A stretch of 42,800 bases of DNA, taken from IMG/VR virus record IMGVR_UViG_3300045282_000103, positions 1 through 42,800 of that record; one strand, written 5' to 3'. Below, piece by piece: positions 1-42,800 of this stretch. The first letter of the stretch is position 1. Each line of letters starts with the position of its first letter. This DNA is from a virus. The translations under genes and the position numbers were made by a program. Below the pieces are notes generated by a model. The model was not told where the DNA came from. It was given only the letters and a program-made list of their open reading frames with translations, and did no database searches.

Positions 1-127
1 GGTCTGACCCTTTCTGCTTCTGAATCAATGCCTGCAAAATTTTGTACTCGTTTTCCGCCGAGGGAGAACGGATATACCTCATAGCCCGGTAAAGCACGGC
101 CTGATTGATAAGCGCCACCAGATTGTC
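1..127. repeat. Terminal direct repeat, left copy (contig closure overlap)
   Basis: These 127 bases are identical to 42674-42800. The repeat lies inside an open reading frame that continues in frame across the join, so the contig closes into a circle of 42,673 bp. A length of exactly 127 equals a k-mer size commonly used by de Bruijn assemblers. I therefore read it as an assembly overlap of a circular or circularly permuted molecule, not as a physical terminal repeat. Confidence 0.95.
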
Positions 128-1024
128 GGGAATGCCCCAGAACTGGTTAAGGCTTGTGAATGCAGCAGTGTCCTGCTGGTAGATGAGGTTCACCATCCAT
201 GTGACCGCTGCCGGGGGGTACATCATGCGGACAAGCAGCACGCCTGTTCCAAAGTCTTTCATCACCGCTACTTGCTCGGGGTCTGCCAGCTTCGACCAGC
301 TAGGAAGGTTCCTCATGGCCGAAAGATGCCGGACATTCATCGGCGAGGAGTTGTTATTCAGCTCCATCATCGTTCCCGATGTCAGCCAGCCGAAGTTTGT
401 GATTCCAGGAGCGCCAAGCACGTCTGCGTTGGCCTGCCCAGAGGCGGCTGCGAAAGTAAAGCTGGTAGGCGTGGGAGTTCCTGTGATGACGTAAGGCCCA
501 GGAGCGCCCCACGCGCATTGGTTGCCATTGTCCGTGAAGCTGGAATTGTACTTGGAGGGCGTACCTTGAGTTCCGGCGACCAACCCGAACAGATAGACGC
601 CATTCCCGACTGCGAAACGATGAGGTTCCAGAGTCTTGACCGTCACGACACCAGCCGCTACGGTCACGCCGTTGTTGGTTGCCAAATCAATCGAAGCGCC
701 ACTCGACTGGACGCCCGTCGAACCCCCTGACGGGGTGATGTTCATCGTAAAGGCAGAAGCCCCAGCGAACAAATAATCCTGCTTAGATTGGTAGACGATG
801 AGCGGCTGACCCGTGCCCTGTGTCAGTCCCAGCGGAGAGCACAACTCCACCGAGTTCCATTTCCAGTCGTTCTCATCGTTGATGATTTCCGAGGCTGCTT
901 CAGAGCAAATGGACAGCCCCGGCTCATCGACAATGCCACCCACCCCACGCAACGGAAGCAAATCCGTGTGCGTCGTGGCGTAATTGATAGTGGTGATTAG
1001 CTTGATGGTGCTGGGGACGGACAT
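1..1024 (-). CDS. Virion structural protein, N-terminal part (gene crosses contig ends)
   Basis: ATG at 1024 overlaps the TAA stop of the upstream gene (TAATG). The frame stays open to base 1 and continues through the closure overlap to the stop at 42588, giving a 369-aa protein. No catalytic motif is visible. The sequence is rich in Gly/Thr/Asn, typical of beta-rich virion proteins, and the C-terminal third has a helical stretch with RAMRYIRSP. It sits between small head-tail genes and the beta-propeller tail protein, so a tail or head-tail accessory role is likely. Any annotation that treats the contig as linear will miss or split this gene. Confidence 0.85.
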   Translation of the reverse strand, partial: MSVPSTIKLITTINYATTHTDLLPLRGVGGIVDEPGLSICSEAASEIINDENDWKWNSVELCSPLGLTQGTGQPLIVYQSKQDYLFAGASAFTMNITPSGGSTGVQSSGASIDLATNNGVTVAAGVVTVKTLEPHRFAVGNGVYLFGLVAGTQGTPSKYNSSFTDNGNQCAWGAPGPYVITGTPTPTSFTFAAASGQANADVLGAPGITNFGWLTSGTMMELNNNSSPMNVRHLSAMRNLPSWSKLADPEQVAVMKDFGTGVLLVRMMYPPAAVTWMVNLIYQQDTAAFTSLNQFWGIPDNLVALINQAVLYRAMRYIRSPSAENEYKILQALIQKQKGSD

Positions 1025-1476
1025 TAGCCGAGCATTTCACCCTGGATTTGAGCGCAATCTTGGAAGAGCTTGTTGAAAAGGGCGGTGTTAAAGATGGCTT
1101 CGGGGTCGAGCTTCGACCACTTGGGATCTTCCGGCCTCACCCGGCCCTGACAGAGCTGACAGAGAATATAGCCAGCGCTATCAAGGTGGTCGTTATCGCG
1201 GACGTGAACGCAATGCGTGCCGCCTCCCGCCTGCTTGCTGTGTTCGTGAGAGCAGCCATGCTCCTGAAACCAGCGGTCATTGACTTTTTTCTTGTTGATG
1301 CTCTCAGCGGTTTCCTTGCGCATTTGCTGCGCCATTTCCAGTTCCGCTAATTGCTGCTTGGTTGGAGGGTCAGGCTCCCGCGCTGTGCGCACCGCTGCCG
1401 TTACCGCGCCATCGATAAGCTCCCGCAAATCTCCCTTGGTGAGAGTAACGCTTGTATCCATTGGATTCTCGCTCAT
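1024..1476 (-). CDS. Conserved-type phage protein with Cys/His cluster, 150 aa
   Basis: The start ATG lies 10 nt after an AAGGAGA ribosome site and overlaps the end of the upstream gene; the TAA stop overlaps the next ATG. The N-terminal half is helical and charged. The middle contains a Cys/His-rich stretch (HGCSHEHSK, THCVHV, CQLCQG) that could bind zinc. It lies in the head-to-tail block between coat and tail genes, so it is probably a minor virion or assembly protein. I cannot assign a family. Confidence 0.8.
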   Translation of the reverse strand: MSENPMDTSVTLTKGDLRELIDGAVTAAVRTAREPDPPTKQQLAELEMAQQMRKETAESINKKKVNDRWFQEHGCSHEHSKQAGGGTHCVHVRDNDHLDSAGYILCQLCQGRVRPEDPKWSKLDPEAIFNTALFNKLFQDCAQIQGEMLG

Positions 1477-2057
1477 TGTCTTGTCTCCTTAAGATATTGG
1501 CCTAATGTGAATTTTTTGGTGGGGGACAACCGCCATTCAAGAGTTTTCTTCATCCATACGCTGTTACGCGGGTCAGTCGCCGGGTCGCCGAATTCCTTGA
1601 TGACTTCCGCATAAGACACTGCCCCGGCAAGAAGCAGCCCGATGAGGATGGTTCTCCAGCCCCTCAAATGTTCTCGCGTGGCGATAAGGCTGGTGTCAAT
1701 GTCAACGTAACCCCACTCGGGGAGTTCTTCTTTCGGCATCCCGCCGACATACTTGTTGAAGATGAAAAATGCGTCCGTCGAATAGCCGCCATCGGTGAGG
1801 GCTTCGTACAACTCATCAGAATTACGGGGATAGTAAAGAGCGATATTCCCCGGTGAGCCTTCCTTCGCGATGAGTTTGGGGCAAATCTTTTGCAGCCTAT
1901 TCAACAGTTCCGCGTAAGAAAGGCAAGCGCCCGTGCTGCGATCAGCGTTCTGTAGTTCTGCTTGGTCTTCGGTGATGTACCGGGAAGCAAGTTTCAGGCA
2001 TTGTTCCCGCAACTTGATGACATTCTCTCGCGGGTCGAGATGGGAATCTCCCAGCAT
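1473..2057 (-). CDS. Hypothetical protein of the head-tail block, 194 aa
   Basis: I start it at ATG 2057, which has an AGG ribosome site 4 nt upstream; a TTG at 2081 would add 8 residues and overlap the upstream gene. The protein is mixed alpha/beta with a hydrophobic stretch, RTILIGLLLAGAVSYAEVI, that could be a membrane segment or buried helix. By position (after coat, before tail genes) it may be a head-tail connector or adaptor. No motif proves this. Confidence 0.75.
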   Translation of the reverse strand: MLGDSHLDPRENVIKLREQCLKLASRYITEDQAELQNADRSTGACLSYAELLNRLQKICPKLIAKEGSPGNIALYYPRNSDELYEALTDGGYSTDAFFIFNKYVGGMPKEELPEWGYVDIDTSLIATREHLRGWRTILIGLLLAGAVSYAEVIKEFGDPATDPRNSVWMKKTLEWRLSPTKKFTLGQYLKETRQ

Positions 2058-2070
2058 ACGCCTGTCTGGT

Positions 2071-2421
2071 TCAAACAACAATGGCTGGCTCTCCTTTGCT
2101 TACCGATTCCACATGCCCGTCTTTATAGACGGCATCAAGGAGTTCAGCCTTGCCGATTACCAATATCGGCCTGCTGGTCCTTGCAGCCCATTCTTTTGCT
2201 AGGGCAATAGCCATGATTTCATCATCTGCCCGTAAGACCATCGGAGCGAATATCCATGCTGTTTCCGCGTCATGGAGGTCGGAAATGACCACGGCGGAAC
2301 AGGGAGTAAGTGACAGCGCAGCCTCAACCGCATCAATGGTCTTGCGGTCAAGGCCACGCGCCATCACGTAGAAGAGTGGGGACAAAACCAGCTCAGGTAA
2401 GTTCTTTGGATTGTCCGCCAC
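2071..2421 (-). CDS. Hypothetical alpha/beta protein, 116 aa
   Basis: Begins at GTG 2421 inside the end of the preceding gene and ends 13 nt before the next start. No clear Shine-Dalgarno is visible for the GTG, so the true start could be internal (ATG near residue 20). Alternating hydrophobic strands (SAVVISDLHD, RPILVIGKAELLDAV) suggest a small alpha/beta fold. It belongs to the set of small genes directly downstream of the coat gene. Function not recognised. Confidence 0.7.
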   Translation of the reverse strand: MADNPKNLPELVLSPLFYVMARGLDRKTIDAVEAALSLTPCSAVVISDLHDAETAWIFAPMVLRADDEIMAIALAKEWAARTSRPILVIGKAELLDAVYKDGHVESVSKGEPAIVV

Positions 2422-2647
2422 GGGTCACGTTTCCTGTAGCTGTCAAGCTGCTGCTGACGGTCCCGCCGAGGGTTGTCACCTTCTGCGAGGCCATGTTGGG
2501 GTTGAACTTAACGGTTGCCACCAAGGCTCCCGCTTCTGTGGTTTTCGGAGAACTAGAGCCAGTATTGGTCTGGCCGGGGAAGAAGTTGACTTCATTGCTG
2601 ATGTAGATGTTTCCGTTCGAGTAAATCAACAGATACATTGAGGCCAT
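2393..2647 (-). CDS. Small beta-rich protein directly downstream of coat, 84 aa
   Basis: I choose ATG 2647, preceded by AAAGGAC, over a longer in-frame start at 2689 that would read through the stable hairpin after the coat stop. The protein is Thr/Ser/Gly-rich with strand-like segments (SMYLLIYSNGNIYISNEVNF) and no charged core. Its position and composition suit a head decoration or stabilising protein, but that is inference. Confidence 0.75.
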   Translation of the reverse strand: MASMYLLIYSNGNIYISNEVNFFPGQTNTGSSSPKTTEAGALVATVKFNPNMASQKVTTLGGTVSSSLTATGNVTRGGQSKELT

Positions 2648-2667
2648 CGTTTGTCCTTTCGGGGGAA

Positions 2668-2683
2668 GGGGGCCGAAGCCCCC
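2668..2683 (-). terminator. UUCG-capped hairpin 6 nt after the coat stop
   Basis: On the minus strand this reads GGGGGC-TTCG-GCCCCC, a perfect 6-bp G-C stem with the extra-stable UUCG tetraloop. It begins 6 nt after the coat stop codon. No U-tract follows, so it is more likely a partial attenuator or 3'-end mRNA stabiliser that sets coat dosage relative to downstream genes than a full terminator. Confidence 0.75.
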
Positions 2684-2689
2684 ACCCAT

Positions 2690-3626
2690 TTACCCGATGC
2701 TCGACTCAATTCTGAATCGGCGGAAGTGGTTGATGGAGTTGCTGGTATCAGGCGAAGTAACCACCCCGTAGAAGAAGTTATAGAAAGCCGCAGCCGCAAT
2801 CAGGCCAGCCACGTCAATGGAATTGCCCTGGTCGTAGCGGCGAACCGTGACGCTGAAGTTCTTCTGGTTGAGGTTCGTTCGTCCGAGAGAACTGGCGATC
2901 ATGGCCTGCCAACCCACGATGTAAACGCAGTAGGCGTTCTTCGTGGTGGATTGCCAGCTTGCGATGGAGGTTGTGGCGTTGGATTCGTAAAACTCCACGC
3001 CGCCAATGTTGCCGATGCGCTGGCCCTTGATGCCCGCAAATGCCGGGTTATCGCTGGCCAGGGTTTCGGAATACTTCTGCAAGTCGAGAAAGCCACCTGC
3101 AGAAGCATCATTCACGGCGTCGTAGGCGTTCAGCGAGTTCATAATCCCGAAGAACAATCCGTTCTTCTTGGGCTTTACGTCCTTGCTGCGCAACTGCCAT
3201 GCGCCCTTGCGGGCGAGGGCCGCTGTGAAGTAGGTTCCATCATTCACGTCAATGTTGGCCACGGCGTCGCCGTTGGCGGCGACATCATAGGCAACCATCG
3301 TGACGTTATCGACGGATAATGCTCCGCGATAGGCAAGCAAGGCCGCGCCCTCGGCAACCGTATCGCTGATGGCCGTCAGCACTACTTTGTTGCTGAAGCT
3401 GACATAATCGGCGTAGTTGGCGAGGTTGATGGTCTTGGTTTGCTGGGTGAGCGATTGACCAGCAGCGGGAGTGCCTTCTGTTACCGCTGTGGTGTTTGCG
3501 CCCAGCTTGAGGTAGTTGAAAACCTGCATGGCGACACCCGACATATCGGGCATAACCTTGAGTTCGCAACTTGGATAAAAGAACAGATTCGCTTGGAGCA
3601 CGTCAAGGGACACACGGTCGTAATAG
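2690..3626 (-). CDS. Major coat protein, exon 2 (P22 coat-like, HK97 fold)
   Basis: Exon 2 supplies residues 21-331 of the major capsid protein, starting YYDRVSLDV. The coding pattern (ANLFFYPSCELKVMP, NYADYVSFSNKV, AYRGALSVDNVT, GLFFGIMNSLNAYD, GIKGQRIGNIGGVEFYESNA) matches P22 coat-type phage capsids. Read alone, it looks like a 307-aa protein starting at GTG 3613 with no ribosome site, because an in-frame stop lies just upstream within the intron. Joining it to exon 1 (4346-4288) gives exactly 996 nt, 331 aa plus stop. A strong hairpin follows the stop. The scaffold gene lies directly upstream, as expected for this capsid family. Confidence 0.9.
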
Positions 3627-4287
3627 TCTTGGTGTTAACTTTCGGATTTCCCGAAAGAGCGGACTATACCATCTGTTCGATTGCGTAAGAATGCTGCGCA
3701 ACGCAAACAGGAATGCTCTTAGTCTCTGAGGACTCGCGGAGATTTCGCTTTGCGTCTGCGATGTCATGGTCTTCCTGTGTGTACGGATTGTGCCCATTAT
3801 TGCCAAGCTTCACAGGACGGACTTCTTTTGGTCGCAGTCGATGCAGGACAAATTTCTTGACTAAGGCTGCTTCAGCTTTTTTCTTTCCAAACAGATAAGG
3901 CTCCAAGATTTCTACCATTTTCAAAACTTCATCGTAATGATGCACGATGATTTGGTAGCAGCCTTGAGAGTTCTGCCGGATGTGATGATGAATCCCGAGA
4001 GAACCTTGCCATTCACAAATAGCGTCAACCAGAATGGGGTCGGTATTACTGAATCCGACTTCCGCACTGAATTGCCACTTATTGTTTTTTTTCTGTTCTT
4101 TCCAAACACTGAAATGCCCTTCGCCTAGGTACAGCCCTGCTATGATTTCCACGTTAGGAATCATCGTTTCTCCGATTGCCTGCGGATTGTCCATTGATAC
4201 AGCTATCTTCAACATTTTACCTTATTAGGAGTTGAAGTTTTAGGAGTTTCCCGCATATCGCATTCTTTAACCACGGCCTATTCGTTG
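3627..4287 (-). ncRNA. Group I self-splicing intron in the coat gene
   Basis: Paired elements visible on the minus strand: P1 CUACGGU (4294-4288) with GCCGUGG (4277-4271), putting the hallmark U-G pair at the 5' splice site; P10 AAUAG (4282-4278), directly adjacent, with exon-2 CUAUU (3626-3622); P3 GAAUGC (4265-4260) with GCAUUC (3716-3711); P4 UGCGG (4255-4251) with CCGCA (4185-4181); P5 CUUCAAC (4237-4231) with GUUGAAG (4213-4207); P7 GACUA (3724-3720) with UAGUC (3666-3662); P8 UUGCGU (3706-3701) with ACGCAA (3686-3681); P9 CUUUCGG (3657-3651) with CCGAAAG (3645-3639). The order is canonical. The endonuclease ORF lies between the P4-P6 region and P7. Confidence 0.9.
3664..4164 (-). CDS. 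LAGLIDADG homing endonuclease encoded in the intron
   Basis: A 166-aa protein with one LAGLIDADG motif near its N-terminus (IIAGLYLGEGHF), so it would act as a homodimer that cuts intronless coat alleles and spreads the intron. The Gly-Glu-Gly at the motif end supplies the usual acidic residue. I choose ATG 4164, which has CGGAGA 5 nt upstream; an in-frame ATG at 4215 lies within P5 and lacks a ribosome site. The UAG stop (3666-3664) is itself part of the P7 3' strand, so the last 20 codons double as ribozyme core. The C-terminal half is basic. Base use is more A/T-rich than in neighbouring genes, which fits a mobile origin. Confidence 0.9.
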   Translation of the reverse strand: MIPNVEIIAGLYLGEGHFSVWKEQKKNNKWQFSAEVGFSNTDPILVDAICEWQGSLGIHHHIRQNSQGCYQIIVHHYDEVLKMVEILEPYLFGKKKAEAALVKKFVLHRLRPKEVRPVKLGNNGHNPYTQEDHDIADAKRNLRESSETKSIPVCVAQHSYAIEQMV

Positions 4288-4346
4288 ACCGTAGGGTACC
4301 CTGCGAGTCCCGAGCTGACTACCGATGCTGCTGTTGGTAGAGCCAA
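4288..4346 (-). CDS. Major coat protein, exon 1 (20 codons, TTG start)
   Basis: AAAGGAG (4360-4354) lies 7 nt upstream of TTG 4346. The reading frame gives MALPTAASVVSSGLAGYPTV and then, unspliced, two more codons and a TAG stop. Joining after ACGGT (4288) to 3626 gives YPTV-YYDR and continues into the coat. This N-terminal arm plus the strong ribosome site explains why exon 2 has no proper start. The exon is too short for ordinary ORF callers. It lies 21 nt after the scaffold stop. Confidence 0.85.
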
Positions 4347-4367
4347 TTCGATTCTCCTTTACAGGGA

Positions 4368-5276
4368 TTAACGCGCAGCCATCTGCTTATTGGCGAGCCT
4401 CTTCAGCTCCTCCAACGGCATTTTGTATGCGTCGTCCTCAGTTGGTTCGGCTGGCGGGGGTGCCGGAGCTACCCGGCTGTGCGTCCCGATAGTCGATACC
4501 TTCTTTGTCCTCTGCTGCGCTGGAACAGGTGGAGGCGGAGCAATCCGTTCCGTTTCCTCCACTGTTTCTTCCGCGACAGGGTTTGCCTCTTCGCCCTTCA
4601 AAGCGAGCAATCCGCTCTCTTTCAAGTGCAAGTACGCCTTTGCCAGATTTTCCGAAGTTACCGGAAGCCGTAGTTCGGCGAGTTTCATCCTCATCAACTT
4701 CCCGTTCTTGTCGCCGACTGTGCCAGCATCCTCATAATCAGGGTGCATGGCCACAAAAGTTGAGATTGCCTCGGTGGTGGCAGTAGCCGTCTGATAAGCG
4801 TCAGCGGCCTGCTTCATGGTTTGGAACTCTTCGGGCTTCATGCCCGTGACTTCCTCGAACATCTTGCGGAAAGTCGCTTTCGGCATCTTGCTGAACTCTT
4901 GCGCGAGGACATACTCCTCGTCGGCAGTCGGTTCCTTGGGTGCCGTACGTTCCGCGTTCTTCGCCCGCAAGTCACGCAGTTCCGCTTCTTGTGCGCGAAT
5001 CTTGATGGTGGCGTTTTTCTGGGCATCGGCAATCTTGTCGGAGAGGGCTTCGAGAGCTGCTTCCTTCGACTCGCCTTCCGCCTCGAATACCTGCACTCCC
5101 GAGCCATCGCCAAGGTCAATCTCTCGGCTGGCCATGAAGACTTCCTGCTCTTCCGTCGCTGGTTCCGGCACGGGAGGTGTCTCTTCTTCTTTCTTGCCTG
5201 CCAGTTCCTCGTTGGCCAAGAGTTTCAGTTGCTTGGCATCCATCTTTTCCATTTCTTCTGCCGTGTGCTTCGCCAT
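4368..5276 (-). CDS. Capsid scaffolding-like protein, 302 aa
   Basis: Highly charged and Glu/Lys/Ala-rich, with predicted coiled-coil helices (residues ~65-110) and low-complexity Pro/Glu segments (residues ~30-45, 235-285). It sits between the portal-proximal gene and the coat, where tailed phages place the scaffold. ATG 5276 overlaps the previous stop (TAATG). The C-terminus is basic (LKRLANKQMAAR), as expected for a coat-binding scaffold tail. Assigned from position and composition, since scaffolds diverge fast. Confidence 0.75.
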   Translation of the reverse strand: MAKHTAEEMEKMDAKQLKLLANEELAGKKEEETPPVPEPATEEQEVFMASREIDLGDGSGVQVFEAEGESKEAALEALSDKIADAQKNATIKIRAQEAELRDLRAKNAERTAPKEPTADEEYVLAQEFSKMPKATFRKMFEEVTGMKPEEFQTMKQAADAYQTATATTEAISTFVAMHPDYEDAGTVGDKNGKLMRMKLAELRLPVTSENLAKAYLHLKESGLLALKGEEANPVAEETVEETERIAPPPPVPAQQRTKKVSTIGTHSRVAPAPPPAEPTEDDAYKMPLEELKRLANKQMAAR

Positions 5277-5551
5277 TACATCACCACCTCTATGAAAGTA
5301 TCGGCTGGCTCTTCGCCAGCCTTTAGAAGCTCAATCATCTGCAACCACTGCGCCCAGAACTTACGCGCTCCCCGCGCATCATGCCGGAAGGTCTTGGCCT
5401 TTTCTTCGTCATCCTCTTGCAAACTCTTCTGCTCGATGGCATAAATCGTTTCTTCGGCAATCTGGCGCATTATCGGCCAGCTATCGTCTGCTGTGATACG
5501 CAGAAACGCTCGTTTTACTGCTAGTTTTTGCTGCTCATTACGGAACTCCAT
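5276..5551 (-). CDS. Small helical protein between portal and scaffold, 91 aa
   Basis: ATG 5551 lies inside the end of the portal gene behind a strong AAGGAGGCAAGG ribosome site. The protein is helical with alternating basic and acidic runs and several Trp/Phe residues (FWAQWLQMIELL). It ends VVM with a TAATG overlap into the scaffold gene. Likely a small head-assembly accessory; no family recognised. Confidence 0.75.
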   Translation of the reverse strand: MEFRNEQQKLAVKRAFLRITADDSWPIMRQIAEETIYAIEQKSLQEDDEEKAKTFRHDARGARKFWAQWLQMIELLKAGEEPADTFIEVVM

Positions 5552-7514
5552 CCTTGCCTCCTTCCAGAGCCGCTAATCCGGCTGTTTCATCGCGCTTCAC
5601 CACCGATTTAAGAACCGCAAGCTGGCCTTGTGCCGCTGCTTTCTGGTCGATGGAGTCGAGGTCCGCTTGATGCTTTACGCTCGTTTGCAGGACTTTCCCC
5701 ATCGCTGCCTGCATGGCCTGGTTCTTTTGCTGCATCCGCTGCAAATCTTCCGGTGTGAGGTTTATGAAATACTCGGATTCCGTCCCGAGGCCCGCCGATT
5801 CAAACAATTCCTCGGTCCATGTCGCGTAATCAAACTTCTTGCCCTGTACTTGCAAGGAATCCTGTACTGCCTGATTCGCCAGGAACTGCATGAAGATCGG
5901 AGCAAGCTGGAGAGCCGCGTGCTTTGCCGTGAGTTTCGTTCCACCGATGATTTCAATGTCATAATCTGCGTTGTAGATGTCGAGAATTTCTCCTGCGTAG
6001 GCTTTTCCGTCTTCGCGGGAGAGAATCTGGTTGATTTCATCGGGTTGCAGGTTTTCATGGCAATGAATGAGGAAGGTTTCAAGTACCGGGATGAAAACTA
6101 GCTCCAGATATTGCTCGATGAAGTATTGCAACCGCTGGGTGATGTCACCTTGGAAGGCTTGGACGCCTGAGCCTGTACGGAGCGCCTGTGTCGGCATCTG
6201 CGTGCCGCCCTCAGCCCCGATTCTACGGTAAGCCCGCATCTGGCTGGCTTCCATAGCGGCCAGAGCGCTTTGCTGGATGTCCTGAACCACCAGGGGTTTC
6301 AGTTCCGATTCGACGGTAGTGACTTTTCCGGGGGCAATGACGATATTTTGCCCCGAGCTGGTCATGCCCTTGACCATCTGGAAGCTCGGATTCAGCAGAA
6401 TGGCCAAACCGTCCACGGAAGTATTCAGCACTCCTTGCTGGAAGCGCTGCTCGCCATTCAGAAGAGCAGGAATCCCCAATCCGAACATGGAATTGAGCAC
6501 GTCGATGAACGCGCACCCATGAACGCCAAGTTTCCCGGTTTTATTCTCTTCGTTACGGATGACTATTTTCCTCTGCAACACCGTAACAACGCGCTGCCTC
6601 GTCCGGTATTCCACAAGTTCCATAGGCCCCATGAGCGGGTCTTTGCTCGAAGGAATTTTGTCATCTTGCGCCTGATATTCCCGCGTCTGATTCGGCTTTA
6701 GCGGCTGCATTGAATCTTTGGCAATCTCCTGCTTGCCAGCCAGAATCGTCGCTAGTGCCTCACGCGTGGGAATGTTCTTGTAAGTGTCGTCATCCCGCAT
6801 ATCATCCAGATCATAGGCGGTGATTTGGATGCGCTTCGCAATCCAGCGCCCGGAGTTCGGGTCTTGATTCGGGCAGGACGGGTCGAAAATGATATTTCGC
6901 AGGTTGCCGTTCTCGTAGGTCGGCTTCTGGACGGTCTTTGGCGGGAGCTCCCCGTTGCGACTGACCTTTCCATCGTCGCTCTTGACATATTTTCTCTGCT
7001 CGATTTCGTCAATTTCCCAGCCATCGAATCCGCATCCGAATCCGTACTGCAAAATAGTCTTAAGCGTCAGCCGCGAGCCTTCCTTGAAGTCCGAAACCTT
7101 CACTGCCCAACGCAAAAGGTTCTGGTTGGCTTCTGCTGCTTCTGCTCTAGTGTTGCCTTTCCTTGTGACTTGATACGGGTCCTTGCCGCTGCCCCAGAGC
7201 GAGAGATAAATCACCGGCATCAGCTTTTCGATGGCTTCAAGGCAGACCGGTACGGAAAGAGCGGAGCGGGCTTTGTCGCTGTTTGGCCATGGACGAACAC
7301 GGACATATCCGCGAATCAGATCATCGGCAGTTTCAATGCGCGTGATGAAGTTCTTGGCTTGCTCGAACGCAATTCCAGCATCAATGTCGCCAAGCACGAT
7401 GCCGAGGGCCGTAATATCGTCCCACGGTTCGGTAAATTCCACCTTCTCGGCGGTTACCGGCGCCTGTGCTTGCTGTTCTGAAATTGCAGTGTCGAGGGTT
7501 TCTAGTCCAGCCAT
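5538..7514 (-). CDS. Portal protein (P22-type), 658 aa
   Basis: Directly follows the large terminase (TGA, one base, ATG) and has the length of podovirus-type portals. Typical portal stretches include RVRPWPNSDKARSALSVP, QYGFGCGFDGWEIDE, NIIFDPSCPN and a long C-terminal helical, Gln-rich region (residues ~570-650) like the P22 portal barrel. It would form the 12-mer channel at one capsid vertex that docks terminase and then the tail. Start supported by coupling to the terminase stop. Confidence 0.9.
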   Translation of the reverse strand: MAGLETLDTAISEQQAQAPVTAEKVEFTEPWDDITALGIVLGDIDAGIAFEQAKNFITRIETADDLIRGYVRVRPWPNSDKARSALSVPVCLEAIEKLMPVIYLSLWGSGKDPYQVTRKGNTRAEAAEANQNLLRWAVKVSDFKEGSRLTLKTILQYGFGCGFDGWEIDEIEQRKYVKSDDGKVSRNGELPPKTVQKPTYENGNLRNIIFDPSCPNQDPNSGRWIAKRIQITAYDLDDMRDDDTYKNIPTREALATILAGKQEIAKDSMQPLKPNQTREYQAQDDKIPSSKDPLMGPMELVEYRTRQRVVTVLQRKIVIRNEENKTGKLGVHGCAFIDVLNSMFGLGIPALLNGEQRFQQGVLNTSVDGLAILLNPSFQMVKGMTSSGQNIVIAPGKVTTVESELKPLVVQDIQQSALAAMEASQMRAYRRIGAEGGTQMPTQALRTGSGVQAFQGDITQRLQYFIEQYLELVFIPVLETFLIHCHENLQPDEINQILSREDGKAYAGEILDIYNADYDIEIIGGTKLTAKHAALQLAPIFMQFLANQAVQDSLQVQGKKFDYATWTEELFESAGLGTESEYFINLTPEDLQRMQQKNQAMQAAMGKVLQTSVKHQADLDSIDQKAAAQGQLAVLKSVVKRDETAGLAALEGGKDGVP

Positions 7515-7515
7515 G

Positions 7516-9213
7516 TCAGCAGGCGAAATCCGCTCCCATCGTCTGTTGGTCCGTTATAACCTCTTCGGGCTGCGGCTCTATCGGCAGCATCGGTTCCTGA
7601 CCGAGAATCTGAATCATGTCCTTCTGCCGCGTCAGGACGCCGTGTTCGTCCACGTCGTAGACATCGTGCGGCCCGGCATTGATTTGTTTTGGCGCGATGT
7701 TCAGATAACGCACCGCGTAGACATTGCACATCAGCGCCATCGTATCGGGATAATCGTCGTGGGCGTGTTTCACGCTGGCCTGGAATTGGACGCTTTGCTT
7801 GACTAACTTATCCCAGTAGGAAAGGCCCACGAAGAACTTCAAACGGCCTCCCTTGACGTGCCCGGCGTAGGTTTTTACCCGCGTGGCTTTGGCGCCTTTG
7901 CGGTTATCGACTTTGATATAGTCGAGCGGAAGGTTAAGACCAAGATCGCGTACAGCCATGCGTAGGTATTCCACAAAGTATTTCGCAGAGGCCGTCTCCT
8001 CGATGAGAATCTTTGCAGGCCGCACCTTCAGCGCATATCTGATGACTATCGCGCCTAGCTGTGGGATGCTCCACGGGCCGCCTTCTCCGCCAACCGCATA
8101 AATTGTTCCCTGCGCATCTGTCTTGCCTTCGATGATGACGGAATCATCCGGCTCGGTGTCGCCCTCGGCGGCCAGGTCGATGAAGAGAATCGAGGAACTG
8201 AGCGGCGGAGCCTGATGCGGGAGAATCGTGGCCCGTTGCATATCCTCTTCAAGAAGGATTTGCTGGCTTTCGAGCATCGGCTTGTTGAGATACTGGCTGG
8301 CATAGACGCCCGGACTGTCCCGCTTCACCTGCCAGAGAATCGCTGGAGTGAAACCGTGTACGTTCCCATCCTTGCCTACGCTTTGCGGGAAACGCGGAAT
8401 ACCGGCAGGTTCGTTGTCATCTTTCCATGCTGTCGTGATGCTTACTCTCCACTCCGCATGGGCAGGTCCCGATACTCTCTTGGTTCGTTCCACAATCACG
8501 TCGTACAAGTCGCCGAACGCATACCGAGTCCCACTGACAAACCGGGGGCAGCCTGGGTCAATCAGCGGGAAACACATATCGAAATCGTCTTGCACTTTCT
8601 TTAGCATTGCTCGGGAACGATAGTTCTGGTCATTCACCAAATCGTCGAAGATGCCAAGTTTGAAGTGTTGCCCGGTCTTGATGGTCTTAGGACTGGCCAC
8701 CGTGACAGTCGCTTGAGGAATCTGCATTCGCTGGCGGGCCGGAGTAACGAAGGAATTCCTGGTTAGCTGTAAGTCCTGTTTCGTGGGATGGGGATTCCCG
8801 CGTTTCGGTTTGTGGCAAAATTCCGGAAATATTTCGAGCAATCGGCTACCTTGCGCCGTGCCCAGGAAATGCGAAGCAATCTCTTTCAGGCGTTCTTGGG
8901 TGTTCTTGATGTTGCCCTGCATGATGAGAATGGGGATGTCCGGGAAAATCAGGATGGCCTGAATGACGATTACCACCATGACGGCGGTAGTCTTGAAATG
9001 TCCGCGTGCCCAGAGAATCAGAACGTCGCGCTGCTCGAACTGCCACGGCTGGCCTTCGGCAAACGGCGGATATTGGTCGAAGAGTTCCTGATGCGTATCG
9101 GGACTGAAATCGTAGCCAAGAATCTCATTAGCTAAATACATCCGGTCAATCTTCGCCCGCGCTCGCTCGTCTTTATACTTTTCAGGAGCGCGGATGATAC
9201 GCGGCGTCGCCAC
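7516..9213 (-). CDS. terL: Terminase large subunit, 565 aa
   Basis: ATPase plus nuclease motor that packages DNA. Walker A-like ARGHFKTT (residues 69-76) and Walker B LGIFDD (186-191) lie in the N-terminal ATPase. The RNase H-like nuclease follows, with ILFIDLAAEGD (D346), ILIEETASA (E405/E406) and a late Asp in DDYPDTMALM. Walker A has Phe instead of the usual Gly/Ser before Lys, which occurs in some podoviral terminases. GTG start overlaps the upstream TAG (TAGTG). No separate small subunit is obvious; one of the small genes just upstream may serve. Confidence 0.95.
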   Translation of the reverse strand: MATPRIIRAPEKYKDERARAKIDRMYLANEILGYDFSPDTHQELFDQYPPFAEGQPWQFEQRDVLILWARGHFKTTAVMVVIVIQAILIFPDIPILIMQGNIKNTQERLKEIASHFLGTAQGSRLLEIFPEFCHKPKRGNPHPTKQDLQLTRNSFVTPARQRMQIPQATVTVASPKTIKTGQHFKLGIFDDLVNDQNYRSRAMLKKVQDDFDMCFPLIDPGCPRFVSGTRYAFGDLYDVIVERTKRVSGPAHAEWRVSITTAWKDDNEPAGIPRFPQSVGKDGNVHGFTPAILWQVKRDSPGVYASQYLNKPMLESQQILLEEDMQRATILPHQAPPLSSSILFIDLAAEGDTEPDDSVIIEGKTDAQGTIYAVGGEGGPWSIPQLGAIVIRYALKVRPAKILIEETASAKYFVEYLRMAVRDLGLNLPLDYIKVDNRKGAKATRVKTYAGHVKGGRLKFFVGLSYWDKLVKQSVQFQASVKHAHDDYPDTMALMCNVYAVRYLNIAPKQINAGPHDVYDVDEHGVLTRQKDMIQILGQEPMLPIEPQPEEVITDQQTMGADFAC

Positions 9214-9497
9214 TAGAGTTCGGTAATCTCCGGGCGACCGCTCATGTCCGTGCGGCTGAGGCGACCGATGTCGGCATCGTCGTTGTTCATCATGCCGCGT
9301 TCCTGAAGTTTTGCGCGGGCGGGACCGTCATCGAATTCCTTTATGTCCGCCTGGTGGCCCTGCGTGGAGTTCAATTCCGTGCAATCGTTGTCGTTCATGC
9401 CTTCGCCAGCCATGCCTTCTTTCTGCGTGGAGCGAAGCTCAGAGACGGTCGGAAGCACGTAGCTGTTGCGGTCGTTGACGGTTGAGATTTTAGCCAT
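9213..9497 (-). CDS. Hydrophilic protein before terminase, 94 aa
   Basis: Very polar protein rich in Asn/Asp/Gly/Arg with no hydrophobic core, likely disordered. ATG 9497 overlaps the previous TGA (TGATG), and the stop overlaps the terminase GTG. Genes directly upstream of terL often encode the small terminase, but this one lacks an obvious helix-turn-helix, so I leave it as hypothetical. Confidence 0.7.
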   Translation of the reverse strand: MAKISTVNDRNSYVLPTVSELRSTQKEGMAGEGMNDNDCTELNSTQGHQADIKEFDDGPARAKLQERGMMNNDDADIGRLSRTDMSGRPEITEL

Positions 9498-9703
9498 CAG
9501 CTCTGCCCCATCACCTTTGTCGGGATTTCATGGGCCGCAAGGCTGTGATGCTCCTTCTTGTCCATTGTCCCGTCGCTGTCTCCGTCGTTCAGGTGATTAT
9601 TGAGTGTGCCCTGATGCGGAGATTTCTTGCGTCCCTTAGCGACGACGGGCGTGCCAGGGATGTTGCTGCTGGGGGTGAAGATTTTTGCTTTGCCTGTAGC
9701 CAT
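9497..9703 (-). CDS. Small basic hydrophilic protein, 68 aa
   Basis: ATG 9703 follows AAGGAGAAAATCA, clearly better than in-frame starts further upstream that overlap the neighbouring gene. Lys/His/Asn-rich and probably unstructured (AKGRKKSPHQ, NNHLNDGDSDG). With the next gene it forms a pair of polar proteins ahead of terminase. Function unknown. Confidence 0.75.
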   Translation of the reverse strand: MATGKAKIFTPSSNIPGTPVVAKGRKKSPHQGTLNNHLNDGDSDGTMDKKEHHSLAAHEIPTKVMGQS

Positions 9704-9714
9704 TGATTTTCTCC

Positions 9715-10056
9715 TTATCTTTCGACGTACTGCGTTGTGACATTGAAACCGGAAGCGTTTACCGAAGCTGTGATGGTCCAAGCCTTGTTGGGCAGGGATT
9801 GCGCCAGCGGAGTGTCAAAAGTAACGATGAATGGAGCACTGGGAGCAGCCGCCGCATCTGGATAGTTGAAGATAGCAACCGTCTTGTTGCCATCGCTGAT
9901 AGTCAGCGTAGCAGCGGCGGCGTTCGGCGTGGTAATTGTCAGGGAAGCGATGTCCCGGTAAATGGTGGCGTTGCCGCTGGCGGGAAGGAAAGTCACTGCT
10001 CCCGTTCCCGCTACCGCAGCCTGAGTTACTTGGGCAAATTGTGCGTTTGACGGCAT
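9715..10056 (-). CDS. Beta-sandwich-like structural protein, 113 aa
   Basis: ATG overlaps the preceding TAA (TAATG), with GGGGAAG as ribosome site. Alternating Thr/Val/Ala strands (SLTITTPN, AAATLTISDGN, TWTITASVNASGFNVTTQYV) suggest a small beta-sandwich such as a capsid decoration or minor head protein. Short proteins of this kind are common next to head genes. The assignment rests on composition and position only. Confidence 0.7.
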   Translation of the reverse strand: MPSNAQFAQVTQAAVAGTGAVTFLPASGNATIYRDIASLTITTPNAAAATLTISDGNKTVAIFNYPDAAAAPSAPFIVTFDTPLAQSLPNKAWTITASVNASGFNVTTQYVER

Positions 10057-10256
10057 TATTTCTTCCCCATTGCTGTGAGGCCCTTGGCGGATGCGGCCAT
10101 GCGGCGCACGGCAGGCTTGCTGCTCTTGAGCGCGGAACTGATTTTTGCCTGCCCGAGTTTCTGGCCCGTGGGGACGCCTAGAGCGCGGTGCAAGGCTCCG
10201 GGCCTTACCTTGAAGCTGCCCTTTTTGCCCAAGGATACGGTTTTTGTTTTAGCCAT
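10056..10256 (-). CDS. Small strongly basic protein, 66 aa
   Basis: GAGGAGAAGC lies upstream of ATG 10256. Lys/Arg/Ser/Gly-rich with almost no acidic residues (KTVSLGKKGSFKVRPGALH). Such small cationic proteins can bind nucleic acid or sit inside heads. The stop overlaps the next start. Function inferred only from charge. Confidence 0.7.
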   Translation of the reverse strand: MAKTKTVSLGKKGSFKVRPGALHRALGVPTGQKLGQAKISSALKSSKPAVRRMAASAKGLTAMGKK

Positions 10257-10848
10257 GAATTGCTTCTCCTCGAATCAAGATAGCGTGACCTCGAATACCT
10301 TCGTGCCAATGATGGATTTCTGTGTGCGGAAAATCGAACCATGGCCCCGGAGGATATATGTCCTCGATGATGTACAGGCCGCGAGGGTCGAGCAGTTTGG
10401 ACAAGACCTGGAACGTTAGGAGCTGGTCTTCCGGCTTGTGGCTGCCATCATCCACGATCAAATCAAACTTCCCGCCAAGCGCCAACGCGGGCAGAGCGTC
10501 CAGCAAATCCGCTTCATAGGACTGGTCCACGCGATGCGTCAGGATGCGGTCACCGAATGGGGTATTGACCGCTGCGGCGTCCTTGTCGATGCCATGAATC
10601 TCGGCGTTCGGGAAGTAATCCTTCCACATCCTGAGGCTTGCTCCGGGGCAATAGTTGGGAACGTGGGCCATTGCCGTGGGAGTGCCTATGCCAACCTCCA
10701 GAACCTTGTAAACCTTTTCGCGGCGGGCCGAAAAGAGCAGGTCATAGAAGGGGGTGTAGACGCCCAGCTTGTCGGTTCCGTAATACTCCGCAAGGCGGCA
10801 GAGTTCCGTCAGGCAGCTACGAGTTGATAGCTGTTCTTCAATTCCCAT
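10249..10848 (-). CDS. Class I SAM-dependent methyltransferase, 199 aa
   Basis: Rossmann motif I VLEVGIGTP (around residue 50), an acidic residue in EIHGIDKD (motif II), DLIVDDGSH (motif IV) and LDPRGLYIIEDI later. This pattern matches the macrocin/mycinamicin sugar O-methyltransferase (CmcI/TylF-like) group, so the substrate is probably a sugar. It overlaps the end of the glycosyltransferase gene by 40 nt, which suggests they act on the same glycan. The start has no clear ribosome site and may depend on translational coupling. Confidence 0.85.
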   Translation of the reverse strand: MGIEEQLSTRSCLTELCRLAEYYGTDKLGVYTPFYDLLFSARREKVYKVLEVGIGTPTAMAHVPNYCPGASLRMWKDYFPNAEIHGIDKDAAAVNTPFGDRILTHRVDQSYEADLLDALPALALGGKFDLIVDDGSHKPEDQLLTFQVLSKLLDPRGLYIIEDIYPPGPWFDFPHTEIHHWHEGIRGHAILIRGEAIHG

Positions 10849-12209
10849 AGCTTTTTCATTTGAGACGGAAAGACGGCGTGCATCGAGACGATCTCTTCGG
10901 TGATTTTGCTTACATCGAAGCTAAGTCCATCGCCAAAGAAGAAGTGCGCCGAGAACCCGGGCCGGTGGTTCTGTAGATTGACCGGCAGGATGTTGTGCTC
11001 GGCAAGAACCCGACTGACATGGACATCCTCAGCGTAGGGGTGCCGCCAGGCTTCGCCATGCGTAGCGATAATCGAAGCGGCATGGGCTGATAGGAAGTAG
11101 CCCGGCCCTCCGGAACAGACAGAGGCATGGAGATACCCGGCATAGTCGAAGGCGTTCTCCATCATCTCGACCAGCAACTTTTCGGCATAGACCCAGGTAT
11201 CGGTATCGCATTTATAGATAAACTCGTAGCCGTGTTCCGTGGCCCAACGGCACAACCCTACGGATTTGTCGATGAGGTTCCCGTAACCGTCTTTGCAGTC
11301 GAGGAACACTTCATCTGGCAATGATTCTCGGGGGTATCCCCCGGCAGGCTTGCCGTAGAAGAAACGAACATCCACATTCCTAAATGGCTTGAAGTCTTGG
11401 ACCCAGGTCTCACGGCAGGTTTGGGTTTGTTCGTTCGGGCCATTTACGTGCATGTCCTTTCCGTATTCCGGGTTCCCTTTGTGCTCCCAGGTGCCTTCGT
11501 AGTCGAGTCGGAAACATGTTGGAACTGCGATAAGTATTTTTGGAAGTGGAGGCAGCTCCTCGACTGAACGGGACCGATTTCCTCCGATGTGGGTAACAAT
11601 CGGCCGTCCCAAGTCCGCGATGCGATAGCCTTGGTCGAGGAGTTGCTTAGAGAGGATTTGCTCATGTTCGAGTCCTTTCAGGCCCACAGAAGATAGAACT
11701 TGTGGCAGCAGCTTGAGCAGCGTGTCACGACGCCGTAGCCCTGGGTTCCAGCTCCAGCCGCCCCAGACGCCTCGCCAGTACGGCTCGGCTATCCAGACAT
11801 CGCCAGACCTGACAAGCGGATGCCAGCCGGAAGCCCCGCGTAGGGAAACCTGAACCACTTCAGGATGGGCCTCAAGGATGGCCTTCGACTCCCGCATGAA
11901 TGGGCTGATCTGGTTCTGCCACAGCCAGTCCTCTTCCGACCAGAACACGTAATCGTGCTTCGCTTCCTGAATCAATCGTGCCACGGCAAAGCACTGCCCC
12001 ATGCGGGTCTTGCCGCTAATCCACCGCACGTTCCTGGTACGCCAAACATCCCCGGCCAGGAACTCCGGCTTAGGCCCATCCGAATCCTCGTAGATGATTA
12101 CTTCCTGTGGCTCCTGGTCCACCACCGCGTAAAAGCTGCCCAGCGAGGCTTCGAGCAGGTCATTCCGCCCGCAAGCCGTAATCAGCATGGAGATATTGGT
12201 GTTAGGCAT
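10809..12209 (-). CDS. Two-domain glycosyltransferase (GT2-like + GT31-like), 466 aa
   Basis: N-terminal half (1-215) begins ISMLITACGRNDLLEASL and has an acidic SEED at 91-94, like a GT-A family 2 enzyme. C-terminal half (~222-450) begins KILIAVPTC and carries VFLDCKDGYGNLIDKSVG, then YKCDTDTWV with a DTD metal site (335-337), then HASVCSGGPGYFLSAHAAS, the order seen in beta-1,3-galactosyltransferase-like GT31 enzymes. It would add one or two sugars to a phage or host acceptor. It is the second gene after the intergenic control region and is coupled to a sugar methyltransferase. Two catalytic domains of different families in one phage protein is unusual. Confidence 0.85.
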   Translation of the reverse strand: MPNTNISMLITACGRNDLLEASLGSFYAVVDQEPQEVIIYEDSDGPKPEFLAGDVWRTRNVRWISGKTRMGQCFAVARLIQEAKHDYVFWSEEDWLWQNQISPFMRESKAILEAHPEVVQVSLRGASGWHPLVRSGDVWIAEPYWRGVWGGWSWNPGLRRRDTLLKLLPQVLSSVGLKGLEHEQILSKQLLDQGYRIADLGRPIVTHIGGNRSRSVEELPPLPKILIAVPTCFRLDYEGTWEHKGNPEYGKDMHVNGPNEQTQTCRETWVQDFKPFRNVDVRFFYGKPAGGYPRESLPDEVFLDCKDGYGNLIDKSVGLCRWATEHGYEFIYKCDTDTWVYAEKLLVEMMENAFDYAGYLHASVCSGGPGYFLSAHAASIIATHGEAWRHPYAEDVHVSRVLAEHNILPVNLQNHRPGFSAHFFFGDGLSFDVSKITEEIVSMHAVFPSQMKKLWELKNSYQLVAA

Positions 12210-12456
12210 CTATCGCCGGGAATCCCCACTTCGGGTCGCACTTATAGCAGAGGGAGCCTTTTTCTTTGTGATGGGCACAAAAACGACTGGCGGCAGGTTT
12301 CTGAATACCTCGTTCCAGGCATCCAGCACCGGCCTCGGGTCCCAAGCTCCCGTTGCATCGCTCCCGTATCCACGCCGAGAGGTTTCCGCAAGATTGCTCC
12401 CGCCATTGCGATAGCTCTTCACTTGGCACCTTTAGGCTGATTATCTGTAGTCCCAT
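12202..12456 (-). CDS. RHH-like/zinc-site small protein, 84 aa
   Basis: First gene after the 375-bp intergenic region. The N-terminal 35 residues (ISLKVPSEELSQW, NLSAWIRERC) look like a ribbon-helix-helix DNA-binding fold, and the C-terminal half has CAHHKEKGSLCYKC, a zinc-site candidate. The start is an ATG at 12456 with only a weak ribosome site. As leader of the late operon and possibly DNA-binding, it is a candidate regulator; this is inference. Confidence 0.6.
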   Translation of the reverse strand: MGLQIISLKVPSEELSQWREQSCGNLSAWIRERCNGSLGPEAGAGCLERGIQKPAASRFCAHHKEKGSLCYKCDPKWGFPAIDA

Positions 12457-12483
12457 GCTTCTGTATTACCACCGCAGACCTGT

Positions 12484-12500
12484 TGCCAGTATTACCGGCA
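12484..12500. promoter_or_regulatory. 17-bp near-perfect palindrome (operator candidate)
   Basis: TGCCAGTATTACCGGCA reads as a palindrome with one mismatched pair about a central base. It lies 28 bp upstream of the 84-aa RHH-like gene, a natural place for an autoregulatory operator. Confidence 0.45.
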
Positions 12501-12604
12501 CAAGTCCTTTTGTGTCCAGAGGCGTAACGAACTTTTGGCCTAGCGACCTAGCCCCAGCCTGCTGCAAGAATCCGCTTGGGGGCCTCCCCGGGCACCTTAT
12601 GAAA

Positions 12605-12628
12605 CAAAAAAGGCATCCTTTTGCCCTT
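12605..12628 (-). terminator. Intrinsic terminator ending the early operon
   Basis: On the minus strand AAGGGCA, a 6-nt loop (AAAGGA), then TGCCTTT followed by more T residues: a 7-bp stem with one G-T pair and a U-rich 3' side. It lies about 200 bp downstream of the 136-aa gene and before the late genes. Confidence 0.6.
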
Positions 12629-12724
12629 CATAGCTAAGTCTGATTTCCACAGCGTCCTATAATTAACAATTATGTAAACTAACTTTCGTTTAAAACAGTG
12701 GACTTACGCGTGGGGTGCACAATA

Positions 12725-12783
12725 ATTGGGCATGTTGACACTTTTTGTCGATAAACTGATCGGCAATTGCCCATATTTGGGCA
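12725..12783. repeat. Cluster of inverted TTGGGCA/TGCCCA half-sites
   Basis: TTGGGCA at 12726 and 12777, the perfect palindrome GGCAATTGCC at 12762-12771, and the hairpin TGCCCA-TATT-TGGGCA at 12768-12783. Four related half-sites within 60 bp resemble an operator array or iteron-like origin. The protein that binds is unknown. Confidence 0.5.
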
Positions 12784-12831
12784 GAGAGTTTTTGAGATGA
12801 AAAAATCCGCTTGAGCTTCAATCCAGTACTA

Positions 12832-13242
12832 TTACTTCCTCGTGTCGACTGCATTGTGGCGACGTTCAGTCCTCGGGAATGGCCTGATATCTGTTGTGTT
12901 ATGCCTACGGTCTATTGGCTTTGCTGGCTCACCGGGCTGAACGAAGGGCTTGGGCAGTGGTGCTTTGGCTGCGTCTACTCTAAGTTCATCTGTTGCTTTG
13001 ACTTGCGCATCGGCCTCAGCATTGGCTGCGTTGTCGATCGTGCGCTGGCGGTCTTGATTGTTCTGCGTGGCTTGGTCTTGCTTCTCTTGGCGAAGTGCTT
13101 CCTGGCGCTCGGCATCGCGCATGGATTGCTGCTTTGGCGTCAAATTGCTGTGATACGGCTTGCCTGGGTGATCTTTCGCCCATTGGTCGCGGTTCTTCTG
13201 GTCGAGTTCGATTGCTTGCGCGTCTGTAAGTTTGTCAGTCAT
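12832..13242 (-). CDS. Disordered hydrophilic protein, 136 aa
   Basis: ATG 13242 has AGGAGAAC upstream and overlaps the FkbM gene stop (ATGA). Rich in Gln/Asp/Asn/Arg/Lys with no hydrophobic segments; the C-terminal part has two similar RRHN motifs (IDRRHNTTDIRPF, TERRHNAVDTRK). Last gene before the intergenic region. Function unknown. Confidence 0.75.
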   Translation of the reverse strand: MTDKLTDAQAIELDQKNRDQWAKDHPGKPYHSNLTPKQQSMRDAERQEALRQEKQDQATQNNQDRQRTIDNAANAEADAQVKATDELRVDAAKAPLPKPFVQPGEPAKPIDRRHNTTDIRPFPRTERRHNAVDTRK

Positions 13243-13949
13243 GCCTGTTCTCCTATGAAAATTATTTCTCGTGGCCTGGTCGGGAGATTAACAGCGTCTC
13301 CATGCCTGTTCAATACTGTTTTATACAGTGCTGCTAAATCACTGATTTGCCTCCACATAGCTGGCTCGTCAGCCCACCACCAGGGATGCAACTCCATGTA
13401 GATGCTGTCAGGCCTCAGTGTGACGAGGTCGCCGATGATTTGCTCTTCGCTGCCCTCCACATCCGCCTTCACAAATAGAGGTGCTTCTGCATGTGTCTTT
13501 TCAAGCAGTTGCGGCAATGTCATGGAGATCGCGGTAGTGAAAACCTCGCTCCTCCCTATGCCTCCACCCTCCGCTGGATTCGCTCGCGTTGTGCTCGCTC
13601 CCAAGCAACCAGAACCAAGTTCGATTGTTCCTGATTTATCACTAATTGCCGCTGGAACTACTAAGAAATAGTGCCCATTTTGAGCCATATTACCGACCGC
13701 TATATTGTATGCCTCCGGGTCTGGCTCAACCGCAATCACTCGCTTACAAATCTTGCTCGCTAGGAGGCTGTGGCTGCCCACCCACGCTCCCAGGTCCAAG
13801 AATGTGTGTTCGGGCCTCAGGTGCGCCTGTAATGCTCGCCATTCCGTATCGTAGCGCCCTTCCTCGACCCAGCCCCAGAAGTCTGCCGGTTCAGGCTCAA
13901 CCGTGAATTCATGCCCGCCGTACTTCACCTGCCTCGCCGTCGCTATCAT
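13239..13949 (-). CDS. FkbM-family methyltransferase, 236 aa
   Basis: SAM-binding motif I TFLDLGAWVGSHSLLA (~residues 49-64), VIAVEPDPEAYN (motif II), ADVEGSEEQII and YMELHPWW match the FkbM family, which methylates hydroxyl groups, often on sugars. ATGA overlaps join it to genes on both sides. With the GT2/GT31 fusion and the second methyltransferase 1-3 kb downstream, it may take part in building or capping a glycan. The strong promoter-like element at 14236-14208 lies upstream of its two-gene unit. Confidence 0.9.
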   Translation of the reverse strand: MIATARQVKYGGHEFTVEPEPADFWGWVEEGRYDTEWRALQAHLRPEHTFLDLGAWVGSHSLLASKICKRVIAVEPDPEAYNIAVGNMAQNGHYFLVVPAAISDKSGTIELGSGCLGASTTRANPAEGGGIGRSEVFTTAISMTLPQLLEKTHAEAPLFVKADVEGSEEQIIGDLVTLRPDSIYMELHPWWWADEPAMWRQISDLAALYKTVLNRHGDAVNLPTRPREIIFIGEQA

Positions 13950-14161
13950 GTGAGTTGCATCACCAATGGACCTGCATAGCCTGACGGCTTAATCTCCCAA
14001 ATGCCACGTTTTGAGCTATCTGCGATGCGAATTATGCGCTTTGGACCGTCCCAATAGCCGTCTGACCGCGCAACGATGGCTTTGGCTTCTTCGACTGCAA
14101 TGTGATAGGGAGTGCCACTGGAAGGAACTACTTCAATCTTTTTGGAGATGGATGTGCTCAA
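13946..14161 (-). CDS. Hypothetical protein, 71 aa, TTG start behind a hairpin
   Basis: TTG 14161 (LSTSISKKIEVVP) is the only start that fits; ATGA overlap leads into the FkbM gene. Mixed alpha/beta composition, ending in WEIKPSGYAGPLVMQLT. A 19-nt hairpin sits 4 nt upstream of the start and should control translation. Function unknown. Confidence 0.65.
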   Translation of the reverse strand: MSTSISKKIEVVPSSGTPYHIAVEEAKAIVARSDGYWDGPKRIIRIADSSKRGIWEIKPSGYAGPLVMQLT

Positions 14162-14165
14162 TATG

Positions 14166-14184
14166 CCCCGAGCAGCCCTCGGGG
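14166..14184 (-). promoter_or_regulatory. Hairpin occluding a translation start
   Basis: Minus strand CCCCGAG-GGCTG-CTCGGGG, a perfect 7-bp stem ending 4 nt before the TTG start at 14161. No U-tract follows, so it is not a standard terminator. It is placed to cover the ribosome site of the 71-aa gene and to modulate the FkbM gene coupled to it. Confidence 0.55.
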
Positions 14185-14207
14185 AGGCTTCGGGCTGTCA
14201 CTTGCTG

Positions 14208-14236
14208 AAGATAAGCGTGTAATTTCTGCCTGTCAA
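14208..14236 (-). promoter_or_regulatory. Sigma70-like promoter before the FkbM unit
   Basis: TTGACA (14236-14231), 17-nt spacer, TATCTT (14213-14208). Predicted start near 14201 leaves a 40-nt leader that contains the hairpin at 14184-14166. It lies in one of the few gaps of the early operon (14162-14277). Confidence 0.6.
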
Positions 14237-14277
14237 GCCTTATTCGTATTTTGTTCGCTTTTTGGCCCGGCCCCTGC

Positions 14278-14502
14278 TCATTTTGGCTGTACACCCAGCA
14301 ACCGCAAAATATATTCCGTATGCTCGATTTGGCCCATGAGCGGACGCAACAGTATTGCTTCTCTTATTGAGCGGAGCTGGGCTTCTAGCAAATCAGCGCA
14401 ACGCAGAATCTCAGGCTTCGTTCTTATCGGCACAAGAGGGTTAGCTGTTCCCAGTTGCCGGCATTCCCGCACCAGCTCCATCAATGGCCGTGGCTCGTTC
14501 AT
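14278..14502 (-). CDS. Helical hypothetical protein, 74 aa
   Basis: ATG 14502 with GGGAGAGAAGCC upstream. All-helical, Leu/Arg-rich (LMELVRECRQLG, ADLLEAQLRSIREAILL). Its 5' leader contains one copy of a 15-bp repeat also found before the next upstream gene. Function unknown. Confidence 0.7.
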   Translation of the reverse strand: MNEPRPLMELVRECRQLGTANPLVPIRTKPEILRCADLLEAQLRSIREAILLRPLMGQIEHTEYILRLLGVQPK

Positions 14503-14528
14503 GGCTTCTCTCCCTGTCTCTCTGCTGG

Positions 14529-14543
14529 TACAGCGCCGATGCT
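14529..14543. repeat. 15-bp direct repeat, copy 1
   Basis: TACAGCGCCGATGCT, identical to 14768-14782. On the transcribed strand it starts at the TAG stop of the 69-aa gene and precedes the ribosome site of the 74-aa gene. Confidence 0.75.
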
Positions 14544-14751
14544 ACCCCTCGTCGTGATGCTTCGTTTTTGCATTACTCGCCTGGCACATACCGCCCAGCG
14601 GTTCAAGATGCAGCCGATTCGGGCTTACGCGAATGATCTTGAAGCGGTAATTCTTGACGGTCACTTCTTCGCCGATAGCGAACTCTATCCATCCGTTTGG
14701 TACTGATTGCTCGGCTGGCAGAGTCTCAAACCTATTCGTATCTGGATTCAT
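14542..14751 (-). CDS. Small beta-rich protein, 69 aa
   Basis: AAAGGAGAAGAAA lies before ATG 14751. The middle (WIEFAIGEEVTVKNYRFKI) suggests a small SH3-like or beta-barrel fold of a kind seen in phage hypothetical proteins. Ends with a His/Lys-rich tail. Leader holds copy 2 of the 15-bp repeat. Confidence 0.75.
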   Translation of the reverse strand: MNPDTNRFETLPAEQSVPNGWIEFAIGEEVTVKNYRFKIIRVSPNRLHLEPLGGMCQASNAKTKHHDEG

Positions 14752-14767
14752 TTTCTTCTCCTTTAAG

Positions 14768-14782
14768 TACAGCGCCGATGCT
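14768..14782. repeat. 15-bp direct repeat, copy 2
   Basis: Second copy of TACAGCGCCGATGCT. On the transcribed strand it begins right at a TAA stop that closes a 16-codon ORF starting at a GTG overlapping the stop of the 195-aa gene, and it lies just before the AAAGGAG of the 69-aa gene. Confidence 0.75.
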
Positions 14783-14828
14783 TACGCGGCTGCTCCTACT
14801 TCCTCAACTGCTGGCCCATCCGTCCATT

Positions 14829-15416
14829 TCACTTCTCCTCCCCGGCCCCGGTTGGGCCTGAAACTCTCTCGGCTGGCTGCTGGCGGGAAGCTGCGAGTGC
14901 GGCGCGATAAAGCGGAACGACTCGATAATATACTTCGCTTTCGGAGCCGCAATCATCATTCAGAACATCAACTTCGTCTTTGGCGGATTGTAAGTCTCCA
15001 AATACGCACTGTTCGCCATCATGCCAACTCCAGATGCCGTCCTTGTTTTGCTCCTCGATAGCGAACAGCCAAGGCTCATCCCCTGCCGTGCAGGAAGCTC
15101 GGAGGGCGGATTCGAGCTGACATGGATGGCACGGCGGATTGCGATTGCCTTGATAACCCTCTATATAGAGAGGCTCATGGGTATGCGGCCACTTCGCAAT
15201 CAACGCCTCTACCGGGTCCGCAGTCGCGGGCTTGCCAGAAGCTGTTTGCTGTGGGATAGGTGATGCATCTCTTCTGCCAAGAAATACTGCATGGTAACGC
15301 TTACCAGAAGTATCTGGCTGAGTCGTATTAAGTTCCGAAGTACAGACCAAACTCCAATCAGTCGGTCTTGGGCACGGAACTTCTTCTCCGCAGAATACGC
15401 AATGCTTGTGACTCAT
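14829..15416 (-). CDS. Zinc-site protein of unknown function, 195 aa
   Basis: Begins MSHKHCVFCGEEVPCPRP with a Cys/His cluster, and has a further CHPCQLESALRASC. The C-terminal half contains WLFAIEEQNKDGIWSWHD and an acidic region. ATGA overlap with the upstream 179-aa gene, which also has zinc-ribbon motifs. Possibly regulatory or a host-takeover factor; no family recognised. Confidence 0.75.
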   Translation of the reverse strand: MSHKHCVFCGEEVPCPRPTDWSLVCTSELNTTQPDTSGKRYHAVFLGRRDASPIPQQTASGKPATADPVEALIAKWPHTHEPLYIEGYQGNRNPPCHPCQLESALRASCTAGDEPWLFAIEEQNKDGIWSWHDGEQCVFGDLQSAKDEVDVLNDDCGSESEVYYRVVPLYRAALAASRQQPAERVSGPTGAGEEK

Positions 15417-15952
15417 AGTTTCTCCGTCGCCGTGGAGGGGGATGGTTTATACACCCACTTCCCGTCGCAGTTATCAAAATGCGAGCAATTCCTAATTCCT
15501 GCCGCATTACAATCTAGACAGACCGGGATGGCTCCAATTACTTCAGGTCTCGTTGCTGGCTGTCCGCTCGGTGGGGCTGCGGTGCCACAGTTCACACATT
15601 TAGAATCGCCATCATAATTCAGATTGCAGCACTGTGGGCACATCCATCGTGCCCCGGCGTTGGGCTGGCTGGCAGCAAGTACGGTCGGCCGCTCAACATC
15701 GTCACAACGATATAGAATTTGGGCCAGCCAGCGTTGAATGCCATAAGCCACAACAATCTTACTGCCATCCTTCAAGGGACCTTGGTCGTCAGCCATTTGT
15801 AGCCCCGGCGCTTCCGGGGAGGCGGCGAGAGCCAATATTTGCTTAGCTACTTCCTTTGCCACACCAGCGCTCTCTATGGACTGATACCACTCTTCGTGAT
15901 CGGATATTCTTTTATAAATAAGTTCAGCCGCTTCCCGCAACTCTTTGCTCAT
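15413..15952 (-). CDS. Protein with double zinc-ribbon motifs, 179 aa
   Basis: The N-terminal half is helical. The middle has WMCPQCCNLNYDGDSKCVNCG, a RanBP2/zinc-ribbon-like four-cysteine module, followed by CLDCNAAGIRNCSHFDNC. The ribosome site belongs to a repeated junction (GCGCAGAAAGGGTGAG) also used before the 71-aa membrane protein gene. Ends in ATGA overlap with the next gene. Confidence 0.75.
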   Translation of the reverse strand: MSKELREAAELIYKRISDHEEWYQSIESAGVAKEVAKQILALAASPEAPGLQMADDQGPLKDGSKIVVAYGIQRWLAQILYRCDDVERPTVLAASQPNAGARWMCPQCCNLNYDGDSKCVNCGTAAPPSGQPATRPEVIGAIPVCLDCNAAGIRNCSHFDNCDGKWVYKPSPSTATEKL

Positions 15953-15954
15953 CG

Positions 15955-15970
15955 CTCACCCTTTCTGCGC
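15955..15970. repeat. 16-bp direct repeat carrying a ribosome site, copy 1
   Basis: CTCACCCTTTCTGCGC, repeated at 16177-16192. On the minus strand it includes AAAGGGTGAG just before ATG 15952 and also encodes the last residues (AQKG) and stop of the 71-aa protein. Confidence 0.75.
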
Positions 15971-16171
15971 TGCATATCCTGCTATAAAAACTACGACGAT
16001 GATGAGATAGCCCATAAATGCCATTGGAGTAAGTGCCGCTGAGAGAATTGGATAGCCTTTATGCCAAATCCAATCACACGCTTGGAACCAAAGCAGAATG
16101 ATCTCGATAAACGCTGCAACGGCAGCCAAAAACCCTAGCACGGCCCCAACGCCCGTTACGATAGCTTTCAT
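15956..16171 (-). CDS. Small two-helix membrane protein, 71 aa
   Basis: Two strongly hydrophobic segments, AVLGFLAAVAAFIEIILLWF (~9-28) and PMAFMGYLIIVVVFIAGYAA (~49-68), separated by a short loop with Trp/His/Lys. AAAGGGTGAG upstream of ATG 16171. Placed among early genes, so it may be an inner-membrane host-takeover or exclusion protein. A holin role is possible, but the lysis genes lie elsewhere. Confidence 0.75.
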   Translation of the reverse strand: MKAIVTGVGAVLGFLAAVAAFIEIILLWFQACDWIWHKGYPILSAALTPMAFMGYLIIVVVFIAGYAAQKG

Positions 16172-16176
16172 CGCTA

Positions 16177-16192
16177 CTCACCCTTTCTGCGC
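16177..16192. repeat. 16-bp direct repeat carrying a ribosome site, copy 2
   Basis: Second copy of CTCACCCTTTCTGCGC, forming the leader of the 71-aa membrane protein gene. Confidence 0.75.
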
Positions 16193-16207
16193 GTCACGCC
16201 CACCAGT

Positions 16208-16393
16208 TCAAACTTTCACCCATCCGCCGACACGGTTTGCTTCAGCGATAATTCGTTTCTCTGTTTCTCGTAGCTGTGGGTCGCCCTGTGCGTTAAAGTC
16301 AACCTTAGCTTCCTCGCAATTACCATCAGCGAACCGTCTGACGGCATACCAGTTCGTTCCCAAGATGATTACGCGATACGAATACGGCGGCAT
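16208..16393 (-). CDS. Small alpha/beta protein, 61 aa
   Basis: I start at ATG 16393 (MPPYSYRVIILGTNWYAVRR), which has GAAGGGATAAAA upstream. A longer in-frame extension to 16609 is open, but it runs over two smaller ORFs that have better signals. Pattern of strands then a charged helix. Function unknown. Confidence 0.7.
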   Translation of the reverse strand: MPPYSYRVIILGTNWYAVRRFADGNCEEAKVDFNAQGDPQLRETEKRIIAEANRVGGWVKV

Positions 16394-16395
16394 TT

Positions 16396-16527
16396 TTATC
16401 CCTTCGACTGGCGCAAATGCTCGTAAGCAGCCTTGAACATTTTCGCTAACGCTTTCAAGAACCTCGGGTCTTTGGATTTCAAGCCGCAAATGTAAACTTC
16501 CGGCAGGTCCCGCTTCCGTTTCGCCAT
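16396..16527 (-). CDS. Small basic protein, 43 aa
   Basis: MAKRKRDLPEVYICGLKSKD followed by a Lys-rich helix, ending HLRQSKG. ATG 16527 overlaps the TGA of the 22-aa ORF (TGATG) and the stop lies 2 nt before the next ATG. Its first five codons are an exact DNA repeat of those of the 22-aa ORF upstream. Probably real from its tight coupling. Confidence 0.6.
   Translation of the reverse strand: MAKRKRDLPEVYICGLKSKDPRFLKALAKMFKAAYEHLRQSKG
16513..16527. repeat. 15-bp direct repeat at two adjacent gene starts, copy 1
   Basis: CTTCCGTTTCGCCAT encodes ATG GCG AAA CGG AAG at the start of the 43-aa gene; identical to 16581-16595. Confidence 0.75.
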
Positions 16528-16595
16528 CACCGGCCTCGCTTCCATACCCAATTCCAGTCTCTTGGCCTGCCGCACTCACACTTCCGTTTCGCCAT
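16527..16595 (-). CDS. Micro-ORF, 22 aa, with CxC motif
   Basis: GGAGGGTAGG precedes ATG 16595, a stronger ribosome site than that of the following gene. It encodes MAKRKCECGRPRDWNWVWKR plus two residues. The stop overlaps the next start. It may be a leader peptide that couples translation or a remnant of a duplication. Confidence 0.45.
   Translation of the reverse strand: MAKRKCECGRPRDWNWVWKRGR
16581..16595. repeat. 15-bp direct repeat at two adjacent gene starts, copy 2
   Basis: Second copy of CTTCCGTTTCGCCAT, at the start of the 22-aa ORF. Confidence 0.75.
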
Positions 16596-16627
16596 CCTAC
16601 CCTCCGCACCCCTTATCGCTATCGCCC

Positions 16628-17140
16628 CTACTCGCCAAAATTGCCAATCACATACCGAGCCAACACGCGGTCAAACTCTTTGATATTTTCTGGAAGTTCG
16701 GCATAACAGTCTTTATGCCTTACATCGCCCTGCCGTCTTGCTTCTGCTTGGTAGATATTGTGAAACTTTTCGGCTAGTTGCTCTACCGCATCTACGCTCG
16801 GCACACTCTCTGGAGGTCGCCAGCACTGACATTCCAGAAACATCTTTCCACATCGGCCACACATAGGAGCATTCACAGGAATCACTGGAGGTTGCTTTCT
16901 CGGCATTTCCCGTACATTGCCACGCTCGCGCCATCGAATTGCTGCGTTAACTTGGTCAATCTTTAGCCCGTAATCTCCAGCTATGGAGCTGATGGTTTCT
17001 CCGCTACGAAATCTTGCTTTCAGCACAACTACCGGGATTCTTGTCCCGCGAAGGCAGTAGGCCCCTGACATAACATTTGGATCACGCGAAACTGAAGACC
17101 CCCGCCCCGCCCCCACTCTCTGTTTGCTCATGCGGCTCAT
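16628..17140 (-). CDS. DUF433-like domain fused to a zinc ribbon, 170 aa
   Basis: Residues ~18-70 (SRDPNVMSGAYCLRGTRIPV, SGETISSIAGDYGL, NAAIRW) match the DUF433 domain, a helix-turn-helix fold often found in antitoxins. A four-cysteine segment follows (APMCGRCGKMFLECQCW), then a helical C-terminus. ATG 17140 forms an ATGA overlap with the preceding PP-loop gene. Probably a DNA-binding regulator, or an antitoxin-like protein that counters a host system; the role is inferred. Confidence 0.8.
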   Translation of the reverse strand: MSRMSKQRVGAGRGSSVSRDPNVMSGAYCLRGTRIPVVVLKARFRSGETISSIAGDYGLKIDQVNAAIRWRERGNVREMPRKQPPVIPVNAPMCGRCGKMFLECQCWRPPESVPSVDAVEQLAEKFHNIYQAEARRQGDVRHKDCYAELPENIKEFDRVLARYVIGNFGE

Positions 17141-17952
17141 ACAAAACAATCTCCTGAGTTGCAACCAAGCGTGCCCTGTGATTCATCTTTCTCTTTGAAC
17201 TCTACTTGGTCCAGCGGCACAAGTGATTTGTGGAGAAACGCATCCGGTTTAGTTTTCTGCATCTCCCGCTCGAACTCAACAGCCTGAGTGAACTCTTGTG
17301 GCGATTGCTCGCGCAGCGCCACCCATCCGCTATCCGGTGTGTTTGGGCACATCCAACAATGCGAGCGTGGCGGCTCAGGCCATCCGTATTCGCGCACCAA
17401 GTTCACGCAGCCCATTCTCGACATGGGAACCTTGAAAATTAGTGGGTAATCGAGAAGCCAATTAGCCGCACGCGGAGTGCTCACACGCTCCATTTCGTTT
17501 GTACTGAAGCCTATCCAATTTGTCGCGGGAGTCAGGTTGCGGTCGAGCGCCCATCTCTTTACCTTGTCTCGCTTCCAGTACGATGAACAGAAATTGGCGA
17601 GTTTCGCGCCGCCAGTGTAGAAAATAGGGATTAGTAAGGTGCCTTGTCCATTGAATATCGAAGGCTCTTTCTCGATACATGGAATCCTCTCTATGAAAAA
17701 TCTTTCCTTCTGCCAAAGCGCCGGATTCACTACCTGTTCGAGATATTCCCAAGTGCTCTTTTTCTCTCGGCCAGTGTCAGCAATTACCGCATAATCCGGC
17801 CTCGGCAAGCGGCCTTGCAGAATAAGCACAGCAATCGCAGCGCTCTGTGTCCCGCCGCCAGAACTCCAAATCTCAAATCGTCTACTCACCTTCGTCTCCC
17901 CCTCCACAGCAACTAAGTGGAACGCTCGCTGCTGACGCTCTGTGCTAGCCAT
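17137..17952 (-). CDS. PAPS-reductase-like PP-loop protein, 271 aa
   Basis: PP-loop SSGGGTQSAA near residue 32 marks an ATP-pyrophosphatase of the PAPS reductase family. Later motifs include YAVIADTGREKKSTWEYL, NFCSSYWKRDKVKRW, SHCWMCPNT and a C-terminal LGCNSGDCFV. The three Cys groups could hold a metal or Fe-S cluster. Phage members of this family are common but uncharacterised; roles in sulfur transfer to nucleic acid or in nucleotide sensing are possible. ATG 17952 has GGGAGGC upstream. Confidence 0.85.
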   Translation of the reverse strand: MASTERQQRAFHLVAVEGETKVSRRFEIWSSGGGTQSAAIAVLILQGRLPRPDYAVIADTGREKKSTWEYLEQVVNPALWQKERFFIERIPCIEKEPSIFNGQGTLLIPIFYTGGAKLANFCSSYWKRDKVKRWALDRNLTPATNWIGFSTNEMERVSTPRAANWLLDYPLIFKVPMSRMGCVNLVREYGWPEPPRSHCWMCPNTPDSGWVALREQSPQEFTQAVEFEREMQKTKPDAFLHKSLVPLDQVEFKEKDESQGTLGCNSGDCFV

Positions 17953-18169
17953 GCGCTGCCTCCCGCTGCCGTTCAAAATAGTAAGTTTCCCCACGCTCGC
18001 CGCTGACTGTCGCTAAATCAATCCAAGCCACCTGCTCGACGCTCGTTATCTCGCAGCCGCACTTGGAATGCTTCTTGGCATATTCGGAAAGCGCTTCTTG
18101 CTCGTCTCGGGCGTCAACCAAGAACATCCCTTCGCCGGCATCATCCAGGTTCTCTATGCACCACAGCAT
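17945..18169 (-). CDS. Small protein, 74 aa
   Basis: MLWCIENLDDAGEGMFLVDA, then a helix, then KCGCEITSVEQVAWIDL. Ferredoxin-like alternation of strand and helix. It overlaps the PP-loop gene start by 8 nt. Function unknown. Confidence 0.75.
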   Translation of the reverse strand: MLWCIENLDDAGEGMFLVDARDEQEALSEYAKKHSKCGCEITSVEQVAWIDLATVSGERGETYYFERQREAAHG

Positions 18170-18172
18170 GGC

Positions 18173-18346
18173 TCATCCCCTGAACTTTCCCACTTCCGCT
18201 GATACCCTCTCGTGCAGTTCTTTCAGCTTCTTAGCTTCAAACTCGCTCTCTGGCGAAGCCCGGTAGCCGCAACTGCATAGCAAGCACCAGGGCCGTACGA
18301 ACCTTTCATCCCGCCAGACCGTCACAACATGCGCAGACAGCACCAC
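18173..18346 (-). CDS. Small CxxC protein, 57 aa
   Basis: GTG 18346 directly follows the previous TAG and has GAGGG 7 nt upstream. The sequence holds WCLLCSCGYRAS, a zinc-site candidate, then a charged helix (EAKKLKELHERVSAEVGKF). The stop lies 3 nt before the next ATG. Coupling on both sides supports it. Confidence 0.65.
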   Translation of the reverse strand: MVLSAHVVTVWRDERFVRPWCLLCSCGYRASPESEFEAKKLKELHERVSAEVGKFRG

Positions 18347-18853
18347 CTAAATTCCCTCACCCAAGGGTTGCCTTTGACTTTGCAGTTGCTTGTAAGGTTC
18401 TAAGCAAGTTACAGAGTCGTGTTTTAACTCAACACAGGCAAGGTTCCAGCCAGAAATAGCTCCGCTCGACACACCTGCACGCTCGCACCGGATGGTGGAC
18501 AGCTTTCGAATGCGCTCACCGGATTCAGTGTGACTTTTCTTCCTGCGGAGTGAGGAATACGCTGCGCTTCGGCCTGTTTCAAGGATGCTCTGCGCTGCAT
18601 AAGCATGACACTCGAGACCCGGTCGCACCGTTTGTCTCGATCGCAAAGCACCCATGAGGCAGGCCCAAACCAGCTTCCGGCGAATGACTCTCTCGTGATG
18701 GTCACAAAATGCGTGGTCAATTTTGAGGGCAAGGTCGCCGGTATTCTTTCTACGAATTTGAGGGGCGAGACGCCAGATGGAGTCGGCGAATACCGGCGAA
18801 GGCAAACTACCGAAATGCCTTCTGGAACCCGCCCCACGAATCCGCACTCGCAT
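18347..18853 (-). CDS. Basic protein of unknown function, 168 aa
   Basis: ATG 18853 comes one base after the TAA of the 56-aa gene, and the stop is directly followed by the next GTG. Arg-rich, with FCDHHERVIRRKLVWACLMG and several Cys/His. Competing ORFs overlap on both strands here, so this choice is less certain; it is the only one that joins neatly to both neighbours. Confidence 0.55.
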   Translation of the reverse strand: MRVRIRGAGSRRHFGSLPSPVFADSIWRLAPQIRRKNTGDLALKIDHAFCDHHERVIRRKLVWACLMGALRSRQTVRPGLECHAYAAQSILETGRSAAYSSLRRKKSHTESGERIRKLSTIRCERAGVSSGAISGWNLACVELKHDSVTCLEPYKQLQSQRQPLGEGI

Positions 18854-18880
18854 ATTATTTAGCCTCGCCTGAGTTGTCAA
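18852..18880 (-). promoter_or_regulatory. Promoter-like element overlapping a stop/start junction
   Basis: TTGACA (18880-18875), 17-nt spacer, TAATAT (18857-18852). The -10 covers the TAA stop of the 56-aa gene and the first two bases of the next ATG. If used, it would start transcripts inside the 168-aa gene and boost downstream genes. Confidence 0.4.
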
Positions 18881-19025
18881 GCAATTTTTGTGCGGCATCA
18901 ATAGCCGCTCTCTCATCAGCGGGAATATCCATGCTAAACTCTCCTTCGTAGTGGGCCAGCGCACAAGACAAAGCTACATCAATCAACTTTCTCAACAATT
19001 CAGAATCAATTAGGACCTTGCTCAT
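18855..19025 (-). CDS. Small helical protein, 56 aa
   Basis: ATG 19025 overlaps the preceding TGA (ATGA). Sequence MSKVLIDSELLRKLIDVALS, then FSMDIPADERAAIDAAQKLL. Two amphipathic helices; typical small phage early protein. Below usual ORF-calling length but well supported by coupling. Confidence 0.75.
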   Translation of the reverse strand: MSKVLIDSELLRKLIDVALSCALAHYEGEFSMDIPADERAAIDAAQKLLDNSGEAK

Positions 19026-19375
19026 ATCTTGGTCTCAACTACTTTCTTTGGCCGTCCGCCTTTGCGCCCGTTCTTGCGTGCTGCTTTTGCTTTCGCTGCG
19101 CTCTTGATCTTACCGCCGAGCTTGCCGAGCGCTTGAGCATGAATGCTGGCTGGCGTTGAGACTTTTCGAAGATATGGGTTTCTACTTCCATTTGAAGGGC
19201 AAGCACACAAAGTTAATAGTTTATCGCAATGGGCGCACCACCATAGCTCTACGACTTTCCCTTCCGCCAGTTCCCTAACTATCTTAATCAATTCGTTTCG
19301 CTGACGGCGCATGCGGTCATAATCCGCATCTTTTTTGACTGCCTCGCTAATCATGAAATCATTGAAGTTGCTCAT
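19022..19375 (-). CDS. CxxC zinc-site protein with basic C-terminal tail, 117 aa
   Basis: Helical N-terminus, then WWCAHCDKLLTLCAC (a compact four-Cys site), then a very basic Lys/Arg/Ala/Gly tail (SAAKAKAARKNGRKGGRPKK) that resembles an AT-hook/histone-like tail. Probably binds DNA. ATGA overlap with the DNA methyltransferase gene upstream suggests they act together. Confidence 0.8.
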   Translation of the reverse strand: MSNFNDFMISEAVKKDADYDRMRRQRNELIKIVRELAEGKVVELWWCAHCDKLLTLCACPSNGSRNPYLRKVSTPASIHAQALGKLGGKIKSAAKAKAARKNGRKGGRPKKVVETKI

Positions 19376-19971
19376 TTGAAATCCAATACCTCCTGGCTAA
19401 GACGTTTTGCAGCAATTTCGCAGTAGCGCTCTTCGATTTCTATGCCGATGGCGCGACGGCCTAAGTCTTTGGCTGCTCGGAGGGTGGTGCCGCTGCCCAT
19501 GAAAGGGTCAACTATTAGGCCGTCTGTAGGGCTCGCTGCAGAGACAATCCACTTGAAAACTGGCAACGGCTTGGCGCAGGGATGCCCGTTACCGCCCTCT
19601 CCCGTATTGGCGATGAACTCCTTGGCGTCAAAGGGCATCGGATTCTTCCCGTAGACCAGTAGCGGCTCCCAATGCGAGAAGCCCCCCCCGGCGGCCCTTT
19701 GTACGGAACCCGGCCGGAACCAGCCAAGCGTCCAATCCGGCTTGGGATAGGCGTACTGTGAGCCGTTTCCAGGAGTAAAAATGACAATAGGAGCCATTCT
19801 GCGGGCCTCTGTGAGCCAGGTGAGGCTTGGTATTGCCAAGTCCCATTCCGCGTAGCCTACTCCGTACGGTGGGTCAGTGAGTACCAAGTCACAAGCAGCT
19901 AAAGAAGGTAAAACCTCTAGGGCATCTCCGTGGTAAATCGTGATGCCCGCGTGCTGGTAGTACGGCTTCAC
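19372..19971 (-). CDS. DNA (N6-adenine or N4-cytosine) methyltransferase, beta class, 199 aa
   Basis: Motif IV LTDPPYGVGYAEW (residues ~31-43) precedes the SAM-binding VDPFMGSGTTLRAAKDLG (~159-176), and EIEERYCEIAAKRL follows, the order of beta-class amino-methyltransferases. It is short, lacking a large target-recognition domain. No partner restriction enzyme is present, so it likely protects phage DNA from host enzymes or marks it. GTG start overlaps the previous TGA. Confidence 0.92.
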   Translation of the reverse strand: MKPYYQHAGITIYHGDALEVLPSLAACDLVLTDPPYGVGYAEWDLAIPSLTWLTEARRMAPIVIFTPGNGSQYAYPKPDWTLGWFRPGSVQRAAGGGFSHWEPLLVYGKNPMPFDAKEFIANTGEGGNGHPCAKPLPVFKWIVSAASPTDGLIVDPFMGSGTTLRAAKDLGRRAIGIEIEERYCEIAAKRLSQEVLDFK

Positions 19972-20195
19972 AGCTCATCCCATCCCTTCTTGACGCGCCC
20001 TTTCTTGTCCGATTCCACGAGTAGCGATGGGCTACGCAATATCCTTCGCAGTTTAGTCGATACGCCCTCCACGACAAGGCGGACCGTGCTATGCCGCTTA
20101 AATCCAGACTTGTCTATCGTGACCAGCCGAACCAACTCGTTCATCGGCAGGCACCAGTAATAGCCACCAAGAGTAAGTTCTTTAGTTGTTTTCAT
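19968..20195 (-). CDS. Small basic protein, 75 aa
   Basis: MKTTKELTLGGYYWCLPMNE, then strands and basic residues, ending VKKGWDEL. Overlaps neighbours on both sides (ATGA, GTGA). Function unknown. Confidence 0.75.
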   Translation of the reverse strand: MKTTKELTLGGYYWCLPMNELVRLVTIDKSGFKRHSTVRLVVEGVSTKLRRILRSPSLLVESDKKGRVKKGWDEL

Positions 20196-20554
20196 GTTCG
20201 CGGGAGTCTTTCTATGGTAACGAGGACTTGCTCGCCAACTTCGAACTTACTGACAGGGTGGAATACGTAATGCAATTTGGTACAACTGGGATTGTAGTCG
20301 GCCTGCCCAAGAACCGTTTGGAATTGTTCTCGATATTCCTCAACCCTATCCACGCCTTCAGTTGAGGTGCTGGCTCGCGGCGACTGGCCTACTTCGCTCC
20401 TGCCATACGTGGGCCGGGACTCGTTGTGGACTTCTTCCAAGGCATCGCGCAATATCCCGACTATCGCTTGCTCGTGCGATGACCAGTCAAGCCCATCAAG
20501 CTCACGCCAAAGCTGCTGGGCGCGTTCCTGCATATCGGTGCTTTCAGTTTTCAA
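20192..20554 (-). CDS. Hypothetical protein, 120 aa
   Basis: TTG 20554 follows AAAGGAG at about 10 nt. The N-terminal half is helical (MQERAQQLWRELDGLDW) and the C-terminal half is strand-rich (VGEQVLVTIERLP). Function unknown. Confidence 0.7.
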   Translation of the reverse strand: MKTESTDMQERAQQLWRELDGLDWSSHEQAIVGILRDALEEVHNESRPTYGRSEVGQSPRASTSTEGVDRVEEYREQFQTVLGQADYNPSCTKLHYVFHPVSKFEVGEQVLVTIERLPRT

Positions 20555-20570
20555 AGCTGAAACTCCTTTC

Positions 20571-20804
20571 CTAAGCAGAATCTTTCTTCACTTCCACGCT
20601 CGGCTTGGCCATCAGCCTGTACGTCACCACCCGCTTACCACCCTCTCGCCGCTCGCTGGATGTAATCTGGTGCGTCTTGCGAAGCTCGAATATCCGCCGC
20701 GTCAAGCTCAAGATGCCCAGCTCAGGCCCAAGCTGCCAAGACGTGGCCGGGCCGCGCTCCAGCCGGGCCAAGATGCGCTGTTGCTGGGTTTGGCGGTCGC
20801 TCAT
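20571..20804 (-). CDS. Winged-helix DNA-binding protein, 77 aa
   Basis: RILARLERGPATSWQLGPEL, then LTRRIFELRKTHQITSSERR, then RVVTYRL forms helix-turn-helix plus wing. Similar to short winged-helix domains in phage and plasmid regulators. ATGA overlap with the preceding gene. Likely transcriptional or replication-related, with the target unknown. Confidence 0.75.
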   Translation of the reverse strand: MSDRQTQQQRILARLERGPATSWQLGPELGILSLTRRIFELRKTHQITSSERREGGKRVVTYRLMAKPSVEVKKDSA

Positions 20805-21244
20805 GGCTTGCGCCTCCTTTTGGCTGCCCGTTTGCGCGGCGGCTTGGCCAGCAAAGCCCGCAAAAGTCCTGCAATCTCTTCATTTATCTGCTTTTGGGCT
20901 GTCAAAAATCCTTGCGTCCAGGCCGGGCCGCTAGTGCGCAGCTCGCCGATAGCTTGAGCAAACCCTGCGTTTAGGCCGTCCAGCGCTCCCATGAACGTGT
21001 TCCAGAATCTTGCATTTTCTTCGCCCATCAGCTTGCGGAAGCGAATCGTGTCTTCTTTGGCCTCAAGTAGCTGGCCCAACATCGCCTTTATTTCCTTTAA
21101 GCTCGTCATTTCTGTGGGCGGCGTATCTTTTAGCCTGCTCAGTTCTGGGTTTTTGCACTTCTCGCACTGGTGATGCACAACCTTGTGAATGCACAGCCAG
21201 TCAGGGTTTTCGTAAACTCCCGCTAAAGTGCCATCGCCAGACAT
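20801..21244 (-). CDS. Coiled-coil protein with CxxC and basic tail, 147 aa
   Basis: ATG 21244 is preceded by GGAGGCTTGGT. The N-terminus has CIHKVVHHQCEKCKNPE, a zinc-site candidate. The middle is helical (LKEIKAMLGQLLEAKEDTIR). The C-terminus is highly basic (KPPRKRAAKRRRKP) and probably binds nucleic acid. Function unknown. Confidence 0.75.
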   Translation of the reverse strand: MSGDGTLAGVYENPDWLCIHKVVHHQCEKCKNPELSRLKDTPPTEMTSLKEIKAMLGQLLEAKEDTIRFRKLMGEENARFWNTFMGALDGLNAGFAQAIGELRTSGPAWTQGFLTAQKQINEEIAGLLRALLAKPPRKRAAKRRRKP

Positions 21245-21315
21245 ACCAAGCCTCCAATCACCACCGCCCAGAACAGAATCACCAGCCCACGCCATGCAAC
21301 GAGCGGACTATCCAT
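21223..21315 (-). CDS. Possible single-pass membrane micro-protein, 30 aa
   Basis: MDSPLVAWRGLVILFWAVVI continues hydrophobic to a TAG. It is read in a third frame between the 39-aa membrane ORF and the 147-aa gene, overlapping both. No strong ribosome site, so coupling would be needed. Confidence 0.35.
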   Translation of the reverse strand: MDSPLVAWRGLVILFWAVVIGGLVCLAMAL

Positions 21316-21398
21316 AGGCGCAGGGCGTACACGAGCAGAAAGACCGTAACGGCGATATAAACTAGATGCCATATGCGAATTCTCACTTCCCTAGCCAT
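21279..21398 (-). CDS. Single-pass membrane protein, 39 aa
   Basis: MAREVRIRIWHLVYIAVTVF then LLVYALRLWIV: a basic N-terminus followed by one clear transmembrane helix. ATG 21398 lies inside the end of the nuclease-like gene. Too short for usual gene calls; the membrane pattern and position fill an otherwise empty gap. Confidence 0.55.
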   Translation of the reverse strand: MAREVRIRIWHLVYIAVTVFLLVYALRLWIVRSLHGVGW

Positions 21399-21697
21399 GA
21401 TTTGACAAACTCTTTGGCCCAACCGCTTAGAACTTGGGCGTTGGTGAACCGGAGGATGCGGTAACCGGCCATTTGTGCCCAATTCTGACGTTCGTAATCG
21501 GCTCCCAAAGCCACCCCCCGGCGATGGCCACCTTTGAAAGCACCGCCGTCGCATTCGAAGAGGAGACGCTTATCTGGAATCGCCAAATCCGCCCGCCACT
21601 TTCGCTCTGGATTGAAACGGTATTCATATTCGATGTGTCCAAGTTTCAGCTCCTTCAAGTGAACGCCGAGCAGCAACTGAGCCGGAGTTCGCTTCAT
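21383..21697 (-). CDS. PD-(D/E)XK-like endonuclease (DUF559/VSR-like), 104 aa
   Basis: KWRADLAIPDKRLLFECDGG has the D-x(n)-E-x-D core of PD-(D/E)XK nucleases, and later GYRILRFTNAQVLSGWAKEF resembles the end of DUF559/very-short-patch-repair-like proteins. ATGA overlap with an HNH gene upstream. Could resolve recombination intermediates or cut host DNA. Confidence 0.7.
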   Translation of the reverse strand: MKRTPAQLLLGVHLKELKLGHIEYEYRFNPERKWRADLAIPDKRLLFECDGGAFKGGHRRGVALGADYERQNWAQMAGYRILRFTNAQVLSGWAKEFVKSWLGK

Positions 21698-22038
21698 GGA
21701 ATCAGCCTCATTTGTCCTGTCTCTCGCTCGCGCCGCTCTCGTCTATGCTGCTTGTGAAGTTGCACGTCGTATCGTAAATGGCATCGTTGGCACATATGTT
21801 TGAGATGCTTCCTCCGTGCGCATCTCTGGTTATGGCAAAGATGTGCGGTAGTAAGAACCACTCTTCCCCGAGCCCATATAGCCGGTTGCCCATTGCGCTC
21901 AACGCAGCGCCGTGGCCCTCCGGTTGTGCGGTGCAATCCACATTCACCCGTACATTCACAACGGCCCCCGCTTCGCTTGGCAATCTCGGCAACAATCTGC
22001 TTCCAATTCTTTGGATACTTATTTATGTCCGTGGGCAT
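21694..22038 (-). CDS. HNH endonuclease-like protein, 114 aa
   Basis: CECTGECGLH then VLTTAHLCHNQRCARRKHLKHMCQRCHLRYD: a Cys-rich HNH fold (H, N and H residues in TAHLCHN...CHLRYD). I choose ATG 22038 (MPTDINKYP); an in-frame TTG lies further upstream. Small free-standing HNH proteins of this kind are common in phages and often sit near packaging or recombination genes. Confidence 0.8.
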   Translation of the reverse strand: MPTDINKYPKNWKQIVAEIAKRSGGRCECTGECGLHRTTGGPRRCVERNGQPAIWARGRVVLTTAHLCHNQRCARRKHLKHMCQRCHLRYDVQLHKQHRRERRERETGQMRLIP

Positions 22039-22214
22039 CGCTTCCCAGGCAACGCCCGAAACAAGTTCTTCCAAGGCATCCTTGGTATGGCTTTATGCCC
22101 GCCCCACTCGCCAGCCCCAATCACCGTAAAGTTGGTACAGCGCACAGACCTGAGCAGCTTCAACGTCTTTCTCACCTTCGCCTTGTTTACGTTCACGTTA
22201 GGCTTCTTGGGCAC
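22023..22214 (-). CDS. Basic protein, 63 aa
   Basis: GTG 22214 lies in the end of the upstream HNH gene and the ORF runs into the next one. MPKKPNVNVNKAKVRKTLKL is strongly basic. It fills the space between two HNH genes. No family recognised; moderate support only. Confidence 0.5.
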   Translation of the reverse strand: MPKKPNVNVNKAKVRKTLKLLRSVRCTNFTVIGAGEWGGHKAIPRMPWKNLFRALPGKRCPRT

Positions 22215-22578
22215 GTAGGCTCCTGTTCGTCCAGCGTGTCGTGCGGTTGTGACGAGCTATGTGGCAGCGCATGCAAATAGCCCGCGTTCCAGCTTCTGAA
22301 TCATCACCGCCATTCGCCAGCGATGGGTCATGGTCTAGCTCCATCGTTTCCCAATCCAGATTCCTGTTGCATCGATGCCCCGTCACGCCCCGTATCGGCA
22401 TCTCACAGAATCCCCGGCTGCGCAGAAACACTTTCAAGCGCAGCTCCGTCATATCTAGGCCAAACAAAAAGGTCAGCAGCTCGCCGTCCTTGCTGCGCTT
22501 GATGTATGAACGGGGGTCAACGAAGCCAGCGGCGGCAGTGGCTTCCCGGTCAAATAGGTTTGGGCGTAGGCGTTTCAT
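22198..22578 (-). CDS. HNH endonuclease, 126 aa
   Basis: C-terminal half shows CEMPIRGVTGHRCNRNLDWE, then LDHDPSLANGG and CMRCHIARHNRTT, the betabeta-alpha-metal HNH pattern with flanking cysteines. ATGA overlap with the 105-aa gene. Probably a nicking or double-strand nuclease used in recombination or as a free-standing mobile gene. Confidence 0.85.
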   Translation of the reverse strand: MKRLRPNLFDREATAAAGFVDPRSYIKRSKDGELLTFLFGLDMTELRLKVFLRSRGFCEMPIRGVTGHRCNRNLDWETMELDHDPSLANGGDDSEAGTRAICMRCHIARHNRTTRWTNRSLRAQEA

Positions 22579-22892
22579 GCGTTTTCTAAGCTTTCGTGCT
22601 GCTCGTCTTTGCCACCCCAGCTATCCAGTAATTCGTTGCTGGGCTGCTCGATGAGTTTCAGCATGATTTCAATGCCCAAATCCTTGCCACAGCGCTCGAT
22701 GTACCTGTTTAGCTGCGTCCCAAGCCGCAACTTCTGGTCCGGGGGTAACTTGATGAGCATGGGCCTCTTGTTCATGGCCTGTTCCCGGCGTCGGCGCTTC
22801 GGGCAGTCGAGCAGCAAGCCGTCCGTAAACATCCCTTCCGGCATGGTCCTGACAAGCTGCAAGGCTTCCTCGCGGTCATGCACTAGCGCCAT
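22575..22892 (-). CDS. Helical protein after the recombinase, 105 aa
   Basis: TAATG overlap with the ERF gene. Helical with a central basic stretch (KRRRREQAMNKRPMLIKLPP) and Cys in RYIERCGKDLG. The segment LIKLPPDQKLRLGTQLNRYI could be a ribbon-helix-helix-like DNA-binding region. Works next to the annealing protein; function unknown. Confidence 0.7.
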   Translation of the reverse strand: MALVHDREEALQLVRTMPEGMFTDGLLLDCPKRRRREQAMNKRPMLIKLPPDQKLRLGTQLNRYIERCGKDLGIEIMLKLIEQPSNELLDSWGGKDEQHESLENA

Positions 22893-23686
22893 TAGTCAGC
22901 CGCCTTAAGTTGCTTGACAGGGACTGCGCACTGCTCAAGCTCGGCTAGAAGGGCCTCCATAGGCTTTCCCGTTGGCACCCAAACCTCTTCGCCATTCCCG
23001 CTCATGTACTTCTTGAGGATGGCCCGCAAGCCTTCGGCAGCAACCTCGTTTAGTCCCGCCCCGAACTCTTTCAGGTTCATAAACACAGCCCGGTGGCCGT
23101 TGAACTTGTCGGGAGCCGTCCAGAATAGCGTTTGCTGCGATTTGGAGCCATTCTCCGGGATTTTAGGCTCATCCTTGAAGGCTTTCCCCTTCTTTTGCCG
23201 CTCCACCTCTGCGGCAACTGCTTTGTCCACGGAAGTATCCGCTTCGGGGTCAGATTCATCAGGGATTAGGAAGGCGTGTCTCAGCCCGTATTTGAGAGCG
23301 CCAGTCATGGCCTTGTAGACGGCCTTGTCGCCCTTGTCAGTACCAGTACCGTAGCTATGGAGCACGATAGGCAGAGTTTCCGGCGCATCGCCATCAAAGA
23401 ACGAGAACTGCATCTTCACGTCCACAGCCTGCATGTGGCCTTCTTTGGCGGGGATCTCATAATTGCGAATTTCGATTACGTCGGCCACGAGGTAGACATT
23501 GCGCTCTGACAAGGCTTTCCTGACCAGCCATGCCACATCTGCGGCCTTGACGTAGGCGTATTTCTGGAACTCGTTTCGACCGCGCTTGTCCACGTTGTCA
23601 ATCTCGGCAACGATGTCGGCAAGTTTCTGCACAAGCGTCTTGGGCTTTGCTGGCGTTTCTGGCTGCTCGTTCTGCTCTTCGCTCAC
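22892..23686 (-). CDS. ERF-family single-strand annealing recombinase, 264 aa
   Basis: N-terminal core KLADIVAEIDNVDKRGRNEF, FQKYAYVKAADV and later SYGTGTDKGDKAVYKAMTGA then LKYGLRHAFLIP are hallmarks of the ERF superfamily (P22 Erf-like). It anneals complementary strands and could circularise or recombine terminally redundant genomes, which fits headful packaging. GTG 23686 has AAGGAGG just upstream and overlaps the previous TGA; in-frame codons further upstream lack a ribosome site. The main replication/recombination gene visible in this phage. Confidence 0.92.
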   Translation of the reverse strand: MSEEQNEQPETPAKPKTLVQKLADIVAEIDNVDKRGRNEFQKYAYVKAADVAWLVRKALSERNVYLVADVIEIRNYEIPAKEGHMQAVDVKMQFSFFDGDAPETLPIVLHSYGTGTDKGDKAVYKAMTGALKYGLRHAFLIPDESDPEADTSVDKAVAAEVERQKKGKAFKDEPKIPENGSKSQQTLFWTAPDKFNGHRAVFMNLKEFGAGLNEVAAEGLRAILKKYMSGNGEEVWVPTGKPMEALLAELEQCAVPVKQLKAAD

Positions 23687-23919
23687 GCCGCCTCCTTGAA
23701 ATATTCCTGTAAGCACAAATCAGCATCGTCCAGGACAATCTGAACCCAGGCAACGATTGCTTCCTCTTCCGTAGCCCCATACCCGACAAAGTGGTTTTTG
23801 GGACAGATGTACTTTTCTCCATCCCAATCTGCGTCCAGCGTGTTGTTATCGTAAGCACACCAATCGTAATTGCGCGTCGGGATTGGAGGGCAGATGCACG
23901 TAGTTTTGAGGTCAATCAT
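23683..23919 (-). CDS. Small Cys-containing protein, 78 aa
   Basis: ATG 23919 preceded by AAGGAG at 8 nt. MIDLKTTCICPPIPTRNYDW, then EKYICPKNHFVGYGATEEEA, then an acidic helix. Looks like a small phage 'Gp' protein with a strand-rich N-terminal half and helical end. Function unknown. Confidence 0.75.
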   Translation of the reverse strand: MIDLKTTCICPPIPTRNYDWCAYDNNTLDADWDGEKYICPKNHFVGYGATEEEAIVAWVQIVLDDADLCLQEYFKEAA

Positions 23920-24092
23920 GGCCAAATCTCCTTTTCTTCGTGACACGGACACGCGCAATCATCCGAGCTACACAAAATGCACCACTTATGGCGGCATAGG
24001 TTCGTCAGCCCGTCCGATGCGCTCTCTCGCTCGGCGTAGCGGTAGACGGCTTCTTGCTCTCTATCATTCTCATACTGAGAATTGGCGCTCAT
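23916..24092 (-). CDS. Zinc-site micro-protein, 58 aa
   Basis: MSANSQYENDREQEAVYRYA, then CRHKWCILCSSDDCACPCHE, a dense Cys/His cluster. GAGGAG precedes ATG 24092. ATGA overlaps at both ends show it belongs to the operon. Likely a small zinc-binding regulator or adaptor. Confidence 0.8.
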   Translation of the reverse strand: MSANSQYENDREQEAVYRYAERESASDGLTNLCRHKWCILCSSDDCACPCHEEKEIWP

Positions 24093-24307
24093 AGGTCTCC
24101 TCGCGTTGAAATCAGCAGCGAAGCCGCCGCCGCTCGCAGCAAGTCCTCAAACTTGGCATCCTTCTCCGCTTGGTACATGGCCTCGAAATGGTCCACGGCT
24201 GGCCCGTAGGTGCTGCGCAAGTGGTTGACAGGCGTCTCCGGGCACTCTCGCCGCATCCCGCAATAGGAGCGGTAGAACAGTTCGTCGATGTAGTCCAGTG
24301 CGCTCAT
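24089..24307 (-). CDS. Small helical protein, 72 aa
   Basis: AAAGGAGG lies 7 nt before ATG 24307, the best ribosome site in the early region; it sits inside the end of the 50-aa leader gene. MSALDYIDELFYRSYCGMRR then a charged helix. Function unknown. Confidence 0.8.
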   Translation of the reverse strand: MSALDYIDELFYRSYCGMRRECPETPVNHLRSTYGPAVDHFEAMYQAEKDAKFEDLLRAAAASLLISTRGDL

Positions 24308-24456
24308 GCCGATACCTCCTTTGATAGACGGTGCGCCCGCAATTCTTCCAGCAAGATAAGCACCATCGGGCCGGGCTTGCGGCCTTGAGCCTTGGCCGAT
24401 TCCTTGATGAACTTCCACAGCTCGCCTTTCGGCTTAATGAGTATTGGTTTCGCCAT
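24304..24456 (-). CDS. First early gene, 50 aa, RHH-like
   Basis: MAKPILIKPKGELWKFIKES then a helix ending LRAHRLSKEVSA. The strand-helix-helix pattern suggests a ribbon-helix-helix DNA-binding protein. ATG 24456 has no Shine-Dalgarno, and the predicted transcription start is only about 4 nt upstream. The TGA overlaps the next ATG. As first gene of the early operon it could be an autoregulator. Confidence 0.7.
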   Translation of the reverse strand: MAKPILIKPKGELWKFIKESAKAQGRKPGPMVLILLEELRAHRLSKEVSA

Positions 24457-24466
24457 AACAGGGACA

Positions 24467-24495
24467 ACTTTAGATTAATTAAATTTTAGTGTCAA
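24467..24495 (-). promoter_or_regulatory. Early promoter (sigma70-like)
   Basis: TTGACA (24495-24490), 17-nt A/T-rich spacer, TAAAGT (24472-24467). Reads into the whole early operon. Predicted start about 24460, leaving a nearly leaderless message for the first gene. Confidence 0.75.
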
Positions 24496-24545
24496 TCACT
24501 ATTTTGGGAATAAACGTACTAGGACTAATAGCTGAGGAAAACTAC

Positions 24546-24612
24546 CAGGGGCAGGAAAGGTTAGCTTGGAAGGAGGCGCTAACGCTAGGGGTCCTGTGAG
24601 GTCCTGCCCCTG
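24546..24612. repeat. 11-bp inverted repeat with structured loop (terminator or origin candidate)
   Basis: CAGGGGCAGGA (24546-24556) pairs with TCCTGCCCCTG (24602-24612). The 45-nt loop contains an inner GTTAGC/GCTAAC pair and a repeated GGTCCTG. It lies between the last lysis-region gene and the early promoter. It may end late transcription, or be an origin or branched RNA. Confidence 0.6.
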
Positions 24613-24620
24613 ACTTGTGC

Positions 24621-24923
24621 TTAGCTGATCTGGCTAATCGTCCCGCCTGTTGCGGGAGCCGTCAGCAAAGGTACCGTGGCCGTGGCTGATACCGCCGTGC
24701 CGTCAGAAGCCGTGCCCTTGACCGTCAACACGTACTGCGTGAGCGTGTCGGCTGCCACGTCCGTAGCCTGCACCGTGTTCCCTGTGGGGTCGGTCGGCAC
24801 TGGAGCGAACGAGATGCCGGGGTCATCGGCCGTCCAAACAACTGGTGCACCCGGCGTCATTCCGCCATTCCAATTAATTTGAAAGACTGAACTTCCACCT
24901 ACTTTAGTTCCTGTGATAGCCAA
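24621..24923 (-). CDS. Ig-like domain protein, 100 aa
   Basis: TTG 24923 behind AAAGGAG, in a context nearly identical to the coat gene start. The sequence (VVWTADDPGISFAPV, TQYVLTVKGTASDGTAVSAT) is a bacterial Ig-like (Big_2-type) fold, seen in phage decoration and surface-adhesion domains. Ends in TPATGGTISQ..., a tail shared with the next upstream protein. Last gene of the late block. Probably exposed on virions or released at lysis. Confidence 0.8.
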   Translation of the reverse strand: MAITGTKVGGSSVFQINWNGGMTPGAPVVWTADDPGISFAPVPTDPTGNTVQATDVAADTLTQYVLTVKGTASDGTAVSATATVPLLTAPATGGTISQIS

Positions 24924-24936
24924 GGCAATTCTCCTT

Positions 24937-25134
24937 TTATTTTAACTGTGAAATCGTCCCGCCCGTTGCCGGGGTTACTGATTGGCCGCCGATAGCGTCC
25001 AAAATCTGTCGCAGCACGTCTGTTTCTATGTCTATGCTGTCCTGAATGCCCTGTAAGCGGTCGTTAGCCTCTTCTTGCTGGCAGAGCACCTTCTCTAGCA
25101 GTTCGCGCTCGCTACGCTCTCTATGCTCGTTCAT
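24937..25134 (-). CDS. Coiled-coil protein with shared C-terminal tag, 65 aa
   Basis: MNEHRERSERELLEKVLCQQ then a heptad-like helix (NDRLQGIQDSIDIETDVLRQ) and the end TPATGGTISQLK. ATG 25134 lies 4 nt after the stop of the small membrane protein. The end is nearly identical to that of the Ig-like protein downstream. Confidence 0.75.
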   Translation of the reverse strand: MNEHRERSERELLEKVLCQQEEANDRLQGIQDSIDIETDVLRQILDAIGGQSVTPATGGTISQLK

Positions 25135-25138
25135 GGGC

Positions 25139-25297
25139 CTATCTGATAAGGAAGCTGGCCGCAAAGAAGCATAACCCCGCGCTGATAAGTCTCCAGCTCC
25201 AGGGATAATTCGGGTCACCGCGATAGGTGAATCCACCGATGGCGAAAAGGACGATGGAAACAACCAGCAAGACTTCATGAATACTCATAGTTGCCAT
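25139..25297 (-). CDS. Holin candidate, two membrane helices, 52 aa
   Basis: GGAGAGAGA precedes ATG 25297. First helix VLLVVSIVLFAIGGF, a polar loop (YRGDPNYPWSW), second helix LISAGLCFFAASFLI. Small two-helix proteins beside endolysin genes are typical class II holins. Too short for the usual length cut-off. Confidence 0.65.
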   Translation of the reverse strand: MATMSIHEVLLVVSIVLFAIGGFTYRGDPNYPWSWRLISAGLCFFAASFLIR

Positions 25298-25332
25298 TCT
25301 CTCTCCGGGCTGGGGAGCCGCGCTATCTAAAA

Positions 25333-25569
25333 CTAGACCTTTGGCAATTGCTCCTCTAACGGGATCTTGCTCAAATCAATAGGCATGCCGGTTTCTTGCT
25401 GATAGGCTTGCAGGGCGTTGGTGAGAATCTTCTGGAACGCCTGCTCGATGGCGATGGGCATACCAAAGCCGGGGATGGCCGAGAGCGCCCCCAGCACAAG
25501 ATTGATGATAGCGAGAATGTTCTGGAGCTTCGATGGCGGTGCCGGGCTTGGCATAGGTAGAGTGCTCAT
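25333..25569 (-). CDS. Small membrane-associated protein, 78 aa
   Basis: One hydrophobic stretch (ILAIINLVLGALSAIPGFGM) followed by an amphipathic helix with Gln/Glu/Lys. ATGA overlap with the lipoprotein gene. Part of the lysis/envelope cluster; may be a holin-like or antiholin partner. Confidence 0.75.
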   Translation of the reverse strand: MSTLPMPSPAPPSKLQNILAIINLVLGALSAIPGFGMPIAIEQAFQKILTNALQAYQQETGMPIDLSKIPLEEQLPKV

Positions 25570-25967
25570 GGCTTCCCATTCTTGGCCGCTGTCAGGGCCA
25601 CAGTCTTGGCGTTCACGTCTGCGAGCGTTGCGCTGAGATTGTCAGACATGGCCGTAGTCGCTTGGCCTTGCATCGCCGCGCCGTGGTAGACCATGTACGC
25701 CTTCTGCGCTACGTTGTAGGAATCAATCAAATAGCTGAGCGTGGTGCGCACCATCGGAGCGATGTTCGCGGGGAAGCCGTCGCTCGTAGAGAGCTGCGTC
25801 TTGGTGCTCTCAATGATGCTGTGGGCCACAAGGAGCGAATCGTAGGCTCCAGAATCAAACGTGTTGGCCGCACCTGGGTGGATGGGCCGGGCAGCACATC
25901 CGTAGAACATCACGGCGACGAGCAGGACAGCTAACTTACGGTTGTTTCGGTGTAGGTGCTGGTACAT
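25566..25967 (-). CDS. Phage lipoprotein, 133 aa
   Basis: N-terminus NRKLAVLLVAVMFYGCAARP has a positive n-region, hydrophobic stretch and lipobox-like FYGC, so Cys24 would be lipidated. The rest is helical. Located with endolysin and holin candidates, so an outer-membrane spanin-like or superinfection-blocking lipoprotein is possible. Longer than most Rz1 proteins. Confidence 0.8.
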   Translation of the reverse strand: MYQHLHRNNRKLAVLLVAVMFYGCAARPIHPGAANTFDSGAYDSLLVAHSIIESTKTQLSTSDGFPANIAPMVRTTLSYLIDSYNVAQKAYMVYHGAAMQGQATTAMSDNLSATLADVNAKTVALTAAKNGKP

Positions 25968-26265
25968 CGGGGCTTCCTTTCGGCGGCTGGACTGCGACGA
26001 TTTGCGGCATTCCCGCTAAGTCGGTCTGCCTGTTCAATGCTCCCTGGAAATTAGGGCTGCTCTCAACGGATGTGTTATTGGCGCGGGCTAGGTTAGAAGC
26101 CAGCCTGTTCATGAATCTGAACCAGAACTGATAGGAACCAGAGGATTGGGCTGTCGGGGCTGGCAGCGAAGTGGCAAAAATGGTCAATCCAGAGTTTGCC
26201 GCCCAAGTTGCGATTGCTGTAGTTGCTATTTGATGCTGCCCAAGGAATGTGAGGATAGCGGACAT
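25936..26265 (-). CDS. Lysis-region protein, 109 aa
   Basis: MSAILTFLGQHQIATTAIAT then a moderately hydrophobic N-terminal half and a Pro-rich, polar C-terminus (PPKGSPDVPAPTPKQP). Lies 24 nt after the endopeptidase gene and overlaps the lipoprotein gene. Function unknown; possibly a spanin-like or membrane accessory factor. Confidence 0.7.
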   Translation of the reverse strand: MSAILTFLGQHQIATTAIATWAANSGLTIFATSLPAPTAQSSGSYQFWFRFMNRLASNLARANNTSVESSPNFQGALNRQTDLAGMPQIVAVQPPKGSPDVPAPTPKQP

Positions 26266-26289
26266 GCCTGCTAATTTTATATTCGTCTT

Positions 26290-26760
26290 TTATTCGCCTG
26301 TCAACGGAAAAAGCGAATCCCAAACGGCTTTTAACCCCTGTGTTGCGAATATCTCCCGCATGGCGTCCGATGGCCCTGCTGGCAGCTCTTGGGGATAAAA
26401 GTGCGGGTAATCCGGCTTGACATGGGTCCAGTGTGCGCCTTCCTCCAGCCCGCAAGCCAGCCCTTTGGCCAGCATGTCCTTCCAGCGTGAATCGTTGGCA
26501 TCCCAATCGGGTATTCCTTCCGTCATCGGCACGAGGTCAACGGCGAGGCCGAAGTTGTGAAGCGACTGCCCACCTTGAGCGTTGGTGACGATGCGCCCCG
26601 GCAAGCTGCGGCCTTGAGCGTAAATGGCATCCTGTTCGGCGTAGGTGCGAAGCCCCTGCACCACGCGGATCGGGAAACTCAGCATATCGGCGAGCTGGTG
26701 GACACGTCTTGAGAGTTCCGGGTGTACTAGCTCTAGGCGCGCTTCACTGATGGCATCCAT
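26290..26760 (-). CDS. Endolysin, M15 peptidase (L-Ala-D-Glu/D-Ala-D-Ala type), 156 aa
   Basis: VVQGLRTYAEQDAIYAQGR, then QSLHNFGLAVDLVP with zinc ligands H68 and D75, then THVKPDYPHF with D117 and H120: the M15C (CwlK/Ply500-like) peptidase signature. It cleaves peptidoglycan stem peptides to release progeny. No signal peptide, so it needs a holin; candidates lie just downstream. Confidence 0.93.
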   Translation of the reverse strand: MDAISEARLELVHPELSRRVHQLADMLSFPIRVVQGLRTYAEQDAIYAQGRSLPGRIVTNAQGGQSLHNFGLAVDLVPMTEGIPDWDANDSRWKDMLAKGLACGLEEGAHWTHVKPDYPHFYPQELPAGPSDAMREIFATQGLKAVWDSLFPLTGE

Positions 26761-26998
26761 AAGGAGGCGGGGCAGTCAGCGCCAGGCCAACCGCCCCATG
26801 TCCAACGTGGTCAACTCTCCGTTTCCGCTCAGCTAAGTGGATGGCTGAGCTAAACTTTCTTCCACAGTGTCGGCATCTCAGCCGAAGCGACGGTTTCTCC
26901 GCGCAAACTATCCCGATTCCAGTCGTTGCCTCACGGGACGGGCCGCTTGCACCCCCATTCTGCCAAGTGCATTCTTTAGGGGTATAATCCGGAGACAA
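26744..26998 (-). CDS. Possible zinc-finger protein, 84 aa
   Basis: TTG 26998 start is weak. The centre, LRCRHCGRKFSSAIHLAERK, resembles a C2H2/CxxC finger. The end overlaps the endolysin start. Support is the motif and the coverage of an otherwise empty gap. Confidence 0.5.
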   Translation of the reverse strand: MSPDYTPKECTWQNGGASGPSREATTGIGIVCAEKPSLRLRCRHCGRKFSSAIHLAERKRRVDHVGHGAVGLALTAPPPYGCHQ

Positions 26999-27192
26999 TG
27001 TTGGCTCACGTCAACGATCTCCCGTGCGCGTCTTTTTGCTGTTCTCGGTTGTCCCGCAACTTCTATCCCAACTTTTGGCGGTACCGACTGTCGAACGTCA
27101 GTCGTAGCTAGGAGCCGTTCGCTGCGGGCCTGCACAGCCCTGGTAGTATCGCTTAAAACCTCCTTACCGCTCTGCGCGGTTCACTGTGGAAC
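26999..27192 (-). other. Gap without a convincing gene
   Basis: About 190 bp. On the minus strand there is a strong AAGGAGG near 27158 with no usable start codon at the right spacing, an open frame from about 27185 to 26908 whose first start is a GTG at 27135, and a hairpin CGACTG/CAGTCG around 27066-27085. It could hold a non-coding RNA, a gene with an unusual start, or a decayed gene. Confidence 0.4.
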
Positions 27193-27369
27193 TCAAGCTT
27201 TCTTCCCGTGATTCTTGGGGTAAGATTCCAGTGCCTTCTTGAGCCTTTCCCTGCATTCCCGGTGAGGCTTCAAAATCTTCCGCAAGCCGATTATCAGATA
27301 CTCAGCGTCTTTTGGGAGAATCTCCTCATTGCAGGCCCCGCATATCAGCTTCTCATCTTCAGGCTCCAA
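27193..27369 (-). CDS. Small CxxC/HxxxC protein, 58 aa
   Basis: TTG 27369 start; KLICGACNEEILPKDAEYLI, then KPHRECRERLKKALESYP and a Lys/His end. CxxC plus HxxC forms a likely zinc site. Overlaps the end of the membrane protein gene by 11 nt. Confidence 0.6.
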   Translation of the reverse strand: MEPEDEKLICGACNEEILPKDAEYLIIGLRKILKPHRECRERLKKALESYPKNHGKKA

Positions 27370-27982
27370 CGGGCACCGCCCGGAGACGATATGCCAGCCA
27401 GCTAAAGCAGCAAATCCCTAGAGCTGGAGGCACGAGCCAGTTGATTTCCTGCCATTCCCGCCAGTTGAGCGTCCAGCCGAATGAGTACCCCGCCTGCGCC
27501 AGCCAGAACACCCCCAGCGGGAATATCAGGTCTGGACGCCTCATATAAGGGGCAAGAAAGACCGTCAGCGTGCCAGCCCACGCGAGAACGAAGCCCTCAG
27601 CTAAGGAGATAGCCAGGTACCCGTTTACGGGCTTGGGACAGCCCAGATAGGCCAGCTTTGTGAGCGAGGACGCCACAATGAACGCAATTGCAGCCGCTCT
27701 GAGCCTCCAATGGCGCTGCCTGAGGCAATCCAGCGTTATGTGGCAAACACACCACAAAATCAGCGCCGTGAAGAATGAATAGATGGCGGCGTACTGCCAA
27801 GACCAGTCGCCGTACCAAGAATGTACCGCCCAAACGAAGGGGATATAAACTAGTACGGACCACAGGTACCGCTCTATATTAGCTGGCGCTCGATTCCATA
27901 TTGCGAGCATCAGGCTTACTGCCACTAGGATTCCAGTCAAGTGTTCCTGCCTGTCCCATCTGAGCTTTGAGATATTCCACAT
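27359..27982 (-). CDS. Multi-pass membrane protein, 207 aa
   Basis: Five to six hydrophobic helices, for example LTGILVAVSLMLAIW, YLWSVLVYIPFVWAVH, FTALILWCVCHITLDC, LAEGFVLAWAGTLTVFL and INWLVPPALGICCFSWLAY. The start at 27982 overlaps the previous gene by 104 nt; a later ATG near residue 25 is possible. Large for a holin; may alter the host envelope or block superinfection. Confidence 0.75.
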   Translation of the reverse strand: MWNISKLRWDRQEHLTGILVAVSLMLAIWNRAPANIERYLWSVLVYIPFVWAVHSWYGDWSWQYAAIYSFFTALILWCVCHITLDCLRQRHWRLRAAAIAFIVASSLTKLAYLGCPKPVNGYLAISLAEGFVLAWAGTLTVFLAPYMRRPDLIFPLGVFWLAQAGYSFGWTLNWREWQEINWLVPPALGICCFSWLAYRLRAVPVGA

Positions 27983-28073
27983 CTTCCGGGGCCGCCTTGA
28001 AAGTCACCAGCCCCGTTTTTGATACGCTCACCACTGTTGCCGGGAAATGTCCCGGATGCCCACCCACGCCCAT
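27879..28073 (-). CDS. Small protein, 64 aa
   Basis: AAAGGAGCATTGAC precedes ATG 28073 (MGVGGHPGHFPATVVSVSKT). Starts 2 nt after the preceding stop. Mixed strand/helix, then polar. Function unknown. Confidence 0.75.
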   Translation of the reverse strand: MGVGGHPGHFPATVVSVSKTGLVTFKAAPEDVEYLKAQMGQAGTLDWNPSGSKPDARNMESSAS

Positions 28074-28074
28074 G

Positions 28075-28317
28075 TCAATGCTCCTTTCGCCAGCCAATCA
28101 TGTTAGTTTTCGCTTCTAGGTACCGCAACCGTTCACGGACCCCAACATCATCTTTCCGTTCCTGCTTCTTTTCATCCTCCAAATCGTCCAGCCGCCGAAT
28201 AGCATCCCTTAAATCTCCCTGATACTTCCCGATGTAATATCCAATGACGAGCAGGTTTATGGTGCCACTGCCGATGATGCCCAATATCCAAGCCACGAGA
28301 GTCATCCACGGCGTCAT
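28075..28317 (-). CDS. Membrane-anchored coiled-coil protein, 80 aa
   Basis: One N-terminal transmembrane region (VAWILGIIGSGTINLLVIGY) then a highly charged helix (LRDAIRRLDDLEDEKKQERK). This layout suits an inner-membrane spanin (Rz-like) or pinholin-type protein. TAATG overlap with the gene upstream. Confidence 0.75.
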   Translation of the reverse strand: MTPWMTLVAWILGIIGSGTINLLVIGYYIGKYQGDLRDAIRRLDDLEDEKKQERKDDVGVRERLRYLEAKTNMIGWRKEH

Positions 28318-28559
28318 TAGGTCCCCTTGGTTGTACGGTCCTGCTCTGCTGTGACACCTTCCGCATGTCCTTCCGCCCTGTCCGCTCTAGTGCTTGCTGC
28401 ATTGCGCTGGTCAAGTATCTGGTCCAGCTTGTTGTTGGTATTCTGCTCGATAGTGTTGATTTTCCTTCTGTTCGTCCATCCCCAAATAAAGCTGCTTATG
28501 ATAGATGGCAAGCCCACAGTCAATCCAGTGATTAGTGCGATTTCTACCGGGTCACTCAT
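28317..28559 (-). CDS. Membrane-anchored coiled-coil protein, 80 aa
   Basis: N-terminal hydrophobic helix (IALITGLTVGLPSIISSFIW), then a long polar helix rich in Asn/Gln/Arg (NTIEQNTNNKLDQILDQRNA). Same length and layout as the next gene, so they may form a pair. Possible spanin or holin partner. Confidence 0.75.
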   Translation of the reverse strand: MSDPVEIALITGLTVGLPSIISSFIWGWTNRRKINTIEQNTNNKLDQILDQRNAASTRADRAEGHAEGVTAEQDRTTKGT

Positions 28560-28723
28560 GGTTTTTGGGCCTGCTCCTTTTCCCTTAGTTTCTTGCGTTC
28601 AATGGCTTCTGACAGGTACCGCTCTCGAATAACTTCCGGCTCCATTTCGCGCACGTTGAACTGAAGCATTTCAAGCAGCTTTATCTCGAGCTTCGTCAGC
28701 CGGTGCGTTTTGGGCACGGTCAT
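28556..28723 (-). CDS. Small charged helical protein, 55 aa
   Basis: MTVPKTHRLTKLEIKLLEML then ERYLSEAIERKKLREKEQAQ. ATGA overlaps at both ends. Resembles small acidic/basic helical proteins downstream of tail genes. Too short for the usual cut-off, but coupling makes it likely. Confidence 0.7.
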   Translation of the reverse strand: MTVPKTHRLTKLEIKLLEMLQFNVREMEPEVIRERYLSEAIERKKLREKEQAQKP

Positions 28724-29640
28724 TCGGTGTGGATGTCCAATCCGCGCGGCACTCCGTTGGCAATATCCAGCCTGAAAATGATAGGAATGATGCCCCGGCC
28801 TGCGAGCAGGATGTTGGCCACGCTGTTGGTGAAGCTGGGCGCGATGGGCTTGCCCGTCGAGTCGGATATGCTAATCGTGAGATTGATGAACGTTGGCGTG
28901 ATGTTCACCGGCCCCGAGCAGCTAAACTGCCCATTGGTGTTGATGCTGCCTGAGCAGACGTTCTGCCCGTCCTGCAAGATGCCGATAACCGCTCCGGAGA
29001 AGATGCCCATTTGCTCCGTCGAGTCATCTGATTTGTCGCACTTCGTACAGTTGAAGAGTTGCACGGGAAACTGGAAAGTCACAAAATTGGGCGGCACGGA
29101 CGATGCCGAGGTCAGGATGATGTTGTCGAAGATGGTCTGATTCGGGCCGCTCGTGAGCGATAAGGACAGATTCCCTGTTGGCGGTACTGTGCCTGTCGTG
29201 CAGGTCAAGCGCTGCTGGACAAGCTGGCCTTTGACAGTCGGCGGGTCGCCGCCAGCCGTACAGCCAGGTATCAGTACTCCTCCAGCGAGCAGATTAGCGG
29301 AATACACCGCAGGGACAGGGAAATTTGATTGGCTGCCCACATTGAACTTGAGCATATAGACCGTGTTCGGCGCTGCCGCGATGCCCAAGTCCTGCGTACA
29401 ACCGGTTGATTGCAGCCAGAGCACGGTCTTGCCGTCTGGAATGGCGGGTATCTGTGTTGCAGTGGGGTTGAGCCGCCCGTAGTACAAGCCTTTGCAAGTC
29501 CAGCCGGGGAAGGGCACGTTAATGTCGTAGTTGCCTGTTGGGGTAGCAACTTCAAACGAGGGATTGGCAACCGTGACCGGAATAGGCATCTGTCCCATGA
29601 GCGGAGAGGCGAGCAGGAGGCTAAGGAATAGTTTTTTCAT
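28720..29640 (-). CDS. Exported protein, jelly-roll-like, 306 aa
   Basis: ATG 29640 follows GGAGGGTGCA; the product starts MKKLFLSLLLASPLMGQMP, a clear Sec signal peptide. The mature part (NPSFEVATPTG, FPGWTCKG, DNIILTSA) resembles carbohydrate-binding galactose-binding-like (DUF642-type) domains. The C-terminal half is strand-rich with paired Cys (FNCTKCDKS, NVCSGS, FSCSG), fitting disulfides in the periplasm. Sixth of six consecutive signal-peptide genes. Confidence 0.8.
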   Translation of the reverse strand: MKKLFLSLLLASPLMGQMPIPVTVANPSFEVATPTGNYDINVPFPGWTCKGLYYGRLNPTATQIPAIPDGKTVLWLQSTGCTQDLGIAAAPNTVYMLKFNVGSQSNFPVPAVYSANLLAGGVLIPGCTAGGDPPTVKGQLVQQRLTCTTGTVPPTGNLSLSLTSGPNQTIFDNIILTSASSVPPNFVTFQFPVQLFNCTKCDKSDDSTEQMGIFSGAVIGILQDGQNVCSGSINTNGQFSCSGPVNITPTFINLTISISDSTGKPIAPSFTNSVANILLAGRGIIPIIFRLDIANGVPRGLDIHTE

Positions 29641-30344
29641 TGCACCCTCCTGTACGATGCCAATTCCATCGTCCAATGCGAGCCTCCGCCATCACTGCCG
29701 TCTGGAAAGCTGTTATACATCGAACCGATGTCAGGTGCTTCGACAGTAGCTATCTTGTCCTCGACGAAAAATACGCAGGCCGTGGCCTCGATAGCCCAGC
29801 CAGGGCCGGGACGGAATGCACCACAGCCGCTTGCGTTGGAATTACCGAAAGCGATTAGTAGGTCGCCTTTATCGGGTACGATTGGTTGTGTCCACCAGTA
29901 AGGACAATCGTTTCCGTTAGAGCAGTCGGGGAACACGCTATTTGAGAACGAGTAATCACCTCTAGCGCCAGTGCGGTATTGCCACGTACCTTCATAGAGC
30001 AGCAGGAATACACTGTAGCCCGTGTTCGGTGGGAATTGGACGTTTACCCCAGTTGGGTACGGAAGCGAGTTGAAAGTAAAGTGATAAATCGCATCTTTCG
30101 TGAACGTGCCAACAAAATCGGGCTGCACCGTCTGCCCATAAACCTTAATGGGCTGAGCATCTCCATACGGCGGCCCGACCATTTGCCGCGCCACAATGAT
30201 GCCAGTATAGCCATTCGTTACGAGAGGCCAGGTGCAGTTATTGGCGGGTCCGGAACAAACAACCGGAGTTCTTGCCGGGATAGAGAATTGCGCGGATACT
30301 AGCATTGGAGAGAGGAGCGCGAAGAAGAGAGCAAGTATTCTCAT
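29637..30344 (-). CDS. Exported beta-rich protein, 235 aa
   Basis: N-terminus MRILALFFALLSPMLVSAQF is a signal peptide with an Ala-x-Ala-like site. The mature protein has several Cys (VCSGPANNCTW, DCSNGNDCPYWW, GCGAF), Trp and Gly, as in secreted carbohydrate-binding or adhesion proteins. Coupled to the next gene by an overlap. Fifth in the exported cassette. Confidence 0.8.
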   Translation of the reverse strand: MRILALFFALLSPMLVSAQFSIPARTPVVCSGPANNCTWPLVTNGYTGIIVARQMVGPPYGDAQPIKVYGQTVQPDFVGTFTKDAIYHFTFNSLPYPTGVNVQFPPNTGYSVFLLLYEGTWQYRTGARGDYSFSNSVFPDCSNGNDCPYWWTQPIVPDKGDLLIAFGNSNASGCGAFRPGPGWAIEATACVFFVEDKIATVEAPDIGSMYNSFPDGSDGGGSHWTMELASYRRVQ

Positions 30345-30346
30345 TT

Positions 30347-30682
30347 TTAGTTTCCAACGCAGTGATAACTTACCGTGTCAGTGAGGACGCCAAGAATTGT
30401 GAATTGGCTGCCGCTCGTGTAAGTCACTGCCGTGAGATTCAACACCGCATCTGTAACCGTACATTTGTAGCTGGAACTGCTGGAAAATGCTGCGTTCCCT
30501 GTGAGTGTCACAGTCACCGTTCCCCCTGAAAGCGTTGCTGACCCAAAAACCATGTGAGTGTTAAGCTGTTCAGTCCCAGCAGCATTATAGGAGCGCAGTG
30601 TATTCGCACTATCAGCGTGGCTATGTGATATCCAGAGAACTAAAACAACCAAGAGCGCGAGAGCCAGGAAGGGTTTCCTCAT
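30347..30682 (-). CDS. Exported small protein resembling spike C-terminal module, 111 aa
   Basis: ATG 30682 overlaps the upstream TGA. MRKPFLALALLVVLVLWISH then SHADS is a signal peptide. The mature part (GTVTVTLTGNAAFSSSSSYK, SQFTILGVLTDTVSYHCVGN) closely resembles the last ~75 residues of the 683-aa spike (SATQFTITIAAL ... SYDCMVGHN). A free-standing copy of a spike tail domain, possibly a chaperone or decoy. Confidence 0.8.
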   Translation of the reverse strand: MRKPFLALALLVVLVLWISHSHADSANTLRSYNAAGTEQLNTHMVFGSATLSGGTVTVTLTGNAAFSSSSSYKCTVTDAVLNLTAVTYTSGSQFTILGVLTDTVSYHCVGN

Positions 30683-31035
30683 TTTGGCGCCGCTATCTTG
30701 CATTCGTACCACCAATGGCTTCCAACCTTTGCTTGCAGGGTGATGTGGTCGTAGGATTCGTCTACGTCATAGATAGGTTCTTTGTTGGAGAAGCCTGTCT
30801 CCTTGCGGTCGCGGAACGCGCAAGAAACTGGAATTTTCCCAAAGGTATAGTCTGCGTCATAGAACTTCCTGTAATCCAGCGTCCACTTCCCGCTCTTGGA
30901 TACGGTAAACTCCCCGGCGTAATGCTTAGGTATCCTGCCCTGCCGAACGAGGTCGCCTGTTCTCGGAAATGGCGGTCGCACGAAATGGGAAGTTTGCACC
31001 TGAGCCAAAAGCAGAATCGTGAGTAGTATTTTCAT
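30679..31035 (-). CDS. Exported protein, 118 aa
   Basis: ATG 31035 overlaps the spike TGA. MKILLTILLLAQVQTSHFVR is a signal peptide. The mature part is basic/aromatic (GKWTLDYRKFYDADYTFGKI, SCAFRDRKETGF, HWWYECKI) with one Cys pair. Function unknown. Third in the exported cassette. Confidence 0.75.
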   Translation of the reverse strand: MKILLTILLLAQVQTSHFVRPPFPRTGDLVRQGRIPKHYAGEFTVSKSGKWTLDYRKFYDADYTFGKIPVSCAFRDRKETGFSNKEPIYDVDESYDHITLQAKVGSHWWYECKIAAPK

Positions 31036-33194
31036 CGCGCCCCGCAACTCCATGAGACTTTGTAGGTTGAACCGTTTGTAAGTGCTGCGGCGTTATTGTC
31101 TATCGTCCAAGTCATTGCTGTTGCCGCTGCTGTGGTGACGATGGCGTTTACCCGAACATTCCATGAGCCTGTCCCGTTGGCGAAAGTCAGCGAGCAAGAC
31201 GGAGGAATCGCGGCTGCGGGAGTTAGTGTAAATGTCTGGTTGAAGGTCAGAATGAATGTTCCGGTACTGACTGCTCCCGCACCTTCTGTGATGGTCACAG
31301 CCCCCCGTTCTGGCGTGTTGATTCCGGCGTCGAGAGCCGCTGTGCCGCTGCCGAGGATTGTTCCCGTGACGGTCATAGGAGTAGTAAAAAGCGGATTGGC
31401 TGAGATGGTATTCGCAGTTCCGTAATGGAATGCGGAGGTGCTGTTTATATTGAATGCTCCGCTTGTTGCTCCACCCGCAACCGTACTGTTATCAATGCTC
31501 GCAAAACTGGAGCCTGTTGTGGTGATGGCTGTTGCGTTTGCCGCCCCTCCGTTATTCGGACACGTTCCTCCATGAATGTGAATCGTGCCTCCACCTATTG
31601 CGGCCCAACAATTTCCAGTGTAGGGGAGGCCGAATATAGAATCCGCATATCCCTCATAGATTGCCCCGGCTCCGGAAGCAACGATACCGATACCCGCAGA
31701 AGCATCCGGCGCAACGTTACAATTAAAACAAGAAAGATATGCGCCAGTGCTCACCACTATCGTACCAGCGCTGGACGTGCCATTCAGGGCTTCAAGAGAA
31801 TAAACCGGGTGAACTTTGCCGTTAACCTGTATGGGAGTGGCTCCGCATCCATCTAAAATAACATTCTGGACAATGTGGATACCCGTATTGAGCACCAGCC
31901 CGGTGCTATTGACGCTGTTGGCTGCAAATCCCCAGCAGTAGACATTATTGTAGGAAGTGTCGTTTGCGTTCTCGATTAGATTGTGGGCACCGAGAGCGAA
32001 ACTAGATTGCCCGAGTCCGTTGAAAGTGACGTTAAACATTCCTCCGGAGCCGCCAAAGCAAGCGATTCCCGATGTTGCTCCATTGCATCCCGCGAGCGAG
32101 CCAAGTCCAAACCACGGTGGCAGGAGAATCGTTGTGTTGCCGCTGGGATTCTGCCCGAAGATTCCAGTGTAATGCGAGGCCGTGGAACCGCCGCTAGCTC
32201 CCCGGCAAGCAGAGGTATTAAAGTCCGGCAAGTCCATGTTTGTGAAGGGGCCGGAGAGTTGGATAGAAGCACAGTTTAAACCGTCATAGGCAGCGACTTT
32301 CGCCAAGTGATTGGCAGTCTGATCGTCTGGCCCCCACGCAAGAGCACCATTATTTCCGTTTGTCGTGCCCGCGTTCCCTCCGGCATTCGCTGAGATGGTA
32401 ACTTGCGTATCGCTGGTTACTTGCGTAATCGTAATAGGAACGGCTGATGCAAGGCCAATCACCGCTACGGCGGTGGTGTAAGTCGCATCGCCACCAGCCC
32501 AATTCGTCGCCCACAAAATATCTCCCACTACTGCTGGATGAAAGGTGGAAGTCGTGAACTTGCAGGTTGTACAGGTTACGACATTCGAGCCATTCGTGAC
32601 TGTGAAGTTTGCTCCCGTGCTCTCGACTTGCAGCAATCCTTTCGCTCCATAGGAAGCGGCGAAGATAACTCCCCCGGCAGGAGAATCAAGTTGCCAAGCA
32701 CCATTGATACAAAAATAGATACCGAATGGAGCCGTTGTAGTCGCAACTACAGCATTGTTAGTGCAAGGCAAGATCAGTGAAGGAACTTGCGTTATCCCCC
32801 CGCCTGAGCCTCCCCCGCCCCAGCCTTTGAGCGTTACGTTCAGGCCACCATTGCCGGACATAACTGTAACGTTGACGCGCACAAAGAATTTACCAGTAGC
32901 TAGCGAGGACACAGCAGAGGAGCCAGCAGTAGTGCAGCTGGTCGAGGCGACAAGGTCTCCGCTGCCCCACGATGAACCGTCAGCGGAAGAATCCACCTGC
33001 ACGGAGCAGGTATTCATGCTGGTTTGCGGCGACCAGGATACGAAGAACGAAGAAACGCCAGTATTGGCGAAGGTTGTTCCTGGTCCTTTTGTGCCCGTGT
33101 TGACAAAGCTGTAGTTCTGGATGAAATCCTGTGCGAACAGGCTTCCGCCCGTCGCCAATAGGATGACGAAAAGTACTGCCAGTTTAGTTTTCAT
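31032..33194 (-). CDS. Exported beta-helix spike-like protein, 720 aa
   Basis: I start at ATG 33194 (MKTKLAVLFVILLATGGSLF then AQ), giving a typical signal peptide; an in-frame start at 33218 overlaps the previous stop. The long Gly/Asn/Thr-rich middle with repeats of short strands (NVIL, ISAN, NVTFNG) suggests a right-handed beta-helix as in tailspikes and polysaccharide lyases. C-terminal ~60 residues (PSCSLTFANGTG ... SWSCGAR) resemble the other spike end. Likely binds or degrades surface polysaccharide. A signal peptide is unexpected for a virion protein. Confidence 0.8.
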   Translation of the reverse strand: MKTKLAVLFVILLATGGSLFAQDFIQNYSFVNTGTKGPGTTFANTGVSSFFVSWSPQTSMNTCSVQVDSSADGSSWGSGDLVASTSCTTAGSSAVSSLATGKFFVRVNVTVMSGNGGLNVTLKGWGGGGSGGGITQVPSLILPCTNNAVVATTTAPFGIYFCINGAWQLDSPAGGVIFAASYGAKGLLQVESTGANFTVTNGSNVVTCTTCKFTTSTFHPAVVGDILWATNWAGGDATYTTAVAVIGLASAVPITITQVTSDTQVTISANAGGNAGTTNGNNGALAWGPDDQTANHLAKVAAYDGLNCASIQLSGPFTNMDLPDFNTSACRGASGGSTASHYTGIFGQNPSGNTTILLPPWFGLGSLAGCNGATSGIACFGGSGGMFNVTFNGLGQSSFALGAHNLIENANDTSYNNVYCWGFAANSVNSTGLVLNTGIHIVQNVILDGCGATPIQVNGKVHPVYSLEALNGTSSAGTIVVSTGAYLSCFNCNVAPDASAGIGIVASGAGAIYEGYADSIFGLPYTGNCWAAIGGGTIHIHGGTCPNNGGAANATAITTTGSSFASIDNSTVAGGATSGAFNINSTSAFHYGTANTISANPLFTTPMTVTGTILGSGTAALDAGINTPERGAVTITEGAGAVSTGTFILTFNQTFTLTPAAAIPPSCSLTFANGTGSWNVRVNAIVTTAAATAMTWTIDNNAAALTNGSTYKVSWSCGAR

Positions 33195-33196
33195 AG

Positions 33197-35248
33197 TTAG
33201 TTGTGACCCACCATACAATCGTAAGAAGAAAAAGATGCTGCTGCCGCTGTAAGGGCAGCAATGGTAATTGTGAATTGTGTTGCGCTGGAATTCGTGGCGT
33301 CTATGACTACCGGAACATTGGTGGGACCTTTACCGAGACATACAGCATGATACGCCTGGTCCGCATAGGCCACCGGAAGGGTAATTAATGCTGTCGTGCA
33401 CGTTGCGCCGACCGATGCCCCTGTTGTGCAAGTCGTGGCAGTATTGAATTGCTGGAGGCCGGTTCCGTTTGTGAGTAGGGAAAGGGTAGCGCTATTCAAG
33501 GTCGGAGTGGTGAGTATCGAGCCGGTTGATCTAAAGTCCCCATAGATTGTCCTTGTGTTTGCGTTGGCATCCGTAATATCCCCTCTTGCCGGAGCGCCGG
33601 TCATCCATGCCGTAACGGTTTGCCGGTCGTTGGCGAAGATATTGATGCCGCTTTGATTGCTTCCGGTGAAGACAAAGCCCACAGCGCTGTTCCCAATCTC
33701 ATTGGAAAAGAAGCTTATTCCGGTTGCAGCACTCTGCATGTTCATCACGGTTCCGAGGACGCCAGATCCGGTGAACCAGGAATTTCCATGAATGCTCATG
33801 TCGATTCCGACTTGATTCAAAATCGTACCAGTCCAACCAGCCGCCGCATCGCCGGACCAGTTGCCGGAAATCTCACAGCCGAGGCATGGGCTACTTGCTG
33901 CGCTGCCATCAATAACGTTTACGGTGTTGTTGCTATTGCCGATTTCAAAAGTATTGCCGGTGATAATCCAACCTTGTCCCGGATATAAGATGGACGCTGT
34001 TCCCATTGAAACTCCGCCAGACCCAAACATGTTGTCTTCTACCCGGTTAGCGTTGCTGTAGCTTCCGCCCGCCACCAGGCCGCGAACTCCGGATTTCATG
34101 TATAGGAAATTGTTATCCCGAACGGTGGAGTTTATTGTCTTATCCAGACATACTCCGCAAGCGGCTCCTGTCGATGTGGACGTGCCAGCTACGGCATTGC
34201 CAATAAACTTGAAGTCCTGCGTATCGTTGCCGACTCCGTTGTGCTCGGTATCGACTACCATCCCGGTAAAGGATGCGTTGGTGTACTGGATGAACATATC
34301 CTTAATCGTGACGCCGAATGTGCCTGTAGCCAGAATTAGCGCCGTTGCAGGATTCCCAGTAAATTTCAATCCGCCTTGAAGGCCGTTTGATGGCGTGGTC
34401 CCGGTAAAATTTATTGCGTATGGGCCAGCATTCGGTCCAAACAGCTCTACTTGCTGGAAGCCATCCAGGGACAGTTGTCCGGTCATCACGCAAAGTCCTG
34501 GGAAATAAACTCTGCTACGCCCAGCGGCTTTAGCAGCGGCCAAAGCTGCGTTCACTGCGGTATCGGCTGGTGTCGTGCCGTCACAGACCGCATTATAAGG
34601 AGAAGCGGTCACATCGAACCACGGCGACGGGCCACTAAACTTGGCAGATGAAGACCCGGTGAGGCAGGGTCCGGCAGAAGTCGTTAAAATGCCAGCCGTT
34701 CCCGCCTGTACGCAATTTCCAGATATCAGTCCACTATCCGTTACGCTTGCGAATGTCTCTGTCCCAGTGTGATTATTGTTGCCCGTGAAAGTCAGGCTTT
34801 GCCCCAAGACGGACCCGGCAGGAGAAACCGCCCCCAGCGCATACGGAAGAGTGCTGGACAAGTCGAATGTGCCTGAGCCTGCAAACTGATATGCCTGCAA
34901 AACTGAGGGATTTGAAGCCACAATCCCATTCGTTACCGTATATACGCCGATGATGTAATAGCTGGTCGAGGCATTGCCGAAGCCGTCTGTGATGACATCG
35001 TTGCCGTAAATGTTCGCAATGGAAACGGTCGTTCCGTTGTTGCTGCTGGCCGTAAAATTCGTAAGTACAATGGCCCCAGACCGTAAAACCCCCGTGGAAT
35101 TGGGGTCAACCAAGCTAACGTTCATCGAGACTGTCTGGCTTGAACCAAGGATACTTTGCGCTGTGGCGGTAACAGTCACTGTTCCTACTGCCCACACCTT
35201 GCCACTGCACAGCAAAACTAAAATTGTAGCGATGATTGCTTTACGCAT
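33197..35248 (-). CDS. Exported pectate-lyase-like spike protein, 683 aa
   Basis: AAAGGAGGATGG upstream of ATG 35248. N-terminus MRKAIIATILVLLCSGKVWA is a signal peptide. Around residues 215-260, YNAVCDGTTPADTAVNAALA and SRVYFPGLCVMTGQLSLDG match the start of Pectate_lyase_3/beta-helix tailspike domains. A long beta-helix follows with N-G-N and Cys-x-x-Cys turns, then a C-terminal module ending SYDCMVGHN shared with the 111-aa protein. Probably a depolymerase or receptor-binding spike. First in the exported cassette. Confidence 0.82.
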   Translation of the reverse strand: MRKAIIATILVLLCSGKVWAVGTVTVTATAQSILGSSQTVSMNVSLVDPNSTGVLRSGAIVLTNFTASSNNGTTVSIANIYGNDVITDGFGNASTSYYIIGVYTVTNGIVASNPSVLQAYQFAGSGTFDLSSTLPYALGAVSPAGSVLGQSLTFTGNNNHTGTETFASVTDSGLISGNCVQAGTAGILTTSAGPCLTGSSSAKFSGPSPWFDVTASPYNAVCDGTTPADTAVNAALAAAKAAGRSRVYFPGLCVMTGQLSLDGFQQVELFGPNAGPYAINFTGTTPSNGLQGGLKFTGNPATALILATGTFGVTIKDMFIQYTNASFTGMVVDTEHNGVGNDTQDFKFIGNAVAGTSTSTGAACGVCLDKTINSTVRDNNFLYMKSGVRGLVAGGSYSNANRVEDNMFGSGGVSMGTASILYPGQGWIITGNTFEIGNSNNTVNVIDGSAASSPCLGCEISGNWSGDAAAGWTGTILNQVGIDMSIHGNSWFTGSGVLGTVMNMQSAATGISFFSNEIGNSAVGFVFTGSNQSGINIFANDRQTVTAWMTGAPARGDITDANANTRTIYGDFRSTGSILTTPTLNSATLSLLTNGTGLQQFNTATTCTTGASVGATCTTALITLPVAYADQAYHAVCLGKGPTNVPVVIDATNSSATQFTITIAALTAAAASFSSYDCMVGHN

Positions 35249-35471
35249 TTCGCCATCCTCCTTTTGTTCCAGATGGCACGCATCGCAGAGCCACCTTTCC
35301 CTTTTCGGTTTCTGCTGATTTTTTCGCGAATTTACCGGCGTAATAAGGTGTCAGATTGCGCTTACGAAGCCACAGATAAGTATAGAAATCTTCGCTTTCC
35401 CTTCGATTGACAGGCTTAGAATTCCGCGAGCAAACTTGGGGCATGTGGATGATACTTTTAGGCGTGTTCAT
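35241..35471 (-). CDS. Truncated GIY-YIG-like protein, 76 aa
   Basis: DFYTYLWLRKRNLTPYYAGK resembles the first strands of a GIY-YIG nuclease (Y-x-YL ... TPYYVGK). Catalytic Arg and Glu expected downstream are not visible and the protein ends soon after. Likely a remnant of a free-standing mobile nuclease between virion and spike genes. Ends 8 nt inside the spike start. Confidence 0.6.
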   Translation of the reverse strand: MNTPKSIIHMPQVCSRNSKPVNRRESEDFYTYLWLRKRNLTPYYAGKFAKKSAETEKGKVALRCVPSGTKGGWRNA

Positions 35472-35494
35472 TGCACTTTACTTGGTGCATGAAT

Positions 35495-36754
35495 CTAGGG
35501 ATTGGAAGCGGCACTGGTAATTCCTTTAATCAGCCGCATTCCCTCACTGGCAGCCCCACCGACCACAGGAAGAGAAGCTGCAATCCAACGCATCTTGACT
35601 GCATGAACTCCTAACTTTTGAGCGTCCTGCAATTTCTGCATGAACTGATTCGCGCCATCCGTACCCATGAATTGTTCTAATCGGTCGCCGTATTTGTTGA
35701 ATCGCAACTTCTTGGCCGATTCAAGCAGTCCGTCCACGTTCACGCTCTGGCCATCGGAACTTGCCTGCTGCACGATTACTTTCTTGAAATCTTCGGCAGC
35801 CTTACGCTGTTTATAGAATCCCTCCGCCTGTTCCGGGTCAACTCCCGCCTGCCGCAGGCGTCCTTTGGCTTCTTGAATCTTGTCCATGATGGCGGTACGG
35901 GACTTTTCCAACTTGGCTTCCTTCGCCACATCCTCTTCCGTCTCTGTCAGATTCCTGATTTGCTCCTCAGTGGCGTCTAGCTTGTCGTGCAGGGACTTCA
36001 TGTCGAACCCAGCAACTTTATCCTGCTGGGCATAGGCCGCACGTTCCTTGGCAAAGATGTTGGCGATGGGCTTGTCTACGATGGACTTATTCCCTTCGAG
36101 TAGGGTGGCGTCCCCGCTCGCTCCAGTGGCTTCTCGAATAGCGGCTTGCGCTGGTTCTTGCGCCACGTCCTTGCCCTTGATGATTTGCTTTACAAGGCCG
36201 GGACCTTCCTCACCGCCCTTGATTGCCTTAACCCCTTTCATTACCAGGCTTGCTCCACCGCGAACCGCTCCAGCAAGAGCAGGCTCCCCTTCGGCCCCAG
36301 GTATAAGCGCGGCTGTGATCGGGTTAGTTAACATTCCGTATTTGCCGGTGCCAATCCCTGCTTCCGGGTGCTCTTCATTCCCAGTCAGAAGCCCCTCGAT
36401 GCGATTCGCCAAATCACCGATAGCTGCTTGGATTGGGTGCGCTTGCTTGCCTTCTTGTGTCATATCTCCCATTTCCCGCAACTTGTCATGCAATCCAACT
36501 AAGCCCTTCACGAGCGGCATGGTGAGCTGCCCTACCGGACTGGCCGCCGATACGGCTTCTCCTAGCGCACCAGACGTGTCCCCCGCTTTTGGTTGCGGGC
36601 CAATCGTCGGGCCTTTGGGTGCACTGGTATCCAGCGGCTGACCGTTATTCGCGGCCAACTTATCGAATACATCGGCGCTCTGCGAAACTGCCTGGTCATG
36701 CTGGATTTTCTGCGTATCCTGCGTGGCCAGAGTATCGAAGATGCTGTTGCCCAT
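35495..36754 (-). CDS. Internal virion (ejection-type) protein, 419 aa
   Basis: Ala/Gly/Lys-rich, mostly helical, with hydrophobic Gly-rich patches (GMLTNPITAALIPGAEG, WIAASLPVVGGAASEGMRLI) and a coiled coil around residues 255-330. Directly coupled to the 566-aa gene (ATG next to stop). Such large helical proteins after tail genes in podoviruses are ejected ahead of DNA to form a channel. Assigned by position and composition. Confidence 0.7.
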   Translation of the reverse strand: MGNSIFDTLATQDTQKIQHDQAVSQSADVFDKLAANNGQPLDTSAPKGPTIGPQPKAGDTSGALGEAVSAASPVGQLTMPLVKGLVGLHDKLREMGDMTQEGKQAHPIQAAIGDLANRIEGLLTGNEEHPEAGIGTGKYGMLTNPITAALIPGAEGEPALAGAVRGGASLVMKGVKAIKGGEEGPGLVKQIIKGKDVAQEPAQAAIREATGASGDATLLEGNKSIVDKPIANIFAKERAAYAQQDKVAGFDMKSLHDKLDATEEQIRNLTETEEDVAKEAKLEKSRTAIMDKIQEAKGRLRQAGVDPEQAEGFYKQRKAAEDFKKVIVQQASSDGQSVNVDGLLESAKKLRFNKYGDRLEQFMGTDGANQFMQKLQDAQKLGVHAVKMRWIAASLPVVGGAASEGMRLIKGITSAASNP

Positions 36755-38454
36755 TAGAACTGCCAGCCCGTTGCCGCCGCTGCTTTCTTAGCGTTTGTGG
36801 CCTTCTCTTGAGGATTATTACCAGCCGCCGTGTCATAGAAAATCTGCGCCGTGTTGGCGTCAACCTTTCGGCCATTCCCACGAGGCAGAAGGAAGGATGG
36901 GTCAATTCCCTGCCCTCTGGCTTCATTGATTTTGTTCACGTAGGCATCGCGGCGGGCCTGCATAGCAATCGTGGCGTAGTCCTTGACCTGTTGCGGCGTA
37001 ATGATGTCTCCGGTCTTGAGGCCGAGAAATTTCTGGTACAGAGACTGTCCTAGCCCGCGAGCTTCAACATGGTGCTCGACAGTATTGTTATTAATCCGCA
37101 TCCCCATGCCTTTGAGAGGCGTGGCCGATAAGCCGATGGCATTGAACAGTGCAACAACCGACTGTGCTCCAGTCATGTCCTTCCCAGAGTTAACGTCGTT
37201 GAGAACCTGATTGAACATTCCAAAAGTTCCTTCGGTCTTAGCGAGGTCGTCAGCGTCCTTCTTGAAAGAATCTGTGCGTTTATTGATTTCCTTCACACCA
37301 CCAGCCGGGGGAGTATAGGTACCTCCCAAAATATCCGTTTGCGGTCCACCGCCACCAGCCATCTGGCCTTTTGCCGTTCCTGCCGCCGTAGCAAACGCCT
37401 TGGCCCCAGCTGCCGCCGCTTCCGGTCCAGCCGTGGCTTTGATGTTCGCCACTTCTGCCGCTGTTTTACCAGGCTGTGCCGCTTGTGCTTCAGTACCAGT
37501 GGCTTTCCCTGTGCGAGTAGCTGCTTCGGATGCTCCGCTGTCTAAGACGTCCTTTTGGTGCTGTACGGCCTGTTGAAGCTGCGTAACGATTGCATCCTTG
37601 CCAGTGAAGTCAGGCTGAGATTTCGCTGTTTCGAGCCGCATCTTCGCTTCGTTGAGGCTTTGCTGGCTGACCATGCCAGTGGTGTCACGCGGATTCGTGA
37701 AGTTCAGAGCGTTGCGGGCCATGCCATCGCGGTCGGCGGGGGCGAGTGTCTGGAATGCTTCTGGTGTGATCTCCGGCATCCCTTGTGCTCTGCGGGCCTG
37801 GTTAATCATCGGCAAAGCGGCGTTCTGGTCTTGCAGCTTCATCACAGTCACGCCGTTGCCCGTGTGAATGTAGAGAAGTCCTGAAGGCACACTGCCAAAC
37901 TGGCTCTTTACCTGATTGAGAGCTGTCGAGGCGTTCTGCGAGTTCTGCGCCGTTCCCTGGTCGAGAGGAATAGAAGCTACCGGAAGATAACCGGCTTTCT
38001 TAGCCTCTTCCAGATTGTCTACTCCACGACGCTCTGCCTCCTGCTGGAGCTTTTCAGGCAGAGCCTGGTACTCAACGTCCGCTTGGTGCGCCATCGCTAC
38101 TTCATGGGCTGCCTGAGCGTTGGCGAAGGTGATTTTGGCTTGCGTTGCCTGCCTTTGGACTTGTAGTCGATTCTGCGCAGCTTGCGGGTCAATTGCTCCT
38201 TCAGCAGCGCCAAGCAACCCTCCCATTTGGAAGCCGTGCCACAAACCGCTAAGTGTACTTTTGAAAGTGCGCTGGAAACGCGGAAGATCGGGTTGAACAG
38301 CAGTCGGCGCATTCCCCATCGCAGAAGCATCTGATAATGCACTGGGGTCAGTACCAGGGTCGAGGCTTGGCAAAGGACCGCCAGCCAACGAGGAACTGAG
38401 ACCTCCGCCATTCGGATTATCTGTAAGTGTCGATGAGAGACCGCTATCAGCCAT
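36754..38454 (-). CDS. Internal virion (ejection-type) protein, 566 aa
   Basis: Disordered Ser/Gly/Pro N-terminus, helical Ala/Gln-rich centre (~80-160 and 250-360), and a more structured C-terminal third (LGQSLYQKFLGLKTGDIITP). Similar to DNA-ejection proteins of P22-like podoviruses in size and makeup. Sits between 217-aa and 419-aa genes that likely act together. Confidence 0.7.
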   Translation of the reverse strand: MADSGLSSTLTDNPNGGGLSSSLAGGPLPSLDPGTDPSALSDASAMGNAPTAVQPDLPRFQRTFKSTLSGLWHGFQMGGLLGAAEGAIDPQAAQNRLQVQRQATQAKITFANAQAAHEVAMAHQADVEYQALPEKLQQEAERRGVDNLEEAKKAGYLPVASIPLDQGTAQNSQNASTALNQVKSQFGSVPSGLLYIHTGNGVTVMKLQDQNAALPMINQARRAQGMPEITPEAFQTLAPADRDGMARNALNFTNPRDTTGMVSQQSLNEAKMRLETAKSQPDFTGKDAIVTQLQQAVQHQKDVLDSGASEAATRTGKATGTEAQAAQPGKTAAEVANIKATAGPEAAAAGAKAFATAAGTAKGQMAGGGGPQTDILGGTYTPPAGGVKEINKRTDSFKKDADDLAKTEGTFGMFNQVLNDVNSGKDMTGAQSVVALFNAIGLSATPLKGMGMRINNNTVEHHVEARGLGQSLYQKFLGLKTGDIITPQQVKDYATIAMQARRDAYVNKINEARGQGIDPSFLLPRGNGRKVDANTAQIFYDTAAGNNPQEKATNAKKAAAATGWQF

Positions 38455-38468
38455 GAATTACCATCCCA

Positions 38469-39122
38469 CTATGCCGGGAACAGAGCGCCAGCTAAACCAC
38501 TACCAAGCCCCTTGGCCAAACCACTCCCTAGTTGCCCGAAGAAACTGCTATTGCCCGCGTTCGTGATGGCATTCTGAAGGCCGCTCTGCGCCCCTCCAAG
38601 CCCCGCCACCGTTCCCCCAGCTCCGCTGGCCGAACCTGCATAGCCAAGAGGGTTAATCTGTGCCGACACGCCATTGAGCGCATTGATAGAGTTCCAGAAG
38701 TTGTTCTGCGCCTGATTCGCATTCGCCAGCGTGATTTGTCTCTGTCCCCCGGCCTGCGCTTTGGCTGCTTCCGTCAATAATGCGGTATCTGCGCCAACCG
38801 TGACGCCGGATGGGACATTCGAGCTTCCCGAGGTTTTGAGTTCCTGATTTAGTGCCGCCTGTGCGTTCTGGAATTGGGCTGCTGTCGTATCTGTCGAGGA
38901 AGTCCGCATCGCCGCAAGAGCCTCTGGAGAGAAGCCTTCTCCGGCTGCGGCTTTGGCAATTTCGGGCTTTAGTGTCCCTTGCAGAAAGTCCAGCACGCCC
39001 TTTTGGTCGGAGAATTGCTGCTGGAATAGACTCATCAACTGCGATTGAAACTGAAGTTCCTGCTTGCTCGATTGGAGCGTAACCTGCTGCTGGTCTTTTG
39101 TCGCCTGGCTGGGACCGCCCAT
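38469..39122 (-). CDS. Internal virion or tail protein, 217 aa
   Basis: Gln/Ala/Ser-rich helical protein (QQVTLQSSKQELQFQSQLMS) with a Gly-rich C-terminus (GSGLAKGLGSGLAGALFP) that could insert into membrane. First of three consecutive ejection-type proteins. ATG overlaps the preceding stop. Confidence 0.7.
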   Translation of the reverse strand: MGGPSQATKDQQQVTLQSSKQELQFQSQLMSLFQQQFSDQKGVLDFLQGTLKPEIAKAAAGEGFSPEALAAMRTSSTDTTAAQFQNAQAALNQELKTSGSSNVPSGVTVGADTALLTEAAKAQAGGQRQITLANANQAQNNFWNSINALNGVSAQINPLGYAGSASGAGGTVAGLGGAQSGLQNAITNAGNSSFFGQLGSGLAKGLGSGLAGALFPA

Positions 39123-39556
39123 CAGTGCGTGCCTCCAACGCTTACTCCTGTGGACTTCTTGAAGAGGCGCACTGCGGGAACTTCCTTCCAGCCATGATTC
39201 TGCACCTTCTCCGCGTAATCCTCTTCTGAATCGGGGATGAAGCAGTACACATCGCCCACGTTCATTCCTGCCGCGATCTTCATAATGGATTTATCGAACT
39301 TCCCGAGACTGGCAGCTTTCTCCCGGTCGGTTGCATCAGGTCGGGGGATGAATACTTCCGCCATGATGGTGGTCTGACATGCCAGAAACGATAGCGGCCC
39401 TTTTTCATCCTCGGTGATGAGTACGGCGGTGCGCGGATACCCAATGATGCCAGGGTCAAACGTAGTACGTACCCTTGCGGCGGTCGCCCATTCGATGAAC
39501 TTCTTTACCTCATCCGGGGTCATGGTCTTAATCATTTCACCGCGTACTAGTATCAT
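39122..39556 (-). CDS. GNAT-like phage protein, 144 aa
   Basis: Alpha/beta pattern with PRTAVLITEDEKGPLSFLAC, then KFDKSIMKIAAGMNVGDVYC and HGWKEVPAVRLFKK resembles the GNAT acetyltransferase fold found near podovirus tail genes. The acetyl-CoA loop (RxxGxG/A) is not evident, so it may be a structural relative. TAATG overlap upstream; an alternative ATG lies 7 codons in. Confidence 0.65.
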   Translation of the reverse strand: MILVRGEMIKTMTPDEVKKFIEWATAARVRTTFDPGIIGYPRTAVLITEDEKGPLSFLACQTTIMAEVFIPRPDATDREKAASLGKFDKSIMKIAAGMNVGDVYCFIPDSEEDYAEKVQNHGWKEVPAVRLFKKSTGVSVGGTH

Positions 39557-39915
39557 TAGAACCTCTTTGGCTTCAATGGAGGGAATCCAGCCTTCGCATG
39601 AACCTTCGTCATGGCCTGTGTGGTGGAATCTCCTGGCACTACACCGTGCTTCTCTAAATGAGACAAGTGTCCCTGGCTGATGGGGGCGCTTTGATGATGA
39701 TTTGGCAGCCAGAGAATGCCTTCCCGCTCAAGTCGTTCTAGTACCGATTCGGCATCGCAAGAGCCATCCATTTCCACTACGCCAATGACCGTTTGGCTCT
39801 TTGGGTCATCCCCTTCGGCGCTCCAGCCGTGTGTGCGTGCTCCGGGGACATGGGGCGTAAACGCCTTCCTGACGGGCATGTAACCCTTGGGGCTGATGAA
39901 GAAAATCTGTCGCAT
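39556..39915 (-). CDS. Hypothetical tail-region protein, 119 aa
   Basis: MRQIFFISPKGYMPVRKAFT with central SQTVIGVVEMDGSCDAESVL and a basic C-terminus (KVHAKAGFPPLKPKRF). ATG overlaps the TAA of the Gly-rich protein. Looks like a small alpha/beta protein; function unknown. Confidence 0.7.
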   Translation of the reverse strand: MRQIFFISPKGYMPVRKAFTPHVPGARTHGWSAEGDDPKSQTVIGVVEMDGSCDAESVLERLEREGILWLPNHHQSAPISQGHLSHLEKHGVVPGDSTTQAMTKVHAKAGFPPLKPKRF

Positions 39916-40769
39916 TATACGAACTTCCCCCCGCCGCCGCCCCCGCCACCGCCTCCCGAACCACCTCCAGAACCACCTGAGGGGGTAGACGCGGGCATTC
40001 CCCCAATGCTAAGGGGAATATGTGTCCTGAGATTCTGAGCTGCCAGAACGGCTTGTGTCGAAGCGCTATAGGCATAGGAAGGGGTCCCAGTACCACCGGC
40101 ACTGACCCACTGGATAGAAAGCAGTGTTTCATCGTAATACGGGAAAAACAGATATGTGGTGCTGGCGATAAGCCCGGTGATGACCTGCGAACCTGCAAGA
40201 ACCGTTGTGGTCGTGCCATCCGAGCGGTAAATCGGGAATGTGGACCAGCTCCAGGTGATGGATGTCGTGGTGCTGGTATAGGTGAAATTCCCCGTATTGC
40301 TGTACGGAGTGCTGCCGACGCCTCCGGCCACGGTCCCACATTGCGCTGGCTGGGGAGTCGATTCATTTCCGAACGTGTCTACCGAAGTTACCCAGTAGTA
40401 GTAATGCAGCCCCGCTGCGGGAACGATGGTATCCGTGAAAACGATGGCTCCCGTGTTCGTCAGATCACTGGCGAACGTATGCACAAGGTTGCGGCTGAAG
40501 ATGTTGGCGCTGTTGCGGTAGACCCGATAGGCCGCGATGACGTTCGTCTGATTCGCTGGCATTGTCACCTGGTAGAACGAAAACTGGAATCCGGTGGCCG
40601 TGCCGATGAGCGGAGAGGCGATCTGCGGGCTAGGCGGTAGCGTCGTAGGACTTACCGCAATCCCTGGAGATGTGGCGGATACCACAGGCCCCACCGTCAC
40701 AGGAAAACGGATTATCGGGGATACTGGCCTTATCGGGATTGAGTCAATGCCTTCAAGGATTGGATTCAT
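39915..40769 (-). CDS. Fibronectin-III-like tail protein with poly-Gly end, 284 aa
   Basis: VIAAYRVYRNSANIFSRNLV, HYYYWVTSVDTFGNESTP match the last strands of a fibronectin type III domain; a second strand-rich domain follows. The C-terminus is Gly/Ser-rich with a run of ten glycines before KFV. Fn3 domains in tail proteins often bind carbohydrate. ATG overlaps the end of the tail hub gene. Confidence 0.8.
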   Translation of the reverse strand: MNPILEGIDSIPIRPVSPIIRFPVTVGPVVSATSPGIAVSPTTLPPSPQIASPLIGTATGFQFSFYQVTMPANQTNVIAAYRVYRNSANIFSRNLVHTFASDLTNTGAIVFTDTIVPAAGLHYYYWVTSVDTFGNESTPQPAQCGTVAGGVGSTPYSNTGNFTYTSTTTSITWSWSTFPIYRSDGTTTTVLAGSQVITGLIASTTYLFFPYYDETLLSIQWVSAGGTGTPSYAYSASTQAVLAAQNLRTHIPLSIGGMPASTPSGGSGGGSGGGGGGGGGGKFV

Positions 40770-42565
40770 CAGAAGATGCCCAATGCCAGCACTTCGCTCG
40801 GGAAGTTCTCGGCCACAAAGCTGATTTTGACTTGCATATGTTGTATTTGCTGGGGAATAGGATTTCCTTGCGGCGTGCTGCCATTCTTCAAGTAATGCCG
40901 CCGCGTCCAGAGAGTCAGGCTTTCAGGAAGTGCCGTAGGCTCGGCTACGGGATTCGGCAAAGTAGCAAAAGCCGCTCCATTGGTCGGGCTAATCTCTTGC
41001 GGCAATATCGCTACGGTCGGATAGTTTCCGACCTTCGTGGCACTGAGCGAGACGGCTTCGATATTGTTCTTGCTTCCAGGAGGTCCGACAATGATGCTTC
41101 CAACGGTCGAATAACAGGGGTAAGTCCCGCCATCATCCGTCCAGCTTGCTGAGTTCCGCCCGCCGATGAATTTCGCTCCTGTGGTGCTCCCAAGGGTCAG
41201 CGTCCAGTTGGCGGTGCTGGTTTCAATGCTCTTGATAACTCCAGCGCCTTGTACTGGCTGCCCCACGGGAGACCAGCACCCAAACGTCATGGAATAGCGG
41301 TAAATCTTGCTCACCCCGTCGCTTACAAACAGTCCTTCATCTACACCGCTCCTGTGTATGGCGATACTCACATTGGCGGAGTTCATCAGGGCGATTTGCT
41401 GGCGAATAGGCTGGCCGAGTTCAGCCAAAGAACTGCTTATCGAGAAGCATTGCCCGCGTGTCGTGACAAAGAAAATTAAATCGCCGTCCTGCGTCACGGC
41501 GTTTGGATTAGCAATGCCAAGATTCGATTGAAACGGGTTGATGAAATAGATTCCGCCGCTGCCGGTCACTGCCCAAATCATGTCCCGAGTGAATATCAGC
41601 AGCCCCTGAGATGTGGGAGCGAAACCCGTCACCCCGATGGGCAGCTTGAAGAAATTCGTGCTTAGGTTGAACGACTGTTCGCCAACGCCGGTCGTGGTCT
41701 GCGGGCCGAGCGCCCAATAAACCATGTTCTTTGAAGCTACCCACGGCCTACCATCCCACCAGCAAACGAGACTGGACCCTGCTGGACATGGGGCATTGTT
41801 CGGCGTTAGTGGGGCCACAATCAAATTGTTCAGACTCGTATCCGGAAGGTTGTCTGTGTATGTCGAGGTCGCATTGGCCACGGAAGCCAGGAAGTAGAAA
41901 AGCCCCCCTCCGTCCGCAGTCCTGAATATCCATATGGCGTTTACCTGTGGGTCTGCCGATGCCGTGTAGCTCAAGACAAAACTCTGATTAGTGACGCATC
42001 CTGTGTTTGCACTTACAGGCGAAGCCGCCGAAACATGGCCCGTAACCGTGTTGACGTAGCAGTAGACGTAGGTATACCCGGTAAATGGGCTGAGCGTCCC
42101 AGCGGTGAGCGTGAATGTGGGCTTGGCTGCGGGAGCTACGATGCCCCAATTCCTCCACGTTGTTCCGTCCCAGAAAAGCAGGTCCACGCCGTTGCAGTAA
42201 TACACGTAGTCCGCTACCCGGAGAAAGTCTCCCCGGCCAGTAGTGCTCTTCGTCAAGACGGAAGTATTCAGCGTATTTGTGAAGTTATAGACATGGCCGG
42301 GAGTGTCAGCCAGAGGATAAATTGTTCCCGATGTGTTCTGAAAACTGAAAAAGTTTAGCGGAAAGTCCCCGGCTCCAAAGGCTGTCGAGCAGAATCGTGA
42401 GTAGGCAGGCCGCCGTACTTTCGTCATGTTTGGGCTGATTTCCATGTTCAACCCGTCGATGAGCGCGTCCATCCTCGAGATGAATTGCAAGCCCATCGCG
42501 CTGATGGGGGTGAAGAGGGGAGAACGAGCCGTTACGAGGCCCGTCATCCAACGCTGAATCCACAT
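40769..42565 (-). CDS. Beta-propeller tail hub/stabilisation protein, 598 aa
   Basis: ATG 42565 with AAGG upstream; a TTG at 42628 would overlap the previous gene. Repeated blades of the type DYVYYCNGVDLLFWDGTTWR, LVCWWDGRPWVASKNMVYWA, LLIFTRDMIWAVTGSGGIYF and YRYSMTFGCWSPVG suggest a beta-propeller as in P22 gp10-like packaged-DNA stabilisation or T7 gp12-like nozzle proteins. It would close the tail channel below the portal. Confidence 0.8.
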   Translation of the reverse strand: MWIQRWMTGLVTARSPLFTPISAMGLQFISRMDALIDGLNMEISPNMTKVRRPAYSRFCSTAFGAGDFPLNFFSFQNTSGTIYPLADTPGHVYNFTNTLNTSVLTKSTTGRGDFLRVADYVYYCNGVDLLFWDGTTWRNWGIVAPAAKPTFTLTAGTLSPFTGYTYVYCYVNTVTGHVSAASPVSANTGCVTNQSFVLSYTASADPQVNAIWIFRTADGGGLFYFLASVANATSTYTDNLPDTSLNNLIVAPLTPNNAPCPAGSSLVCWWDGRPWVASKNMVYWALGPQTTTGVGEQSFNLSTNFFKLPIGVTGFAPTSQGLLIFTRDMIWAVTGSGGIYFINPFQSNLGIANPNAVTQDGDLIFFVTTRGQCFSISSSLAELGQPIRQQIALMNSANVSIAIHRSGVDEGLFVSDGVSKIYRYSMTFGCWSPVGQPVQGAGVIKSIETSTANWTLTLGSTTGAKFIGGRNSASWTDDGGTYPCYSTVGSIIVGPPGSKNNIEAVSLSATKVGNYPTVAILPQEISPTNGAAFATLPNPVAEPTALPESLTLWTRRHYLKNGSTPQGNPIPQQIQHMQVKISFVAENFPSEVLALGIF

Positions 42566-42587
42566 TCCTTGGGCTTCTACGTTGCGG

Positions 42588-42800
42588 TTAAAAGCCACCA
42601 GTACCCATCCAGAACGGCCCGTAATCAATCAGGGAATCCACCGGCTCAAGAAACACATTCGACTGCTCGGCCTGGTCTGACCCTTTCTGCTTCTGAATCA
42701 ATGCCTGCAAAATTTTGTACTCGTTTTCCGCCGAGGGAGAACGGATATACCTCATAGCCCGGTAAAGCACGGCCTGATTGATAAGCGCCACCAGATTGTC
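42588..42800 (-). CDS. Virion structural protein, C-terminal part (gene crosses contig ends)
   Basis: C-terminal 70 codons and stop of the 369-aa protein that starts at 1024. This segment includes the conserved-looking block YRAMRYIRSPSAENEYKIL and ends in MGTGGF. The in-frame GTG near 42791 could be mistaken for a start of a 67-aa protein, but the frame is open upstream once the circle is closed. The next gene starts 22 nt after this stop. Confidence 0.85.
   Translation of the reverse strand, partial: DNLVALINQAVLYRAMRYIRSPSAENEYKILQALIQKQKGSDQAEQSNVFLEPVDSLIDYGPFWMGTGGF
42674..42800. repeat. Terminal direct repeat, right copy (contig closure overlap)
   Basis: Exact second copy of bases 1-127. 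With P22-type portal and coat proteins, headful packaging of circularly permuted DNA would give this kind of closed assembly. That packaging mode is inferred from family resemblance and is not shown directly. Confidence 0.95.

Follow-up and report, generated by a model that had tools for sequence, protein, structure and literature searches.

Evidence for a LAGLIDADG-encoding group I intron in the N4-gp56-family major capsid gene of a phage

The phage genome analysed here very probably has codon 20 of its major capsid gene, which is of the N4-gp56 type, interrupted by a mobile group I intron. The intron would be spliced out to give the mRNA of a 331-aa coat protein and would home by means of a LAGLIDADG protein. 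The DNA, an IMG/VR virus record of 42,800 nucleotides (hereafter the window), has identical first and last 127 bases (1-127 and 42674-42800) and is therefore a circularly complete phage genome of ~42.7 kb. The evidence supports a major capsid gene of the N4-gp56 family on its minus strand that is split by a group I intron encoding a LAGLIDADG endonuclease (Table 1).

Table 1. Elements of the split coat gene and its intron, in window coordinates
Feature	Position	Strand	Basis
Shine-Dalgarno AAAGGAG of the coat gene	4354..4360	-	sequence; intronless L002 has one too
Coat exon 1, TTG start at 4346, 19 codons + 2 nt; LALPTAASVVSSGLAGYPTV after joining to exon 2	4288..4346	-	matches uninterrupted N-termini of coat relatives; in-frame join
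Group I intron, 661 nt	3627..4287	-	exact insertion relative to L002/G001; core statistics; model R1
Coat exon 2, 937 nt including stop	2690..3626	-	TIGR04387; phrog_1357
Internal guide sequence AAUAGGCCGUGG	4271..4282	-	GCCGUGG with exon 1 end (P1); AAUAG with exon 2 start CUAUU (P10)
P1	4294-4288/4277-4271	-	seven pairs, U4288.G4277 at the 5' splice site
P10	4282-4278/3626-3622	-	AAUAG/CUAUU, contiguous with P1
P3 5' strand GAAUGC	4260..4265, partner 3716-3711	-	complementary P3 at equal spacing in eight other introns
P4 (4255-4250/4186-4181), P5 and P5 side hairpin (4237-4207)	4181..4255	-	sub-threshold RF00028; pattern common to 22 viral loci
P6 3' strand CUCCG, pairing with CGGAG 4174-4170	3737..3741	-	sequence; inference
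P7	3724-3720/3666-3662	-	sequence pairing
P8	3710-3673	-	sequence pairing
P9	3657-3639	-	sequence pairing
Ribozyme 3' half: CAGAGACUA (R/P7), P3', P8, J8/7, UAGUC (P7'), P9	3639..3728	-	model R1 matches the window here only
LAGLIDADG homing endonuclease ORF, 166 aa, single motif IAGLYLGEG	3664..4164	-	PF00961; Shine-Dalgarno GGAG 4173-4170

A sequence-only reading of the window had proposed that the N-terminus of the coat protein is encoded by a separate exon 1 of 20 codons, with AAAGGAG and a TTG start, 661 bp upstream of an exon 2 whose own frame is stopped just upstream. Both elements are present. A TAA at 3637-3635, four codons ahead of TAT, closes exon 2's own frame, in which the first start codon is the GTG at 3613. 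Exon 1, read on into the intron, runs into a stop after 22 codons (directly behind ...YPTVNE). Joining 4288 to 3626 reproduced the proposed single open frame of 996 nt and 331 aa. The exon 2 product scores 77.4 bits against TIGR04387 (N4-gp56 major capsid; curated cut-off 60) and also matches phrog_1357. An intein was considered and rejected, as 661 nt is no multiple of 3 and a stop comes straight after exon 1.

The split-gene reading is further backed by relatives of the coat. A scan with the coat protein identified a locus with a 96% identical coat (L002), in which the gene is uninterrupted and has an exact empty site, with CCTACGGT directly followed by CTATTACG, i.e. CCTACGGTCTATTACG. The two genomes align colinearly over window positions 1-12209, an alignment broken only at 3626 and 4287. 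In a profile scan, the YPTV/I-YYDR-type sequence was uninterrupted in all 21 coat loci with a readable site, which include a few mutual duplicates. Relatives with an uninterrupted N-terminus unlike the exon 1 peptide had been named beforehand as the finding that would speak against a split gene; the N-termini of these loci match the peptide. Compared with the G001 genome, the structural half is colinear at 72-81% identity, and ~20 kb of the window (12210-32800) have little nucleotide similarity to it.

Between exon 2 and its L002 counterpart, 109 codons differ synonymously and 11 non-synonymously (dN 0.032, dS 0.86, dN/dS ~0.04). These values point to strong purifying selection on exon 2 and hence to a functional coat, from which the insertion would have to be removed at the RNA level. 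With stop codons in the way and exon 2 under such selection, dependence of a functional coat on splicing would follow. The 50 nt before the insertion site are 98% identical to L002; as identity in the flanks is only mildly raised, we make no claim of a co-conversion signature.

All of the pairings drawn in the sequence-only reading (P1, P3, P4, P5, P7, P8, P9 and P10) could be located, and the core they form is intact. P1 and P10 share one continuous 10-nt guide; a guide of this type is present in the first 40 nt of only 31 of 20,000 dinucleotide shuffles. A descriptor comprising P3, P4, P7, P8 and P9 scores 77 for the intron, a value reached by none of 1,000 shuffles (best score 72). Other phage introns were gathered by the exact P4/P5 pattern. 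Eight of them share the joiner lengths J3/4=4 and J7/3=3 with the window, and P3 covaries among the nine introns, being complementary in the eight others and mostly of different sequence. In pair counts on alignment A2, P7 was kept in 8/8, while P9, the columns of which are misaligned by one, was unsupported.

A covariance-model search had been suggested as a check, and its outcome was divided. The general Rfam model RF00028 detects only the P4-P5 piece of the region (16.3 bits, E 0.37; gathering score 50), and cmscan of the whole window, the region and each half gave no Rfam match above the gathering score; the 3' half alone was without any Rfam match. A long ORF interrupts the core, and the gathering score is a cut-off for annotation, not a property that defines group I introns. 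By contrast, a covariance model of the 3' half that was built from eight phage introns with the window excluded (model R1) has a single match in the 42.8 kb, at 3728-3639 (22.9 bits, E 2.6e-4, with rough calibration), and none in the intronless L002-L004. Together with the core statistics and the P1/P10 guide, this independently built model upholds the group I assignment. Standard annotation, which relies on the longest ORF from a start codon and on the Rfam gathering score, would leave the coat 24 residues short and miss the intron.

If weight is given only to the missing confident Rfam match, the insertion might be read as a free-standing endonuclease gene that has landed in the coat gene and inactivated it. 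We regard this as highly improbable, given the ribozyme core, the P1/P10 guide, an insertion placed exactly at the predicted splice junction and a coat that is still under purifying selection.

In group I introns the last base is almost always G. The contig sequence at the 3' splice site is AAGACTATT, and the in-frame join places A3627 at the intron end, in agreement with the L002 empty site, the frame and P10. The resulting junction, CCTACGGTCTATTAC / CCTACGGTCTATTACG, would have Val as codon 20. The terminal A was absent from the sequence-only description. According to a 2025 database, group I introns 'most frequently' have G as the last base (PMC11835236), and beyond this source and PMC4227781 we found no direct statement in the literature on natural non-G intron ends. 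Moving only the 3' site to the G one base upstream would shift the coat frame and lead to a stop after 27 codons.

Should both splice sites instead lie one base upstream, exon 1 would end in ACGG, the intron would run from U to G, exon 2 would start with AC, and the junction would read CCTACGGACTATTACG. The canonical terminal G would thereby be restored, in a product of equal length and frame with GAC (Asp) in place of Val as codon 20. Splicing after G has a precedent in BcISt1 (PMC4227781), one of the group B IStrons, whose displaced, non-U 5' splice site would be comparable under this placement of the sites only; these elements carry a transposase and not a homing endonuclease. However, the shift would cost the 5' splice site its U.G pair and leave an A facing a G between P1 and P10. 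Moreover, this residue is a conserved Val or Ile in 21/21 coat loci, and the L002 empty site has T at this position. We therefore consider the two-site shift rather unlikely. A base-calling or assembly error, with an extra A at 3627 and a true intron end at G, would make the sole anomaly vanish, but the site lacks a homopolymer, where such errors are commonest, and we judge this improbable. Based on the sequence, A as the end base would rank first, with the two-site shift and the base error about equal behind it.

The terminal A could also be a mutation in an intron that is decaying or poorly spliced, in a phage that is handicapped or a contig that represents a mixed population. The A is found despite an ordinary G-C as the guanosine-binding pair of P7, which would fit such decay. 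Yet the core, P1, P10, the frame and the endonuclease ORF are all intact, and exon 2 bears the mark of strong purifying selection, making decay quite improbable. We favour a splicing intron that would end in A; if cDNA confirms it, this end could probe the strictness of the terminal-G rule.

The claim that the intron encodes a LAGLIDADG endonuclease holds: the ORF contains the motif IAGLYLGEG and scores above the cut-off against PF00961 (28.2 bits, cut-off 23.1), and searches against the PDB gave weak matches to LAGLIDADG enzymes. Among the viral contigs and plasmids searched there were no close relatives, and four Streptomyces phages gave weak matches. An AlphaFold2 model from one sequence had a mean pLDDT of 50.5 and was left unused. 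The start is probably at 4164, behind the GGAG, and not at the ATG of the longest frame at 4215. The TAG stop sits within the 3' strand of P7, and the ribozyme core therefore also codes for the C-terminus, as has been described in other group I introns (PMC3984707). When folded, the ribozyme would mask the ribosome site of the endonuclease, since this site belongs to P6 (4174-4170 with 3741-3737).

We infer that the intron is spliced in vivo and that its protein is an active endonuclease with the coat junction as its target. The pre-mRNA would fold the ribozyme, and a guanosine cofactor would cut after U4288, positioned by P1. The freed exon 1 would then attack the 3' splice site, which P10 keeps in place, yielding the mRNA for the 331-aa coat. 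The LAGLIDADG protein, probably acting as a homodimer because it has one LAGLIDADG motif, would cleave the exon junction of coat alleles that lack the intron, and the intron would be copied in during mixed infection. The intron phage and its intronless relative with a 96% identical coat are well suited to tests of homing and of splicing in an abundant transcript.

The window intron is a well-supported addition to the known capsid-gene introns; the novelty implied by the sequence-only reading was overstated. Splicing of a capsid intron was already shown in 2013 for the mycobacteriophage LittleE, whose intron, probably of group I, is spliced in infected cells, as demonstrated by RT-PCR and N-terminal sequencing (PMC3706429). 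As in the window, a LAGLIDADG gene lies in an intron of the major capsid gene and relatives are intronless. In contrast to the window, the LittleE endonuclease is encoded on the opposite strand, its intron is ~819 bp long with a G end, and the capsid belongs to a different family. The spliced LittleE coat also shows that a phage can tolerate an intron on which all of its capsids depend. The timing switch that had been suggested for the window intron is needless, and no timing role need be assumed. Group I introns also occur in the MCP of crAss-like phages, one MCP being in five fragments (PMC7886860), although these are large gut phages.

A second, independent intron lies in the window's own coat family. 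A coat relative with 76% identity (L013:1-296) carries a group I intron that is distinct from the window's and contains an HNH gene, inside which the contig breaks off. It is located ~26 codons into the part corresponding to exon 2, just before residue 27 of the latter, apparently has G at its end, and is matched by model R1 at 175-241 (E 3e-6).

Kin introns were fetched by core pattern and not by gene (L033-L054, L055-L132 and L133-L201). Those of the first two sets resemble the window intron in their P4/J4-5 and P7 motifs, in their J3/4 and J7/3 lengths and in often residing in capsid genes. They differ in sequence and insertion sites, many carry HNH genes, and their 3' ends resemble UAACAAAnUG, compared with UAACACCAAGA in the window. 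In the first set, eight exons match major-head PHROGs, with L052 as a ninth. The pattern CCTCAGAGACTN{20,50}GATATAGTCCGA retrieved 79 loci, from which 62 different 3' exons were obtained. Kinship to annotated major head proteins was seen for 32 of them, and direct matches to major-head PHROGs added another seven, giving 39/62. One portal and one cold-shock gene stand against these 39. This proportion is above expectation even if the capsid gene made up a tenth of every contig. With the second core pattern (L133-L201), 22 of 42 distinct cases adjoin major-head-protein exons; both counts are to be read with the caveats that IMG/VR favours contigs with hallmark genes, that the two patterns select related cores, and that 3' exons were chosen by a mechanical rule, which in some of the other cases gave an endonuclease ORF instead of an exon.

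Several unrelated PHROG capsid families are involved and the 3' exons begin at different points. The adjacency of this core type to major-head-protein exons appears to be what is new here, and the concentration suggests that introns of phages often find refuge in capsid genes. More tentatively, and with the odds against it, the core type may effectively be a capsid-gene specialist that enters unrelated families at many sites, with a window copy that is a natural group I intron ending in A and yet spliced efficiently enough to provide the most abundant virion protein. One further locus (L033:2112-6496) has five R1 matches within 4.4 kb on one strand, beside an SU10-type major capsid exon, and its capsid region apparently holds several group I introns. 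In L054, ~300-400 nt after the P7 motif region, the intron is followed by what looks like the 3' half of a tRNA gene ending in CCA, and the core type may thus also sit in a tRNA gene.
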